Below the pieces are notes generated by a model, which searched no databases, was not told where the DNA came from, and saw nothing but the letters and a program-made list of their open reading frames with translations. The translations under genes were made by a program, and so were the position numbers. Below, piece by piece: positions 1 to 64,000 of a DNA stretch of 64,000 bases (position 1 is its first letter; the number at the start of each line of letters is the position of its first letter). Source of the DNA: Spirogloea muscicola (lineage: Eukaryota; Streptophyta; Zygnematophyceae; Spirogloeales; Spirogloeaceae); the NCBI GenBank assembly GCA_009602725.1, contig WELB01000124.1, positions 304,155-368,154 of the forward strand. The letters are read 5' to 3'.

Positions 1-149
1 TCCTGACTTACAATTAAGACGGGATAGCAGAAGGGGAGTTTGCAATCCCGAAAGACGAAATATGATACCGTCGCTGTAAGCAACTGCCGTTTTCTGACGT
101 GATTTGGCACATGATATCCTGAAGCTCACAACTTCAAGCAGTAAAGTCG

Positions 150-760
150 ATGGAGCATGCCAGAAGAAGCTGTACTTCCATCCAGGTAGAGGTAGCCAGA
201 TCAGAAGAAGCGGGGATGCTGCATGGCATTGACACACTGACTTCTATCGAGGCTCCAACAAGAATATTATACACGGACCTCTGTGGTCCTGTCATTGTCC
301 TAGCGAAGGAAGTCATCTTACTCCCAACCTACTCCCTATTTAAGGTCACGCCTGTGCTTCCGAGGCGCTTCCTGTCCGCGTTCGTACTCGTGTCCAGCTT
401 CTGGGTACAAGTACCTCCATCATATCGACACCAGCACTCATGCAGCGAGCAAGGCTAGGGCTGTAACTACGTGGCTGATCACCAATGCCTCTAAGAGCAA
501 CCTTGAAAAGTGCTGCTAGCTACGTGGGACTTTCCTGCATGGCATGCTTCATCAGTGGTCAAAGTGCAGATCTCGCAAGTGAGAGGGTGGCGGCGTATGG
601 GAGAGGCCAGTCCTTAGGCCAGCCCCTCAGACACAATCAACCTCACTATATTGGAAAACGGTTCTCAAGATTGTACAATGGGGGAGGATTCCTACTCAGC
701 GCACCTGAGAGGCTCCACTCAACAGGCTTGTATGGCTGGCTAAAGCCACACAATAAATAA
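150..760 (+). mobile_element. Ty1/copia-like pol fossil (integrase region)
   Basis: A short stretch around 270-420 reads like the start of a copia integrase core (ILYTDLCGP, then hydrophobic segments in the expected order). The following bases to about 760 may continue the same element. It is an old, clearly broken fragment with no recognisable LTR nearby. The family call rests on one short motif, so confidence is low. Confidence 0.35.
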
Positions 761-778
761 GGGCACTTGCAGTGCTCG

Positions 779-3045
779 TCAAATGAAGGGCTGGCAATAT
801 GCCTCAGTCACTAAGTGCCGGGTGCATCCCAAGTCCCTTAGGGTCCTGAACAAGGAGTCGAACAGCGGCACCCACCACTCTACAACATGAGCAAAGTGCG
901 TGCAATCACGTTTTCTCTTTGGATCATCATTGCCAAAGTGGAAGTCGTGCATGTTCTGCAACCAGAAGCCCTCCATAATGGGTGTTTCCCTGGGCCCAGC
1001 AATCGACTCCATGACGTGATGCCTCCAAAGCTGCACGCAGCAATGACGAGATCAAAGAAGCTCAGTCCACAGTCATCAGCGAGCTAGCCAGTTGTACGGT
1101 TACCTGGTTCTGTGTTGGATGTGAGGGTCCCCTCGCGACGAAGGCTGTGCGAATTCTAATGATTGCATGCATGCGCATAATAGACACTTAATGAGTAGTC
1201 GCAGCCAAAAGCCACCTGTTTGGCCAATACTGCAGCCACTCTATCTTCCCAAGGGGCTGGGAAGTCGAGCTTACCTGCTGATGGATGTTGGGGGATTGGT
1301 AACATTTGCTGAGCTTCTCTTTGTATTCATCCTTGGGGTTATACTCCCCGCTGCCAGTGGGGCTGTAGAAGTGCTGTGGAGAAGTCTCCTTGAAGATTCC
1401 CATCCTCCCTGGCACCTTGTTTATTGCTTCCAGACGCTTGCCGAGGTCTGTGAGATCGGTCTTGTACCACTCCAAGTTGTGCTTCGCATAGTGGAGACCA
1501 AGATTTAGAACCTGCAGGCATGGTAAACACATGGTCAGGACCAGAGCTGCAACCGTGAGCAGCCTCTCTTCTTGCTCGTCAGACAGGGCAGATGAACGCA
1601 CCACATCAGAGTCATTGAAGACATGGTCGACGATGGATGGCCACAGGAAATAGGGGCTCCCGTTCATCTCCTTCATCTTTCGATGGGGAAGTCGATACGC
1701 TGCACACAGATGCCATGCGCATCGAGCACCCAGACACGCAGCGGGGCTCTCTGAGGTGGCAGAGATACTCCTGACAAGTGACCAGCGGAGGAAGACTCTG
1801 ATGCCCGGCGCCAAGTATTACGATGGGCCAACATCACGCCATGCCTTCCATGCATCAGCATTGCCAGCACTCACTCAAAGAAGGGGTTTCGCTAAGGCCA
1901 CTCACTCTTGTAGTAGCTCAATGTCAAGTTTCTGAAGGGGCCTCCCAGCACGAAGGAATCAATCCACGAGTCGCAGTAGGCGTCCAGTAGCTGGCGAGGC
2001 TCCCTGTCATAGTAATCAATTGCCACGAGCCTTTTCACAGCTTCCTCCACGGTCTCCTCGAACGTTCCATTACAGTGGTATCTGCCGCACGGTCAGAAGA
2101 GCGTCAAACACAGTCGAGGTCTGCTCAACTTGCTGCCCAGGCCATCGCGCGGATCTCTCTCAAGATGATCTCTCGGCTGTGTGGTGCAGGAAGGACCAAA
2201 ATCCCAACCTTCACTCCCAAATGCTCAACTTTGCATTCCGCGTCCTGCTTGCGCTCTTATCAGAGGTCCGCCCAGATTATAAAGGTAAAAGAAAGAGGCG
2301 GGTAAGGCATTGTAAGGAACACCAAAGACAGGGTCCGAGCAGCTTACCGGCGGTCGGCTCGGGTGACGAATCTCTCGTACCCGTACTTCTGCAGGGACAC
2401 AATGAGCATGTCCGAGAACTGGTGCATCATCGAGTCGCCCACGAAGCCAAGCCGCTTGCCCGCCAGCAGCTGCACCAGGCGCGCCAAAGCCAGAGCCGGC
2501 GGCGCCCGATGGGGATGCCGTCACTCGGAGGCCGTTCGCATTGGGAGCCAGCTTGCAGGATGGGCAGCGGCGGCGGCGGCGAAGAAGGTGGTGGTGGCAG
2601 CTGCCACAGGCACAGTGCTACGGTGGAGGAGGCATGGACGCGAGCTGAGACCTTGGCAACGTCGGCGGCGTCGAAGACGTGGCCGCCGTCCAGCTTGACG
2701 AAGGCGTACTTGCCAGGTACGCCGTCGGGCAAGTGCCAGTTGAGCTTGTGCATGTGCGGCGAGTGCTCGAGCTGGAAGACAGGCGCCCACTGGTAGGGCA
2801 GCCGGTGGCCGTCCTGGCCGCGCTGCTCCACCGTCTCCAGACCCTCCTCGTCGGGCTTCGTCAGCGGCGCCAGCTGCCAGTCGTCGCTGCCCGCGCCGCG
2901 GAGCACCCGGCGCAGGGGCCCCGCCTTCGCCGCCGCCGCGACGTCGCCGGCGCCGNNNNNNNNNNNNNNNNNNNNNNNNNNNNNNNNNNNNNNNAGCGGC
3001 GCGGCCGCGGGCGCGCGGCGGCGCGGAGGGCGGGGGCGCGGCCAT
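779..3045 (-). CDS. TBL-like PC-esterase domain protein (putative polysaccharide O-acetyltransferase)
   Basis: Six exons on the minus strand: 2652-3045 (holding a 38-base gap), 2348-2469, 1906-2081, 1602-1699, 1275-1511 and 779-1030. All junctions keep phase. Exon 2 has the GDS motif in AGKRLGFVGDSMMHQF; later come VLNLGLHY, FKETSPQHF and the catalytic-type DCTHF near the C-terminus. These are the GDS and DxxH signatures of the trichome-birefringence-like/PC-esterase family, whose plant members mainly O-acetylate cell-wall polysaccharides in the Golgi. The exon before the GDS block ends FDAADVAK, matching the usual lead-in. The start at 3045 is the only ATG upstream of the gap; a membrane anchor, if present, would lie in or near the missing bases. 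Product length is about 425 residues, uncertain because of the gap. The donor at 2651 (GTCTCA) is weak. The substrate is not readable. Confidence 0.82.
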
Positions 3046-3500
3046 GGGGGAGGGCGAAGCGGTCAGGAAGGCGGGCTCGGCAGACTGGGCGGGGCTAGCG
3101 GCGTGAGGCTGCGGCTGCCGAGATCAGGAGAGCGGGGTTCGGAAGCCAGCCAGGAGTATGCAGACGGTGCTCGTGGCTACACTAGCGGAGATGCAGGCTT
3201 GGCAAACAGGGCGCTCCCCAGTGCCCGTGTCCGCGGCCGAAAGGCACTGATGGGCGCTGAGGGAGGAGGGCGTTGGACTGAGCTCAGGGCACGGGAGCCA
3301 GGAGCCGCTCCAGCTGCTGCGCTAGGCGGTCGGTACGCCCCCGTCGGGCCGGCGCCGATGCCGGGGGCCGCCAGCGCGGGGCGGGGGGGAGAGTCGGGCG
3401 CCAGCCGGCCCGGCGGACCCGCTGACCTCGGACCCCACGCCGGGGGGATTGCTCTCGCCCACCTTGGATACGTTGACTTCTCTCCCTCCCTTTTTTAGCA
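3046..3500. other. GC-rich upstream region, no gene seen
   Basis: Very GC-rich sequence next to the start of the minus-strand PC-esterase gene. Open frames exist on both strands but have low-complexity Arg/Gly/Ala/Pro content and match no family. It probably holds the promoter and 5' UTR of that gene. Confidence 0.4.
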
Positions 3501-4660
3501 CTTAGTACCTTGCTCTGTACCAACCGGCTCCTTCAGACATTCTCCATTCCTTTGGGCTGGCGTCTCACAGCCACCAGTCAATTTGGCCGCGCTTTATTTT
3601 CTGCGGCTGCTTAGCAGGGGTTATCAAGTGTTTCGTAGCTACTTGATTCCCAGTGTGCTTTCTACTTGGCGCTTTCCCTGGCCCCTTCGAACTTTTGTTC
3701 ATTCTTTTTTCTGGGCTGGCCTCTCCCAGCCCAGAAAAATTCGGCCCGCCATCTGGCCCCTACGAACCTTTGTAAAACCTTTTTGGGCTGGCTTTTCACA
3801 GCCTGCAGCGAGTTACTCAGACTTGATGTTGCTCACTCGTGGGTACTGAGCTTCCGTCAGAAAGGGCTCGCCCACTGAGGATAGGGGCTGGAAAAGCCAG
3901 CCCAAACAAGAAGGAACAAAGTACGAGAAGGGGGAGCGCTTCCGATTGTTCTTTTTTGGGCTGGCTTTTCCAGCCCCTATCCTCAATGGGCGAGCCATTC
4001 TCTTCCGTCTGCGCGGTCTCATGTCTAGTTGTGTAGTTCTACTTTTGGCAACTCACTTTTTGGCTTTAAGTATTGTCCATTGTTTTTTGGCTGGATTGGC
4101 CAGCTCCTCTTCTCTCAGGGCGGGCCATTCTCATTCTTCTTTTCACAGCCCTTGCTCCCCCCATTGGGAGAGCCACTTCTTCTTCCAGCCACCGCCCTCT
4201 CCTGGTAGCGTCTTTCTTTTCATTTCATGCGCACCGCGCGCCTTCTCTCTCGTTGAAGAGACGCCTCAGCATAGAGAAGGAAGAAAAAGAAGCAAGCGCG
4301 GCCAGATTAACTGGTGGCTGGGAGAGGCCAGCCCAAAAGAATGGACAAGGTCTGAAGGAGTCGGAGTGCTAAGGACTGAGACAGAAGAAAAAGGCTCGCC
4401 CATTGAGCCAGCAAAGCCATTGAGCCAGCCAGCCCAAAAGAGAATGAGCAAAGTACGAGAAGGGGCAAGGGGAAGCACTAAGAAAAACAAGCACAAAATA
4501 AGAGAAGCGGCTCTCCCGATGGGGGCGATGGCTGTGATAAGCCAGCCCGAAAAGAACGGACAAGGTTCGAAGGGGCGAAAGTACGAAGGGGCCAAAAGCG
4601 CTATCTCAGAATGGGGTATAATGAAGCCATCAATAACTTACAAATGAGGAGCTGCAGATC
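3500..4660. repeat. Stacked retroposon 3' tails with stem-loops
   Basis: At least six tail modules lie here in both orientations. Each has a GGCTGG...CCAGCC stem-loop preceded (plus sense) by a short run such as CCTTGTCCATTCTTTT and followed by ATTGGG/AATGGG plus GAGCC. Examples: 3553-3595 (+), 3710-3735 (+), 3860-3905 (-), 3953-4005 (+), 4290-4350 (-), 4505-4565 (-). No coding capacity beyond chance frames. Confidence 0.7.
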
Positions 4661-4667
4661 CAAAAGG

Positions 4668-5165
4668 CTAGCTGCCGGAAAACCACCCCTTTGACAAAAG
4701 CCAGAGGCTGCAGCGAGAGCACGGCCAGCCTGCAGGTGCAAGGCGTTGGGCCTTGGACCGCTGAAGGGATACGGACAAGCGCATGCGGTAGACCTGGGCC
4801 AACGAGCCAGCGGCGTTGAGTGCAGACTGCTCGCCGCGCCTGGGGGACACAGCGCGCCGCGCTAGGCTGGCTAGCAGGTCGAGCCATTGGGACTCGAGAG
4901 CCCCGTGCACATGCACGGCCAGGGTTACAAACTCGTCCCCAGCCGAGTTGTCAGCGTGTTTTGCCGCCTTGCTGCGAGCAGCGTTCGCTGCAGTATAACC
5001 AGCCCTCAAGGCAGAAAGCCCCGGATTGAACGGATCCACCCCATCAGTGGTGAGTCGATTCAATATCGCACAGCTACGGATTTGGGGGAGTGAATCAGCC
5101 CGCCACGCGACATTCGTCGGGCTAGCGCACTGCTGGTTGCAGAGGGCTTCTTTCCATGTAGCCAC
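4668..5165 (-). mobile_element. LINE ORF2 3' end, fragment
   Basis: The minus-strand frame reads NPGLSALRAGYTAANAARSK, then GDEFVTLAVHVHGAL and SLAQVYRMRLSVSLQRS. This is the C-terminal region found in many non-LTR retrotransposons: an AG.AA..AE..K...Y block, then a P-L-A-hydrophobic-E/D-T/V-hydrophobic-G block, then an RLSVALQ-like block. The same blocks recur in both orientations through this window. The element is 5' truncated here, with no RT core present. Confidence 0.7.
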
Positions 5166-5199
5166 AATTTTGCACTAGAGTCTGCCTGAACAATGTATT

Positions 5200-5420
5200 G
5201 GCTTGACGTGGTCACGCTTTACTTCATGCACACTGCGCGCCTTATCTCTCTCTGCCGGTCACGCCCTCTGGCTTGCGCAGCGGGGTTCCTCCACTCCCGT
5301 CTCGTCCACACCCATCGCCGCCCTCTGTCTGATCAACTTCGCTCTCCCTGCGCGCCTTCTCTGCTCTTGCCCGCTCTTGTTTATTCTTTCTGGGCTCGCT
5401 TTTTCCAGCCCTCGCCCCCT
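5200..5420 (+). repeat. Repeat tail with GCGCACCGCGCGCC-type box
   Basis: Carries a short box resembling ATGCGCACCGCGCGCCTTCT. Related copies are at about 4230 (+), 34090 (+), 42270 (+), 34757 (-) and 55445 (-). It ends in a degenerate GGGCTCGC...CCAGCCC stem-loop. A dispersed element of unknown type. Confidence 0.45.
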
Positions 5421-6140
5421 TTGGAAAAATTGTGACCTCAGTCAAAGGCGGCGAGGGCTGTGACAAAGCCAGCCCGAAAAGAATGGACAAGGTCCGAAGA
5501 GACCGGAAAGCGCTGAACACACATGTGCGCAAGTACCACGAAGGATGGTTAGCAACCTCCGGTAAGCAGGGATTCAAAGGACGCCGGAAAGCAGTCCCCT
5601 TGACGATAAACCAGAGGTGGCAGCTAGAGAAGACGCTCCAGGAAAGAGTGGTGGCTGTGAGAGGCCAGCACAGAAAACATTGAACAATTTTCGAAGGGGC
5701 CAGAAAAAGCTCTAAAGCACACAGTAAATTAAGTAGCCACGAAGCACTCAAGAACCCATGTTGAGCAGCCGCAGGCCGGCCGAGGCCGAGAAAGTAGTCT
5801 CCGCGTAGCGGGTCCCATGGCCAGGGCCAGGGCTGCAGCCAATCACAAGAACGCAGATGCAGCGCAAGTGCCATTGACAGCTGCAGCGAGACTGACAGGC
5901 GCATGCTATACACCTGCGCGAGAGAACCGCTGCGTTGCTCCGTGGTACCGGCGGGATTCAGCGCTGCGCGAGAGCCGGAGGAGCTGGAGGAGCTCAAGCC
6001 ACCAAGCGCCAGACGCCCCGTGAACGTCGATGGCGATGAAAAACAAGTCGTCCTCCTGCGGGTGGTCCGCATATCTCAGGTCCTCGGCCCGTGTAACGTT
6101 CCAATCACGGAGGCAAGGAAAAGAGTGTATCAAGAGACGA
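5420..6140 (-). mobile_element. LINE 3' end with tail modules
   Basis: About 5742-6135 on the minus strand encodes YADHPQEDDLFFIAIDVHGA, then SLAQVYSMRLSVSLQLSMAL. These are the same C-terminal blocks as the 9545-10070 copy, diverged and out of register. Stem-loop tail pieces sit at 5452-5500 and 5630-5690. Dead copy. Confidence 0.65.
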
Positions 6141-6820
6141 AGGGCCTGTGTGGGGACGTTTCAGCCCGCGTGGCACAGGCCTCCGCATGGCCAGCCTTGG
6201 AGGCAGATTGAGTAGGTGGGCACGGTCGAAGGAGGGTCGTCACCACCACATCCAGGATTAGGCGCGGACCGCCAGCCAGAGGAGTGGCCAGTAAGGCGAC
6301 CCGCCTGGCGTGGAAGAAATTTCTCGCCCATGGAGGAAAGCGCTTCTAAACTGACTGGTGGCTGTGAGAGGCCAGCACAAAAGAATGCACAAAGTTGGGA
6401 GGGGCCGGATGGCGCAATATCAGAGAAGAGAAGCTGGGAAAGGCCAGCCCAAAAAGAATGGACAAGATTTAAAGAGCCAAAAGGTGCCGACTAAGAAAAT
6501 TACAAAGCTAGACACGAGACGACGCAGATGGAAGCTTAGTACCCACGAGTGAGCAGCAGCAAGTCCGAGTAACTCGCAGATGGGAAAGAGGCATTCCGCC
6601 TAGACCCAGATGCAGCAGCCATAGCGCGGCCTGCTCGCGAGTGAAGTGCGTGAGCCAAGGGCGTGGAGGCGCCGGAGGACGAATTGTCAAGAAGAAAGGG
6701 CTCGCCAATTGATAATAGGGGCTGGAAAAGCCAGCCCATAAAAGAAGGAACAAAGTACGAGAAGGAGGCCAAGGGAAGCGCTAAGAAAACAAGCACAACA
6801 AGAAACAAAGCAGCTACGTG
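6140..6820 (-). repeat. Retroposon tails, minus orientation
   Basis: Tails with GGCTGG...CCAGCC stems lie at about 6345-6400, 6420-6470 and 6697-6760, all in minus sense. The last is the 3' tail of the LINE whose ORF end is traced from 6825 upward. No gene seen. Confidence 0.6.
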
Positions 6821-6824
6821 TTAC

Positions 6825-7345
6825 TCAGTAACCCCTAGCGACCCGGCTGCAGGAAAGTCCACTGGCTCCCCGTGGAAGCGGCGGACGATGGCCTGGCGGG
6901 CGAGCTGGTTGAGCAGCTCCAGCCACCGAGCGCCCAACGCCCCATGAATTTGCCCCCTTTGCCATCGACGTCCACGGGGCATTCGGCATTCGGTGGCTCG
7001 CGCTCCTACAGCGCCTAGGGCGCAGCGCTGTCCCGACGTTACGAAGGGGCAGGCCGATTTTCAAGCACGGCAGGTTCTCTCGCGCCACCGCCCTCTAGCG
7101 CGCTGCACCTGCGTGCAGGCAGAGCCCTCGCTGCTGCCTCTGGCTCTGGCCAGGGGACCCGCTTCCAGGAACCCAGTCTCTCTGACCTGAGGCTGCTTAG
7201 CAGGGGTTACTGAGTGCTTCGTAGCTGCTTCGTTTCTTTTCTGTGCTTGTTGTTCTTCAAACTTCCCCTGGCCCCTTCTCGTCCTCTGTACATTCTTTTC
7301 TGGGCTGGCTTTTTCCAGCCCCTATCCTCAATGGGCGAGCCCTTC
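6825..7345. mobile_element. Two LINE 3' ends joined head to head
   Basis: 6825-6955 is a minus-strand LINE C-terminal piece and 6950-7345 a plus-strand one that keeps AIDVHGAFGIRWLALLQRLG and runs into the full tail and stem-loop at 7299-7345. The junction near 6955 lies inside the same coding block in both copies, so insertion into a like element or an inversion is possible. Confidence 0.6.
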
Positions 7346-7740
7346 TCTACTGGAAGCGTCTTTCCCTTGTTCATTCTTTTTGGGCTGGCTTTTCCAGCCC
7401 CTATCCTCAACGGGCGAGCCCTTTCTTTCTATCTCTCGCCCAGGTGTATCGCATGCTCCTGCCAGTATCGCTGCAGCGGTCCATGGCACACGCAGTGCAT
7501 CTGCGTGCCAGTCGCGCTTTGGCTGCAGCCTCTGGCTACAGACAGGGGACCAGCTACCCGGAGTCTACTTTCTCTGACCTGCAGCTGCTCAACGGGGTTT
7601 TGAGCACCCAGTGCCCACTTGAGTCGCTGTGCACACAGCGCTTTTCTGGCTCCTCCGAGTTATTCAACCGTTATTCTGGGGTTGCCAATCACAGCCGTCA
7701 CCCTCTACTGGAGAGAGCAGCTCTTCCAATTTACGGCAAT
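7346..7740 (+). mobile_element. LINE 3' ORF end plus tail
   Basis: A tail at 7376-7425 is followed by SLAQVYRMLLPVSLQRSMAH (7435-7500) and ALAAASGYRQGTS, then a diverged tail whose stem-loop is at 7672-7735. At least two truncated copies stacked in the same orientation. Confidence 0.6.
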
Positions 7741-8420
7741 GACTGTGAGGCCAGCCCAAAGGAATGTACAAGGAAAGTACTGACGTCTTGGAGACTGTTA
7801 TCCTGCTTTTCACCATTGGCCCTTTTAGACCTTGTCCATTCCTTTTGAACTGGCCTCTCACAGCCATTGCTATCCATTTGGAAGGGCGGTTTTGTATACT
7901 GAAAGAGTCTTTCTCGTATTTTAGAGGGAAGAAGTGGCTCTCGCAAAGGGAGCAAGAATAATGAATGTCCAGCTTGAAAATGGAAAGGACCGAAGGGGCC
8001 AAAAGCGCTCTCATAGTTTGCCCGATAGGATGAATCACCTAGTAACCACGAGTGAGGAGCCGCAAATCCGAAAGACTGGCAGTCGGAAAGCGATCCCCCT
8101 GACGAAAGCCAGAGGCTGGAGCTAGAGCACGGCCGGCACGCAGGTGCAAGGGCCCTGGACTGCTGGAGGGAGATGGAGAGGCGCATACGATAGACCTGAG
8201 CTACCGGGGGCAGCTTTTGGGAAAGCGCTCTTCGGCCCCTCCATCTCTCTCTCTTTTCGGCCCCTTCGTAGCTGCTTAGCGCTTTTTAGGCCCCTCCATC
8301 ATTTGGCCCCTTCGCACCTTCGTCAATTCTTTTTCGGGCTGGCTTTTTACAGCCCTTGCCCCCATTGGGAGTGCCACTTCTTCTTTCGGCCCATGTGGAC
8401 CTTGTCAATTCTTATCTTTC
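7740..8420. repeat. Mixed retroposon tails, both strands
   Basis: Stem-loop tails at 7740-7780 (-), 7840-7890 (+), 8330-8385 (+, AGCCCTTGCCCCCATTGGG type). A minus-strand LINE C-terminal remnant (MRLSISLQQSRALAPA) spans about 8060-8200. No host gene seen. Confidence 0.55.
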
Positions 8421-8424
8421 CTTT

Positions 8425-8700
8425 TCTTCTATGGCGCGCGCGCTGCACCTGCGTTTAGGCAGAGCCCTCGCTGCTGCCTCTGGCTCTGGCCAGGGGACCC
8501 GCTTCCAGGAACCCAGTCTCTCTGACCTGAGGCTGCTTAGCTGGGCTTCTGAGTGCTTCGTAGCTGCTTCGTTTCTTTTTGTGCTTGTTGTTCTTAGTGC
8601 TTCCCCTGGCCCCTTCTCGTCCTTTGTTCACTCTTATTTGGGCTGGCTTTTTCCAGCCCCTATCCTCAATGGGCGAGCCCTTCTCTCTTTTCTTCGGGCT
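8425..8700 (+). mobile_element. LINE 3' end, truncated copy with tail
   Basis: Starts at MARALHLRLGRALAAASGSG and ends in the canonical tail and stem-loop (8638-8690). About 95 percent like the end of the 9545-10070 copy by eye. Confidence 0.65.
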
Positions 8701-8799
8701 GGCTGTTCACACCCCTCGCCGCCTGCTCATATTTGCCAACGGCGGGCCACCTGCAGCGGACAACTGCCCCGACGGACATGGTGGGCTGTACAAGAAGCT

Positions 8800-9290
8800 G
8801 TACAAGAAGAAAAGGCTCGCCGATTGAGGCAAGGGCTGGGAAAAAAAAAGGGTGAATAAATTACGAGAAGGGGGCCAGGGGAAGCGCTAAGGAATACAAG
8901 AAGAAACGAAGCAGCTACGAAGCACTCAGTGATCCTGCTAAGCAGCCTCAGGTCAGAGAAGCTGGGCTCCTGGAACGGGTCCCCTGGCCAGAGCCAGAGG
9001 CAGCAGCGAGGGCTCTGCCGGCACGCAGGTGCAGCGCGCGGGCCATAGACCGCTGCAGCGAGATGGCCAAGCGCATACGGTACACCTGCGCTAGCGACCC
9101 GGCTGCAGAAAAGTGCACCGGCTCCCCATGGAAGCGGGGGACGATGATGGCGTGGCGGGCGAGCTGGTTGAGCAGCCCGAGCCACCGAGCGCCCAACGCC
9201 CCATGCGTGTCGAGGAGTACGACACCTCCCTCGGCAGACCCTGGCTTCGTTCCGCAGTGGGCAGTGCAGAACAAAGAAAGCTGCAGCCCT
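8800..9290 (-). mobile_element. LINE 3' end, minus copy
   Basis: Minus strand: DTHGALGARWLGLLNQLARH, then SLAQVYRMRLAISLQRSMAR and RALAAASGSGQGT, followed by the tail at 8935-8800. A close sister of the plus copy at 9545-10070, with which it forms an inverted pair. Confidence 0.7.
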
Positions 9291-9545
9291 GCTCCGATTA
9301 CCCACCAGTCGCGCTTGCTTGATTAACCCCAATGCGATCAGCTCCTGCCAGCGGCAGTCGACATCTTTGGCTGTTGAGGTCCTCGTTTCCACACTCTCCT
9401 TCAGAATATTGCCCATCTAGGCTACACACGACATGCAGGTGTGTTCCCGGCTGAGATGGGCTTGCCAGCTGCATATCTGTCATTCTTGCGACGACGAGTT
9501 TCGGCCTGATTGCAGCGTGCTCCTATGACCGCTCACATCCAACCC
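9290..9545. other. Unassigned spacer between inverted LINE copies
   Basis: No recognisable motif. Short frames on the minus strand match no family I know. Confidence 0.3.
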
Positions 9546-10070
9546 AGTGTGCCACCAAGGCTGGGTATGCGGTAGCCTGCGCCGCTCGGGCCACGGAGCT
9601 GAAATACGCAGATCACCCGCAGGAAGACGAGTTCTTCCCGCTCGCCATCGATACGCACGGGGCGCTGGGCGCTCGGTGGCTCATGCTGCTCAACCAGCTC
9701 TCTCGTCACGCCATTGCCCGCCGCTTCCAGGGGGAGCCGGTGGACTCCCATGCAGCAGGGTCGCGAGCGCAGGTGTACCGCATGCGCTTGGCCGTCTCGC
9801 TGCAGAGGTCTATGGCCCGCGCGCTGCACCTGCGTGCAGGCAGAGCCCTCGCTGCTGCCTCTGGCTCTGGCCAGGGGACCCGCTTCCAGGAACCCAGTCT
9901 CTCCTGACCCGAGGCTGCTTAGCAGGGGTTACTGAGTGCTTCGTAGCTGCTTCGTTTCTTTTCTGTGCTTGTTGTTTTTCGTACTCCCCCTGGCCCCTTC
10001 TCGTCCTTTGTTCATTCTTTTCTGGGCTGGCTTTTTCCAGCCCCTATCCTCAATGGGCGAGTCCTTCTCT
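9545..10070 (+). mobile_element. LINE 3' end, best-preserved copy of the family
   Basis: An almost open plus frame runs AGYAVACAARATELKYADHP, EDEFFPLAIDTHGALGARWL, RMRLAVSLQRSMARALHLR and RALAAASGSGQGTRFQEPSL. It ends near 9910 and continues as a 3' UTR with GGCCCCTTCTCGTCCTTTG and a GGGCTGG...CCAGCCC stem-loop at 10024-10043, then CTATCCTCAATGGGCGAG. It serves as the reference for the family. The RT and endonuclease are absent, so the copy is 5' truncated. Confidence 0.75.
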
Positions 10071-10370
10071 CCCTCGCTCAGGCTAATGCTTTGCACCAGA
10101 AAGAAGAAGTGGCTCTCCCAATGGGGGCAAGGGCTGTGAGAAGCCAGCCCGAAAACAATTGACAAGGTTCGAAGGGGCCAAAGTTCGAGCTAAGCAGCGA
10201 CTGCGGGGCCTGAAGAGGCTATGGCAGAACGGGGGAGGACCAGAAAGCTGGGCGAGCTCTAGTTGGTGGCAGAAGAGCAAGCGCGGCCAGATTAACTGGT
10301 GGCTGGGAGAGGCCAGCCCAAAAGAATGGACAAGGTGGCAGAAGGGCTTCGTATCTGCCGGATAGTATTC
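10070..10370 (-). repeat. Two retroposon tails, minus orientation
   Basis: A tail of the GGGAGAGCC...CAGCCC type lies at 10108-10200, with a body (GCTAAGCAGCGACTGCGGGG) repeated at 31600 and 45725. A tail of the GGCCAGATTAACTGGTGGC type follows at 10270-10335. Confidence 0.6.
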
Positions 10371-10373
10371 AGG

Positions 10374-10535
10374 CTTCGATTAGCGACCTTATTCTTTCGA
10401 CCCGTGGTTACTGAGCGGGTCAATCTGCTGTTGGTCATGTAGGTTTGTAGATGTGCTTGCCTTTGTACTTGGCTATTTGGCCTTCGTTTGTTTTCAAATA
10501 CGCGAAACTTTTTCCCTTTGCTAGAGCCACTTGCT
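10374..10535 (+). repeat. Dispersed repeat B
   Basis: The block starting CGACCCGTGGTTACTGAGCG and containing TGTGCTTGC.TTTGTACTTGG and ATTTGGC.TTCGTTTG recurs at 33938-34070 (+). A shorter piece is at about 49650-49706 (-). Length is about 150 bp with no coding capacity. It may be a SINE or solo element; the type is not known. Confidence 0.5.
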
Positions 10536-10754
10536 TTCATTTCCTCTTTCTACGAGTGGGCGCTCAATAACCTCCGGTCAGCATGTAAGTGTAAGTGGTC
10601 AAGCATGTAACTCGTTGGAATAGTAAACCGTATGTGAACGGGGCCCCAGCTCGTGCGCCTCCACAAGCCCCCGCTGGTCTGGCGCTCCTCGACCAGCCGC
10701 CGTTGCCGCCGCCGCCCACGCCGCCGCTGCCTCCGCTCCGCCGCCGCCACTGCC

Positions 10755-13700
10755 ATGGCCACGTTCTCCACGGCTGCCAGGGCCACCAGCAGCGCGGGCA
10801 GCCCTCGGTCTCCCGGGACTGTGCGGCGTCCTGCGTCGCCGCGCGCCGGCGTCGGCGCCGCCGTCGGCGAGCACTCTGGGAAGCCCCAGCCGCCATCGCC
10901 CCGGAGCAGGCTCTCGCCGCGCAGCCCGTCAGGCCGGCCCGTGCCCTCGAAGGTCAGCCGCTCGCGCCGCTGCATTTGTCTCCAGCTGGAGCTGATGGAA
11001 GCTCGACCTCTTGTAAGACTGGAGCGGATATCGCAATGTCGTCAAGAGAGCTCGTGGCAGCCGCTTCTCGGGGCCCCGCAGCAATGCTTGTGGCAGACAG
11101 GCTGCAAGCTTCGACTGCATCCGTCGACAATCTCCAGATTCTTGGACAACTCCGACGTATCTGGTCGATGCTTTCCAAGTCCTGCTGGCAAGTGAAAGCA
11201 CTGACCAGCTCTTACCCGATCGTGGCAGGAGAAAGAGGAGCTCACTAAGGAGAAGCTGCAAGCCCTGCAAGACCAGGTTCTGACCTAATTCTCGGTCTCT
11301 TACCGTGGCCAACTGCTCAGCTAGCCATTTTGGTGACGGCTTGTATCAGAGGTCCTCTTCTGACCTGGAACAAGTCTATAGTCGTCACCGAGGAAGGTTT
11401 TCCGTCTGCAGGTCTCGGACTTGCAGAAGGAAAATGCAGGTCTCAAGGCAGCACACGCAGAGGTAAGACAAGTACCTCAAAGAAGCTCAGTGAGTGTCAG
11501 AGAGGGATAGAGATCAGCTCGGTAGAAGCCTGGTGGGGATACTTCAGTATTGTTGACTTCGTCAATGAATTTTGTATATACCAGCACTAGCAGTTACTCA
11601 TTTCTATCTTGCTTCTTGACCAGCTACAGCGGTGCTCACATTCTTTTCTCACCAGGTTGGTGTTGCTCCTGAGGATTACAGCAAGGAGCGCTTCCGACTC
11701 CTGCAAGAGCAGAATCTGCACCTCGAACACAAGGTGCCAACTATGCAATTACTGGTGCTATGATGATGATGAGCTATGCAAATCAATAGTATGGTTGAGC
11801 TATGCTAGACTAACAGTTGCTTTTCAGATCAAGTGAAGCAACTGAAAGCCCCTCACAGAAGCTCCTGCCACTGAGGCAGGCAGGTTGTTGAAGTCTGACA
11901 TAACAGAAGCAATGCCCACAGGTTTGAACATACAGTCTCTGTATTCATTGCGCAGCTGGCCCTGGCTGAAGCTTCAAGGCTGCAGGCTGCCATCCTCAAG
12001 GACGAGATGCTGGCAGCAGTCAAGACTGTGCAGGAAAAGCTAGCAGAGCTTAAGGTTGCCGAGCATGTGAAGACATCGAGGAGCTTGGTGACGACGTTAC
12101 ATTCGCCACGCACTTCATCCTTGAGCACAAGCTCTTCTGACGCCTCTTCCACCATTGCAAAGACGTCGCCTGCGTCGAGCAATTACTTGCCTGCCAGCGT
12201 ATGGTCCAAGGCCGTAGCTCCTAAGGAAGCACCTTCCCCCACTGCTCGTACGACAGCAGCACCTTTGGCCACATCCTCGGGCAGGCGGCTAAGCCTTGTC
12301 GATAGACAAGCAATGCAGATGCCAAGCAGCAGATCGCCACCTGTTGCTGCTGTGCAACCGCCAGCTGTGAAAACTCCACCAAAGCTCGGCCCAAGAGTAG
12401 TGGTGGATGTTGAGTGGCTTGAGGGCCTCGGCGACTGGGCTGGCAAAATTCAGGAGAGGCTCTCGCAGCTCACAGCTCCTTCGGAACAGGTATGTCAGCG
12501 CCTGCTGTCATATCATGACTCGCCGCTTTTCCCTCCCAAACCCAAACCTCCCTCCATTGCTAATCCGAACCCCCAAACTCAAAGGGGTTTGCGAAACGCA
12601 AGAGCAGGCTGAGTGGACTTAGCTAAAGCTGTCAGTTTTGGAACAGGTTTCGAAGCTAGCCGCTGCAATGAATTGCTGACATGTCCTTCTTATAGGGCAA
12701 GCAGGAGCAAATTGAGGTCTCCAGAGGAGGCGATCACATTACTTTAGCAATCCCTTTCTTAGCAACTGGAAGACAACAGGTGGCCACTCAACCACTCAGT
12801 CACATCAACAAGGAGCTCCAACCCCTTGCAGTGAAGCTGGCCCGTCCGTATGAAGGTATTCACAAGTGATTCTCAGCTACTTCATCTCTTGCTTGACTAC
12901 TTGTGACTCATCGTAGTCAAACTCCTGCATCCCAGCTTGCATTGATGCTCTATGAGCAGTGCATTGTCCTCAAGATTACACCACACGTTTTGTTGCTTAA
13001 CATAGTCAAAGTATCAAGTGATGTGTATGTTACAATGTTGAGGACAGCTGTTGTAGTCGATATTCCATTGACATGTAAATTCATCCATTATGATAGCTGA
13101 GCTGCCCGCTTGTGGGAACATTTGCAGAACCCCTTCTAGTACTAGACTACCACGACGTCATGTCACTGGAAGGAACATTGGGAGATCTCCAGCCTCGATT
13201 GCTGAAGCTAGACGGCATCATCAACTCCACCCTCCTCCCAAGCCTTGCAGACGAGGTGTGGTCAAATTTCCTCAACCACAACAGTTCTTCCATGTAGTGG
13301 GCTCTTGTGCTAATCTTCATGTGTAACGAGCCGCCTAAATTGCTTGTGTTTCAGACATACAAAAGTGTGCAGCTGGAGGTGGCAAGCATCAGCAAGGAGA
13401 TCAGTGAGGCAGCAAGATCACTTGGAAAGCTTATGTCTCTTTTACCAGGGCGAGCTCGCCTAGCCAATCACTTGTCTACGACCTCTACAGACCGGGAATC
13501 AGAAGCAGAAACATCAGGGATTACAAGGCAGGGTCTTGAGGGGACTGAGCCACTCAGACAGGCGGAGCTTAACGGCACAGTTGATGGACTGACCCCCAGC
13601 AGTTCTTATGTCCCCTCCTTGGAGGAGTTACTAGTTGGTTGGCCATCTCCTGGCCAACCATCTCCAGAGATCCAAGGACGTCTTGAGAAAATCCTAGAAC

Positions 13701-15171
13701 GGCTCAGGTTTGACTCAGGCCACGTATAGGCTAGTGAGATCATGCCCATCCTTTTGGCAGAGATGCTCTTTTTATCCATCCTGTCTGTCTGTTGTAGCCA
13801 GGTGAAGCATCATGACTTAGTACAAGTGATGGCAGATGGGAGTAACTTGGTGCACGTGGTGATGGTGCATGGAAACTGAGCATGTTCAGTTCCTGCTATG
13901 TAGTCAAGTGATATTATGTTTCAAGCTTACAAGATCTCTTTGACTAAGGGCCCAGGATTTTACCAGGCATGTGGTGGCCGTATGGGCTAGCAAGGAGACA
14001 AGCAAAGACAGCGAGCTGTCATTTTATCGCAAATGTCATCAAGCTCAGGCAAGTGCCGAGATATTTTCTCTGTCCTAAGTAAGCAAATGATGTCCTCACA
14101 GGAGCACACTCAGAAGTGTTAGGGTATGCTCCGGCTTCAATAGCTTCTCAATACTCGCTTTTGATCAAGTGCATTTTGTGTCCGCTTTCACATTTCAACT
14201 TCCTGACACTAAGATCTCCATCGCGCGGCAGGCTGAGCAAGCGTTGAAAGTTATGCAATTGGGGCGTAGTGTACTGCCAGCGATCTTTGCAGATGCAGCA
14301 CAGACCATTGGAGCAGCTGCTCAGGCAATTGATGATGTATGAGACCTTCCTATGGCTGCTGCTACATGGGCATTGTGTGCTTCAGTTCTTCTTGTTTGCC
14401 AATCTGGTCCACCTAGAGCTATTGCCTGACACCCTCACTGGCTGTGCAGGTCCTTGGTGTGCTGGAACATTTGCCTGCTTCTCCAACAGAGCAAGACTTG
14501 AGGCTCCTCCTGACACAGCTTGAGGTGTGCAAGCAGCATAGCCCTTGATGGCTCCTCATGTTGAGCCTCTTGAATCTGTTGTAAATCTGGGACGTATGAT
14601 CACGCTTGACCAACTCTGTTACTAAATTAATGACCTGAAACTGCATGACTGCAGACTAAGGTACCAACAATGCGATCATTCTTGGCCCTTCTCCCCGCCC
14701 CTCAACAACTGGCTGCAATTAACGGCAAGCATTTGACGGAAGCTGCCCTTGATCCAGTTGAGAAATCATATCGTGAGCAGATACAGGTAAGATCAAATTC
14801 CGATCAACTTGTGGAAGCATAGTCCAGGTTGACAGGATAGACAATATGTCTGTTCAGTTGTTCATGGCTTGGTACTTATCTACATGTCAGTAATTTCAAG
14901 GCCCTTCTCCAATCAGTCTGTCTAATGTCAAGACCTCAGGTTGAATACAGTAGTCGTGCCCGTGCACCGCCCGCTTGCCCACTCCTGCTGCTGTCTCTCC
15001 ACTGTCTTTCAACAGAAGGGTCTAAGCCAAGTAGACGATGAAGCGTCTGAAGTCTCCAGATGTTGGCAGAGAGTGGCTCTCTATCTTTCAAAGCATGGCA
15101 TACCTCTAGGTACGCCGCAACTCTTTACCAAGTGCAGGCCCTTATGGGATGCTGCTGAGGCTGAGTCTTGA
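10755..15171 (+). CDS. Coiled-coil protein of unknown function, about 15 exons
   Basis: Exons that keep phase and have good GT-AG borders: 10755-10952 (start ATG; Ser/Pro/Ala-rich), 10986-11012, 11229-11276, 11412-11462, 11656-11733, 11956-12489, 12696-12855, 13128-13255, 13355-13723, 14232-14336, 14450-14524, 14655-14786, 15016-15171. One or two exons between 11013-11228 and 11734-11955 are not resolved. The 11229-12060 exons give heptad-like charged text (EKEELTKEKLQALQDQ, VSDLQKENAGLKAA, RFRLLQEQNLHLEHK), so a coiled coil is likely. The 11956-12489 exon adds a Ser/Thr/Pro linker. The C-terminal third is helical but not obviously coiled. I recognise no family; a cytoskeletal or centrosomal scaffold is only a guess. 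It converges on the MBD-CDC6 gene, with 484 bp between stops. Confidence 0.7.
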
Positions 15172-15655
15172 GCATGCAGGTCGAGGCCTGTCATATTCAA
15201 TCTACCGAATCAAGTGTCGGGTTTGGCAGACTGCCCCAAGTCCTCAGCTAATGCTCACAGAAAGGGTCTCAGATTACCTAGGGGGACAGCGTGGCTGTTC
15301 TTACAAGCGTGTCTTCATCATCTTGCAGAGCGTTTTTGATGGGCTTCAGTTTGAGCGGTCTGCACTCTTCCGAAGCCAGAGTCGCACAAGACCGGAGCTC
15401 AATCTCGGAGAATGAGAGTCACACCTTGCACTTTCGACTCCCCACTTTATTTATGAGCACCGAATTTGATACTGTGCACTTGAAGGCTGCCACATCTGAA
15501 GGACAGTCGTTTAAACAGCCAACAAGGCAGAGAAAGCTGTCTTTTTGTGTTGGACGAATTTTTGTAGCATACATTGCCCTAAAGTACATGGATGCAGTCA
15601 AGCACAAGCGCTGCACGTCGTCCTAGGTAGGACGCTTCGGGCTTTTCTGTTAATG
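15172..15655. other. Intergenic region between convergent genes
   Basis: Holds the 3' ends of the coiled-coil gene and of the MBD-CDC6 gene. No further gene or repeat seen. Confidence 0.5.
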
Positions 15656-18600
15656 TCATGAGTCACTCTTGTGCTGCACCGGAAACCTGGAACCGCCAGG
15701 TTTCAGTAAAATGTTGTAGAAAAATCGCACTCCCTGCAAAGGACATACTGCTCATCATGTTGCTGGCACTGCACACGTCTAGGCATGATCAGGCATGGCA
15801 AGCACTGGAGATTTTCATTTGCCCTTAACCGAACAAGAACGGGCACAGCCAAATATCTGATTATCAGGCCCTCGGCCTTGCTGCCGGCGCCAAATACTGT
15901 AGTACCAGCAAAGAATGCAACTGAATTTGCGCGGGAACAGTGACAGTGATTCAAGCTGACCTGCAGTGCGAAGCAGATGTCTTCCTCACGCACCTTCAAG
16001 GTGACTCTCCGCAATGTATCATCCTTGCTAGAACCCAGCGTCACCAAGGCCTGCAGGACAGAGCTTGATGTGCTTAGTCCGTGCCGTTCTGAGAGCCCTG
16101 AAACAGAGAGACTCTTCCAGTATAGGGCGATGGCTGTGATAACCAGCCCAGAAAATAGAGTAAAGCCCTGAAAGCCCTGCAATCTCTGCAGCCAGTAATT
16201 ACTGAATGATATTTATTAAATGATCATTGTAGTTGAGAAGCTATGAAATAGCACAATTGGCATCTGTGTGCCTTGATTGTACACAACAGCTCCCAGGATG
16301 GCAAGCACTATGACAGATGATTAAATTGGCTTGACAACCTCATGTTGGCCAAGAGCAAGCTATGTAGCATTGCATGGGTTGAGAGGTAGAGTGCCACCTG
16401 ATCGGCCAGGACCTCGGACAGAGAGGATATTTCTGGGGCCGTCAAACAGTGGAGCCCCAACTGTCTGCACAAGTCTGCGTAGGCCTTGACGACCTGCAAG
16501 TGTACCAAGCTTGGTATAAGTAAGAATGCCGTGTGCCAGCTCCTAAACTTCTACGGCATTCTGCTGTGCAAGCTGGGCTCTAGATTGGGCTACTTGCTGC
16601 AATGTCCAGGCTCACCTCGCCAAGTGTTGCGTCCTTCTTCGACTTTCGAAACAGCCGTACGGTGGCACAAAGAATGATCTGCATACGATCATCATGCCTC
16701 AGAAGTGTGCATACCATCACTCGCATTCAAGGAACCTCGTGAATCTCGTACCTTCTCAAGAGCTCTGGTGTATAAGTAAGACAGATTCGGGGTTGAGAAA
16801 GACAGGCAATCTCTTTCATGCAGAGTCTTGTATGATCTGAGCGTGGCTGCTCTCACGGGCATCACACACGGCTTGCCTGCTGGTGCTGGGGCAGCCCCTG
16901 AATGATGTCCACAACTGGCGATCTAAAGGTGGTGGACAATGCCCGGGACATGTGGTGGATCTGAACCTGCAAGTCACAAATTGCAGTCGCCACATGAGAC
17001 TACCTTTGTGTCACCGGGACCTTCTTGCTCATCATGTCATAGACGTGTCAGCTATTGCAGGGCCAGCTATTGCAGTGCTCTTACATGTGGCTGCATTGTT
17101 GAGTGTCCTGGTGAAAGAGAAATCTCCTGTTTCGTCATCAGCACTGTCTGTGGGCTGGCCTGCGAGTCGTCCAATTCCAGAAGCTGCACTGCAGTCCTAC
17201 ACGACCATGACAGATGCGACATTGCTCAGTGCATTACATGTACCAAGACTAGTAGTGGAACCTCATGCCAATCAGGGCCACATGACGTTTTTGCAATCCT
17301 GGAAGCAAGTCAATGTACCTGCAGATGCTGAGGGCCTTGCGTAGGTCACCTGACGCTGCCGCCACTTTCTGGCAGGCAAAGGACCAGATTGAGCAAGTGG
17401 CCGGGATCCACGACAACTGCAATGACTTGGCAGACGCTGGCTCTAGCAGGGAGTAGGCATCAAGGCGATCACAGGAAGGAAGTGACTGCTGCCATTATTG
17501 TTGTTATGCTTGTTATGTCTGCAGGCTTGTGAACATTGTCCAGGACAGGTTTTCGTTCATCTCACCCTGGCACACAGCTCTAGGGCGCGCTCCTCAATGA
17601 CAGGAAAGGTGAGAGACTGCACAATCAGGAACGGGAGTACTGAATGAGCAGGGGACTTGGCAATATAGCTACCTTACTGCGGATGTAGATAAATCTTGAG
17701 AGCCTTGCAATTGCGTCAGAACCTCGGTGCTGGTGGGTGCCACAACTCACCAACAGGCGCTGCTTGAGGATGGCAACTATTTGCTCCTTTGTGTACGGCG
17801 CAAATGCGACTACCTGTGGCGGACCTGCATGCCAATACTTGCAGCACTTTGTTTGAGGTCACGTATTGCAGCAGTGATGCATTCTATGCCGGGCTAGTGC
17901 ACATCAACGTCCACGAGTTCAGGAGCCAAACCGCAATAAGCAGGGCACGGGTCTCACAAGGAAAGCTGCGGAGGCTGGGAAGGAGACGCTCCTGGAGGTC
18001 GATGACATTGGCGATGCCTGAGCAGACCCTCAGATAGTCATTCCTGGTCAGCAGTCATCTGTGATGTTCAAGAGCATGGAACTGGTGCTCACATGAAGAT
18101 CAGGAGATCCGCAGCTTGAATCGGTTATCCAGGGAGGCTTTCCTGGAGCGCACCAACCAACATGCAGCGCGAATGGGGCAGCACTGGGAGCCGGAACAGC
18201 TCAATCAGAACAGCTGAGTCTCTGCCTGCCAGCTGGTCCACCTCGTCAAGAATGAGAAGCCTGCCAAGCAAGCACATATAGCGACTTTGTCAGATTGCAA
18301 AGAACATGGAAGTGATTGACAAATTGAGCATACTTTATATTGGCAGACGTGGCAGGAAGTAGTTGTCTGCTCACATCATGGTTCTTCTTTGTCTATCTGA
18401 AGCAGCCCCAGTGGTGACCATCTGCCTCACAGCAGTCAAGGGGTCAAGTCGTTCCGGCTTGGTGGCCAATTGGGATGAATGGCCCAAGTCAGCAAGGATC
18501 TGCGTGGACGAATTCAATGCAGTTGGAAAACTGGAGACGCTCAGAGTGTTGACTGATGATAGTTTCAAGTCAAACTTGTCAGTGAGAACTTCACTCCACA

Positions 18601-20133
18601 TAGTCAGGTGAAGTGGCACATAGAATCTACATGAGCATCTTCTCACAGTTTCTCAAAGTGTATGTAGCCATCATTGGAGGACTGCATACCTGCCGGTATA
18701 TATCCTGGGGGCTTTGGAGTGCCATGCAGTTTATGAATACCTCCTGTAATGGAGTTTCACAAGCCTGCACAGATGCACCACCAAGATGCTCCAGTCCAGC
18801 GAGATTAATGCGTGCAGCTTCAGGCGTCAAGGCTCAGAGCAGCACTGTTGTGACTGACCTGAGCCCAGACTCTGGCATCGGCCCTGACCGCCTCAACAGT
18901 CAGCGATTTGCCGGTGCCAGGGCAGCCACACAAGTACAGGCTGCAAGGTCGCAGCTGCTCTATGGAGTCCCGCACAATGTTGCCGACCCGTCTCTGCTCT
19001 TCCTCTCGGCAGATGACCTGCTCTGGCCTCTCTGAGAGGTGGAGCGCTTTCTTTGCGGCTGCAAGGTTGCCTGCCAAGCCAGCAGCAACCGCGCAAAGGT
19101 GGCTCAGCAAAATGCAGGCCTCACATTTGTGCTTTGACGCAAAATCAACAGCTACTCGATGGGTTCTTCTTAATTACGTCGGATTAATGTGCAATGGAAA
19201 CAGACTCAGTATAGCTCTCTGCCTAGAGAGCATCAATGCATAATTGATGTCACTGCTCGGATAGTTGAGCTCACATCAACATGTCAAGAACAGCTCTTGC
19301 TTGGCGCCCCAGAAGCCATGATGGCTCACAGATCTGATTATTAGCTGAAGCCTCTCACCTCTGAAGTCCAAGAATTCTGTGCCCGGCAGTAGAGGGCTCG
19401 CCGGGCTGCCTGGTTGTTCTTCTGAACGTAATGGAGATCTCACGCTCATCGGCCGGCCTGATAAGTCGGTGGTCTTTGGTTGGAGCACTAAAGCCTCCTT
19501 GATGCAAGCTGTGCTTCCTGCAGGGGATAAGTCCTCCACGAGGAGCCGCCTTCGGACAGGCCGCGCTACAACGTCGGTGTCCAAGATGCCCAGCACAGGC
19601 CTCTTCTCCAGTACCCCCTTGCCTTGATGCATGGCTGGCACCTGATTCTCCTTCGTCTTGGCCGCGGCTGAGCTCACGTCCGCTGTACATAGGGAGAGAT
19701 CGGGCGCAGCGTGTTGTCAATCAAGGAGGCTCAAGGCACAAGGGTGACCTTCAGACAATGTGGTCACCTGTGGGAGCACATGAGGGACGCACTTTGGACG
19801 GGCTTGTCAAAGCTCCTCGCTGCACCTTTTCCCCAGTCGAAGTCCCGCGGCCGCTGGTCGAGGCCGCTAGTCGCGAGGTGCTGTTGTAGCTGGCGCCGCG
19901 AGCGGATGCAGGTGCCGTCTGGAGCGTAGAAGTAGACATCGATGCCGCAGCCCTTCTTCCGTGGGATGAGCTGCCAGCAGATTCAATACTCAGTTCAATA
20001 CTTTGGAATGAGCGTAGATCTGGGGCAGTGCACAAGACACCTTGCGAGACTTCGGCTCAGGTTTTCGTTGGGACGGTCTCACCTTCTTCGTCCATCCCGG
20101 CGGTGCAGGCCCAAAATATGCTGCTCCGGCCAT
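15656..20133 (-). CDS. CDC6: CDC6 replication licensing ATPase with N-terminal MBD-like domain
   Basis: Seventeen exons, all in phase, 617 residues: 20041-20133, 19793-19970, 19359-19682, 18859-19070, 18690-18764, 18375-18499, 18154-18260, 17958-18017, 17751-17824, 17566-17592, 17319-17368, 17085-17196, 16877-16966, 16616-16678, 16398-16493, 15961-16050, 15656-15733. Walker A GCPGTGKS is at about 247-254 and Walker B LLILDEVDQL at about 337-346. EVFINCMAL, GIANVIDL and sensor 2 SGDLRKAL (about 431-438) follow the CDC6/ORC1 order. A winged helix (VVKAYADLCRQLGL... then LVTLGSSKDDTLRRVTLKV) ends the protein. CDC6 loads the MCM2-7 helicase with ORC and CDT1. Residues about 10-80 instead read PPGW...DVYFYAPDG...RSRRQLQQHL...FDW, the methyl-CpG-binding domain pattern. 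Oddities: a 27-bp exon, a GC-AG intron after 16877, and two in-phase acceptors for exon 4 (19070 or 19058). The CDC6 call is very firm; the fusion rests on exons 1-3. Confidence 0.9.
19793..20133 (-). other. MBD-like domain encoded by exons 1-2 of the CDC6 gene
   Basis: Exon 1 (20041-20133) gives MAGAAYFGPAPPGWTKK and a basic stretch. Exon 2 (19793-19970) gives RKKGCGIDVYFYAPDG, then CIRSRRQLQQHLA and RDFDWGKG. The MBD family pattern is PPGW, a basic strand, DVYY.SP.GK, RS...L..YL and FDF, in that order and spacing. The intron between them is phase 0 with a good donor and acceptor. Exon 2 joins exon 3 (19682) in phase through GTGCGT at 19792 and a TATGTACAG acceptor. A different donor at 19767 is stronger but needs a poor acceptor to hold frame. 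Confidence 0.75.
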
Positions 20134-21168
20134 AGAGCCAACCGGAGCAGCTTCTTTGACGGATACACCCAAAAGCCTACTGTTTGTCTGCACGGCGCGG
20201 TCCTCGGCCGTGCTTCATGGCGGCCATAATCACAGAGCTCGGTGTGACAAAGGGCCAGCCGGCCAGGTCGGACGGTGACTCGTCGAGAAGCTGCAGCTGG
20301 AGGTCAAGGGAGGCACGGCGCGGCGCTCGCGCGGTGCTGAGGAGGGCGGCGTCGGGCACGACAGGACGAGGCAAGGACTCTAGACAGAAGGGTGCTAAGA
20401 AGGGTGGCTGAGCTGCACTGCACTTGGGGCGAGCGAGCTGTGAGCTCGGCCTCCGCTACGTGCTGGAGGGAGGTCTGAAAGGCTGAAGTGGCGGGGCCAG
20501 TGAGGCAGTCGGCACCTTCGCGCCAAAATGCGCGAGCACTTTCGCACGAGGCGCTTCGCGCCAAAAAGCGCGAGAAAATGCGCGAGTCGCTCCGCGCCAA
20601 AATAAAAGGGGGGGTAAAGGAGGAATGCCGGAGCAGGAGATTCGGACTTGCAGTCAGCGGGCCGACGCATCCCGGCATTCACGGTTCAAGCCGTTCCACG
20701 GGTGCCTGGCGGAAGGCTTCCGCTTCGCCCTCCCCGGCGAAGTTCATCATCCGGCCGACTTCCTCCGGCGCGGTTACTCGGGCAGGAGCTGGCGCCAGCC
20801 GCTGATGTCACCGTTCTCGCCACACCCGGGTGCCTCGTCAGCCTTTCCTACGCAGCCGCGTCGCAGCACAAGGCACCCCGCGCCCTCGACGTCGTTAGCG
20901 CCCTACCCCGTCCCCCAACTCGCTTCTGCGTATCAGTCACCAAGCGCAGAGGCTTCACGGCGCACGCTGCATCTCGCCCTCACGCACAACTTATAGTGGG
21001 CGCGCTCGGCATACAAGAGTGCGCAGCGGCTGCCTGCTTGGGGGCTGCGAGCTTAGGGCTGTTCGGCAGAACCTCCACCAGCCGGGTGCATCTTTCGCAC
21101 TGGACCGTTAATTCGTCTTTCGGGGCTGGACGTCTTGCCTACCCTGCCACCGTAGCTACGACTCTGAC
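20134..21168. other. Divergent promoter region CDC6 / ferredoxin-MBL
   Basis: Besides the E2F boxes, this holds a plus-strand open frame from ATG 20811 (MSPFSPHPGASSAFP...) ending at a stop near 20995. It is Ser/Pro/Ala-rich like an organelle-targeting peptide but no splice joins it to the next exon, so it is not called as coding. Confidence 0.45.
20517..20602 (-). promoter_or_regulatory. Cluster of three E2F-type boxes in the CDC6 promoter
   Basis: TTCGCGCCAAAA occurs at 20517-20528 and 20555-20566, and TCCGCGCCAAAA at 20591-20602, all in the same orientation at 38- and 36-bp spacing. Read from the CDC6 side they are TTTTGGCGCGAA, matching the E2F/DP consensus TTTSSCGC. They lie about 385-470 bp upstream of the CDC6 start, in the divergent spacer shared with the ferredoxin-MBL gene. 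CDC6 is a classic E2F target in animals and plants, so S-phase control is the natural reading. Confidence 0.8.
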
Positions 21169-23446
21169 ATGGCCGCATGGAGCTTCAAGTATGTGCCGTT
21201 GGCGATGCAAGTGAAGGAGGCCAGTGCCGGCAAGGGGACTGGTTGTCTTGTCTCCCCCAGCATGGGCAAGCGTCAGCAACAGAACGAAAACCTGCGGACG
21301 TCGTTCAGCGGTGAAAGCGTCCCAGCCAAGAGGGTGAGCACAGCTTCTCAGCGAGCGTTGGCTGTATGAATCTGTCCATGGAGAAACACAGGCTCTCCTT
21401 CCCGTGTATCATGCACGGCTGTGCCACTCCACCGCGCACAAGTCAGACTGCTCGGAGGCCTAGAATGCTGCGTCCTTGCCACAGTAAAGCGCCCTGCTCT
21501 ACCGTGACGAAGGTGCCGAGGCAATTAGCTCGAGACAAGACCTAGGCTCATCACTACCTGAGTCTAGCTGCTGTGTATGGTGCACCAGGCTGTTGACATT
21601 GGCTCTCGGCAAGCACCCAAGGCATTAACGTGCAGAGCCGTGTCGGCGAGCTGGGAGCGCAAGCGGCGCCCTGAAAACGTGGATGGGGACTTCTTTGTGG
21701 ATCACACCTGCATTGACTGCGACACCTGCCGATGGATGACACCAGTGAGCCACTCAAGAACCATCTGCCCTAGGATGGCGCTCAAAATTTCAAAGCAAAA
21801 ATAGAAGGAACCTGCTGCCGGGCACGTATTGAGCAATTATGAGTGCTAAGTCAGCAAAAAGGAATGCTGAATTTAGCAAAGTCAAGCAGTTCACCGTTTG
21901 CAGTCCTCACCTCCTTGTCACGTGCTATGCAGGAAACGTTCTCGAGGATTGGTGACATGTCAGCGGTCCACAGGCAGCCTCACTCCAAGGAGGAGCGTGT
22001 ACGGGCTCTGCAGGCGCTTCTGGCATGCCCCACAGCTTCCATCCACACTGAGAAGCCACCCAAAGACATCAAGGAGGCTCAAGCCACCTTTCCAATTCCG
22101 ATTGATGAAGGTTAGTGCTCACAATTGCTTACTTGCAGCTCTATGCAAATCTGAGACTGCTCTCCTGCGCTGGTGGCTCCCAGTGCTTGTGAATCTGTAG
22201 CTTTCAATAACCCCTAGACACCTTCACCTTGAGGCTGTTGAGGAGGTCAGAGCCATTGCATCATGGACTTGACAATATTGGACTGTATGTGGGGCAGTTG
22301 ATTTGCCCGGTGTGTACCACTCTGGCTACCATTCGGAGAAGTCATTTGGAGCTACGTCCTACTTCATCGTCAGGGAGCAGGGAGGGAACGTGCTTGTGGA
22401 CAGGTACGTCAGTGCAGCCGATCAAGCACCTGGGGAAATATACGTCTCTTATACGAGTGGAAGCTTCAGGGTGCTACGATTCAATAGCATGCTTCATATA
22501 CCAGCTGATATGGCACCAAGAGACGCTTCAACGACTAAGCAACCTCCTGGCTACAGGGTTAATTGTTGATTACCACTGTACTTTTGGCCATGCAGCCCTC
22601 GTTTCACGGAGCAGCTTGCCAAGCGCCTTGAACAACTGGGCGGGGTGGACTACTTGTTTATGACACACCGGGATGACATCGCTGATCACGACCGGTGGGC
22701 CGCTCGGTTTGGCTGCAAGCGCATCTTCCACATGAACGAGGTGACTGCAGCACACAATTCAGGAAGTGCTGCACGCAAGAGATTGTCGTATGGCCACTAT
22801 AGATGCGGGCTCAGGATCGGGTGGAGTAGTTTGGTGCAATAATGTTCTCTTGCTTTTATGGCACTTTGAAGCACTTAAGCATGTTGACAGGTAGGTGGCA
22901 GCACACGAGACGTGGAGATGAAGCTTGAAGGAGAGGGGCCTTGGGAGCTTGGACCTGATATCTCTCTCTTCTTCACACCCGGCCACACGTCAGGCCACGT
23001 TGTGCTGCACTACCGACAGGGTGTCGGGGCGCTGTTTACAGGCGACCACCTGGCCTACTCCACGCGAGTAGGCGGGCTGTCTATAATGCGGGCCTACAAT
23101 TGGCACTCAGTTGCAAAGCAGGTGGAGAGTTGCCGCAAGCTGCTGCCACTCGACTTCCTCTGGCTGCTGCCAGGTGCGCTAAATCTTGAGATTCATATCA
23201 GTCAACAATCATCATAACATGGTCACTGAAGTGTCCTGACCAGTTCCACTTATACTTGTGCTTATCTTAAGCGACGTAGTACAAGTGATTAAGAAATCTG
23301 TGAAGCTGGCGATCCTAAGTGGCACTCGGTGGTGTGGTGCAGGACATGGTAGAAAGTACAAGTTTGACAGTATTGCAGACAAGATGGCAAAGTTGGAGCA
23401 GTTGGTAGAGCAGGAGGACAGCCTGCTGGCGACGTCTCGCAAATGA
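21169..23446 (+). CDS. Ferredoxin-like / metallo-beta-lactamase-fold protein
   Basis: Seven exons in phase, 378 residues: 21169-21333, 21589-21744, 21933-22110, 22298-22403, 22596-22740, 22891-23173, 23343-23446. Residues about 86-105 read VDGDFFVDHT then CIDCDTCRWM, a four-iron ferredoxin-type cluster site; ETFSRIGDMSAVHRQP follows. The metallo-beta-lactamase fold comes after: GVYHSGYHSEKSFG, a first metal motif THRDDIADH (about 225-233), FTPGHTSGH (about 278-286) and LFTGDH (about 298-303). The order and wording match the land-plant and algal family of At4g33540, whose reaction is not established. The first motif is HxDDxxDH-like rather than the usual HxHxDH, which seems normal for this subfamily. 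Exon 1 may be a targeting peptide. It is transcribed away from CDC6 and converges on the CAP gene. Confidence 0.88.
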
Positions 23447-23907
23447 GCATCGTTGATGTGATTACAAGATGCTTGGTGTGCAGGAGAGAAGTTTGCTTGC
23501 AACCAAGTTGTGGCAATTGGTCACTGCATTTATTGTCTTTGAACTAGAATGCGAGTTTGTGCATAAAAGATTTGAGGACATATAATCTGAGGAGCTCTGT
23601 CATTTGAAAGCTGTCAGACGACGCAGTTGGGCTCTAAACGATTCCTTGAGTGATGTACTCTAATCAAATCTACTTCACCTCTACAATGTCCTACACGGAC
23701 TATTCATACAACCTCATGTTAGGAGTACTTGGTTATGTTGCCATTGGCAGATAAATGCAGAGAAATGATCTAAAGCAGATTAAGGACAACTGACAACATG
23801 GTCAATAGTAACATCAGATGTGCCTCACTTTGGCCGGCACCTCTGGCACCTGCGGTGCGGGAATGAGTCAGTCGTTGGTGATCGTTTTTCGCCCTATCAG
23901 CTGTCAG
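23447..23907. other. Intergenic region between convergent genes
   Basis: Fairly AT-rich; holds the 3' ends of the ferredoxin-MBL and CAP genes. No motif recognised. Confidence 0.5.
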
Positions 23908-26004
23908 TCAGAATGGCTCTTGGGGTATGCAGGGATCACACTGGGCATTCTGACAGTCGCATACGTTGCCGGGTGGGGAGTACTCGCAGGCCACCAACCA
24001 AGCTGACCCGCTGTACAATGTCGTCCCACTACTGAAAACGAAGGGGCAGCTTGCCTGTTGCAAAATGACCCAACAGTAATGAGAGTTAGCAAACACTGAC
24101 GTTCAACTTCGCCATATTGACACTGTCCAGATTCGTTTTACTTGTGCTCAAACTGCTGGTGCCGCCTAATCAGGTAAACAGTGGGCTAAGCTCGGTTGAG
24201 GGTAGAGTGTGTGCTGTCAGGCTACTCCACTCAAAGTGGAGCAGCCTGACAGCAAAAGCATGATTATCATCAGCAGTTTGTACGTCAATTCCAGGCCATA
24301 AAGACAGCTGCTACAAGTGATAATGATGACACTCACTGCACCACAACCAAGCTTGACCGATTCCCTCCACACCACCTGAGTATAGTGGCTGCAAACTTTG
24401 CCAGTCTGCGATTTATCAGGTAGGTCAACTATGCCCTTTGTCAGTAAGGTAGAGGAAAGAGACGAGGATGCTCGAGTTGTTTGACAAGCAGCTAATTTTA
24501 CGCTGCAAAATGACTTCAGGCAAGCACTGACGCTCAGAAGCAGCTTGATTCATATTTGACGTCAGGACGAAGGTGATGCATTGCCTACATACAAAGTGGC
24601 TGTGCGATCTGAAGTTGTCCAAGTCTAGAGGCATTGTTAAGTGGCCTTCTTGATAGGCAGCGGGTTTATACGACAAGACTCGGGGCAGTAAGGCATGACA
24701 GCTATATACCTGGCAGGTGTTAGAAGCATAGTCATAGTACTGCTTCTCTGATATCCAGGCTGCCACTGCAGCTGATATGTCAAGTGCCTTAGGAGGAAAC
24801 GATGCAGACCAGTACAGGTTCTCGCCATAAGGTCCGCCACTGCAGTGCACGCTGGCATTGATTGAACAGTCTGGCAGCAAGGCAGATGAGGCAGTAGACG
24901 AGGCAAGAACAACGCTCAAAGATGCAGCTGAGTGTCACGTCTCAGCAGACAGCGAAAGCTCGTACACTTTACAACACTAACCTATGCGTAAGTACGCCAT
25001 TTGCACAATTGCCGTTGGCGACTTGAGAGTGAGCGTAATCAGAAGCGTAAGTGGCCAAGGTCGTGTTGAAGACCAGAAGGCTATCATCATAAATAGTATG
25101 CCTGGAACATGACATAAGTGTAGGTCAGACTGTCGATTACAACTCAGAGCAATATTTCTCCATGTAAGAAGAACGAAGCTCCGAGCACTCAGCCCACATA
25201 GCAATTCTGCGCTTCACAATGTGAGTACATGCAAGCAAAGGGAGTCTTCACATCTGGAGCATCGAGATTTACGGAAGCTCACCTTTCCACATTATGTAGA
25301 TCGGTGTACTGCTCTTGTTCTGTCAAAAGCATCCGTCCAATTCTGTTGGAGAACGAGCTGCGCGCTTTGTCAGGCATGGGAGCTTGGGCATTTCCTTCAC
25401 CAAAAGCAAGGCTCCAGACGGCAGGCTCTCCTGCCAAAGTGCGACTAAGCCCCTCGGCTTGCACTGCACTCATCGTTTATATGCAAGACCACGATCAGCA
25501 CTGGCGGAGACAACAATGAGAACAAAGCTGTTGAGCTCAGTTAGTCATTGGGGCACAAAGCCTTGGCCTAAGGTCAGTATGCTGTCCTGCTCCCTCATTG
25601 ACTGCACACTGGGCATGGTTTTCGCCCCAGGGAGCCATTTCCAGCATGTAGTGATGAATTCAGAGCAGAAAGCTCGCAGCTTTTGCATGAAGTGTATGGA
25701 CGCAGCTCGGCAGATCAGCGAATCGTGTGATGCACGTGCGCACCTGCTGATGACAGGCAAGCGAGGACGGCCAGCAGCAGCGGCGGCAGCACAATCGCCT
25801 GCAAGCCAACCGCGCAGCGTCAGGCTCGGCTTGCGAGCACGAGTTCATAAGTGGCCTCTCTGCATGAGCTCGGTTGGCCTTCACAGCTCCCCTGCATGTC
25901 AGCAACCGTCTCCAAGAGAGAGCTGGCCAGCCTGGCGTGTAGCCGAGCTTCACCAGAGCTGGCTTGGCGGCGACGGAGAGCGCGCGCACCACGGCGTGGT
26001 CCAT
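23908..26004 (-). CDS. CAP-domain (PR-1-like) secreted protein
   Basis: Seven exons in phase, 239 residues: 25954-26004, 25744-25798, 25283-25430, 24982-25101, 24710-24839, 24337-24405, 23908-24054. The start sits in a strong context (GCCGCCATGG). Exon 2 gives a hydrophobic core [15 protein letters not shown], a signal peptide or anchor. The CAP motifs follow in order: [73 protein letters not shown] and [10 protein letters not shown]. The CAP1 (HYTQVVW) and CAP2 (EYSPPGN) signatures are intact and close to plant PR-1. The last exon adds a short Cys-rich tail after PPGN. CAP proteins are usually extracellular, and some bind sterols. Its role here is unknown. Confidence 0.92.
24212..24254. repeat. 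Hairpin in the last intron of the CAP gene
   Basis: Arms 24212-24230 and 24236-24254 are 19 bases each with a single mismatch and a 5-base loop (TCAAA). The stem reads TGCTGTCAGGCT.CTCCAC. It could be a tiny foldback element or a structured intron RNA. Confidence 0.75.
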
Positions 26005-26199
26005 GGCGGCACCGGCAGAGGCGCGAGGCGTTGGCGCGGCGATAACGGCGAAACTATCTCAGCAGGCCGCCTTGGGCCGGGGGGAGGGGGGGGCGTCTCC
26101 CCACCTCCCCCCCTCGCGGCGCCTGCAGGGGGCCCCCCGTTCGCCTGGCCCAACCGCCCACCCTGCCAGGCCCCCGCCACCTGGCAGTGCGCAGCTCTA

Positions 26200-26335
26200 G
26201 AGCCCGGGGCTGACCGCTGGGGGAATTACTTAGCAGCCAAACTGCGGCCTGCCTGCAATGCACAGGGAGTGTGCCTCATCATGCTGGAGCGACAAGGAGA
26301 GGCGCATACAACTATCCTGAGCAAGCGACTTGGTG
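26200..26335 (-). mobile_element. LINE C-terminal fragment
   Basis: Minus strand reads LAQDSCMRLSLSLQHDEAHS, a diverged version of the SLAQVYRMRLAVSLQRS block. The copy is short and truncated. Confidence 0.55.
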
Positions 26336-26600
26336 GCATACAAGCCTGGCTGCTCGCTTATCTGCCATGCAAGCTATTACGCAGATTAGCAGAGCTGGCG
26401 CGGGCAGGCTTTTTACAGCCCAAACCCCCAACAGCTACTTCTCTTGGCGCTTGCTTCTTGGAAAGAGGTACTTCTGTACGCGAGAGAAGCAGCTCTTTGG
26501 AGGGGGCAAGGAGCTGTGAAAGAGGGAGTAAAATTGGTATAAGAAGCCTGTCCACAAAATTATAAAGAAAAAATCTCTTCTTGACGCGGGGTTATTGCTG
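26335..26600. other. Spacer with degraded repeat tail
   Basis: A worn tail-like stretch (GGCAGGCTTTTTACAGCCC) lies near 26403-26425. Nothing else recognised. Confidence 0.35.
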
Positions 26601-26885
26601 ACCAAATTTCAAGCTGGTGGAGGTTCTTGAGGCTTTGATGTCCACCTTCCGAATCTCTTAAACGCCAAGGCCAGCACGGTGAGCAGCCCGGCTTCAATGC
26701 CACTAAGTCGCTCGCTCAGGTTTTCGGTATGCGCCTCTCTCCGCTCCAGCATTCCCAGGCTTTTGCGGTGCACTTGCAGGCAGGCCGCGCTCTGGCTGCT
26801 GCTTCTGGCTTCCGCCATGGTGACACTTTCCTGGCTGCAAGCTACACTAGAATTGCGGCTGCTTAATGAGAACTACTGAGCAACG
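26600..26885 (+). mobile_element. LINE C-terminal fragment
   Basis: Plus strand reads LAQVFGMRLSPLQHSQAFAV, then QAGRALAAASGFRHGDT and the usual short 3' part ending near the TACTGAG motif at 26872. An old copy. Confidence 0.6.
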
Positions 26886-27084
26886 GTTCACTGTAGCCAC
26901 TTGCATAGGCATGGATTTCAACAATCACAGGAGCCTGCAGACATTGGCGTTCTTGGGCTCGCCTCTAACAGCCGTCGCCCCCATCTCGTCCCTGTTCAAA
27001 TTCGTTTTGGACAAGCTTTCAATCTGGACCTTGTCATCTTCTGTGGGCTGGCCCTTTACGTTCCGCCAACTTGGGCAAATCGAC

Positions 27085-27228
27085 GCACACACATGCACAT
27101 GCACGCACGCACACGCACACGCACACGCACACGCACACGCACACGCACACGCACACGCATACTCAGACTCACACTCACACTCACTCACACTCACAATCAC
27201 ACTCAACTAAACACACACACACACACGA
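27085..27228. repeat. (AC)n microsatellite, compound
   Basis: A long ACACGC / ACTCAC / ACACAC tract of about 140 bases. All frames through it are low-complexity shadows. Confidence 0.95.
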
Positions 27229-27229
27229 C

Positions 27230-27670
27230 CGCTTGCTTCGGCGCTGGACGCCCGTGTAGAAGGAGGCGTTTCACCTGGGCGACCTGCGCGCCTAGGTGCC
27301 CAATTAACGCCGCCCTGCAAGCACTGGCAAGCGGTCAGCCGCCATGGCCTCCGGAGCGGAAGGGCAGTATCACCTGCTGCAGTGCAGCTGGGATTCAGAG
27401 GAAGGCCCGGCGCTTAACGAGGGCCGGCACGCTCGCCAAGGCGCCCTTGTCAGAAGCCGCATATGTTGCCGGGCCTCTGCAGACGGAAGGGAAGAACGCG
27501 CGGGGAACCGCGGACGCTGTGTTATGCTCTTTGGTAGCACGGCGAGCGCCAGCTGCATGTCGTAAAATTCGGGAAGGTGGGCCGCTGGCTGGAGGTGCGC
27601 CTGTAGCCGTGCTCGGCCAGGAACGATGGTGCACCGAGTGGGACTCCCAAGGGGTTGAGGCCGCCCAGTA
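27230..27670 (-). repeat. Repeat-derived region
   Basis: The stretch about 27620-27662 (GATGGTGCACC.AGTGGGACTCC) recurs at 37196-37225, so the segment is part of a dispersed repeat. The minus-strand reading is open for over 80 codons but matches nothing I can name. Confidence 0.4.
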
Positions 27671-27692
27671 AGAAAGAGAGAGAGAGAGAGAC
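27671..27692. repeat. (GA)n microsatellite
   Basis: AGAAAGAGAGAGAGAGAGAG tract directly before a minus-oriented retroposon tail (27690-27800). Confidence 0.85.
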
Positions 27693-28260
27693 ACTTCCAG
27701 TAGATGTCGATGCCTGTGATTGGTCAGAAAGTCTATGAAAGAGAAAAGCGCGCCCATAGAAAAGAGGGGCTGGCCAAGCCAGCCCACAAAAGAATGGACA
27801 ATGTCCAGAGCCAAAGCAAGAGGAGCCAGAGAAAGGACTACACTACAACATACTGCAGAACACAGAGGACTATGAAAGAGGAGTCCGGCACCTTGGGAGC
27901 AGCTGCAAGGGGTCTGGGAGGCCTTGCGGAGACCATGCGGCACACTTCTCCGCCCGGATGGTCGAGCTATAGGCGCGGCCAGCTGCTGTTGGAGGGCAGC
28001 GAAGACGCCCATCACGCCGCCGGGCTGCCTACCAATTCGATGTCGTCGGCGGAGGTTGGCAAAAGGACCCCAGGTTGCCGCGGCAATGGCTTCACACTGC
28101 GTTCCACACTGTTGAAACTGTTGCGAACATTCACAGGCAAGACCATCCAATCAAGGTGCAGGTCCAGGGTGGCGCATACTCCCATAACAACAGCTTCATC
28201 ATCGCTCCGCAACTCTGCGTACTGATGGGGTGGGCCTGAGCCTGCCTATGCAAGGCCAGC
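27690..28260 (-). mobile_element. LINE reverse-transcriptase fragment with tails
   Basis: The minus frame about 28085-27960 reads SADDIELVGSPAA followed by MGVFAALQQQLA, resembling the YADD box of LINE reverse transcriptase and the helix after it. Tail modules with stem-loops lie at 27695-27800. A related piece precedes the second F-box gene (37560-37720), so the LINE fragment appears to have been copied with the gene. Confidence 0.5.
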
Positions 28261-29085
28261 CAAGTAGATTAAAGGGGTCGGGAAGTAGCAACGCAAGTGG
28301 CTCTACGACGAATGGCTGCTCAATGACCCGTGGTCAACAGCCGCAAACCGGAGTACTTAGCAGCCGGAAGAAGTTGCCAAGTTACCAGCACAATATACAT
28401 ATGTAGAACCACTTTGCTTACATCCTGAGAAGGGTGCCACTTTTGTCTAATCTTCTCGGGGACACCCACACGGATGCAGCTGGGAGCACGGAACGTCATA
28501 CTTCACAGAAGCTTCAATACAGGTAAAATCATTGGGCTCCCCTAGACTCCTGTCGACGCAGGACAATGATGATAGGGCACGCTGCTCCATCTATGGAGTC
28601 AGAGTAATGTAGCTGCCCGAAGTGACCCAATATCAGTTGAAGTCAAAGAAGGACGCTGCATTTGAAGGAATTATGTAGACGCAAGAATTCTTGACACCCA
28701 AAAAACTTCCAACATGCCAATCAGGCTGAAGTCTTGCAGGATGAGGACAAGCATCTGACATTACTGCTATGCTGTCCTCCTCACAATGGCAATATGTGCA
28801 GCAATCTATAACCACTGCTGTGACTTCCGAGCCGGACTGAGTTGACTCACAACTATTGCCGCATCAGGCCTCTGCCTATACCCTGACAGACTGACTACGG
28901 GAGCAGCATCGCTAGAGCAGAGCCTAGTCACATCGATGCAAGCTGAGAGATGTGCTTGCCATTCTGACAAGATATTGTTGACTAGCAAAGCAAAGAAGCG
29001 AGTGGCTGTTCACGTTGCAAATACAGTAGAGACATGTGCCATCCGCTTCCTGCCAGTAGCTTTCAACGAAGAAATAAAGAACAAA
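28260..29085 (-). other. 3' flank of the first F-box/LRR gene, duplicated
   Basis: The flank is conserved with 38080-38898 and 46090-46870, for example CACCCACACGGATGCAGC.GGGAGC near 28465 and GACCCAATATCAGT.GAAGTC near 28625. No open frame is shared by all three copies, so it is probably UTR and duplicated flank. Confidence 0.55.
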
Positions 29086-31058
29086 TCAAATAGCAATCTC
29101 ACGATGGACTCGAAATTTGTAAAAGTAATCATGAGCGAGACCACAGTCGGCCTCCCATCGCTCTTCCATCCTCTCCAGACGAGCTACTCTTGTGATGCTT
29201 GCAACTTTTTGCGGCAGCCATCTGACCTCTCTACAGGCGAGGTCGGCCACATGGACATATGCTAGTTGGCTGCAAGTCGCTAGGAGGTCGGCAATCACCT
29301 GGATAATCAACACACTGTCGGGCAACGCCCAAAACAGCCAAAGCGCACAATCTGCAGTCTTGTGCATGGCTTTACCAAGCGAGAGATACTCTGATAGAGT
29401 CTCTCACGTCCAAAAATATGGCGGTCCATTGCCACCTCTGTAGGGCATGGAAGTCTCCATAATTTATCCTCAGTGCACCATCTATTATCAAAGGGCACAT
29501 TAAGCTCCAGGCTAACAAGCTTATCGCAATTGGCAAGAATTGTTGCCCAGTCAAACTTGCCTGGTTGCAGTGAAAGGACTTCAGCAAGTCGAAGTGCTGA
29601 AAGGCCAGAGCACCAGCCGCCGAGCTTCCAGAATCCGTGCATATTTTCGTCTGTGGCCCAACAATCTTCAAGGTCCTGGGAACGGAGCGATGAAAGACTG
29701 GTAGGGAAGTACCAGTCTGGCCCACGTAAATCAATGGTCTTCAGTTCAAGGGCCACTAGTTGGGGGGCCTTTGCCAAGAAGGCACCCAAACGCTGGGCTG
29801 TCACCTGCCAACCTCTTAGTCTCAGCACCGAAAGGTATGGGAGCTCGTTGCAAGCGAGCAGCCACGGATCGAGGTATCCTGAGCCATCAATGTGAAATTC
29901 TTGCAACTGCGAGCAAGAGGCAGCTAGGCCCTTGATAGCATGAGTGTTGTCACCACTTTCTGAGATTCTCGTCTCTACCATCTGCAACTTCGAGAATCTG
30001 GCTGCCAACTCCGGCAGCAGCGTGTAGCGAATCCAGGGCCTGTGGCAGTGCAACTGTGTCGGCGAGCAGCATGATGACATTAGCGCCTCAGAGGAGACTT
30101 GAGACAGCCCTGGACAGGCTTCAAGGCCGACCTGCTGCAGAAGTGGGCAAGCGGAGGCTAGTGCAACAATCCCGTTGTTCGTGATGTTTTCACACTTAGG
30201 CAAGAGGAGCGATCGTAGCTGTGGCAAATCCTTGGCAATGTATGAAAGTCCTGCGTCTGTGAGAGAAGCGGAGGTTCGTATTGAGATATCAAGCTCCAGC
30301 TCCGTGAGACGCTTGCATGAGACAACGATTCTTTTGATGTCCGCGTTTGCAGAAGGCATTATCGATCACACCGGCCCGTCAAGTTTCCATCTTTTTTACA
30401 AGAAGGGAAGGCAGATTTGCGCTGCAGTGACAGGGTATTGACCATCTATGTCAAGCACCTAGGTCAGAGTACGAAATAGAGAAGGGTGGAGCGACTTACC
30501 AGAGAAGTGGCACGAAATCATGGAAAGGCTCTCGAGGACCGTGAGCTGGGCAATGACGGGAACCAGAACGGCCGGAGGCCGCTGGAGAACCAGCCCACGC
30601 ACAATCCGTACATGGGCAACGAGGTCGTTTAGGCCCTCAACCAGTCGCTCTGGCTGTAGGTGAATGTGTGCAGGGTCTTGGCACACGGATTGCAGGGTCA
30701 CCCGCAGGTCTAAAAGTGCAGTGGCGGCCGTCAGCGAGCGCAGGTCGGAGAAAGTCGCGGAACTGTAGAGGGTGAGGCGTAGCCGCGTGAGGTTCGGGAA
30801 GGCTGTGGCCAGCGCCGGGCCGAGCGGGCCCCCGAGAAGCTCCCAAGGCTTCTTAAGCCGCGACGGCGCCTGCCGTGCCACGAGCTGCCTGCGCTCGCGC
30901 AGCGCGAGCTCGTTGACGGAGGTATTGACCAGGCCGCGCCAGCGGCGGCAGACGCACGCGAGCGGGAGCCAGCCGGAGGCGCCGAGCGGGGCGTGGGCGA
31001 GCGGCGCAGCGGCGCGGGCGAGGATCAGCGCCAGGCACTCGTCCGGCAGGGCCTCCAT
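29086..31058 (-). CDS. F-box / leucine-rich repeat protein, copy 1
   Basis: Exons 30500-31058, about 29376-30365 and 29086-29298. Exon 1 starts MEALPDECLALILARAAA and continues LPLACVCRRWRGLVN, a standard F-box (LPDE.L..IL....... VCRRWR). Exon 2 holds leucine-rich repeats of the FBXL/AMN1 type: LTDAGLSYIAKDLPQLRSLL, ITNNGIVALASACPLLQQV and similar. Exon 3 (VIADLLATCSQLAYVHVA...) joins exon 2 in phase. The 5' border of exon 2 is not certain. F-box proteins are substrate receptors of SCF ubiquitin ligases and LRRs usually bind the target. This copy is the only one of three that looks whole. About 600 residues. Confidence 0.8.
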
Positions 31059-31690
31059 GGAGGGCGAGCGTCGCGGCGAGCGCCGGCCGGCTCTGGAAGG
31101 AAGGGGTCGCGCGGTACGCACTGAAACGAGAAGGCGGCCAGGCCGAGCCTGTACGTTACTTGGGCGAAGCCAAGCCTTCTGCGTTAATTAGGGGGGAGAA
31201 GTGGCTCTACCCAAGGCAGCAAGGGCTGTGACGAGGGTAGCCCCAAGGTCCGGCCTCCGGAGGGGCGGACCCGCACAACGCGGATCCGACCGGCGCGGGT
31301 AGCCCCCAAGGTCCGGCCCCCGGAAGGGCGGACCCGAACAACGAGGATACGTGGCGCGTGCCGTGCGTACTGCAGGCTGCGCGTGCTGCGAGCCTGACGT
31401 ATGGAGAAGAAGTAGCTCTCCCAATGGAGTGTAGTCCTTTCTCCGGCTCCTCTTCCTTTGGCTTTGGACATTGTCCATTCTTTTTTAGGCTGGCTTTGCC
31501 AGCCCCTCTTCTCTATGGGCGCGCACTTTTCTAATGGGGGCAAGGGCTGTGAGAAGCCAGCCCGAAAAGAATTGACAAGGTTCGAAAGGGCCAAACTACG
31601 AGCTAAGCAGCGACTGCGGGGCCTGAAGAGGCTATGGCAGAACGGGGGAGGATGGAACACAAGTCCAGGGAGAATGGCGCGCCCTTATTT
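31059..31690. repeat. Promoter side of F-box copy 1 plus retroposon tails
   Basis: A 75-bp direct repeat (GCCCCAAGGTCCGGCCTCCG and its copy 63 bp on) lies at 31238-31350. Stem-loop tails at 31195-31235 (-), 31465-31530 (+) and 31530-31660 (-) follow. Confidence 0.5.
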
Positions 31691-31691
31691 A

Positions 31692-32966
31692 AGGCCGGTT
31701 CACACCTGGTCGTGCGGTCACAGTCGTTTTGACCACCCCGTCTTGGGGAGGTCGCCGCCACCGAGGCCGAGGCCGCCTGCACGTGCGGAATCACCCCCCA
31801 AGCCCCGCCCGGTCGGATAGGCTGCCCGGCGCGCTAGGGCAGCAGCTTCAAACCCCAGCAGCAGCGCCTGCGGGGGCGCTCACGCTCCCCCTTCTCGCTG
31901 CCGACCAGGCTTGCAGGCATGGCGCCCGAGCGGAGGCGGATTTGCTGCATCACGATAGCAGTCCTGGCCCGCTGGCAGCTGCGCCCAGCGGAGGCGGAGG
32001 CCGAGAATCCATAGTGGAGCGGAGGCGGAGGCGTAGGCGGAGGCGGAGGTGGAGGCGGAGGCGGAGGCCGTCTGCTGCCGCAGTTCGACTTCAGGGCTGT
32101 CGTGGCCATGATGATGCTAAGAAAGGAGAGAGCGCCTCCTGTGAAGCTCCACTCAGACGACCGGCTGGCTCCGGCAGCCGCAGGTCGACTTCACCGAGCA
32201 GGACTTCCGGAATCGCATGAGAGTGTCGCGCAGAGTCTTCGACAAGCTGGTCCGGGCTCTTGGCGGCACGATCGATAAGCGGGACACGAAATTCAGAGCA
32301 GCTGTGCCGGTGGAAGCGAGGAGTGCGATCACGCTGCACCGCCTGGCAACCGGAAGCTACATAACGGCGGCGAGGCAATGTTGCCGCTGTCGCAGGCTAC
32401 AGGCGGCATGTCAGCTGCTGCCATGGCAGCCACCAGATGCAGCTGCCCTACCGACTGCGGAACTGCGCGGCCTTGGCAATCAGGCTGGCGCTCTGACAGC
32501 GCTGCAGGCCAGAGACTGCCGGGAGGTGGGCGGGAGGGGAGAAGGGGCGGGGGACTTCTGTATTTGAATGTACGTGTATTTTGGTGGGGGAGGGGGTGCC
32601 AGCTGTCCCTATTCCTTGTCAATTCTTTTCGGGCTGGCTTCTCACAGCCCTTGCCCCCATTGGGAGAGCCACTTCTTCCCTATTCGGGCAGCCTCCTTCG
32701 GGTCCGAAGCGGGGGTGGACGAGGGGAGGGCGGGTGGTCAAAACTGGGCCCTCCTCGGGAGGAGGGCCCAGTTCCGGCCGCCCTCGTGGCAAACGCGCGC
32801 GTTTCTTCCATCTACGCGCGCAAAAGACGTCCTAGTCAGCGTCCGATGTGGCGCCTTCGTGGCGAGTGACCACGACCCGGCCCGCAAGGCTGTAAAGCCG
32901 GTCGTTCCCTACACCGCGCCACACGTACCCCTCAACGCGACCGGCCGACTAAGTGTAAACAGGCCC
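31692..32966 (+). mobile_element. PIF/Harbinger DNA transposon, truncated
   Basis: Imperfect terminal inverted repeats: AGGCCGGTTCACACCTGGTC at the left and, at the right, the reverse complement of GGGCCTGTTTACACTTAGTC. Each end is flanked by TTA (31689-31691 and 32967-32969), the PIF/Harbinger target duplication. Inside, a plus frame at 32170-32380 reads QVDFTEQDFRNRMRVSRRVF, then DKLVRALGGTIDKRDTKFRA and EARSAITLHRLATG. This is the N-terminal part of Harbinger-type transposase. The DDE catalytic domain is missing, so it is an internally deleted, non-autonomous copy. Confidence 0.75.
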
Positions 32967-32969
32967 TTA

Positions 32970-33621
32970 GGGCCGGGTTACATCCGGGTCGGTCGGCCAC
33001 AGTCGTTTTGACCGCGTTTTGACCGGGCGACGTCTTTCCGCCTGCTAGCTACTCAGATTTGCATCTACTGATTAAAGGTTACTGAGAGTCTGCTTGCTGC
33101 TGTCTCAGTCCTTAGCACTCCGGCTCCTTCAGACCTTGTCCATTCCTTTGGGCTGGCCTCTCCCAGCCACCGGTTAATCTGGCCGCGCTTGCTCTTTGTC
33201 CATTCTTATTTGGGCTGGCTTTGCCAGCCCCTCTTCTCTATGGGCGCGCACTTCTCTTTTGACCGCCGGGTCAAGGCCACGGAGGCCGAGGCCGCTTGCA
33301 CGTGCGAATGTGCATTTGAAATTTCGTGTATTTGTAGGGTTTGGTGCCAGCTGTCCCTTTCCGGGCTGGGCCGGGTCGGGGGTGGGGTGGTCGGAATCCA
33401 GACCACCTCGGGAGGTGGTCTGAATTCCGGCCGCCAGCGTGGCAAACGCGCGCGTTTCTTTTTCTTCAACGCGCCCAATATGAGTCCTGGTCAGCGTCCG
33501 ATGTGGCGCCTTCGTGGCGTGCGACCACGGAGGGGTCGCGCCAGTGTAACGCCGGGTCACTCCATATAATGCGCGACACGTACCCCTCAGCGCGGCCGAC
33601 CGACCCGGTGGAATCCGGCCC
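32970..33621 (+). mobile_element. Non-autonomous PIF/Harbinger-like element with nested insertion
   Basis: Ends are near-identical inverted repeats: GGGCCGGGTTACATCCGGGT at left and the reverse complement of GGGCCGGATTCCACCGGGTC at right, flanked by TTA (32967-32969 and 33622-33624). Interior words (TTTGGTGCCAGCTGTCCCT; GTCAGCGTCCGATGTGGCGC) are shared with the 31692-32966 element, so it is a deletion derivative. It shares one TTA with that element. A retroposon sits inside at 33026-33256. Confidence 0.75.
33026..33256 (+). mobile_element. Retroposon inserted in the Harbinger element
   Basis: The 231-bp insert is flanked by TTTTGACCG (33017-33025 and 33257-33265), a 9-bp target-site duplication. 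It holds two stem-loop tails in series (33155-33185 and 33208-33245) ending in the CCCCTCTTCTCTATGGGCGC type. Confidence 0.7.
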
Positions 33622-33624
33622 TTA

Positions 33625-34270
33625 GAGACCCGGGTCGCTCCTAGACCCGGCCCAATTAGCGGCTTTTCGCATTCCACTCCTTTTTTGGGGCTGGCCTCTC
33701 ACAGCCACCAGTCAATCTGGCCGCGCTTTTCTTTAGAGAAGAGTGGACTGGCGCGTGACTGGCGCCTGCCGGGCGTGACTGGGCGCGTGAAGCGCGTGAA
33801 ATTGGCGTGTGGCGCGCGTGAAGTCGCCGGCGAAGCCGCTTACCGGTACCGTTTGGTTTACCCAAACAGGGGGGACGCTGTTGTCCATTCTTTTCAGGCT
33901 GGCTTGGCCAGCCCTCTTCTCTATGGGCCACCTTTATGTTTCGACCCGTGGTTACTGAGCGGGTCAATCTGCTGTAGGTGATGTGCGTCTCTAAATGTGC
34001 TTGCTTTTGTACTTGGCCATTTGGCTTTCGTTTGTTTCAAATACACGAAAATGTTTCCTTTCATAGTTCTGGCCTCCCTTTCAAGGTCATGCGCACCGCG
34101 CGCATTCTCTCTATGGTCGCGCCATTCTCTTTGTACTTGGCCACTCAGGCCCTCCATCACTTGATACAAGTGGCGCGACCGGCACAGGTTGAAGCTGGAG
34201 TAGCTTATGCCGCATTTGCAAGAGCTCGTTGGCCACCTTCACAAGAGAGAAGGGCTCGCCCGTAGAAATA
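33625..34270 (+). repeat. Retroposon tails and repeat B copy
   Basis: Stem-loop tails at 33675-33730 and 33880-33930 (+). Repeat B lies at 33938-34075, with a diverged GCGCACCGCGCGC box near 34090. No host gene seen. Confidence 0.55.
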
Positions 34271-34830
34271 GAGGGTCTAGGGTTTGGGATTTACTTCGGC
34301 AGCGAGCGGCTTGGTGAACATGCTAGACCCTGAGAAGGACAATTCTTCTTCTTTTCTTGGGCAGAACAAACACTGCTCTGCAGGACTTCACTTTGTGATC
34401 GAAGCAGATGTTGGCCCCACGATGACTGAGTGGACTCTTAACTAATAAGATGCAATCCTCCTCAGACAAGTGCGTCGTTTGACGGACACGTCAAAGAGTA
34501 GAAAGTCAAGTGTCTTGGTTTTATCGCGTCAAAGCCTGGCAGGGGGTGCCAGGCTTTGACGACGCGCCATGGTGGAGGACGCACGGCCGCGTCTGAGCCT
34601 GAGAAGAAATCCGAGGCACCGGGTGTATGCGCGGTCTGCGCGGACTTCGGCAGTCCAAGCGGTGGAAAAAGAGAGAAAGAGCCGTTGACCCGCTTAGACG
34701 CCGTCCCGGGGGGAGAGAGAAGAAGAAAGAAATAAACAGCGCTCCCATACGAGAAAAACGCGCGGTGCGCTTGAATTGAAAGCGTGGCCAATTCAAGCCA
34801 ATACATTGTTCAGACAAAAACTAGCGCAAA
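34270..34830. other. Unassigned region with perfect hairpin
   Basis: A perfect 14-bp stem (GTCAAAGCCTGGCA) with a 5-G loop at 34528-34560. A minus-strand GCGCACCGCGCG-type repeat box is at 34750-34800. No gene recognised. Confidence 0.5.
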
Positions 34831-34834
34831 GGAA

Positions 34835-35589
34835 TGGGGGTCTTGTCGACCTGTCCAACGACCACTGCTGGAGCTGCGGGATGAGCTGGGCAGCAACAGT
34901 GGCAGGAGGGATGGCAGGGCTGGGAATGAGGGCCGGAAATGCCGATGAGGGCCTGGACGACCTGTCCTTCATCCACTTCTGGAGCTGCTCGAGGAGGAGG
35001 GCAGGAGCAGTGGCAGGAGGGATGGTGGAGGGGGGAGAGAGGGCCGGAAATGTTGATGCAGGCCTTGACGACCTGTCCGTCATTCACTCCTGGAGCCGCT
35101 AAGGGGGTAGGGCAGCAGCAGTGGCAGGAGGGATGGCAGAGGGGGGTAAGGAGGGCCGGATAAGCCGATGAGGGGCTTGACGAGCTCTCCTTCATCCACT
35201 TCTGGAGCCGCTCGAGGCGGAGGGCAGCAGCAGTGGTAGGAGGGAAGGTGGAGGGGGGAAGGAGGCCGGAAAACTTGATGCGGGCCTTGACGACCTGTCC
35301 GTTATCCACTCCTGGAGCCGCTAAGGGGGTAGGGCAGCAGCAGTGGCAGGAGGGATGGCGGGAGGGGAAAGAGGGCTGGAAATGCCGATGAGGGCCTTGA
35401 CGACCTGTCCTTCATCCACTTCTGGAGCCGCTCGAGGAGGAGGGCAGCAGCAGTGGCAGGAGGGATGGTAGAGGGGGGAAGGGGGGCCGGAAAAGTTGAT
35501 AAGGGCCTTGACGCCCTGTCCGTCATCCACTCCTGAAGCCGCTAAGGGGGTAGGCCAGCAGCAGTGGCAGAAGGGATGGCGGGGGGGGN
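34835..35589. repeat. 111-bp minisatellite, at least 7 copies
   Basis: The CCTGTCC anchor falls at 34850, 34961, 35072, 35184, 35294, 35404 and 35515, a period of 110-112 bp. Two variants alternate: CTTCATCCACTTCTGG with CTCGAGG, and CGTCATCCACTCCTGG with CTAAGGGGG. This gives a higher-order period of about 221 bp. The array runs into an assembly gap (35589-35896), so its true size is unknown. Confidence 0.9.
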
Positions 35590-35896
35590 NNNNNNNNNNN
35601 NNNNNNNNNNNNNNNNNNNNNNNNNNNNNNNNNNNNNNNNNNNNNNNNNNNNNNNNNNNNNNNNNNNNNNNNNNNNNNNNNNNNNNNNNNNNNNNNNNNN
35701 NNNNNNNNNNNNNNNNNNNNNNNNNNNNNNNNNNNNNNNNNNNNNNNNNNNNNNNNNNNNNNNNNNNNNNNNNNNNNNNNNNNNNNNNNNNNNNNNNNNN
35801 NNNNNNNNNNNNNNNNNNNNNNNNNNNNNNNNNNNNNNNNNNNNNNNNNNNNNNNNNNNNNNNNNNNNNNNNNNNNNNNNNNNNNNNNNNNNNNNN
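35589..35896. other. Assembly gap
   Basis: Run of N. It interrupts the 111-bp minisatellite on its right side. Confidence 0.99.
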
Positions 35897-36470
35897 CGGC
35901 GGGGGGCAATGGGGCCGTTGCCGTCGCCGCCGGCGGCGGCGACGGCGGCGGCACGAGCGGCGGGCGCGGGCGCTCCAACGGTCGGGAAGGGGGAAGGGGG
36001 GGGGGGGCGAGGAGAAGAGCCAAGGAGGCAAATTGGAGCTACCCTCGTTACACCTGTTGAGTTCTGTGCTTCCAGACGGATTAGATGGTGCCACTTCTCG
36101 ATTAATAGCACTGGCAGCACGAGTATTGGCCATCTCAGAAATAAGAACAGAAACGGAAAATGGATTATCTTACAAGGATACAGAGAAGCAAATCCTAGAG
36201 AACTAGAAGCGGACAAGTAGGCAACATGCAAAAGCAAACAAAAGCAGACAAACCAGAGATACTCCGAGGAGGCAGACGAAGGTAGAGATGCGCGCGCCCG
36301 GCAGCGCGCCCCGTAAGCAGAAGAATAGAGAGATGGGAAGAACAAGCAGCGCGCGCAAGGCTGAAGTGACAGTGAGTGTACAGGCGGTGGAGCTTTGTAT
36401 CCCGATGCTGGGGCGACCCCTGGAGGGCACGGAGGGGTGGCACGAAGAGCCTTGGGGCTGAGGCTCGACA
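35897..36470. other. Region right of gap, no gene seen
   Basis: A GGC-rich start, then AT-richer sequence to about 36230. Frames through it are shadows of the low-complexity GGC tract. Not recognised. Confidence 0.35.
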
Positions 36471-36474
36471 AAGA

Positions 36475-36775
36475 AAAGGGCTCGCCCATTGAGGATAGGG
36501 GCTGGAAAAGGCAAGCCCAAAAAAGAATAAACAAAGGACGAGAAGGGGCCAGGGAAAGCACTAAGAACAACAAGCACAAAAAGGAACGAAGGAGCTACGC
36601 AGCCTCAGGTCAGAGAGACTGGTGGGTCCTTGGAAGCGGGTCCCCTGACCAGAGCCAGAGAGAAGGGCTCGCCCATTGAGGATAAGGGCTGGAAAAGCCA
36701 GCCCAGAAAAGAATGAACAAAGGACGAGAAGGGGCCAGGGGAAGTACGAAGAACAACAAGCCAGAGGAGTTGGGC
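36475..36775 (-). mobile_element. Two LINE 3' ends in minus orientation
   Basis: Tail stem-loops at 36480-36520 and 36665-36705, with the LINE tail body (GGGGCCAGG.AA.GCACTAAG) and, at 36600-36660, the minus-sense LSDLRLL/SGSGQGT end. The two copies are in tandem, one inserted into the other. Confidence 0.6.
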
Positions 36776-36779
36776 AGAG

Positions 36780-37056
36780 GAGTTCGAACCAGGGAGCCCA
36801 GGAGCAGCCTTGCCGCTGCTCGCCGCCGCAGCCGCCGCCGCAATCTGCTGCGGGGCCTGCTGCGCCGGCCTGCGCCCAGGAGGTGGAGTCGCCGTCGGAC
36901 GGCGGCGCACGGGGCCTGTCTTCCGCTGCGCCTATGCGCTAGCTTTGCCTGTGTATTTGGTTGATCCCTAAACCCTTAACAGCCGAACTAAATAGGGACT
37001 GCTCTCTCTAACTGCGTGTGTGTAGGGCGAGGTTCCTTACAATTTGGTATCAGGGT
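36780..37056 (+). mobile_element. LTR-like end with tRNA-Met-type primer site
   Basis: At 37042-37052 the sequence reads TTGGTATCAG just after a run ending CCTTACA. This arrangement is typical of the 3' end of a copia-type LTR followed by its primer-binding site. The preceding 150 bases would be the LTR end. No pol region is seen to the right, so it is a fossil of uncertain family. Confidence 0.3.
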
Positions 37057-37880
37057 TTATCTGGGGCAAGCCAGCCCGCCACCTGGCGGGCCCACTTGTC
37101 CCAAATACGCCGGTATGTGATGCCAACAGAGCCACGTGGCTTAGTCAGACGGCTGGTTCATTACAGTGCGCCTGTTGCTGTGCTCCGCCACAAATGATGG
37201 TGCACCAAGTGGGACTCCAAAGGGGGTGAGGCGCCTAGATAGAGAGGAAGAAGAGAAGACGCTCCCAGCAGAGGGTGGTGGCTGTGAGAGGCCAGCCCAG
37301 GAAGAGAGAATGAACAAGAATGAAGAAGGAAGACTCTTCCAGTAATGGGCGATGGCTGTGAGTGGCCAGCCCAGAAAAAAGGATGGCCAAGCTCGAATTG
37401 GCCAGAAAAGCGTCAAGGGACACATCGACTCAAGTGGCTCTGGGTGCTCATAGCCCCTGTTGAGCAGCCAAAGGTCCGAGAAACTAGTCTCCGGAAGAAA
37501 GAGGAGTCCGGCACCTTGGGAGCAGCTTCAAGAAGTCTGGGAAGAATGGACGCTTCCAGGAGAGGGAGTTCTGGGAGGCTTTGCGGAGACCAAGCGGCAC
37601 AGTTCTTTGCCCGGAAGGTCGAGCTGTGGGCGCCAGCTGCTGTATGTGGAGGGCGGCGAAGACGCCCGTCACGTCGTCCAGGCTGCCAGCCAATTGATGT
37701 GAACGGCGAGGTCGGCATGAGGACGCCGGCATGCGTCAGTGGCCTTCATGGCTCAGTTGTGAGCCAGCGCAGAGAAACCCTGCCAGTGGCATCGCTTGGC
37801 CCACGCCTATCGTAGATTGCAATTCTCCACCTTGCCGCTCCCTGTTCGCCAGAGAAGGTCACCGGGGTGGCCATACCCGA
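37056..37880 (-). repeat. Repeat cluster at 3' side of F-box copy 2
   Basis: Two minus tails with stem-loops (37255-37310 and 37330-37390) are followed by a minus LINE fragment (37560-37730; DDVTGVFAALHIQQLAPTAR) and a segment shared with 45440-45620 (GTGAGCCA.CGCAGAGAA). Confidence 0.55.
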
Positions 37881-38898
37881 CGGTAGGAGGGAGGGGGATG
37901 CCTCCCGGAGCTCCTCTGCAATGGCGCCGCGCTCCACACTGTCGGAACTGTTGCGCACATCCAAGCCAAGACCTTCGATCAGGTGCAGGTCCAGGGTGGC
38001 GCATACTCTGCAAACAAAAGCTTCATCACCACTCCCCAACCTTGAACGAAATGATGGGGTGGGCCTGAGCCTGCCCAATGTTGTTGCCTATGCAAGGCCA
38101 GCCCAAATGGATGGAAGGGGCCGGGAAGCAGCAAAGCAAGGGGCTACTCCGAATGGGTGCTCAATGACCCGTGCTCAACAGCCGCAAGTCGGAGTACCTA
38201 GCAGCAAGAAAGAGTCGCCAAGTGACCAGCCTAATGGACGTATACAGAGCCACTTTGCCAGTACTGTGAGAAGGGTGCCAGAGTTGTCTAGACATCTTGA
38301 ACACACCCGCAACGGATGCAGCAGGGAGCGTGGAACTTCCTACTTCACAGAAGTCTCAATATAGGTATCGAGCTCTCCTGGACTCCTGTCGACGCAGGAC
38401 AATGATGATCAGGCACGCTGCCTTATTCACAAAGTCAGAGTAGTGTAGCAGCCCAAATTGACCCAATATCAGTAGAAGTCAGTAAAGGACGCTGCATCAG
38501 GAAAAACTCTGTAGTTGTCAGAATATATGACACCCAGAAAACGTCCAAGATGCCAATGGGGCTGACGTTGCACGATGAGGCCATTCATCCGAGATTATTG
38601 GCTATGCTGTCCACCTCGCATTGGCAATATGTGCAGCAATCTATAACCACTGCTGTGACTCCCGAGCAGGACTGACTTGACTCAAGAAAACTTGCCGCAT
38701 CAGGGCCTCTGCCTGCATGAACTAGAGCAGGGCTGACTTCACATCATTGCAAGCAATGTGATGTGACAATCTGACAAAATATAGTTGACTAGCAAAGCAA
38801 AGGAGCGAGTGGCTGTTCACGTTGCAGACACAGAAGAGATATGTGCCTAACCCCTCTTCCTGCCAGTCGCTGTCAACGAAGATATTGAAAAGAATATA
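37880..38898 (-). other. 3' flank of F-box copy 2, duplicated
   Basis: Conserved with the 3' flanks of copies 1 and 3, e.g. GTGCAGGTCCAGGGTGGCGC at 37981 (also near 28155 and 46001) and GATGGGGTGGGCCTGAGCCT at 38053. Confidence 0.6.
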
Positions 38899-41293
38899 TC
38901 AAATAGCAGTGTCACGATGAACGCAAAATTTGAAAAAGAATTCATGAGCTGGACCAAAGTCGGCCTCCCATCGCTCTTCCACCCTCTCCAGACGAGCTAC
39001 TCTCGCGAGTGGCAGAATTATGTCTGCAACATCTTGCGGCAGCCGTTTGACCTTTGTATAAGAGAGGCCGGCCACATGCACATATGCTAAATGGCTGCAA
39101 GTGGCTAGGAGGTCGGCAATCATCTGGATGTAAAACTCTCGTTGGGGAACTGCCAGCAACAGCAGAAGCGCACAACTTGCAGGCGTGTGCATGGGCTCAC
39201 CTAGCGAGAGATACTCTGCTCCATAACCTCACCTTCATATATGTTTGGACCAAAGGCATCTCTTGCGGGTCTCTGCCTGGATCCCATTGCCACCTCTGTA
39301 GTGCATGGAAACGCCAGTAACTTCTGACTGCACCATGTATCCCAAGGCCTTGCAAAGGGCACGCTACCAAGCTCCAGGCTAACAAGCTTACTGCAGTCGG
39401 CAAGGATTGTTGTCCAGTCCCTCCTACGGTGCAGGTGAAAGTCACCAAGTTGAAGTGCTGATAGGCCAGAGCACCAGCCGCCGAGTTTCCAGAAGCTCCG
39501 CATAAGTACGTCTGGGCCCGAACAAGAAATAAACTCGAGGGACGGAGCGATGAAAGTCTGGTAGGAAAGTTCAAGTCCGTCCCAAAGAAGCAAAATGTCT
39601 TCATACTAAGGGCCACTAGTTGCGGGGCTTTCCCAAGAAGGCACATAAACGCGAAGCTCTCACCGTCCACCAGTTCAACCTCAGCACCAAAAGGGATGGA
39701 AGCTCGTTGCTGGCGACCGGCCACAGATCGGAAGCATTACCAGAGCCAAGAATGTGAAGTTCTTGCAACTGCGAGCAAGAGGCAGCTAGGCCCTTGATAG
39801 CATCAGTGCATCTGTCATCTTCTGAGATTCTTATCTCTACTATCTGCCATCTCGAGAATCTGGCTGCAGCTGACTCCGGCAGCAGCCCGTAGCGAATCCA
39901 GGGCCTGTGGCTGTGCAACGGCGTCAGCGAGCAGCATGATGATATTAGCGCCTCAGAGCAGTCTGACGACAGCCTTGGACACGCTTGAAGGCAGACCTGC
40001 TGCAGCAGCGGGCAAGCGCAGGCTAGCGCAAGAATCCCGGCGACCGTAATGTTGTCATAGCCAGTCAAGAGGAGCTATCGTAGCTGCGGCAAATTGTGGG
40101 AATGCATCGAAGTCCTGCGTCTGTGAGAGAAGTAGAGGGCCGCTTGACGCTGCTGCAGCAGGTCTGCCTTCAAGCGTGTCCAAGGCTGTCGTCAGACTGC
40201 TCTGAGGCGCTAATATCATCATGCTGCTCGCTGACGCCGTTGCACAGCCACAGGCCCTGGATTCGCTACGGGCTGCTGCCGGAGTCAGCTGCAGCCAGAT
40301 TCTCGAGATTGCAGATAGTAGAGATAAGAATCTCAGAAGATGACAGATGCACTGATGCTATCAAGGGCCTAGCTGCCTCTTGCTCGCAGTTGCAAGAACT
40401 TCACATTCTTGGCTCTGGTAATGCTCTCGATCTGTGGCCGGTCGCCAGCAACGAGCTTCCATCCCTTTTGGTGCTGAGGTTGAACTGGTGGACGGTGAGA
40501 GCTTCGCGTTTGGGTGCCTTCTTGGGAAAGGCCCCGCAACTAGTGGCCAGCTCCTTGAGATGCTTGCACGAGACAACGTTAATTTGGATCTCCGCGTTTG
40601 CAGAGGGCGTTATCAATCACACGGGCCCGTCAAACGCCCGGATTTTGACAAGAAGGGTAGGCCAATTTTGCTCTGCAGTGACAGAATATTGACCATATAT
40701 ACAAGCGTCTAGGCCAAAGCACGTACTACAGATTAGAATGGCAGCTCACCAGAGAAGTTGCACTCAAATATGGAGAGGCTTTCGAGGACCGTGAGCTGCG
40801 CAACGACGTGGACCAGAACGGCCGGGGGGCGCTGGAGAACCAGCCCCCGCACAATCCGTGCATGGGCAACAAGAGTACTTAATCCGTCAAGCAGCCGCTC
40901 TGTTGGTACGTGATCGTGGTTATCGTGTTGGCATGCGGACCGCAGGGTCACCCGCAGGTCTGAGAGTGCAGTGGCGGCCGTCAGCGAGGGGAAGTCAGAG
41001 AAAGTCGCGGAGAAGTGAACGGTGAGGCGTAGCAGCGTGAGATTCGGGAAGGCTGTGGCCAGCGCCGGGCCGAGCTCCCGCTTGTAGAGCACCGATGGCC
41101 CCTGCCGTTTGCTGAGCTGCCTGCGCTCGCGCAGCGCGAGCTCGGTGACGGAGGCTTTGACCAGGCAGCGCCAGCGGCGGCAGACGCGCGCGAGCGGGAG
41201 CCAGCCGGGGAAGGCGCCAAGCGGGGCGTGGGCGTACGGCGCCGCGGCGCGGGAAAGGATCGGCTCCAGCCACTCGTCCGGCAGGCGGTCCAT
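38899..41293 (-). pseudogene. F-box / LRR gene copy 2, disrupted by inverted duplication
   Basis: Exon 1 (40750-41293) is intact: MDRLPDEWLEPILSRAAA...LARVCRRWRCLVK, with a GTGAGC donor at the same place and phase as copy 1. The LRR exon runs about 39201-40068, and a last exon from 38899 keeps ADLLATCSHLAYVHVAGL. Between them, a 400-bp block of the LRR exon is present again in reverse at 40148-40548, and the LRR frame is broken. No whole product can be read, so it is called a pseudogene; a shortened product from exon 1 is still possible. Confidence 0.7.
39611..40548. repeat. 400-bp inverted duplication inside F-box copy 2
   Basis: The left arm 39611-40010 and right arm 40148-40548 are reverse complements with only a few differences, separated by 137 bp. 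Borders: GGCCACTAGT at 39611 against ACTAGTGGCC ending at 40548, and TGCTGCAGCAGCG at 40000 against CGCTGCTGCAGCA at 40148. The high identity means it formed recently. Confidence 0.9.
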
Positions 41294-41960
41294 GGCGGGC
41301 AGAGCGGCGAGAAGAATGAGGGAGGGAGGGAAGGAGTGAGGGGGCCGGCGCCCGCACAACTGCAGTCGGAGGGGCGGGGGCGGGGGCGCTGGCCGAATGA
41401 GTCGCCGCTGCCGGAAATCGAAACAAGAACGCCATTGTGCTGATATCAATTGCAATCGCTGGAGCGCGGGCCGCGGGCGCTGATCGGCTGGGCCGTGAGA
41501 GCAAGCGGCGCACCGGCCGGTGAATTGCCGCTCAATTACCCCTTGTCTACAAGTGCATAGTGGAGTTTAAAATTTCACAGGCGCCCTCCAGAAGTAGACG
41601 CTTCCAGAATGTTGCCAATCGAGAAAGTGGGGGCACTTCGTCAAATCACTGCCCTCTCCTGGAAGCGTCTTTGCTTATCATGAGAAAGAGTGGCTCCCCC
41701 AACGAGGCAAGGCCGTAATTAGCCAGCTCGAAAAGGATGACAAGGTTTGAAGGGGCCAAATAACGAAGGGGCCAAAAGAGCTATCTCAAAAAGGGTGTAA
41801 ATTGAAGCACTCAATATCTACGAGTGAGGAGCCTCAAATCCGACAGACTAGCTGCCGAAAAACAAATTCCCTGACGAAGTCAGAGGCTGCAGCGAGAGCG
41901 CGGCCAGCACGCAGGTGCAAGGCGTGGGCCATGGACCGCTGCAGGAAAATCTTTCAACTC
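41294..41960. repeat. Upstream of F-box copy 2 and retroposon remnants
   Basis: 41294-41520 is GC-rich upstream sequence. Repeat pieces follow: CTCTCCTGGAAGCGTCTTTGC at 41652 (+) and a minus LINE piece at 41820-41960. Confidence 0.45.
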
Positions 41961-42760
41961 CCTTATCGATTTCAAAGAAAGAATTTCAAAGTGCACCGCG
42001 AGCGCCTTCCCTTGCTCCCGCGGGCAATCTCGAGGCCGCCCGGGCCTGCCACGTGCCGGGTCAGGCCGACCACCGTGCTTGGAGTCAAGAAAAGTGCAGA
42101 GGTCCCCCCCGGCTCGAAAGGCGCTAAGCCTTTTCGCACAAGTGTTCCATCTCCCGCGACTAATGCGGATTGGCGCTTTATTACCTTTGGGCAGCAAGTA
42201 TAGATTGAGATTCATGACCGGCAGGACGCAGCTAGTGGGACAAATCGGCCTGAAGTGGCCTCCCTTTCAGTCCATGCGCACCGCGCGCCTTCTTTTTGCT
42301 CGGTAGCCGCATCCTTCTCCCCCTCGTCTGATCAGCTCTGATCAGCGTCCACCCCCCCAGCCCCCTCCTCCCCTTCCCATCCTGTCCCGTTCTGCCATGG
42401 CCCCGCAGTCGCTGCTTAGCTCGTACTTTGGCCCCTTCGAACCTTGTCAATTCTTTTCGCGCTGGCTTCTCACAGCCCTTGCCCCCATTGGGAGAGCCAC
42501 TTCTTCATCCTCCGCAGCACTGCACATCGATCCCGCGGCCTCGCGCCTGCCCAGAGTGCCCGCCCCCCTCCGCCGGCGCTTCCGCCGGCGGCTGCGCCGG
42601 ACCATCCGGGGACGATCTCGTCGGCACCCCGCTCCTTGCACCTGCGACTCAAGTGTGCTCTCACGCTTCCGTAGCCCCTTCGAGCTTTGTCATTCATCTT
42701 CCTGGGCTGGACAGTCACAGCCATTGCCCTCTACTTAACGAGTCTCTCTTTCTTTCTTTT
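41960..42760 (+). repeat. Retroposon tails and unassigned sequence
   Basis: Stem-loop tails at 42460-42515 (AGCCCTTGCCCCCATTGGG type) and 42695-42745 (+). A GCGCACCGCGCGCC box at 42277. The rest is not recognised. Confidence 0.5.
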
Positions 42761-42821
42761 GCACCCTGGTGGTGGGCAGGCGGACTGCGGCTGCGACCCT
42801 CACCGTCGTGCGACCGTGGGC

Positions 42822-43165
42822 CGCTAGGCTTCTGGCCAGCGAAGCGCGCCTGTGGGAGTGCCGTCAGCTGCCGGGCATCCAGGCTCTCGCGGACCTCACC
42901 TCATGCAGGACCTCACCCCGGCGCCTGGGCGGCGGCCGCCGCCACCGCGCGGCAAGGAGGCCGCGGCGGGGTCTTGGCGCTGCCCTTGTCCCTGAGGGAC
43001 GCCCGACGTCCCGTCGTGGCCCGTCTGCCGCGCCGTGGCGGCGGTCGCCGCCCACGCGCCGAGGGTGAGATAGATAGTCTACGAGGGCCCATGATTCCTG
43101 CAGCCGCCGGCACTTCTGCAGGCGCGCGTCGCCGGCCAGGAGCCTGGCGGCCCGGCTGCGAGCAT
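42822..43165. repeat. Imperfect inverted repeat
   Basis: The left arm (plus reading AARLLASEARLWECRQL, 42822-42875) and right arm (minus reading AARLLAGDARLQKCRRL, 43165-43110) are inverted copies, diverged by about a fifth, with GC-rich sequence between. Possibly two inverted copies of one repeat. Confidence 0.6.
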
Positions 43166-43189
43166 CCTCCGCCTTCGTGCTAGGGTTGA

Positions 43190-44600
43190 ACAAGGCCTGG
43201 AAGGGCTGGATTGGGCCAAAACCACGAAACTTCTCTTCGTGATTTCTGCGAGTGGGCGCTCAATGTCCTCTACTCACTACAGTTGGATTCCCTGGCAGAG
43301 TGCCATCAAGCAGGTACAAATCAGATTCACCTTCACGTGATAAAGTAGCATTTCGTCGAATTCCTCTTTTAGTCTTTATCTCGTCTAGTGTCGAGGCTAC
43401 TTATGTGAGTAGCGCACCTTAGAATACATGCGGTGTGGACCAAGTGCATTCCATTGACTGTGTCCAGTAGGCGGGCAAAGGCAACTTCGTGTGGAGACCT
43501 TGTATAGGAGGCCGCTATGGGAGATGCAGACTCCGCAGGTTAGCCACGTGCCTGCACACCTTCTCCAGCTCTTGGATGACATCCGTTTGTATAAGATGGA
43601 GTCATGTGCATGCGACATTGATAAGTGGCTGTAGTTCTCTTGCATCGTAATGACTTTGCCTCTGTTGTGTCACTAGATGGGTACATGTTGTGACCTTCCT
43701 GCAGGTCATCGAGCCAGGTCTCCTGTTAAGGGGCTTTGAGCTAGTCGACAGGTGCGCTTCAAGATCATTCAGCTCTCCTCCATCGAGTCCTTCCTTTCAC
43801 ACGACTCAGCAGCTTCTACGGCTGTTGCAGGTGCAAACAAGCTAGCACGAATTCTTCTTCAGAATGGCAGACCCCTTTGGACTAATAGCTGAGAGAAAGC
43901 TGGAGATAGCGATGACATGTCCTTTCTGGAGCACCTGAAGCACCGGCGTGCATCCCTATTCCAATCTCAGTATCAGGCTCTGCTCATGCGGACCTGACAC
44001 TATCGCTTTACGTAATTTGACGAGCTGCTTGGCAAATAATCCTTACGGAGAAGGTTGGCTGTCGAATTTTGAGCTTGCTGCGTCGGCACTAATTGAGTGG
44101 TGCGAGAAATGCGAAACTTCCTGCACTCTACTATAGGCCAAACATTATCTATTGCCTCTTAAACTAGTGCGATAATTTCACCGTGATTGGCATATCGATG
44201 CAATGTCAAAGCAAGAAGACGAGAAAGCCATCGTACCTAAAGGACTTGATGGGTGTCTCATAAATTCTGTTATTGGCTATAATGTCGTAAAAACTGTCGT
44301 ATAGTTGTCGTAAAATTCTGTTCTTAGTCCCATACTCCCTACGCCTTTGACGTCAATTGGCCACCCGCTGCAAATTTTCGACTCCACGAATACAACGATT
44401 ATGCACCCGGTGACTTTCACATCCCTGATTTAAACGCTGTCATCTTAGCGTCTTCCGGCCCTTTGAACCTTGACCAATCTTTTCGTGCTGGCTTTCCACA
44501 CTCCTTGTCATGACTTTACCCCTGTAGACAGGCAATAAGGCGGCTGATTCCAGATTGGGTTCGGACGTAGGTATTTAGGAGCAAACCCCTACACCGTGAA
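43190..44600. other. AT-richer region, no gene seen
   Basis: Lower GC than its surroundings, with no long frames or known motif. A diverged tail (CTTTCCACACTCCTTG) lies near 44490. Function not visible. Confidence 0.5.
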
Positions 44601-44979
44601 GCACCTCGCGCCTCAGTGCGCAGCGGAAGTCTTGCCCTGTGGTACCGCCGTCAGGCGGCGTCTCCACCTCCCGGGCGCCAGCCCGTAGCTAGCCCACCAA
44701 CGGCCGGCCACGGACGCCTTGCAGCAAGCCGGTAGCGTCCTGCGGCGGCGGGCTGCAGCAGCAGGCGCAGCGGCAGGGCTGCGCCGCTCTCGGGGCTTCA
44801 CTGATCCGAACTGCTGTCCGTGTCTCTGCCCCCAGACTCCTAGTGCTCCCGGTGCCGCACCCCCTCCAGGGACGCATTGGGTCGCTCCATGGGCCACCCC
44901 GCGGGGCGGGCCGCATGCGGCCCGCCCCGTGGGGCAGGCCTGTCGAGGGGAAGGCCCCGCTGTCGGGGCCGACGTGTCG

Positions 44980-45225
44980 AGGGCGCCGGGGTGGACACCG
45001 TGCCACCGCGGCCCGTGCGCCAGGCGCCAGGGTGGACACCGGGCCACCGCGGCCCCGTGCGCCGGGCGCCAGGGTGGACACTGTGCCACCGCGGCCCCGT
45101 GCGCTGGGCGCCAGGGTGGACACCGTGCCACCGCGGCCCCGTTCGCGACCAACTGGCCAGGCCAGGTCGGTCGGGGCGGGGCGCCAGGGTGGACACCGCG
45201 CCACCGAGGCCCCCGTGCGGGACCG
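44980..45225. repeat. 42-bp minisatellite, about 5 copies
   Basis: GTGGACACCG-type anchors at 44991, 45032, 45074, 45116 and 45189, a period of 41-42 bp. The fourth interval is longer and holds a CTGGCCAGGCCAGGTCGG(T/C)C unit, which is found again at 45227-45245. All three frames of both strands stay open through it, so the long frames here are not evidence of a gene. Confidence 0.85.
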
Positions 45226-45339
45226 CCTGGCCAGGCCAGGTCGGCCACCTGCCAATTAGGTGAGCGTAACCACCTGGGTCAACGCTCACAGTAAGTGGGA
45301 ACATTACATTCCTTGCCTCCTTTGAAAGGGCTTGCTTAC

Positions 45340-45990
45340 GGTTCAAGCCGAGATGGGCCAGCCGGAAGCAATGATTGTTCTTCTCTCGACGTCACTTGTT
45401 AGTTTGTTTGCAGCGAGCTCAGGCTCATGCTTTGCACCGGAAGGCTCGTCGAGCTTTAGCTGGTGACAGATGGGCTTGGCAGGCTCAATTGTGAGCCACC
45501 GCAGAGAATGAACCTGCCAATGGCATCGCTTAGCGCATGCCCGTCGTGGATTGCATATCTCCACCATGCAGCTGCCCTTTCGCCAGAGAAGATCACCGGG
45601 GTGTCCCTACCCTAGACGGTAAGAGGGAGGGAAAGAAGAAGTGGCTCTCCCGAATGGGGCAAGGGCTGTGAGAAGCCAGCCCGAAAAGAATTGACAAGAT
45701 TCCAAGGGGCCAAACTACGAGCTAAGCAGCAACTTCGGGGCCTGAAGAGGCTATGGCAGAACGGGGGAGGATGGACCACTCAGTAGTTACGAGTGAGGGG
45801 CCACAAATCCGACAGTGTTTCTTATTGTGCTTGTTTTCTTAGCGCTTCCCCCCTTCTCGTACTTTGTTCATTCTTTTTTGGGCTGGCTTTTCCAGCCCCT
45901 ATCCTCAATAGGCGAGCCCTTTCTTCCTCTGCAATGGCGGCGCGCTCATACTGTTGAAACTGTTGCGCACATTCACAGGCAAGACCATCC
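45340..45990. repeat. Repeats at the 3' side of F-box copy 3
   Basis: A segment shared with 37740-37890 lies at 45470-45630. A minus tail is at 45640-45780 (with GCTAAGCAGC.ACT and GGCCTGAAGAGG as at 10200 and 31600). A plus LINE tail is at 45815-45930. Confidence 0.55.
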
Positions 45991-46871
45991 AATCAGGGTG
46001 CAGGTCCAGGGTGGCGCATACTCCGTAAACAACAGCTTCCTCACCGCTCCGAAATTTTATGCCGCATTGATGGGGTGGGCCTGAGCCTGCCCCATATGTT
46101 GCTGCCTATGCAAGGCCAGCTCAGGGAAGTAGCAACGCAAGTGGCTCTATGATAAATGGGTGCTCAATGACCCGTGGTAAACAGCCGCAAGTCGGAGTAC
46201 CTAGCAGCCGGAAAAGAGTCGCCAAGTTACCAGCACTATATATATGTACAGAAACATTTTACTTATATTCTGAGAAGGGTGCCAGTGTTGACTAGCCATC
46301 TCGGACACACCCGAAACGGATGCAGCAGGGAGCACGGAACGTCTTCCTTCCCAGAAGCTTCAATACAGGTAGAATCATTGGGCTCCCGTAGACTCCTGTG
46401 GACGCAGGACAATGATAATCAGGCACGCTTCTATTCATGGAGTCAGAGTAGTGTAGCAGCCCAAATTGACCCAATACCAGTAGAAGTCAGTAAAGGACGC
46501 TGCATTTGGAAGAATCTGTAGATGTCAGAATATATGACACCCAGAAAACGTCCAATATGCCAATGGGGCTGAATGTCTTGCAGGTTGCACGATGAGGACA
46601 TGCATCCGAGATTATTGGCTATGCTGTCCACATCACATTGGCAATATGTGCAGCAATTATTAACCACTGCTGTGACGCACGAGCAGAACTTAGTCAACTC
46701 ACGACAAATTGCCGCTTCAGGGCCTCTGCCCGCGTGATACCATGACAGACTGATTCACGGAGCAACATACTAGAGCAGGTCTATGTTCACAAGCAATGCA
46801 AGTTGAGAGATGTGCTTTTGCCATTCTGACGAGGTATTGTTGACTAGCAAAGCAAAGTAGCGAGTGGCTGT
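45990..46871 (-). other. 3' flank of F-box copy 3, duplicated
   Basis: Shares long blocks with 28140-29085 and 37950-38898. No frame is shared by all three copies. Confidence 0.55.
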
Positions 46872-49021
46872 TCACATTGTGGACACAGTAGAGACATGTG
46901 CCATCCGCTTCCTGCCATGAGCTTTCAACGAAGAATTGAATACAATATATTTAACAGCAGTCTCGTGATGAACGCGAAATCTGAAGAAGAAATCATGAGC
47001 TAGACCATAGTCGGCCTCCCATGGCTCTTCCACCCTCTCCAGACGAGCTACTCGTGCACGATACACAGTGATGTTTGCAACATCTTGCGGCAGCCGTTTG
47101 ACCTTTCTATAAGAGAGGCCGGCCACATGCACATATGCTAATTTGCTGCAACGAGACATACTCTGATAGAATTTCTCACATCCAAAGATATCTGAGTCCA
47201 TTGCCACCTCTGTAGGGCATAGCAGTGCCAGTATTCCATCCTCAGTGCACCATCTATCCTCAGTCCTTTGAAAGGGCACATTACCAAGCTCCAGGCGGAC
47301 AAGCTTACCGCAATTGGCAAGAAATGTTGGCCAATCCACCTCGCTGGATTGCAGAAGAGAAATTTCAGCAAGTGTGCTGAAAGGCCAGAGCACCAGCCGC
47401 CGAGCTTCCAGAAGCCAATCACACTTTCGTATGTGGCCCAACACTTATCAAAGTCGAGGGAACGGAGCGATGAAAGACTGGTAGGGAAGCACAAGTCTGC
47501 CCCCAAGAAGTGAACGATCTTCAGACGAAGGGCCACTAGTTGGGGGGCCTTTGCCAAGGAAGGCACCCAAATGCAGGGCTGTCACGCTCCACCATGTTAC
47601 CCTCAGCACCGAAAAGGATGGGAGCTCGTCGCAAGCGAGCAGCCACTGATCGAGATCACCACCTGAGCCATTAATGTGAAGTTGTTGCAACTACGAGCAA
47701 GAGGCAGCTAGGCCCTTGATAGCATCAGTTGTGTCATCATTTTCTGAGATTCTTGTCTCTACTATCTGCAACGTCGAGAATTTGGATGCAGCTGACTCCG
47801 GCAGCAGCCCTTGGCGAATCCAGGGCCTGTGGCTGTGCAACCGCGTCAGCGAGCAGCATGATGACATTAGCGCCTCGGAGGAGACTGGCGACAGCCTTGG
47901 ACAGGCTTGAAGGCCGACCTGCTGCAGCAGCAGGCAAGCGGATGCTAGCGCAATAATTCCGGCGTCCGTGATGTTCCCAAAGCCAGTCAAGAGGAGCGAT
48001 CGTAGCTGCAACAAATTGCTGGCAATGTATAGAAGGCCTGCGTCCGTGAGAGAACTCGAGGGACCCGTGGATATGCCGAGCTCCAGCTCCGTGTGGCGCT
48101 TGCACGAGACAACGATAGTTTGGATGTCCGCGTCTGCAGAAGGCGTTATTGATCAGACCTGCCCGTCAAAGTCCCACCGCTTTACAAGAAGGGAAGGCAG
48201 ATTTGCACTAAGTGACAGGGTATTGACCATCTATACCAAGCACCTAGCACGAAGTACAGGACAGTGGAGCGGCTTACCAGAGAAGTCGCACAAAATTATG
48301 GAGAGGCTCTCGAGGACCGTGAACTGGGCAATGACGGGAACCAGAACGGCCGGGGGCCGCTAGAGAAGAAGGGCTCGCTCATTGAGGATAGGGGCTGGAA
48401 AAAGCCAGCCCAGAAAAGAATGAACAAAGGACGAGAAGGGGCCAGGGGAAATACAAAGAACAACAAGCACAGAAAAGAAACGAAGCAGCTGCTAAGCACT
48501 CAGTGACCCCTGCTGAGCAGCCGCAGGTCAGAGAGACTGGGTTCCTGGAAGCGGGTCCCAACTAGAGAACCAGCCCACGCACAATCCGTGCATGGGCAAC
48601 GAGGTCGTTTAGGCCATCAATCAGTCGCTCCGGCTGTATTTGAATGTGCTCATATTCTTAGCACACGGACCGCAAAGTCACCCGCAGGTCTGAGAGTGCA
48701 GTGGCGGCCGTCAGCGAGCGGAAGTCGGAGAGAGTCGCGGGGAAGTGGACAGTGAGGCGTAGCCGCGCGAGGTTGGGGAAGGCTGTGGCCAGCGCTGGGC
48801 CGAGCTCCGGCTTCTGGAGCACCGACGGCGCCTGCCGGTCCCCGAGCTGCCTGCGCTCGCGCAGCGCGAGCTCGGTGACGGAGGCCTTGACCAGGCGGCG
48901 CCAGCGGCGGCAGACGCGCGCGAGCGGGAGCCAGCCGGAGGCGCCGAGCGGGGCGTGGGCGGGCGGCGGCGGCGACGCGGGCGAGGATCGCCGCCAGGCA
49001 CTCGTCCGGCAGGCCGTCCAT
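46872..49021 (-). pseudogene. F-box / LRR gene copy 3, disrupted
   Basis: The F-box exon starts at 49021 (MDGLPDECLAAILARVAAAA) but changes frame after the Ala run: the rest (APLGASGWLPLARVCRRWRR) is in another frame. A 194-bp LINE end is inserted in the same exon (48368-48561). The LRR exon (about 47140-48014) is still readable in parts (DAGIIALASACLLLQQVGLQ). The intron seen in copy 1 before CSQLAYVHVA is absent here, where YQSMS runs straight into RCSKLAYVHVAGL, with about 8 codons lost. Pseudogene. Confidence 0.75.
48368..48561 (-). mobile_element. 5'-truncated LINE inserted in F-box copy 3, with 8-bp TSD
   Basis: CTAGAGAA occurs at both borders (48360-48367 and 48562-48569). Copies 1 and 2 of the gene have an uninterrupted CTGGAGAACCAGCCC at this point. 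In minus sense the insert begins within the last codons of the LINE (GACCCGCTTCCAGGAACCC) and ends just after the GGGCTGG...CCAGCCC stem-loop and CTATCCTCAATGAGCGAGCC. This fixes the element's 3' end. Confidence 0.9.
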
Positions 49022-49690
49022 GGCTGGCGGAGCGGCGTGAAGACTGCGGCTGAGGAGAAGGAAAGAGAGAAGAAAGTGCTCGCCCATTGAGGATAGGGGC
49101 TGGAAAAAGCCAGCCCAAAAAAGAATGAACAGAGTACGAGAAGGGCAGGGCCAGGGAAAAGAAATGAAGCAAGTGCTCGCCCATTGAGGATAGGGGCTGG
49201 AAAAGCCAGCCCAAAAAAGAATGAACAGATAATGAGAAGGGGGCCAGGGGAAGCGCTAAGAAAAACAAGCACACAAAGAAACAAAGCAGTCACAAATCAC
49301 TCAGTACCCATGCTAAGCAGCCGCAGATCAGAGATGCTAGGCTCCTGGAAGTGGGTCCCCTGGCCAGAGCTAGAGGCAGCAGCGAGGGCTCTGCCAGCAC
49401 GAAGGTGCAGCGCGCGGGCCATAGAAAGTGCTCGCCCATAGACCTCTGCAGCGAGACGGCCAGGCGCATACGATAAAGAAGCAAGCGCGGCCAGATTGAC
49501 ATACGATACACTTGCGCCAGCGACCCGGCTGCAGGAAAGTCTACCGGCTCCCCATGGAAGCGACGGGCGACGGTGTGGCGGGCGAGCTGGGTGAGCAGCT
49601 CGAACCACCGAGCGCCCAGCGACCCATGGAAATGCGTGTATATTAAGAGATGGGGAGGCCATGTGTGGCCAAGTACAAAGGCAAGCACAT
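49022..49690 (-). mobile_element. LINE 3' ends, minus, stacked
   Basis: Tails with stem-loops at 49078-49130 and 49170-49225, then the ORF end (RMRLAVSLQRS, LAAASSSGQGTHF) at 49320-49530 and a worn FHGSLGARWFELLTQLARHT at 49560-49640. A piece of repeat B lies at about 49650-49706. Confidence 0.65.
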
Positions 49691-49707
49691 TGGACAAATG
49701 TACGTCN

Positions 49708-49965
49708 GCGCGCTGCACCTGCGTGCAGGCAGAGCCCTCGCTGCTGCCTCTGGCTCTGGCCAGGGGACCCGCTTCCAGGAACCCAGTCTCTCTGACCTGA
49801 GACTGTTTAGCAGGGGTTACTGAGTGCTTCGTAGCTGCTTCGTTTCTTTTCTGTGCTTGTTGTTCTTTGTACTTCCCCTGGCCCTTCTCGTCCTTTGTTC
49901 ATTCTTTTCTGGGCTGGCTTTTTCCAGCCCCTATCCTCAATGGGCGAGCCCTTCTTCTTTAGGCC
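49708..49965 (+). mobile_element. LINE 3' end, plus, with tail
   Basis: RALHLRAGRALAAASGSGQG near 49710 to the tail stem-loop at 49912-49931 and CTATCCTCAATGGGCGAGCC. Nearly identical to the 10070-end copy. A single N is next to its start. Confidence 0.7.
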
Positions 49966-50060
49966 CCTTTCGTCATTTGGCCCCTTCGAACCTTTGTCAA
50001 TTCTTTTCGGGCTGGCTTTTCACAGCCCTTGCCCTCATTGGGAGAGCCACTTCTTCTGCT
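49965..50060 (+). repeat. Retroposon tail
   Basis: CCTTTGTCAATTCTTTTCGG, a stem-loop GGGCTGGCTTTTCACAGCCC (50009-50028) and CATTGGGAGAGCCACTTCTT. The same class as at 8330, 32625 and 42465. Confidence 0.7.
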
Positions 50061-50545
50061 TACAGGGCCGCGAATGCATCACCAACCGGGTGATTAGCAT
50101 ATTTTCGCTCCTTGCCCCGGGCCGCCAGGCCGACCGCGTGCCCTGCAAACGACGCCGATCTGGTGGGATTGGCGGAGTCGATGCAGTCAGTTGTCGGAGA
50201 AGGGCTCACCACATCGGCGATGATGCGGGGACCGCCGCCTGGCGGGATGGCGACCAGGCACGTCGGCACGTCGTGTATGGGGCTGACCGTCCGCGCCCAG
50301 CTGGATGGGCATTATTGAGTTTTCCACAGCCACCTTGAAGCCAGCCTCCGAAAACACCCCCTGCATACCATCTCGCAGGAGATCGGAAGCGGTCCGCCCC
50401 CGTGTGCGCAACAGAGCATAGGCGCAGCCAGCTCCGCAGATTCAGCGTGACGGGCACGGCACTCGCACTGAGTCGGACAGTCATTACATACTAGTGTGAG
50501 CACAGACCCTCGAGAAGGCATAAATGTAAGCAATGACATGCCTCA
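50060..50545 (-). mobile_element. LINE ORF2 C-terminal region with zinc knuckle
   Basis: Minus frame: CNDCPTQCECRARH, then MLCCAHGGGPLPIS, then IPPGGGPRIIADVVSPSPTT and RSASFAGHAVGLAARGKERK. The C..C...H....C arrangement followed by GG...RIIADV.SP.P and AG.A..A...K is the C-terminal half of LINE ORF2, just upstream of the blocks found at 9545-9900. Together they outline the end of one LINE lineage. Frames shift inside, so the copy is dead. Confidence 0.65.
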
Positions 50546-50549
50546 GAAG

Positions 50550-51110
50550 CTTGCTCAAGAACGCTGACCACCATTGTCACTCCAATACGAAGTATGGGCT
50601 GATAGGGAGAATATCCTTCCCAACGGAGTAAGTTGCCCTGCTTGCACGTACTTGCCCGCCTGGAGTTGCTCAGTCATTGTGCAGCTCGGTGGCTCCTGCA
50701 AGTCGCAAAGTTGACAGGCCAGGGCTGCTGAGGCTTCAGAAGCCATAGCTTCGTTTGTGACCCAACAATAATCACAGTCGATGGAACGGAGTGGAAGACT
50801 GTTAGGGAAGCACAGGTCCCTTCCGTTGAAGCTAGTCTTAGTCTGAGGCCAAGAGTCGCCAAACTGGGGGCTTTCCTTTTGCTAAAGCGGCGAATAAGTT
50901 GTCAGCATTCAGCCTCCATGCCACCAGCCTGAGCACCGTAAGGGAAGAGAAACCTCTGCAAGCGTGCAGCCACTCATCGAGGTGTGCACCGGCCTAGGAG
51001 CCAAGAATGTGAAGCTCTTGCAACTGCGAGCAGTAGGCTGCTAAGTCTCTTATAGCGTCAGCATCATCGTCGCCTTCTGGGAGGTGTATGTTCACAACTG
51101 CAACCTTGAA
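50550..51110 (-). pseudogene. F-box / LRR remnant, copy 4
   Basis: Minus strand keeps DLAAYCSQLQELHILGS, VLRLVAWRLNADNLFAAL and a piece like SLPLRSIDCDYCWVTNEA, all parallel to the LRR exon of copies 1-3. There is no F-box and no open frame. An old, partial fourth member of the cluster. Confidence 0.65.
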
Positions 51111-52053
51111 AGAATGGCTGTAGCTGACATCGGCCGCAGCCTATGGCAATTTCAGGACCTCTCTGTTACAGTCACGGAGAGTGATTTCGTTTCACCTTTT
51201 GGCCTTTTCGGGCCTTGTTCGGGCCTTGGTTTCCGTGGGTGTGGTCTGGCTCCTCAGCTTGTCAGAAATGAATGTGCTTACTCTTGGATCTTAATGTCCC
51301 CCTTAGCCAGCTTATTGCCTCGTTTCCAGGACTTTTGTAAGGCTCGTATTGGCCTCCGTTTCAATTTGATGCGCACCTCGCTTTTGGGTGACCTCTCACA
51401 GCCATTGCCTTACTTTGGCAGATGCTGATTTATCTGAGCCACTTGCATAGCTGTGTGCTTTTCAATCCGATCTGCACTTGCTGACTAGAGCTTATTGAGC
51501 GTCCATTTAACAGGAGTCGAGGAAAGTAAATTCGTGTTCTTCCAGAACCGGCCCTTTCTTTCACTTTTCCTGACCTCGTCCAATCCTTTTGGCTGGCCTC
51601 TCACAGCCATTTCCTTACTTTGGAAGAGCTATCTGAATCGAACCTTTGAACAGTGTAAATTCATTAGGCTGGCCAATTCCAGCATCGGCCTCAGCTCGAA
51701 GAGTCTTCTCTATTCGATGTAGCAGATCTCGCCCCTTTCTGGAAGAGCCTCTCTCTTTCCATTGAGCGAAGTTGTCGAACATCACGTCTGTCGTCAGCAG
51801 ACATACAGCGCAGTGGACGCCCCCCCCGACCATCCGACGACTGCAGTAAACCGTCGCGGCCTGATCGGACGGCCACGGCGGCTCGGCAAGCCGAGGTTTC
51901 TGTGGGGGCTCAAAGATAGCGGGGAACCTTAAACCCCTGCGGATCCCCCACGACAGGCGGACCTCCCCTCCCCTCCGCCGCCGCCGCCGTCGCCGCCGCC
52001 GCCGCCGTCGTGAGCCGCGGCAAGACCCGCGGGTCGTGACAGAGTACGGCGGG
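51110..52053. other. Upstream of uL4 with worn repeat tails
   Basis: Diverged stem-loop tails near 51385-51425, 51590-51640 and 51665-51690 (+). 51830-52053 is GC-rich with (CCG)n and probably holds the uL4 promoter and 5' UTR. Confidence 0.5.
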
Positions 52054-54147
52054 ATGGCGGCGGCGGCGCGGCCGCTGGTGAACGTGCAGGCGGCGGAGGG
52101 CCACGGCGGCGACGCCGAGCAGTCGGCGCTGCCGGCAGTGCTGGTGTCGCCGATCCGGCCGGACATTGTGGCGGCGGTGCACACGGGGCTGGCCAAGAAC
52201 CGGCGCCAGGCGTACGCCGTGAGCCCCAAGGCGGGCCACCAGACGTCCGCCGAGTCGTGGGGAACGGGGCGCGCCGTCTCGCGTATCCCGCGAGTGCCCG
52301 GCGGCGGCACTCACCGGGCCGGCCAGGGCGCCTTCGGCAACATGTGCCGCGGCGGGCGCATGTTCGCGCCCACCAAGACGTGGCGCCGCTGGCACCGCCG
52401 CGTTGGCCTCAACCAGAAGCGTTACGCCGTGGCGTCCGCGCTCGCCGCCTCCGCCGTGCCGGCGCTGGTTGCCGCCCGCGGCCACCGCATCGACGCCGTC
52501 CCCGAGCTCCCGCTCGTCGTCGCCGACGCCGCCGAGGCGCTTGAGAAGACCTCCTCCGCCGTCAAGCTCCTCAAGCGCCTCGGCGCGTACGACGACGTGC
52601 TCAAGGCCAAGGCCAGCCACAACGTGCGCGCCGGCAAGGGCAAGATGCGCAATCGCCGCTACGTCTCGCGCCGCGGCCCCCTCATCGTCTTCGGCACCGA
52701 AGGCTCGAAGATCTCCAAGGCCTTCCGCAACATCCCGGGAGTCGAGGTCTGCCTCTTTCATGCAATTTCTGCCTGACAGGCCAACTTACTATGCGCCAGG
52801 CTGAGCTGGCTGTTTGTTGTCTTCATTTGTTGGTTGCCATGAGGAGTATTGCGAGATTACACATTGGTATCGCTTCCTCTTGGTGTCATGGACAAGTTGC
52901 ATAGGCTGGCCGCCGCTGGCACTCCGGTAACAAGGAGGCCCAAGCATGGGCATCAGTAGCGCGTCTTGCAGCATGCAGCCCAAGAGACCTGCACATAGAA
53001 GAGGATGCGAGTGCTGTGGGTGGCTGCCGGGAGGCTTTGCTATTGATAAGGCGGTTTGGCGTGCTGGCAGGTTGCATGTGTTGACAGGCTCAACCTCCTC
53101 CAGCTCGCACCTGGTGGTCACCTCGGCCGATTCATAGTGTGGACCAAGGTGCACAATTCAGACCGCGTTAGCTGACAAGGGGGACCCTTTGGGCACGCTG
53201 CAGCGGCCCAGATCATTAGATTTGGCCAAGGCATGTGCATTGCAGGCTTGCTGCAGTCTGCAAGCTGAAGCCAGGAGTATTGTTTTGGTTGGGGAACTTT
53301 ATGTGCTTGGGCTCGTTGGATTTTCATCTTGCAGTGCGCGTTTGAGAAGCTGGACACTATCTTCGGCACAGTTGACACGCCGTCCGCCGTCAAGAAGGGT
53401 TTCACGCTTCCGCGGCCTGTGATTGGCAACTCGGACCTTGCCCGCATCATCAACTCCGACGAAATTCAGGTGCACCAAATCGCGCGTGTTCTGCGTCCCA
53501 GTCTGATGTAGCCTGTGCTGCCGTCTCTAACCTGGCCTCCTTACAGCTAAAGGGATACCACCTCATTTCTAAGACTAGATTGCGCCAGGTCAGCGGGCCT
53601 TTCCCAGTGCCAGGCCTAACTCAAAGGAGCTGCAGGATACACCGTTTCCTGCTCATGTCTGAGCCTCAGGTCTATTGCTGTTGGCAGAGCATAGTACGGC
53701 CAACAAAGGTCAGCAACCAGCGGCGTGTGCTCAAGAAGAACCCTCTCAAGAATCTTGGCGCAATGCTGAAGCTCAACCCGTACGCCAAGTCGGCAAGGCG
53801 AATGGAGCTGCTCGCGTCAGAGAGGCAGGCCAAAGCCAAGGCTGAGAAGATTGACGCGAAGAGGAAGGTGTCTAAGGTACAGTATTAGCAGTGCAGTTTG
53901 TCGACTATTGAAAGCCAGTGCTTAGTGATCACAGCCTGATGAGGTAACGCATTGTGAAGTGTGTAACACATCTGCCAACGGATTGAGCATCACACGCTGT
54001 GTTTATTTCTGCTGGCAGATTGGGCCGGAGGTGGACAAAGAGACTCGATTGGCGGCTGGCAAGGCGTGGTACAAAACGATGGTGTCTGATAGCGACTACT
54101 ATGAGTTTGAGGTCTTCTCCAAGTGGCTTGGTGTCACTCAAGTATAG
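52054..54147 (+). CDS. RPL4: Large-subunit ribosomal protein uL4 (L4)
   Basis: Five exons in phase, 407 residues: 52054-52746, 53071-53148, 53335-53469, 53688-53876, 54019-54147. The exons give [44 protein letters not shown]-type motif [61 protein letters not shown] and [20 protein letters not shown], all hallmarks of eukaryotic uL4. The protein folds into the 60S subunit and its extended loop lines the exit tunnel. Length is as usual for the family (about 400). The exon 2 acceptor (GTGCTGGCAG) is fixed by [10 protein letters not shown]. First exon codons are strongly GC-biased, as expected for a highly expressed gene. It is convergent with the DUF2256 gene. Confidence 0.98.
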
Positions 54148-54716
54148 AGCTCTGTGAGGGGCACAAGCCGTAGCCTCCTCCTGCCAAGCCGTAGCCTCCT
54201 CCTGCCAAAGTTACTGAGACGACGGCCCGCCTTGCTGCCAGTGCAAAATTGAATGCAGCAGAGGGGGGTAGAGTGCAATGCAAAGGTGCAAACGGCAAGA
54301 GGGCCAAACGTCTTTCTGGGGTTTTGGTGCAAATCCGTGTGCAACTTTGAAGCAGCAACTGTCCAAGCCAAGGGCAGATTCCGAGGCAGCTTGCCCCTGG
54401 CAGCGAGGCACAGGGGTGCCATAGAAAATTTCCCCAAAAGAATGTGCAGCCCTCCTTGTGAAGCTTTTGTCGTGGATCTGCACTAGCCCCATTGGTGAAG
54501 GCATGGCCGCTGCTCCTTGGCATGAACCGGTGGCGTATCCAGTCCGGCGTATCACAAAGCATTTCGCAGCAACAGCGATCAGAAACTCTGTGGCGGCAAA
54601 TTGCTGCTGGAGTGTGCTTGTTGGTCGGCCAGGCTCTTTGCAATTGAGGGCCTGACTGGCGGGCGGGCCTGTGCTGGCTTGCGATTCAAAAGATAGCTGT
54701 GCAACCATCATCACGA
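54148..54716. other. Intergenic region between convergent genes
   Basis: Contains a tandem pair of AGCCGTAGCCTCCTCCTGCC (54167-54206). No gene recognised; frames here are shadows. Confidence 0.5.
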
Positions 54717-55329
54717 GACTAGGCCGATGGCGTTGGTATCCGGGACGGCGTCACCTTTGCGTCTGCGGCACCTCTCGCTGCAATACCTGCGAGAAGGGCA
54801 AGCGTCAGCAACGCAAAGCACCACATGGCAATCGTCCTCCCGCAAGTCACAACACCACAGCGTCAGTGGCCTGTCTGCAGCAGAGTTGAGGGCCTGGTGG
54901 CGTCCTCACTTGACGTCGTCCCAGACGGCGGCCCACTTCTTGCGCCTGTCAAGAACAAGGGGCCATGCCACTGTGATGCTTGTAAGAGCTGGCAGTTGAC
55001 TGGTGAAGCCGGCTGATGGTGGGTCTGAAGCCAGCGAAGGCGGCGGTGTTGGCGGCGGAGGTGGTGGCGGCTCACCACTCGAACGGCCGCTGGCAAACGG
55101 GGCAGGTCTTGACGGGCAGGTGGGCCTTACCACGCCGGCCCTCGCTGCCCTTACCGGGGCCCGCATGCGGCAGCAGCCGCCGGCCCGGGCTGCCGCCGGC
55201 GGCTGCCACCACCGCGAGAGCAACCAAGGTGGCGCCCAACGCCGGCGCCGGCTTCGCGACAGCAACAGCGGCCGTGGCGGCGGCGGCAGCAGTCGTGGTG
55301 GTGGCGACGGCGGCGGCGGCGGCGATCAT
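54717..55329 (-). CDS. DUF2256 small zinc-ribbon-like protein
   Basis: Three exons in phase, 119 residues: 55076-55329, 54910-54945, 54717-54786. The joined end reads HLPVKTCPVCQRPFEW, RKKWAAVWDDVKY, CSERCRRRKG. This is the full DUF2256 signature: CPxC...P..WRKKW...W..V.YCS.RC, four cysteines expected to bind zinc. The family is common in bacteria and occurs in algae; its function is not known. The first exon encodes an Ala/Thr-rich segment that could be a targeting sequence. ATG 55329 is chosen because the upstream frame runs into a dispersed repeat (about 55430-55500). It is divergent from EMC6. Confidence 0.9.
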
Positions 55330-55940
55330 CTGGCAGCGCTCACCGTCCGGCTGGGGGCTCGGAGCTCGGGGCTCTAGGGGTTCCGTGATGGTGCAGGCAG
55401 TGAAGCGCGGAGTTCGGGGTTCAGCAGCTGAGCGAGAGAAGGCGCGCGGTGCGCATGAAATTGAAAGGGAGGCCAATTCTAGCCTTACAAATGTCCTGGT
55501 AACTGGGTAACGAGCTGGCTAAGGGGGTCACTCATATCCCCGAGTGAGCACATGCATACCTGACAAGTTGTACCGGGCGGAGAGAGAGGAGGGGGAGATG
55601 GGGAAGCAAGGAAAATAACGAAAGAAAGGCAGAGGGGAGAGAGGCCTAGACGGTTGCTGGGGGGGCGCCAGGTGAGGGGCAGAAAGGGGCTTGTAGCACT
55701 CGGCCCACGGTCCGCCCGTCACACCTCCATCCGTCTAGCCTGCTCCGCGAGGCGCAACAGGCGGCGGCGGCGGCGGCTGCGGCGGCGGCTGCGGCGGCGG
55801 CGGCGGTGGCGGGGCGGGACTCACGGTGAGGACGCGGGGCGAGGCCTGCCGCTTACGGGGAGGAGGAGGCCGGGGCACGTCGTCGGAGCCTGCGGGCATG
55901 ATGGCTTGAGGAGGCACTCCTCGGGGAGCTCCGGCAGGCC
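55330..55940. other. Divergent promoter region DUF2256 / EMC6
   Basis: Holds a minus-oriented GCGCACCGCGCGCC repeat box at 55435-55500, a purine-rich stretch (55575-55660) and a (GGC)n tract at 55760-55815. No gene recognised. Confidence 0.5.
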
Positions 55941-57336
55941 ATGGCGTCCAAGCAGCGCGCCCCGCGAGGTGCGCCGCCGGCGACGGCGCCCGACGGCGCT
56001 CTCGTGGCCGTGCCGACGAGCGCCGCAGCCGGCGCTCGTCTGACCGAGGCCCTGCGCTCTCTCGATCGGTGCCGCTGCTGCAGCCGACGCCGTCGCCAGG
56101 AGGCCCGAGAAACCCGAGGAGGGCGCCTCCTCAGGTGCCGCCGCCGCCGCCGCTGCCGCGCCACTCGTCGGTCTGGAGCACGTGCAGGAGAACATACAGA
56201 ACAATGCCCGCATCCTGTACTACAGGTGAGGGCAAGGCCGGCCGGTCCAGGCTTCAAGTCCTGGCGGTCGGGGTTGGGAGCCCAGCTGTCTTTTCTGCCT
56301 CATCACGCCGCCCTGTGTCGGTAATGAGCACCAGGGTGTGCTGAATGTGCTCGTTCATCAAGGTTCGCAGATGCGCGGCACTTGTCCTAGTCACTGTCAG
56401 GGCTTCGAGCACTCATGTCCGCCCCTGCACGAGGTAGGAGGGACTGGCCATCGGAATGGCTCACTGTCAGGGGTGGCCAAGGGACTATCTGGCTTGCTGT
56501 CACATTGTGACTGCGCCGAGCTGTCTGCAGGCTGCAGAAGCCTGCAGTCTGCCCGACAGATGTTGAATGCAACTTACAGCGGGTCTGACGGTGTTGCTGC
56601 TACTAATTGCTGTTGCCCTTTGCAGCCGGACGTTTCTGTCCATATTTGGTGGGGTTGCAGCCGGCATCCTGGGCCTCACTGGGCTGGCTGGCTTCCTCTT
56701 CTACATCCTCGTCATGCTGCTATCGTCAGTCGCGGTCCTGCTCAAGGCACGGCTAGACGTTGGCGCCTACTTCCCCTCATGGCAACAACTCGTCTTTGAT
56801 GGCATCGGTCAGGGTATGATGGTGAGCAGTCCAGCCCTGCGTTCCTATTTTAAGCAAGCAACTGCCTGACAAGTGAGGGCCCCGGTTGCAAAGCATAGAT
56901 GCACCTGCAGATTCTTGGCACGTGCTGTCCCTTAGCAATGCCGAGACCATTATAACTTGGCGGCTACTGCTCCTAATCCAACTCTACCTGTGTGCTGTTT
57001 ACTTGTACCAAGCAGTCGTACGTGCTCTTTTGGACGTATCCTTGCTTTCTGCTGCCTCCTCCCCCTAGCAACCCACATAGTCTGCTTTGCAGGATGACTT
57101 GAGCCCCTCATTGCTATTTCTGTCCACCTTACCCTGCTCGTTGTGCACAACCCTTGCGCTAACGGCTGCAAATTGTCATGCTTGCACATTTTCGTTACAG
57201 CCGTGCTGTGCCATGCTGTGCTCTGCTGGGCTTTTCTTTGTTGGATACCCCTCAGTCTACCTTTCTGTGCCCGCCCTTTCGTGGCCTCCTTGACTGCCTT
57301 ACCAGCCTTGCTTACGACATTGTCCACATCTTTTGA
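55941..57336 (+). CDS. EMC6: ER membrane protein complex subunit 6
   Basis: Five exons in phase, 121 residues: 55941-55968, 56135-56225, 56626-56821, 57016-57035, 57306-57336. The product reads LEHVQENIQNNARILYYSRT, FLSIFGGVAAGILGLTGLAG, FLFYILVMLLSSVAVLLKAR, FPSWQQLVFDGIGQGMM, SYVLFWT and LAYDIVHIF, matching EMC6 end to end. It has three membrane spans. The EMC inserts tail-anchored and multi-pass proteins into the ER membrane. The N-terminus is an Ala run typical of high-GC genomes. Odd points: exon 4 is only 20 bp, and the first intron is deduced from phase (donor GAG|GTGCGC, acceptor CTCCTCAG); without it the frame is interrupted. Confidence 0.94.
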
Positions 57337-58525
57337 TGAGGCGCTGCTCCTGGACAGGGGCATAGCCCTCGTAGTACTAGCTCCACTCTTGCCTCCTGTG
57401 CTCACATCACACTAAATTGCTGAGCAATAGCCTGATCGAGGGCAATGGCATGCTGCCGCTCCATTCTCCATTCTCTAACAGCTCAGCATTGTTGCTGCTA
57501 CCCTTGCTGCGCAGTCCTCCACCCTTCACATTGTGCAAGGCACGCATTTATGCAGCTTCGAACAGCAGGTGCAACCTGCCACGCCAGGCGGGTGCTCCTT
57601 GCGATGGCCACATTGACCACCAAACAGTGGTGCTTAAGACTGCTTTGGTGCTTACAGACAAGGCAGTCTTTACCAAAGCCCGCTTGCTTAATTACCTGCA
57701 GTATTGAGCTGAGCATGCCCCAGCAAGCTTGGGAGCCACTGGTACGTTTGTGGTCTTGATTGTGCTCTGCAACGACCTCTGAGGTTGACATCCTTAATTA
57801 AGCACGTGATGGTTGACGACTGCATCTGGGAGAGTTGCTAGCGAGCCTGGTCGCTGCCAGTGCCTCGGCAGACTACTCAGCGACAACCATGGCAGCTATG
57901 AGCAAGTCGTGGACATGTGGCCAACGAAGTTGAGGTCCAATCATCACCAGCCCCTGGCCTGCAGGAGGTAGCAAGCCTGCAGGAGGTAGCAGGGCAGACG
58001 CGATCTCTACACTAGATGGTCTTATGGAAATTGCTCAGGGGAGTGCTTGGAGTTGGCTATCAAGCAAGGTGTGGACAAAGGGACCAGTTGGGGAGCTGCA
58101 GCAGCATCAGATTGCTAATAATTTCAGCGTGCCAGAAGAGCTGAACAAGCTGAGCTATGTGGGGGATGCAATTATGCTGGCGGCGAGATCGATGTGCATG
58201 GCAGGTAAACATTCAGCACGTGACAGTAAGAAGCTGCATCTTACGCTGCAAGGGCCGTTGGTCTAGGAGTGCCTTTCACTATGCAAAACTGTGGTGCTTT
58301 CAGCACCCAAACTTGGCCGATGGTGGAAGCACCCAAATTTGGCCAATGAAAGGGGCAGCATGCAGGGGGGATGCCCAATGACTGCCTAACTATCTCGAGC
58401 TAGCACGCAATTGGCCCTCTACACAGCCTGCTGCTTGAGAGCTGAGTGATGAGGGCACTTGCTTGCACTGGTGCCGGCTCACAGGTCGTCACATTGCTGC
58501 AGGCGGAGGTGGTGGCGGTAGCGCG
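57337..58525. other. Intergenic region between convergent genes
   Basis: No convincing gene. The plus frame 58024-58266 is open for 80 codons but has no neighbouring splice logic and no family match. A short direct repeat (CCTGCAGGAGGTAGCA) is at 57959-57990. Confidence 0.45.
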
Positions 58526-59943
<1,418 letters not shown>

Positions 59944-59945
59944 GT

Positions 59946-59983
<38 letters not shown>

Positions 59984-62900
59984 TGCGGCAATGGCGGCGG
60001 CGTCTCTGTGGCGCTCCAGGCGCACCCCACCGTGCGCTGGCTGGCCACCCGCGTGGAGGCGGAGCTGCCGCTGTGCGGCACGCAGGCCCTGGCAAACGTC
60101 GCGTGGTAAGCGCGCCGCTCGTATCGAACCCAGACCTCAGAGTCGAAAAGCTCGCAGAGGTCCACCGGGCTGCAGCCCTCACAAGCGGCGCTGGCCGTGG
60201 ACGATGGCCGGCTGCTGCAGGGCCCACTCGAACGCCCATCACGGGTCTGCGGACCTCATGGCCAAGGTGGCGGTCGCGGCAGCGCGGCAGGCGGAAGCTT
60301 TCCGGCCACTGGAGGTTGCCATTCTGGTGAGCACCTTGCCGCAGGGCTCACGGCAATCTGGGCGCCGTGCAGAATGCAGCTGTCGTCCACACAAAATGAC
60401 CCAAGTATGAGTCGAGGACTCCAGCAATCACCAATCATGAGCGGCCAATGGTTGTGTGCCGTGCTCTCTTGCAGCTGCACGCCTTTGCCAAGGCCAATCA
60501 TCGATGTCCAGAGCTTCTCGCAACCGTACGGCAGCGCCGGATCCTCAGCCGGCTGCCCGAGTTTACTGTGCGCCAGGTCATGGAGGTTGCGTGGTAACTA
60601 TCACTTCAAGCAACATCTGGATGCTGGTCACATTCCTGTGCTCATCTTCTCGTTTGACGTCTAGCTTCAGATATCTGCAACTATGAATTGGACGGTCAAG
60701 CGGGTGATCAGCGTGACAGCGAGCTTGTATTACATGCACTTGTACTTCATCATGTTGTCGTGTTCAACCTTGAGATGCACCTGTTGCAGGCTGTGCGCTG
60801 GTGTAAGCAGCTTGCGTCATCTACTTTCACACATTTAGGGCTTAAAGTCTGGGGTTAGAAGCTACGGGCATGTCAGACGACTTCTGCACTGCACATCTTC
60901 TGGACCTACCTGCCCGCCTGCCCATGTGTGCTGAACTTCTCAGCCAGCTTGTGATGCATCCCTGCTCGCCGCTTTACGACGGCGTCCCACCTGGTCAGAT
61001 GGGGCTCCCGCAGGGCCCATGCGAAGCTGGGAGAACCAGACGACGCACTCTTCCTGGAAGTCGCCGAGCACGTGGCCGTGAGAGTTGGCGAGCTTGACTC
61101 TCACTGCCTGTCCAGCCTGGCTTGGTGAGCGAACCCGCTGGCCCCATGGCAATTTCGTAACTTTGGAGCCATTCTTTCAGGTCACCTTGTGCACTGCTGT
61201 CCTTTTTCGTGCTAGGCTGTCGTCAAGTACCACATGTGTGTCAGTGCAGGGCCTTCGCAAAGGCTGGCCGCTGTGATTGGCCACTTTTTGAGGCAATCGC
61301 TCGGCAAGCAGTGGCGCATGTTGGGAGCTGCAGCCCACAAGACGTCTCCCTACTGGCTTGGTATTGTTCCACTAAGGACAAGCTCAGTGGCCACCCCCTT
61401 GTTGTAGACAACGCTTATGGAATCATCAAATCAGACACACATAACATCCATGGAGTTGCAGTGCCTTCGCCAATGCTTGAGTCCTTTGTCCACCTTAACT
61501 TATCTGTTGATGACAAGCCCACTCCTGCTGTGGTGGCAGGTCCTTCGCAAAGATCCAGTCCTTGTCAGCAACCTCCGCTCGGCAGGCTGCGCCCTCTGCC
61601 TCTGCTACAGTAGCCAGCTGCACGGAGGCGGTCCAGAGCACAGCCGGCAACAGCCTGCCACGACGAGGGCGGCCTTGCTATCAGGAGCTCTTTCGTGCTC
61701 TTGCAAAGCGGGCAGTGGAAGTCATGCCCGCATTTCCGGCACAGGCGCTCTCAAACACGGTCTGGTCAGTGCTATACACAACTACATCATGGAGCCCTAG
61801 TTGGCCCCCTTTGAGCTTGTCAGATCCTTGAGCCTGTCAGCTCACATTGATTTTGGTTCTGACATTCTTTGAGATCTGCCATGACAATGTCCTGCTAGTC
61901 ACATAAATAGCCGGTGCACATTGTGAAGGGCATTTGCAACGGTTGGCATGGCGGATGAGCCTCTTCTGGAGGCCTTGGCAGCCGAGAGCTTGCGCAAGCT
62001 GCCCATATTTGAGACCCAGGCCCTGGCAAATACTGCATGGTACCTGCAAATACTGTCGGTTCTGATACATAGACGGTCAACCTGTAACCATGCGGTCTGC
62101 TGGTAACATACGATGTCTACGTTTTTGTCAGAAGTAGACTTACATTGCCGTGTATGAACGTTGACATCACCCCTACATTGGGAGTGGCTGATTGATCTTT
62201 GAATGACCAACCTTTGCTCCTATTACCAGGGCCTATGCAACGCTGCGTTGGAGTAAGCCAGACCTCTTGGACGCTATTGCAGAACGCTGCGAGGGCCTGC
62301 TTGAGCAATTTCATGACCACTCGCTCTCCTCCCTCGCCTTTGCGCTGGCCACGCTAGCGCACCCTGCCCCTCGGTTGTATGCCGCAATTTCCGACGAGGT
62401 CGAGTCTGCAGCTATAATTTCTTGCACGCTCTCATGACAAGCAATGAGCCTCAGCCAGCTCAGGCCTGCTCCTCTACGTAGTTCAAATCAAGCTCAGCTT
62501 CTACTCTGCCTAGCAGAGTCTTGAGTCTCTGCGAGCGGCCTCTTGCGTCTCTGCAAGCGGCCTCTACTTAAGCGCTTTGCATTCAGAAAACTTGGCCCTG
62601 CAATGTGCGCACCAGGTCGGCAAGCGCCTGGCGAGAGGTGGGCTTGGGAAGCGGGCTATGGTGGTGATTGCGTGGAGCCTGGTGACACAAGGCGAGCTAT
62701 CGCCACAAGTGTTCCCGTCCTTGAGGCGTAACCTGGCAGACGCCACAGATCTGACACCCAACGAGCTGTGCCAGCTATATCAGGCAAGTGGAGACCGGGA
62801 CACGAAGTCATCATATGTGAGCTTGCAGCTCTGTTGTCTAGGCAGTGCAATAACTGAGGCCCGGTTTTTGTTTGAGGCTGATCTCAGATTGAGCTGGCTT

Positions 62901-64000
62901 TGAGTGTGGAGGCGCCCGGTATTGGTGAGCGATCCCCTGCCCAGGTCGGGGAGGACGCCTATTTCCACGGACTCTGGCTCAGTGGATACATCAAGCAGCA
63001 GGCCAAGGTCAACCCAGCAGCCTGCCATTGGCTCAGTCTTTGTTAGGGACAAGTTGAATGCTTCTTACTCATCGATTTCCGTTGACAAGAGGTCATCTAC
63101 ATGCAGTGCAACCTCTCATCCTGACAATTGCATGTGCAACTGAGGACATGAAATTCTGGGCTGCTGTACGACTCATGTTGTGCATTCAAGTTTTTCCTGA
63201 AGGCCGCCAAGGCAAGATGAGAGGACTGAACTGTACCTCTTCTGCAGACCTGCTGGGACCTCGCCAATCAGCTGGGCAAGCGGCAGGTGTCGGGCTTTCA
63301 GGCGAGCGTTTCGCAGGCCCTGACGCGGCTTGGAGTGAAGCATTGCACAGAGTACCACGACGGAGACTACAGCATTGACATGGCCGTTTTGCCCGCTCCT
63401 GGCCAGCGTGGTGCTGCCGGGATTGCCATCGAAGCAGACGGCCCCAGCCACTTTGCTGCAAATGAAGAGAAGCGGCCGCTGGGGCCCACGTTGCTGAAGA
63501 CACGCCTGCTGCAACGCCTCGGTTGGCTTGTCGTGCAGGCAAGCAACTCACACTCAGAGGAGTAAAATGGCACTTCCATACTGCAAACCTGAAGGATGCT
63601 CATGCATGCAGCACCTCGGCAAGGCTGACCTTTGTCTTTGGCAGGATCTAGAGTACACCTGATGCTGAGCCACCGGCGCTCGTTGACATGCGGTCCAGAT
63701 CCCATACTACGAGTGGGAGGCTTTGTGCAGCGATGCTGAACGGGAAGCCTATTTGTCTACTCGGGTATGCTGCCACCTGCCTCAGCTGGTTACGGCTTAT
63801 GACATGCCCACCGAGGCAACGGATGTGAGTGTGGGTGAGAGCAGAAGCTTGTCTGTAGTAGCAGGACACGTGCTGCCACGCTTAGAAGAGTTGGCAGCGG
63901 CAGGGCTTGAGGACCGGAAAGGGAAGCCAAGAGGCAGGCTGAAGCTGCTCAGGGACGCGGCCATCCAGCGAGGCCTGGCTGGAAGATTTGTAGGCAAGGA
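59944..64000 (+). CDS. RAP-domain helical-repeat protein (organellar RNA-factor type), partial
   Basis: Both ends are missing (gap on the left, window edge on the right). Exons with good borders: 59944-60105, 60221-60326, 60475-60593, 61014-61124, 61250-61360, 61540-61764, 61929-62039, 62230-62398, about 62580-62783, 63248-63538, about 63700-63764, and a last one running to the edge. Each repeat ends in a form of ALANTAW and begins AFAKxG (e.g. TQALANVAW, DSHCLSSLAW, AQALSNTVW), the alpha-helical pattern of OPR/FASTK-like proteins. Exon 63248-63538 ends in a RAP domain (IAIEADGPSHFAAN...LLKTRLLQRLGWLVVQ), completed by IPYYEWEAL. RAP proteins act on chloroplast or mitochondrial RNA. Two introns use GC donors (after 62783 and 63538). 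The exon near 62580 and the 60594-61013 interval are not fully resolved. Confidence 0.85.

Follow-up and report, generated by a model that had tools for sequence, protein, structure and literature searches.

A predicted CDC6 with an N-terminal methyl-CpG-binding domain in the alga Spirogloea muscicola

A single gene of Spirogloea muscicola very probably encodes a CDC6 headed by a methyl-CpG-binding domain (MBD), the joined transcript being predicted from the genomic DNA. In the window, the 64,000-nucleotide stretch analysed here, a 17-exon model fits the minus strand from 20133 to 15656, and the predicted product of 600 residues has a Pfam MBD (residues 9–65) followed by a full CDC6 (AAA+, lid and winged helix). 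An earlier note on this DNA had claimed the start at 20133, the stop at 15656, the CDC6 exon chain and the MBD exons lying in phase upstream of it; all are borne out, and the phase between MBD and CDC6 is kept in each of the three copies of the gene in the assembly. Exon 1 (20083–20133) carries the ATG, present in all copies, and the first MBD strand (MAGAAYFGPAPPGWTKK); 2 of its 51 sites vary, both synonymously, and the three copies encode the same protein. Intron 1 (19971–20082, GTGAGA...CAG, phase 0) keeps its splice dinucleotides in all copies and has a diverged body with three indel events. The remainder of the MBD is encoded by exon 2 (19826–19970), which is gap-free among the copies and runs up to a donor termed A; intron 2 (19683–19825, phase 1) follows, with the weak donor GTGCAG and the acceptor TATGTACAG, and then exon 3 (19359–19682), the likewise gap-free CDC6 regulatory tail. 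The AAA+ core begins in exon 4 (18859–19070) with the Walker A motif GCPGTGKS, and the Walker B motif LLILDEVDQ lies in exon 7 (18154–18260). Exons 10 (17566–17616) and 11 (17319–17368) encode the AAA+ lid, and exons 14 (16616–16678), 15 (16398–16493) and 16 (15961–16050) the winged helix. Exon 13 (16877–16966) is followed by a GC-AG intron, retained as such in all copies, and the other internal exons are 5 (18690–18764), 6 (18375–18499), 8 (17958–18017), 9 (17751–17824) and 12 (17085–17196). Exon 17 with the stop codon (15656–15733) closes the model. This stop was retained because it is common to all three copies, and a longer 3′ end at 15318, reached via an extra intron and preferred by the gene finder in two runs, was set aside.

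The ATPase part is recognizable as CDC6. Searched with Pfam profiles, the joined product scored above cut-off for AAA_22 (43.3 bits), the Cdc6/ORC-like lid (37.7 bits) and Cdc6_C (72.7 bits), and below it for a separate Cdc6_lid model (21.7 against 27). In a sequence comparison, human CDC6 (PDB codes 8s0e and 8rwv) reached 195.3 bits, against 150.5 bits for the best ORC1 chain, and the 398 residues aligned with human CDC6 (E = 1.3e-56) take in the AAA+ core, the lid and the winged helix. An ORC1 identity is ruled out by this higher score together with a separate ORC1-like gene in the genome (locus L020 on contig C61), which includes a PHD finger; three pieces of that locus, picked by eye, matched PHD (35.6 bits), AAA lid (30.6 and 28.6 bits) and Cdc6_C (27.7 bits) profiles. 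When Cdc6_C was searched exon by exon, the ORC1-like locus alone was matched; the CDC6 copies were missed, their winged helix being spread across several exons. The regulatory tail contains a KEN box (residues 76–78), RRRL (109–112) and SP at 118, 158 and 161, all invariant in the three copies, which we take to be degradation and CDK motifs. A search of viral and prokaryote contigs, with two short peptide patterns each, returned no relatives.

The three copies (contigs C124, to which the coordinates given here refer, C117 and C270) are collinear and 86–88% alike, introns included, having diverged by 12–14%. Across the 2491 aligned intron bases there are 38 indel events, whereas the 17 exons, 1803 bases in all, align without a gap in every copy; each copy has 601 codons including the stop, and splice dinucleotides and phases are kept throughout. 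Variable sites number 13 out of 196 in the MBD exons but 52 out of 247 in introns 1 and 2 (Fisher p = 2e-5); pooled pN/pS is 0.27 for the MBD exons and 0.21 for the AAA+ and winged helix parts. By codon position, the variable sites of the MBD exons number 3, 3 and 7, a third-position excess that falls short of significance (p = 0.10). Since the order recurs in three diverged copies with gap-free exons, the association of MBD and CDC6 is more than chance. At the level of sequence, the comparison shows what each domain is and that the three diverged copies share one in-phase architecture without gaps. As for the assembly as a whole, no match to the RuBisCO large subunit was found in it, and the chloroplast therefore lies outside the assembly or has been lost; 68 chlorophyll-binding matches support a green-lineage phototroph.

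The N-terminal domain scores above the Pfam MBD cut-off (PF01429; 21 bits) in all three copies, in agreement with what had been read from its sequence pattern. In C124 the score is 27.1 bits for exon 2 alone and 37.7 bits in the joined product, and the other two copies reach 44 and 43 bits when their N-terminal 244 residues are scored. The sequence matches chains of MBD2, MBD3, MeCP2 and MBD11. With residues placed by hand on the alignment, R21, Y30 and R40 fall on R166, Y178 and R188 of MBD2, which are given as its methyl-selective positions in PMC9520026. These three residues, as well as D28 and S41, are invariant in all copies, and the selective position holds Tyr, as opposed to the Phe of MBD3. 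Compared with MBD2 and MBD3, loop L1 lacks three residues, and affinity may therefore be low. The length of this loop varies within the MBD family, and for that reason its shortness was not used to exclude membership. The short loop would also suit a real fusion in which the MBD has lost its methylation-reading role and just binds DNA or a protein, or acts as a spacer. We regard this as possible but doubtful, given the invariant residues, the Tyr at the selective position and a genome that has both a DNMT1-like gene, with two BAH stretches, and CpG decay. In the introns of CDC6, transitions affect 31.2% of CpG against 6.8% of GpC, which suggests CG methylation in this genome. The CpG-rich zone around the start of the gene is itself touched by decay (16.1% against 7.5%), which weighs against the preferred reading. 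Given the fusion, the MBD would probably bind methyl-CpG.

The splicing of exon 2 to exon 3 deserves closer description. Two splice choices and an unspliced MBD frame ending near 19765 had been noticed earlier, and both observations stand: C124 has donor A, which ends exon 2 at 19826, and donor B, which ends it at 19793, and the unspliced frame meets a stop codon at 19764–19766, with stops within a few codons of that position in C117 and C270. Donor A is found in all three copies. Donor B (GT at 19792) was rejected as a general site, the GT being missing there in two of the three copies; C117 has a GT one base before, in a different phase. A donor at 19767 (GTGACC) was likewise rejected, since in C270 a stop codon precedes it. 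Among 90 sites, the intron 2 donor ranks at the 5.6th percentile and the acceptor at the 10th to 28th; under a splice model trained on CDC6 only, both intron 2 sites and the intron 1 acceptor score below every training site. Each weak intron 2 site, though, has a counterpart among the introns predicted in the DNMT1-like gene. Of 19 such introns, 16 were added to the training, from three copies; the first and the final two were judged unreliable and left out, and so was a second gene predicted at that locus. The flat and CDC6-only models were set aside as undertrained; they carried the gene too far upstream or broke it up, and their choices for intron 2 were odd (for example 19767–19683 with a tiny additional exon, or 19767–19601). 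One gene was favoured over two in all nine gene-finder settings, by 8.3–13.4 log units, a margin that depends on hand-set start and intron costs. For intron 2 the program chose donor A in C117, donor B in C124 and a different donor and acceptor in C270, and these sites are not settled by its score, even after retraining. With a donor that is weak in all three copies, intron 2 might often be retained, yielding an MBD-only protein next to the fused CDC6 in a ratio set by splicing. A short conserved tail past donor A fits this idea, but the variable sites in that tail have no coding pattern (2, 3 and 1 by codon position) and transcripts that keep the intron, with its early stop, may just be degraded, and we consider such a dual output rather improbable.

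Two genes could also occupy this region, namely one for a short MBD protein of 82–85 residues that stops near 19765 and a CDC6 gene that starts in intron 2 or exon 3. The closely matching position of the unspliced stop and the weak splice sites would agree with this, as would the sequence ARSFDKPVQ after donor A, identical in the copies, and an in-frame ATG 28 bases ahead of exon 3 in C117 and C270. Moreover, the 17 codons between the acceptor of exon 3 and MHQ lack a coding signature: there is no third-position excess (2, 5 and 3), and pN/pS is 0.60, with one pair at 1.59. Against it, the sole in-frame ATG common to all three copies is that of exon 1. Those in intron 2 and exon 3 differ (+50 and +233 in C124; −28 and +26 in C270; −97, −85, −28, +50 and +233 in C117), with no position common to all, and a CDC6 that started at MHQ would lose the invariant KEN box. 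The 60 bases past donor A vary by 12.1%, as an intron would, against 4–6% in exon 2.

Promoter and terminator signals also bear on the two-gene model. An E2F-type cluster of three TTTTGGCGCG sites lies at 20519–20602 on the minus strand, with no others in the 64-kb window, and two TTTSSCGC sites are conserved in all three copies; TTTSSCGC alone is not enriched (10 in the window against 13.1 expected), and what stands out is how closely the longer 10-mers are grouped. A divergent gene is predicted at 21169–24980, and the promoter with this cluster may serve both genes. The cluster lies solely before exon 1, and a CpG-rich zone (19834–21033) spans the region before exon 1 and the MBD exons, with an observed/expected ratio of 0.64–1.19 that drops to 0.28–0.76 in the CDC6 body (300-base bins, three copies). 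PCNA starts have a comparable CpG peak. Between the MBD and CDC6 parts we found neither an E2F-type cluster nor a rise in CpG, at exon 3 included. A likely poly(A) signal, TGTAA, is located at 15301–15305, 344–353 bases past the stop in all three copies, and neither TGTAA nor AATAAA occurs between the exon 1 ATG and exon 4 in any copy. The two-gene model is in our view quite improbable, and a separate short MBD gene unlikely. That an assembly artefact set unrelated MBD exons beside CDC6 is practically out of the question: no point in its support was found, and order, phase and flanks are alike on three separate contigs diverged by 12–14%.

On balance, the best explanation, as a whole somewhat more likely right than wrong, is one gene for an MBD-headed CDC6 whose MBD would tether the protein to methylated CpG. 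Of the interpretation first offered for this locus, the one-gene, in-phase architecture has been strengthened by the three copies, the position of the promoter and the lack of a poly(A)-type signal or conserved CDC6 start between the two parts. The accompanying idea that licensing is coupled to DNA methylation is plausible, given that the genome has a DNMT1-like gene and CpG decay and that the MBD keeps the methyl-selective residues. In the favoured one-gene model, a single promoter ahead of exon 1 would give one message for a protein that starts with the MBD, continues with the regulatory tail typical of CDC6, including its KEN box, RxL and SP sites, and ends with the AAA+ ATPase followed by the winged helix. 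In G1, the MBD would grip symmetrically methylated CpG, and this grip might bias the site or the duration of the association of CDC6 with ORC during MCM loading, until tail-mediated degradation ends the stay of CDC6, as for other CDC6 proteins. That the MBD has an effect on licensing is put forward tentatively, its chances being somewhat below even. It is very unlikely that licensing goes further and needs fully restored methylation, hemimethylated new DNA being a poor CDC6 site until DNMT1 acts. If it did, CG methylation would be a replication record that helps to block re-licensing, a logic paralleled by SeqA and Dam of E. coli.

It has long been asked how eukaryotes choose their replication origins when no fixed sequence marks them. 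If a licensing factor itself carried a reader of methylated DNA, CG methylation would be linked directly and physically to MCM loading. The Spirogloea protein resembles human CDC6 in its AAA+ core, lid and winged helix and in an N-terminal tail with KEN, RxL and SP motifs, but has an MBD ahead of that tail; to our knowledge, no other CDC6 has one. With the MBD2/MBD3/MeCP2 family it shares the MBD sequence and the methyl-selective Arg, Tyr and Arg, whereas its loop L1 is shorter and its MBD is joined to a replication ATPase. Our literature search found no published CDC6 with a methyl-CpG-binding domain in an alga, which is not proof of novelty, and the term “MBD domain” was absent among the matches listed for CDC6, fusions and replication licensing. 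UHRF1 is another epigenetic reader that influences early replication; it is, however, a separate protein, which reads hemimethylated DNA via a domain other than an MBD. Its depletion from Xenopus extracts impairs an early replication step, according to PMC3763540. ORC1 of green plants and algae (BAH-PHD-AAA+) likewise has a chromatin reader N-terminal to a licensing AAA+ ATPase, although there the readers sit in ORC1 and in Spirogloea the MBD sits in CDC6. The reader domains of green ORC1 bind histone tails. The PHD insertion in ORC1 is dated to the common ancestor of Chloroplastida in PMC7058166, in whose main text the word “methyl” is absent; “domain” and “methyl” are absent from the available part of PMC8081180, on the Chlamydomonas pre-RC. 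If the fusion is real, it would suggest that the green lineage equipped ORC1 and CDC6 with chromatin readers on more than one occasion, with a PHD in ORC1 (PMC7058166) and an MBD in CDC6.

The proposal in the earlier note that the CDC6 gene at 15656–20133 (reverse strand) opens with two exons for a methyl-CpG-binding domain (MBD) is borne out, with MBD profile matches and an in-phase join in all three copies of the locus. An exon-by-exon, six-frame search of the assembly to which the window belongs (471 contigs, 153 Mb) matched the MBD profile at four places: the window gene on contig C124, its counterparts on C117 and C270, and a different gene, on C12. This last gene (L003/L022, C12:169500–176000), the only other MBD match of that search, encodes a protein with a PHD-like stretch, read by eye. 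When the joined N-terminal protein was used as a query, all 12 matches in the assembly fell within the three collinear loci, which share the order MBD exon 1, MBD exon 2, exon 3 tail and Walker A exon. A 6.6-kb stretch of the window is 86–88% identical to C117 and C270, introns and intergenic DNA counted, and these two are 86% identical to each other over the CDC6 locus. The assembly holds three copies of CDC6, three of a DNMT1-like gene and four of PCNA, with 86–90% DNA identity among the CDC6 and DNMT1-like copies; judged from these genes alone, it seems to represent three or four diverged subgenomes or strains. The three diverged CDC6 copies therefore provide a small comparative experiment on the fusion.

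The gene model comprises 17 exons and 601 codons including the stop; its reading frame is uninterrupted in each of the three copies, and every exon aligns gap-free. All splice dinucleotides are kept, and a GC-AG intron after exon 13 (16679–16876, reverse strand) is likewise conserved throughout. Over all introns and exons of the three copies, 38 indel events were counted in 2,491 aligned intron bases versus none in 1,803 exon bases. By this comparison the MBD exons are clearly conserved: 13 of their 196 sites vary, versus 52 of 247 in introns 1 and 2 (Fisher p = 2e-5), with a pooled pN/pS of 0.27 and pairwise dN/dS values of 0.18, 0.46 and 0.18. Pooled pN/pS is 0.60 for the stretch of exon 3 (19359–19682, reverse strand) that precedes the residues MHQ (pairs 1.59, 0.35 and 0.43), 0.41 for the remainder of that exon and 0.21 across AAA+ and winged helix. 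In the MBD exons, 3, 3 and 7 variable sites fall at codon positions one to three, a non-significant skew (p = 0.10); the corresponding counts are 2, 5 and 3 before MHQ and 31, 20 and 77 in the ATPase part. For the 17-codon link before MHQ, substitutions alone give no proof of coding in the three-copy comparison; KENQVP within it is invariant.

Several features argue for one gene over two separate ones. All three copies retain the ATG of exon 1, where conservation jumps, from 41 variable sites of 180 in the 200 columns upstream to 2 of 51 in exon 1. No in-frame ATG common to the three copies is present in intron 2 or exon 3; relative to exon 3, such codons lie at +50 and +233 in C124, at −97, −85, −28, +50 and +233 in C117, and at −28 and +26 in C270. 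With exon 2 ending at 19826 (donor A), MBD and CDC6 are joined in phase in every copy. Neither TGTAA, which we take to be the algal poly(A) signal, nor AATAAA occurs in any copy over the stretch from the ATG of exon 1 to exon 4, and TGTAA is found 344–353 bases 3′ of the CDC6 stop in all three. Relative to the exon 1 ATG, the observed/expected CpG ratio is 0.64–1.19 between −900 and +300; across the body of CDC6 it falls to 0.28–0.76, and none of the three copies shows a second rise at exon 3. All four PCNA copies have a similar peak, of about 1.0, near their start; in the three with a readable body (the C8 copy is mostly N) the ratio is lower there and climbs again 2.1–2.4 kb downstream. The 10-mer TTTTGGCGCG, an E2F-type site, occurs three times in the 64 kb, always at 20519–20602, upstream of exon 1, and two sites there are retained in every copy. 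For the shorter pattern TTTSSCGC the window shows no enrichment (10 found versus 13.1 expected). This CpG-rich promoter may be common to a predicted divergent neighbour gene (21169–24980, forward strand), in which stretches resembling ferredoxin and a metallo-beta-lactamase fold were read by eye, so that the CpG and E2F-type evidence bears mainly on the absences between MBD and CDC6.

Two further features of the window were recorded. An upstream ORF of 16 codons (MAAMKHGRGPRRADKQ; 20177–20227, reverse strand) precedes exon 1, with its inner ATG (20216–20218) and TAG kept in the three copies and its residues varying. A run of 113 T occupies 59100–59212.

The one-gene reading is weakest at intron 2 (19683–19825, reverse strand), whose donor and acceptor score under every training site in all three copies when judged by a model trained on the remaining CDC6 introns, as does the intron 1 acceptor. 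A three-copy gene finder, built to judge weak sites, returned a continuous protein when applied to the DNMT1-like gene; both weak sites of intron 2 in the window copy recur there, the donor GTGCAG at one predicted intron (in one copy) and the acceptor CTATGTACAG at another (in two copies). Among 90 sites of both genes, the intron 2 donor ranks at the 5.6th percentile and its acceptor at the 10th to 28th; for intron 1 the ranks are 70th (donor) and 21st to 34th (acceptor), a test only partly independent since the DNMT1-like introns were themselves predicted with the CDC6-seeded model. One-gene paths scored above two-gene paths by 8.3–13.4 log units in all nine settings (three reference copies by three intron costs, the start and intron costs being of our choosing). 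The intron 2 selected differs by copy: donor A in C117, an alternative exon end at 19793 (donor B) in C124, and other sites in C270. Because these sites are weak and inconsistently chosen, we hold the predicted fusion of MBD and CDC6 into one gene to be highly probable rather than certain, with donor A as the likeliest end of exon 2.

Aligned with human CDC6, the ATPase part scores 195 bits, versus 150 bits with the best ORC1 chain, and elsewhere the genome has an ORC1-like gene that includes a PHD finger (L020, a locus met once, through one split domain); on both grounds the window gene is assigned to CDC6 from sequence. KEN, RxL and SP motifs are features expected of a CDC6 tail. Exon 3 carries KEN at 76–78, RRRL at 109–112 and SP at 118, 158 and 161, none of which varies among the three copies; C270 has lost a fourth SP, at 148. 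The MBD is thus placed ahead of the tail, not in its stead.

The MBD aligns with MBD2, MBD3, MeCP2 and MBD11 chains. According to PMC9520026, the methyl selectivity of MBD2 depends critically on R166, Y178 and R188, and MBD3 has Phe for Tyr; in our alignment we placed R21, Y30 and R40 opposite these three residues. Loop L1 is three residues shorter than in MBD2 and MBD3, which may lower affinity. CpG transitions exceed GpC transitions in CDC6 introns (31.2% versus 6.8% of comparisons), in exons (15.6% versus 4.9%), in the promoter and MBD exons (16.1% versus 7.5%) and over the DNMT1 locus (17.6% versus 6.1%). The DNMT1-like gene, on C256 (L021), C168 (L037) and C234 (L038), has two BAH stretches and a full methylase domain match. 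Together, the transition excess and this gene indicate CG methylation of gene bodies, as a sequence footprint; the rates also indicate a promoter zone less hit by CpG decay than the gene body, yet not free of it. A cytosine-methylase profile gave 71 matches scattered over the assembly (for example C351:12547–12888, C134:128191–128526 and C2:499840–500058); as many span just profile positions of about 45–120 and some sit within open frames exceeding 1,000 residues, methylases on mobile elements are suggested.

In the mechanism we propose, the MBD would keep CDC6 on methylated CpG DNA in G1, where it would bias the sites of MCM loading by ORC-CDC6 or prolong the stay of CDC6, and the KEN/RxL/SP tail would later remove the protein. 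On a bolder reading, hemimethylated DNA right behind the fork would be a poor CDC6 site, so that methylation state would help to block re-licensing. Two short peptide patterns each found no relatives in viral and prokaryote collections, and an MBD in CDC6 was not found in the literature searched, which is no proof of absence. Two known systems parallel the proposed MBD-CDC6: ORC1, which acquired a PHD finger in the ancestor shared by the green lineage (PMC7058166), and UHRF1, which affects early replication in Xenopus (PMC3763540).
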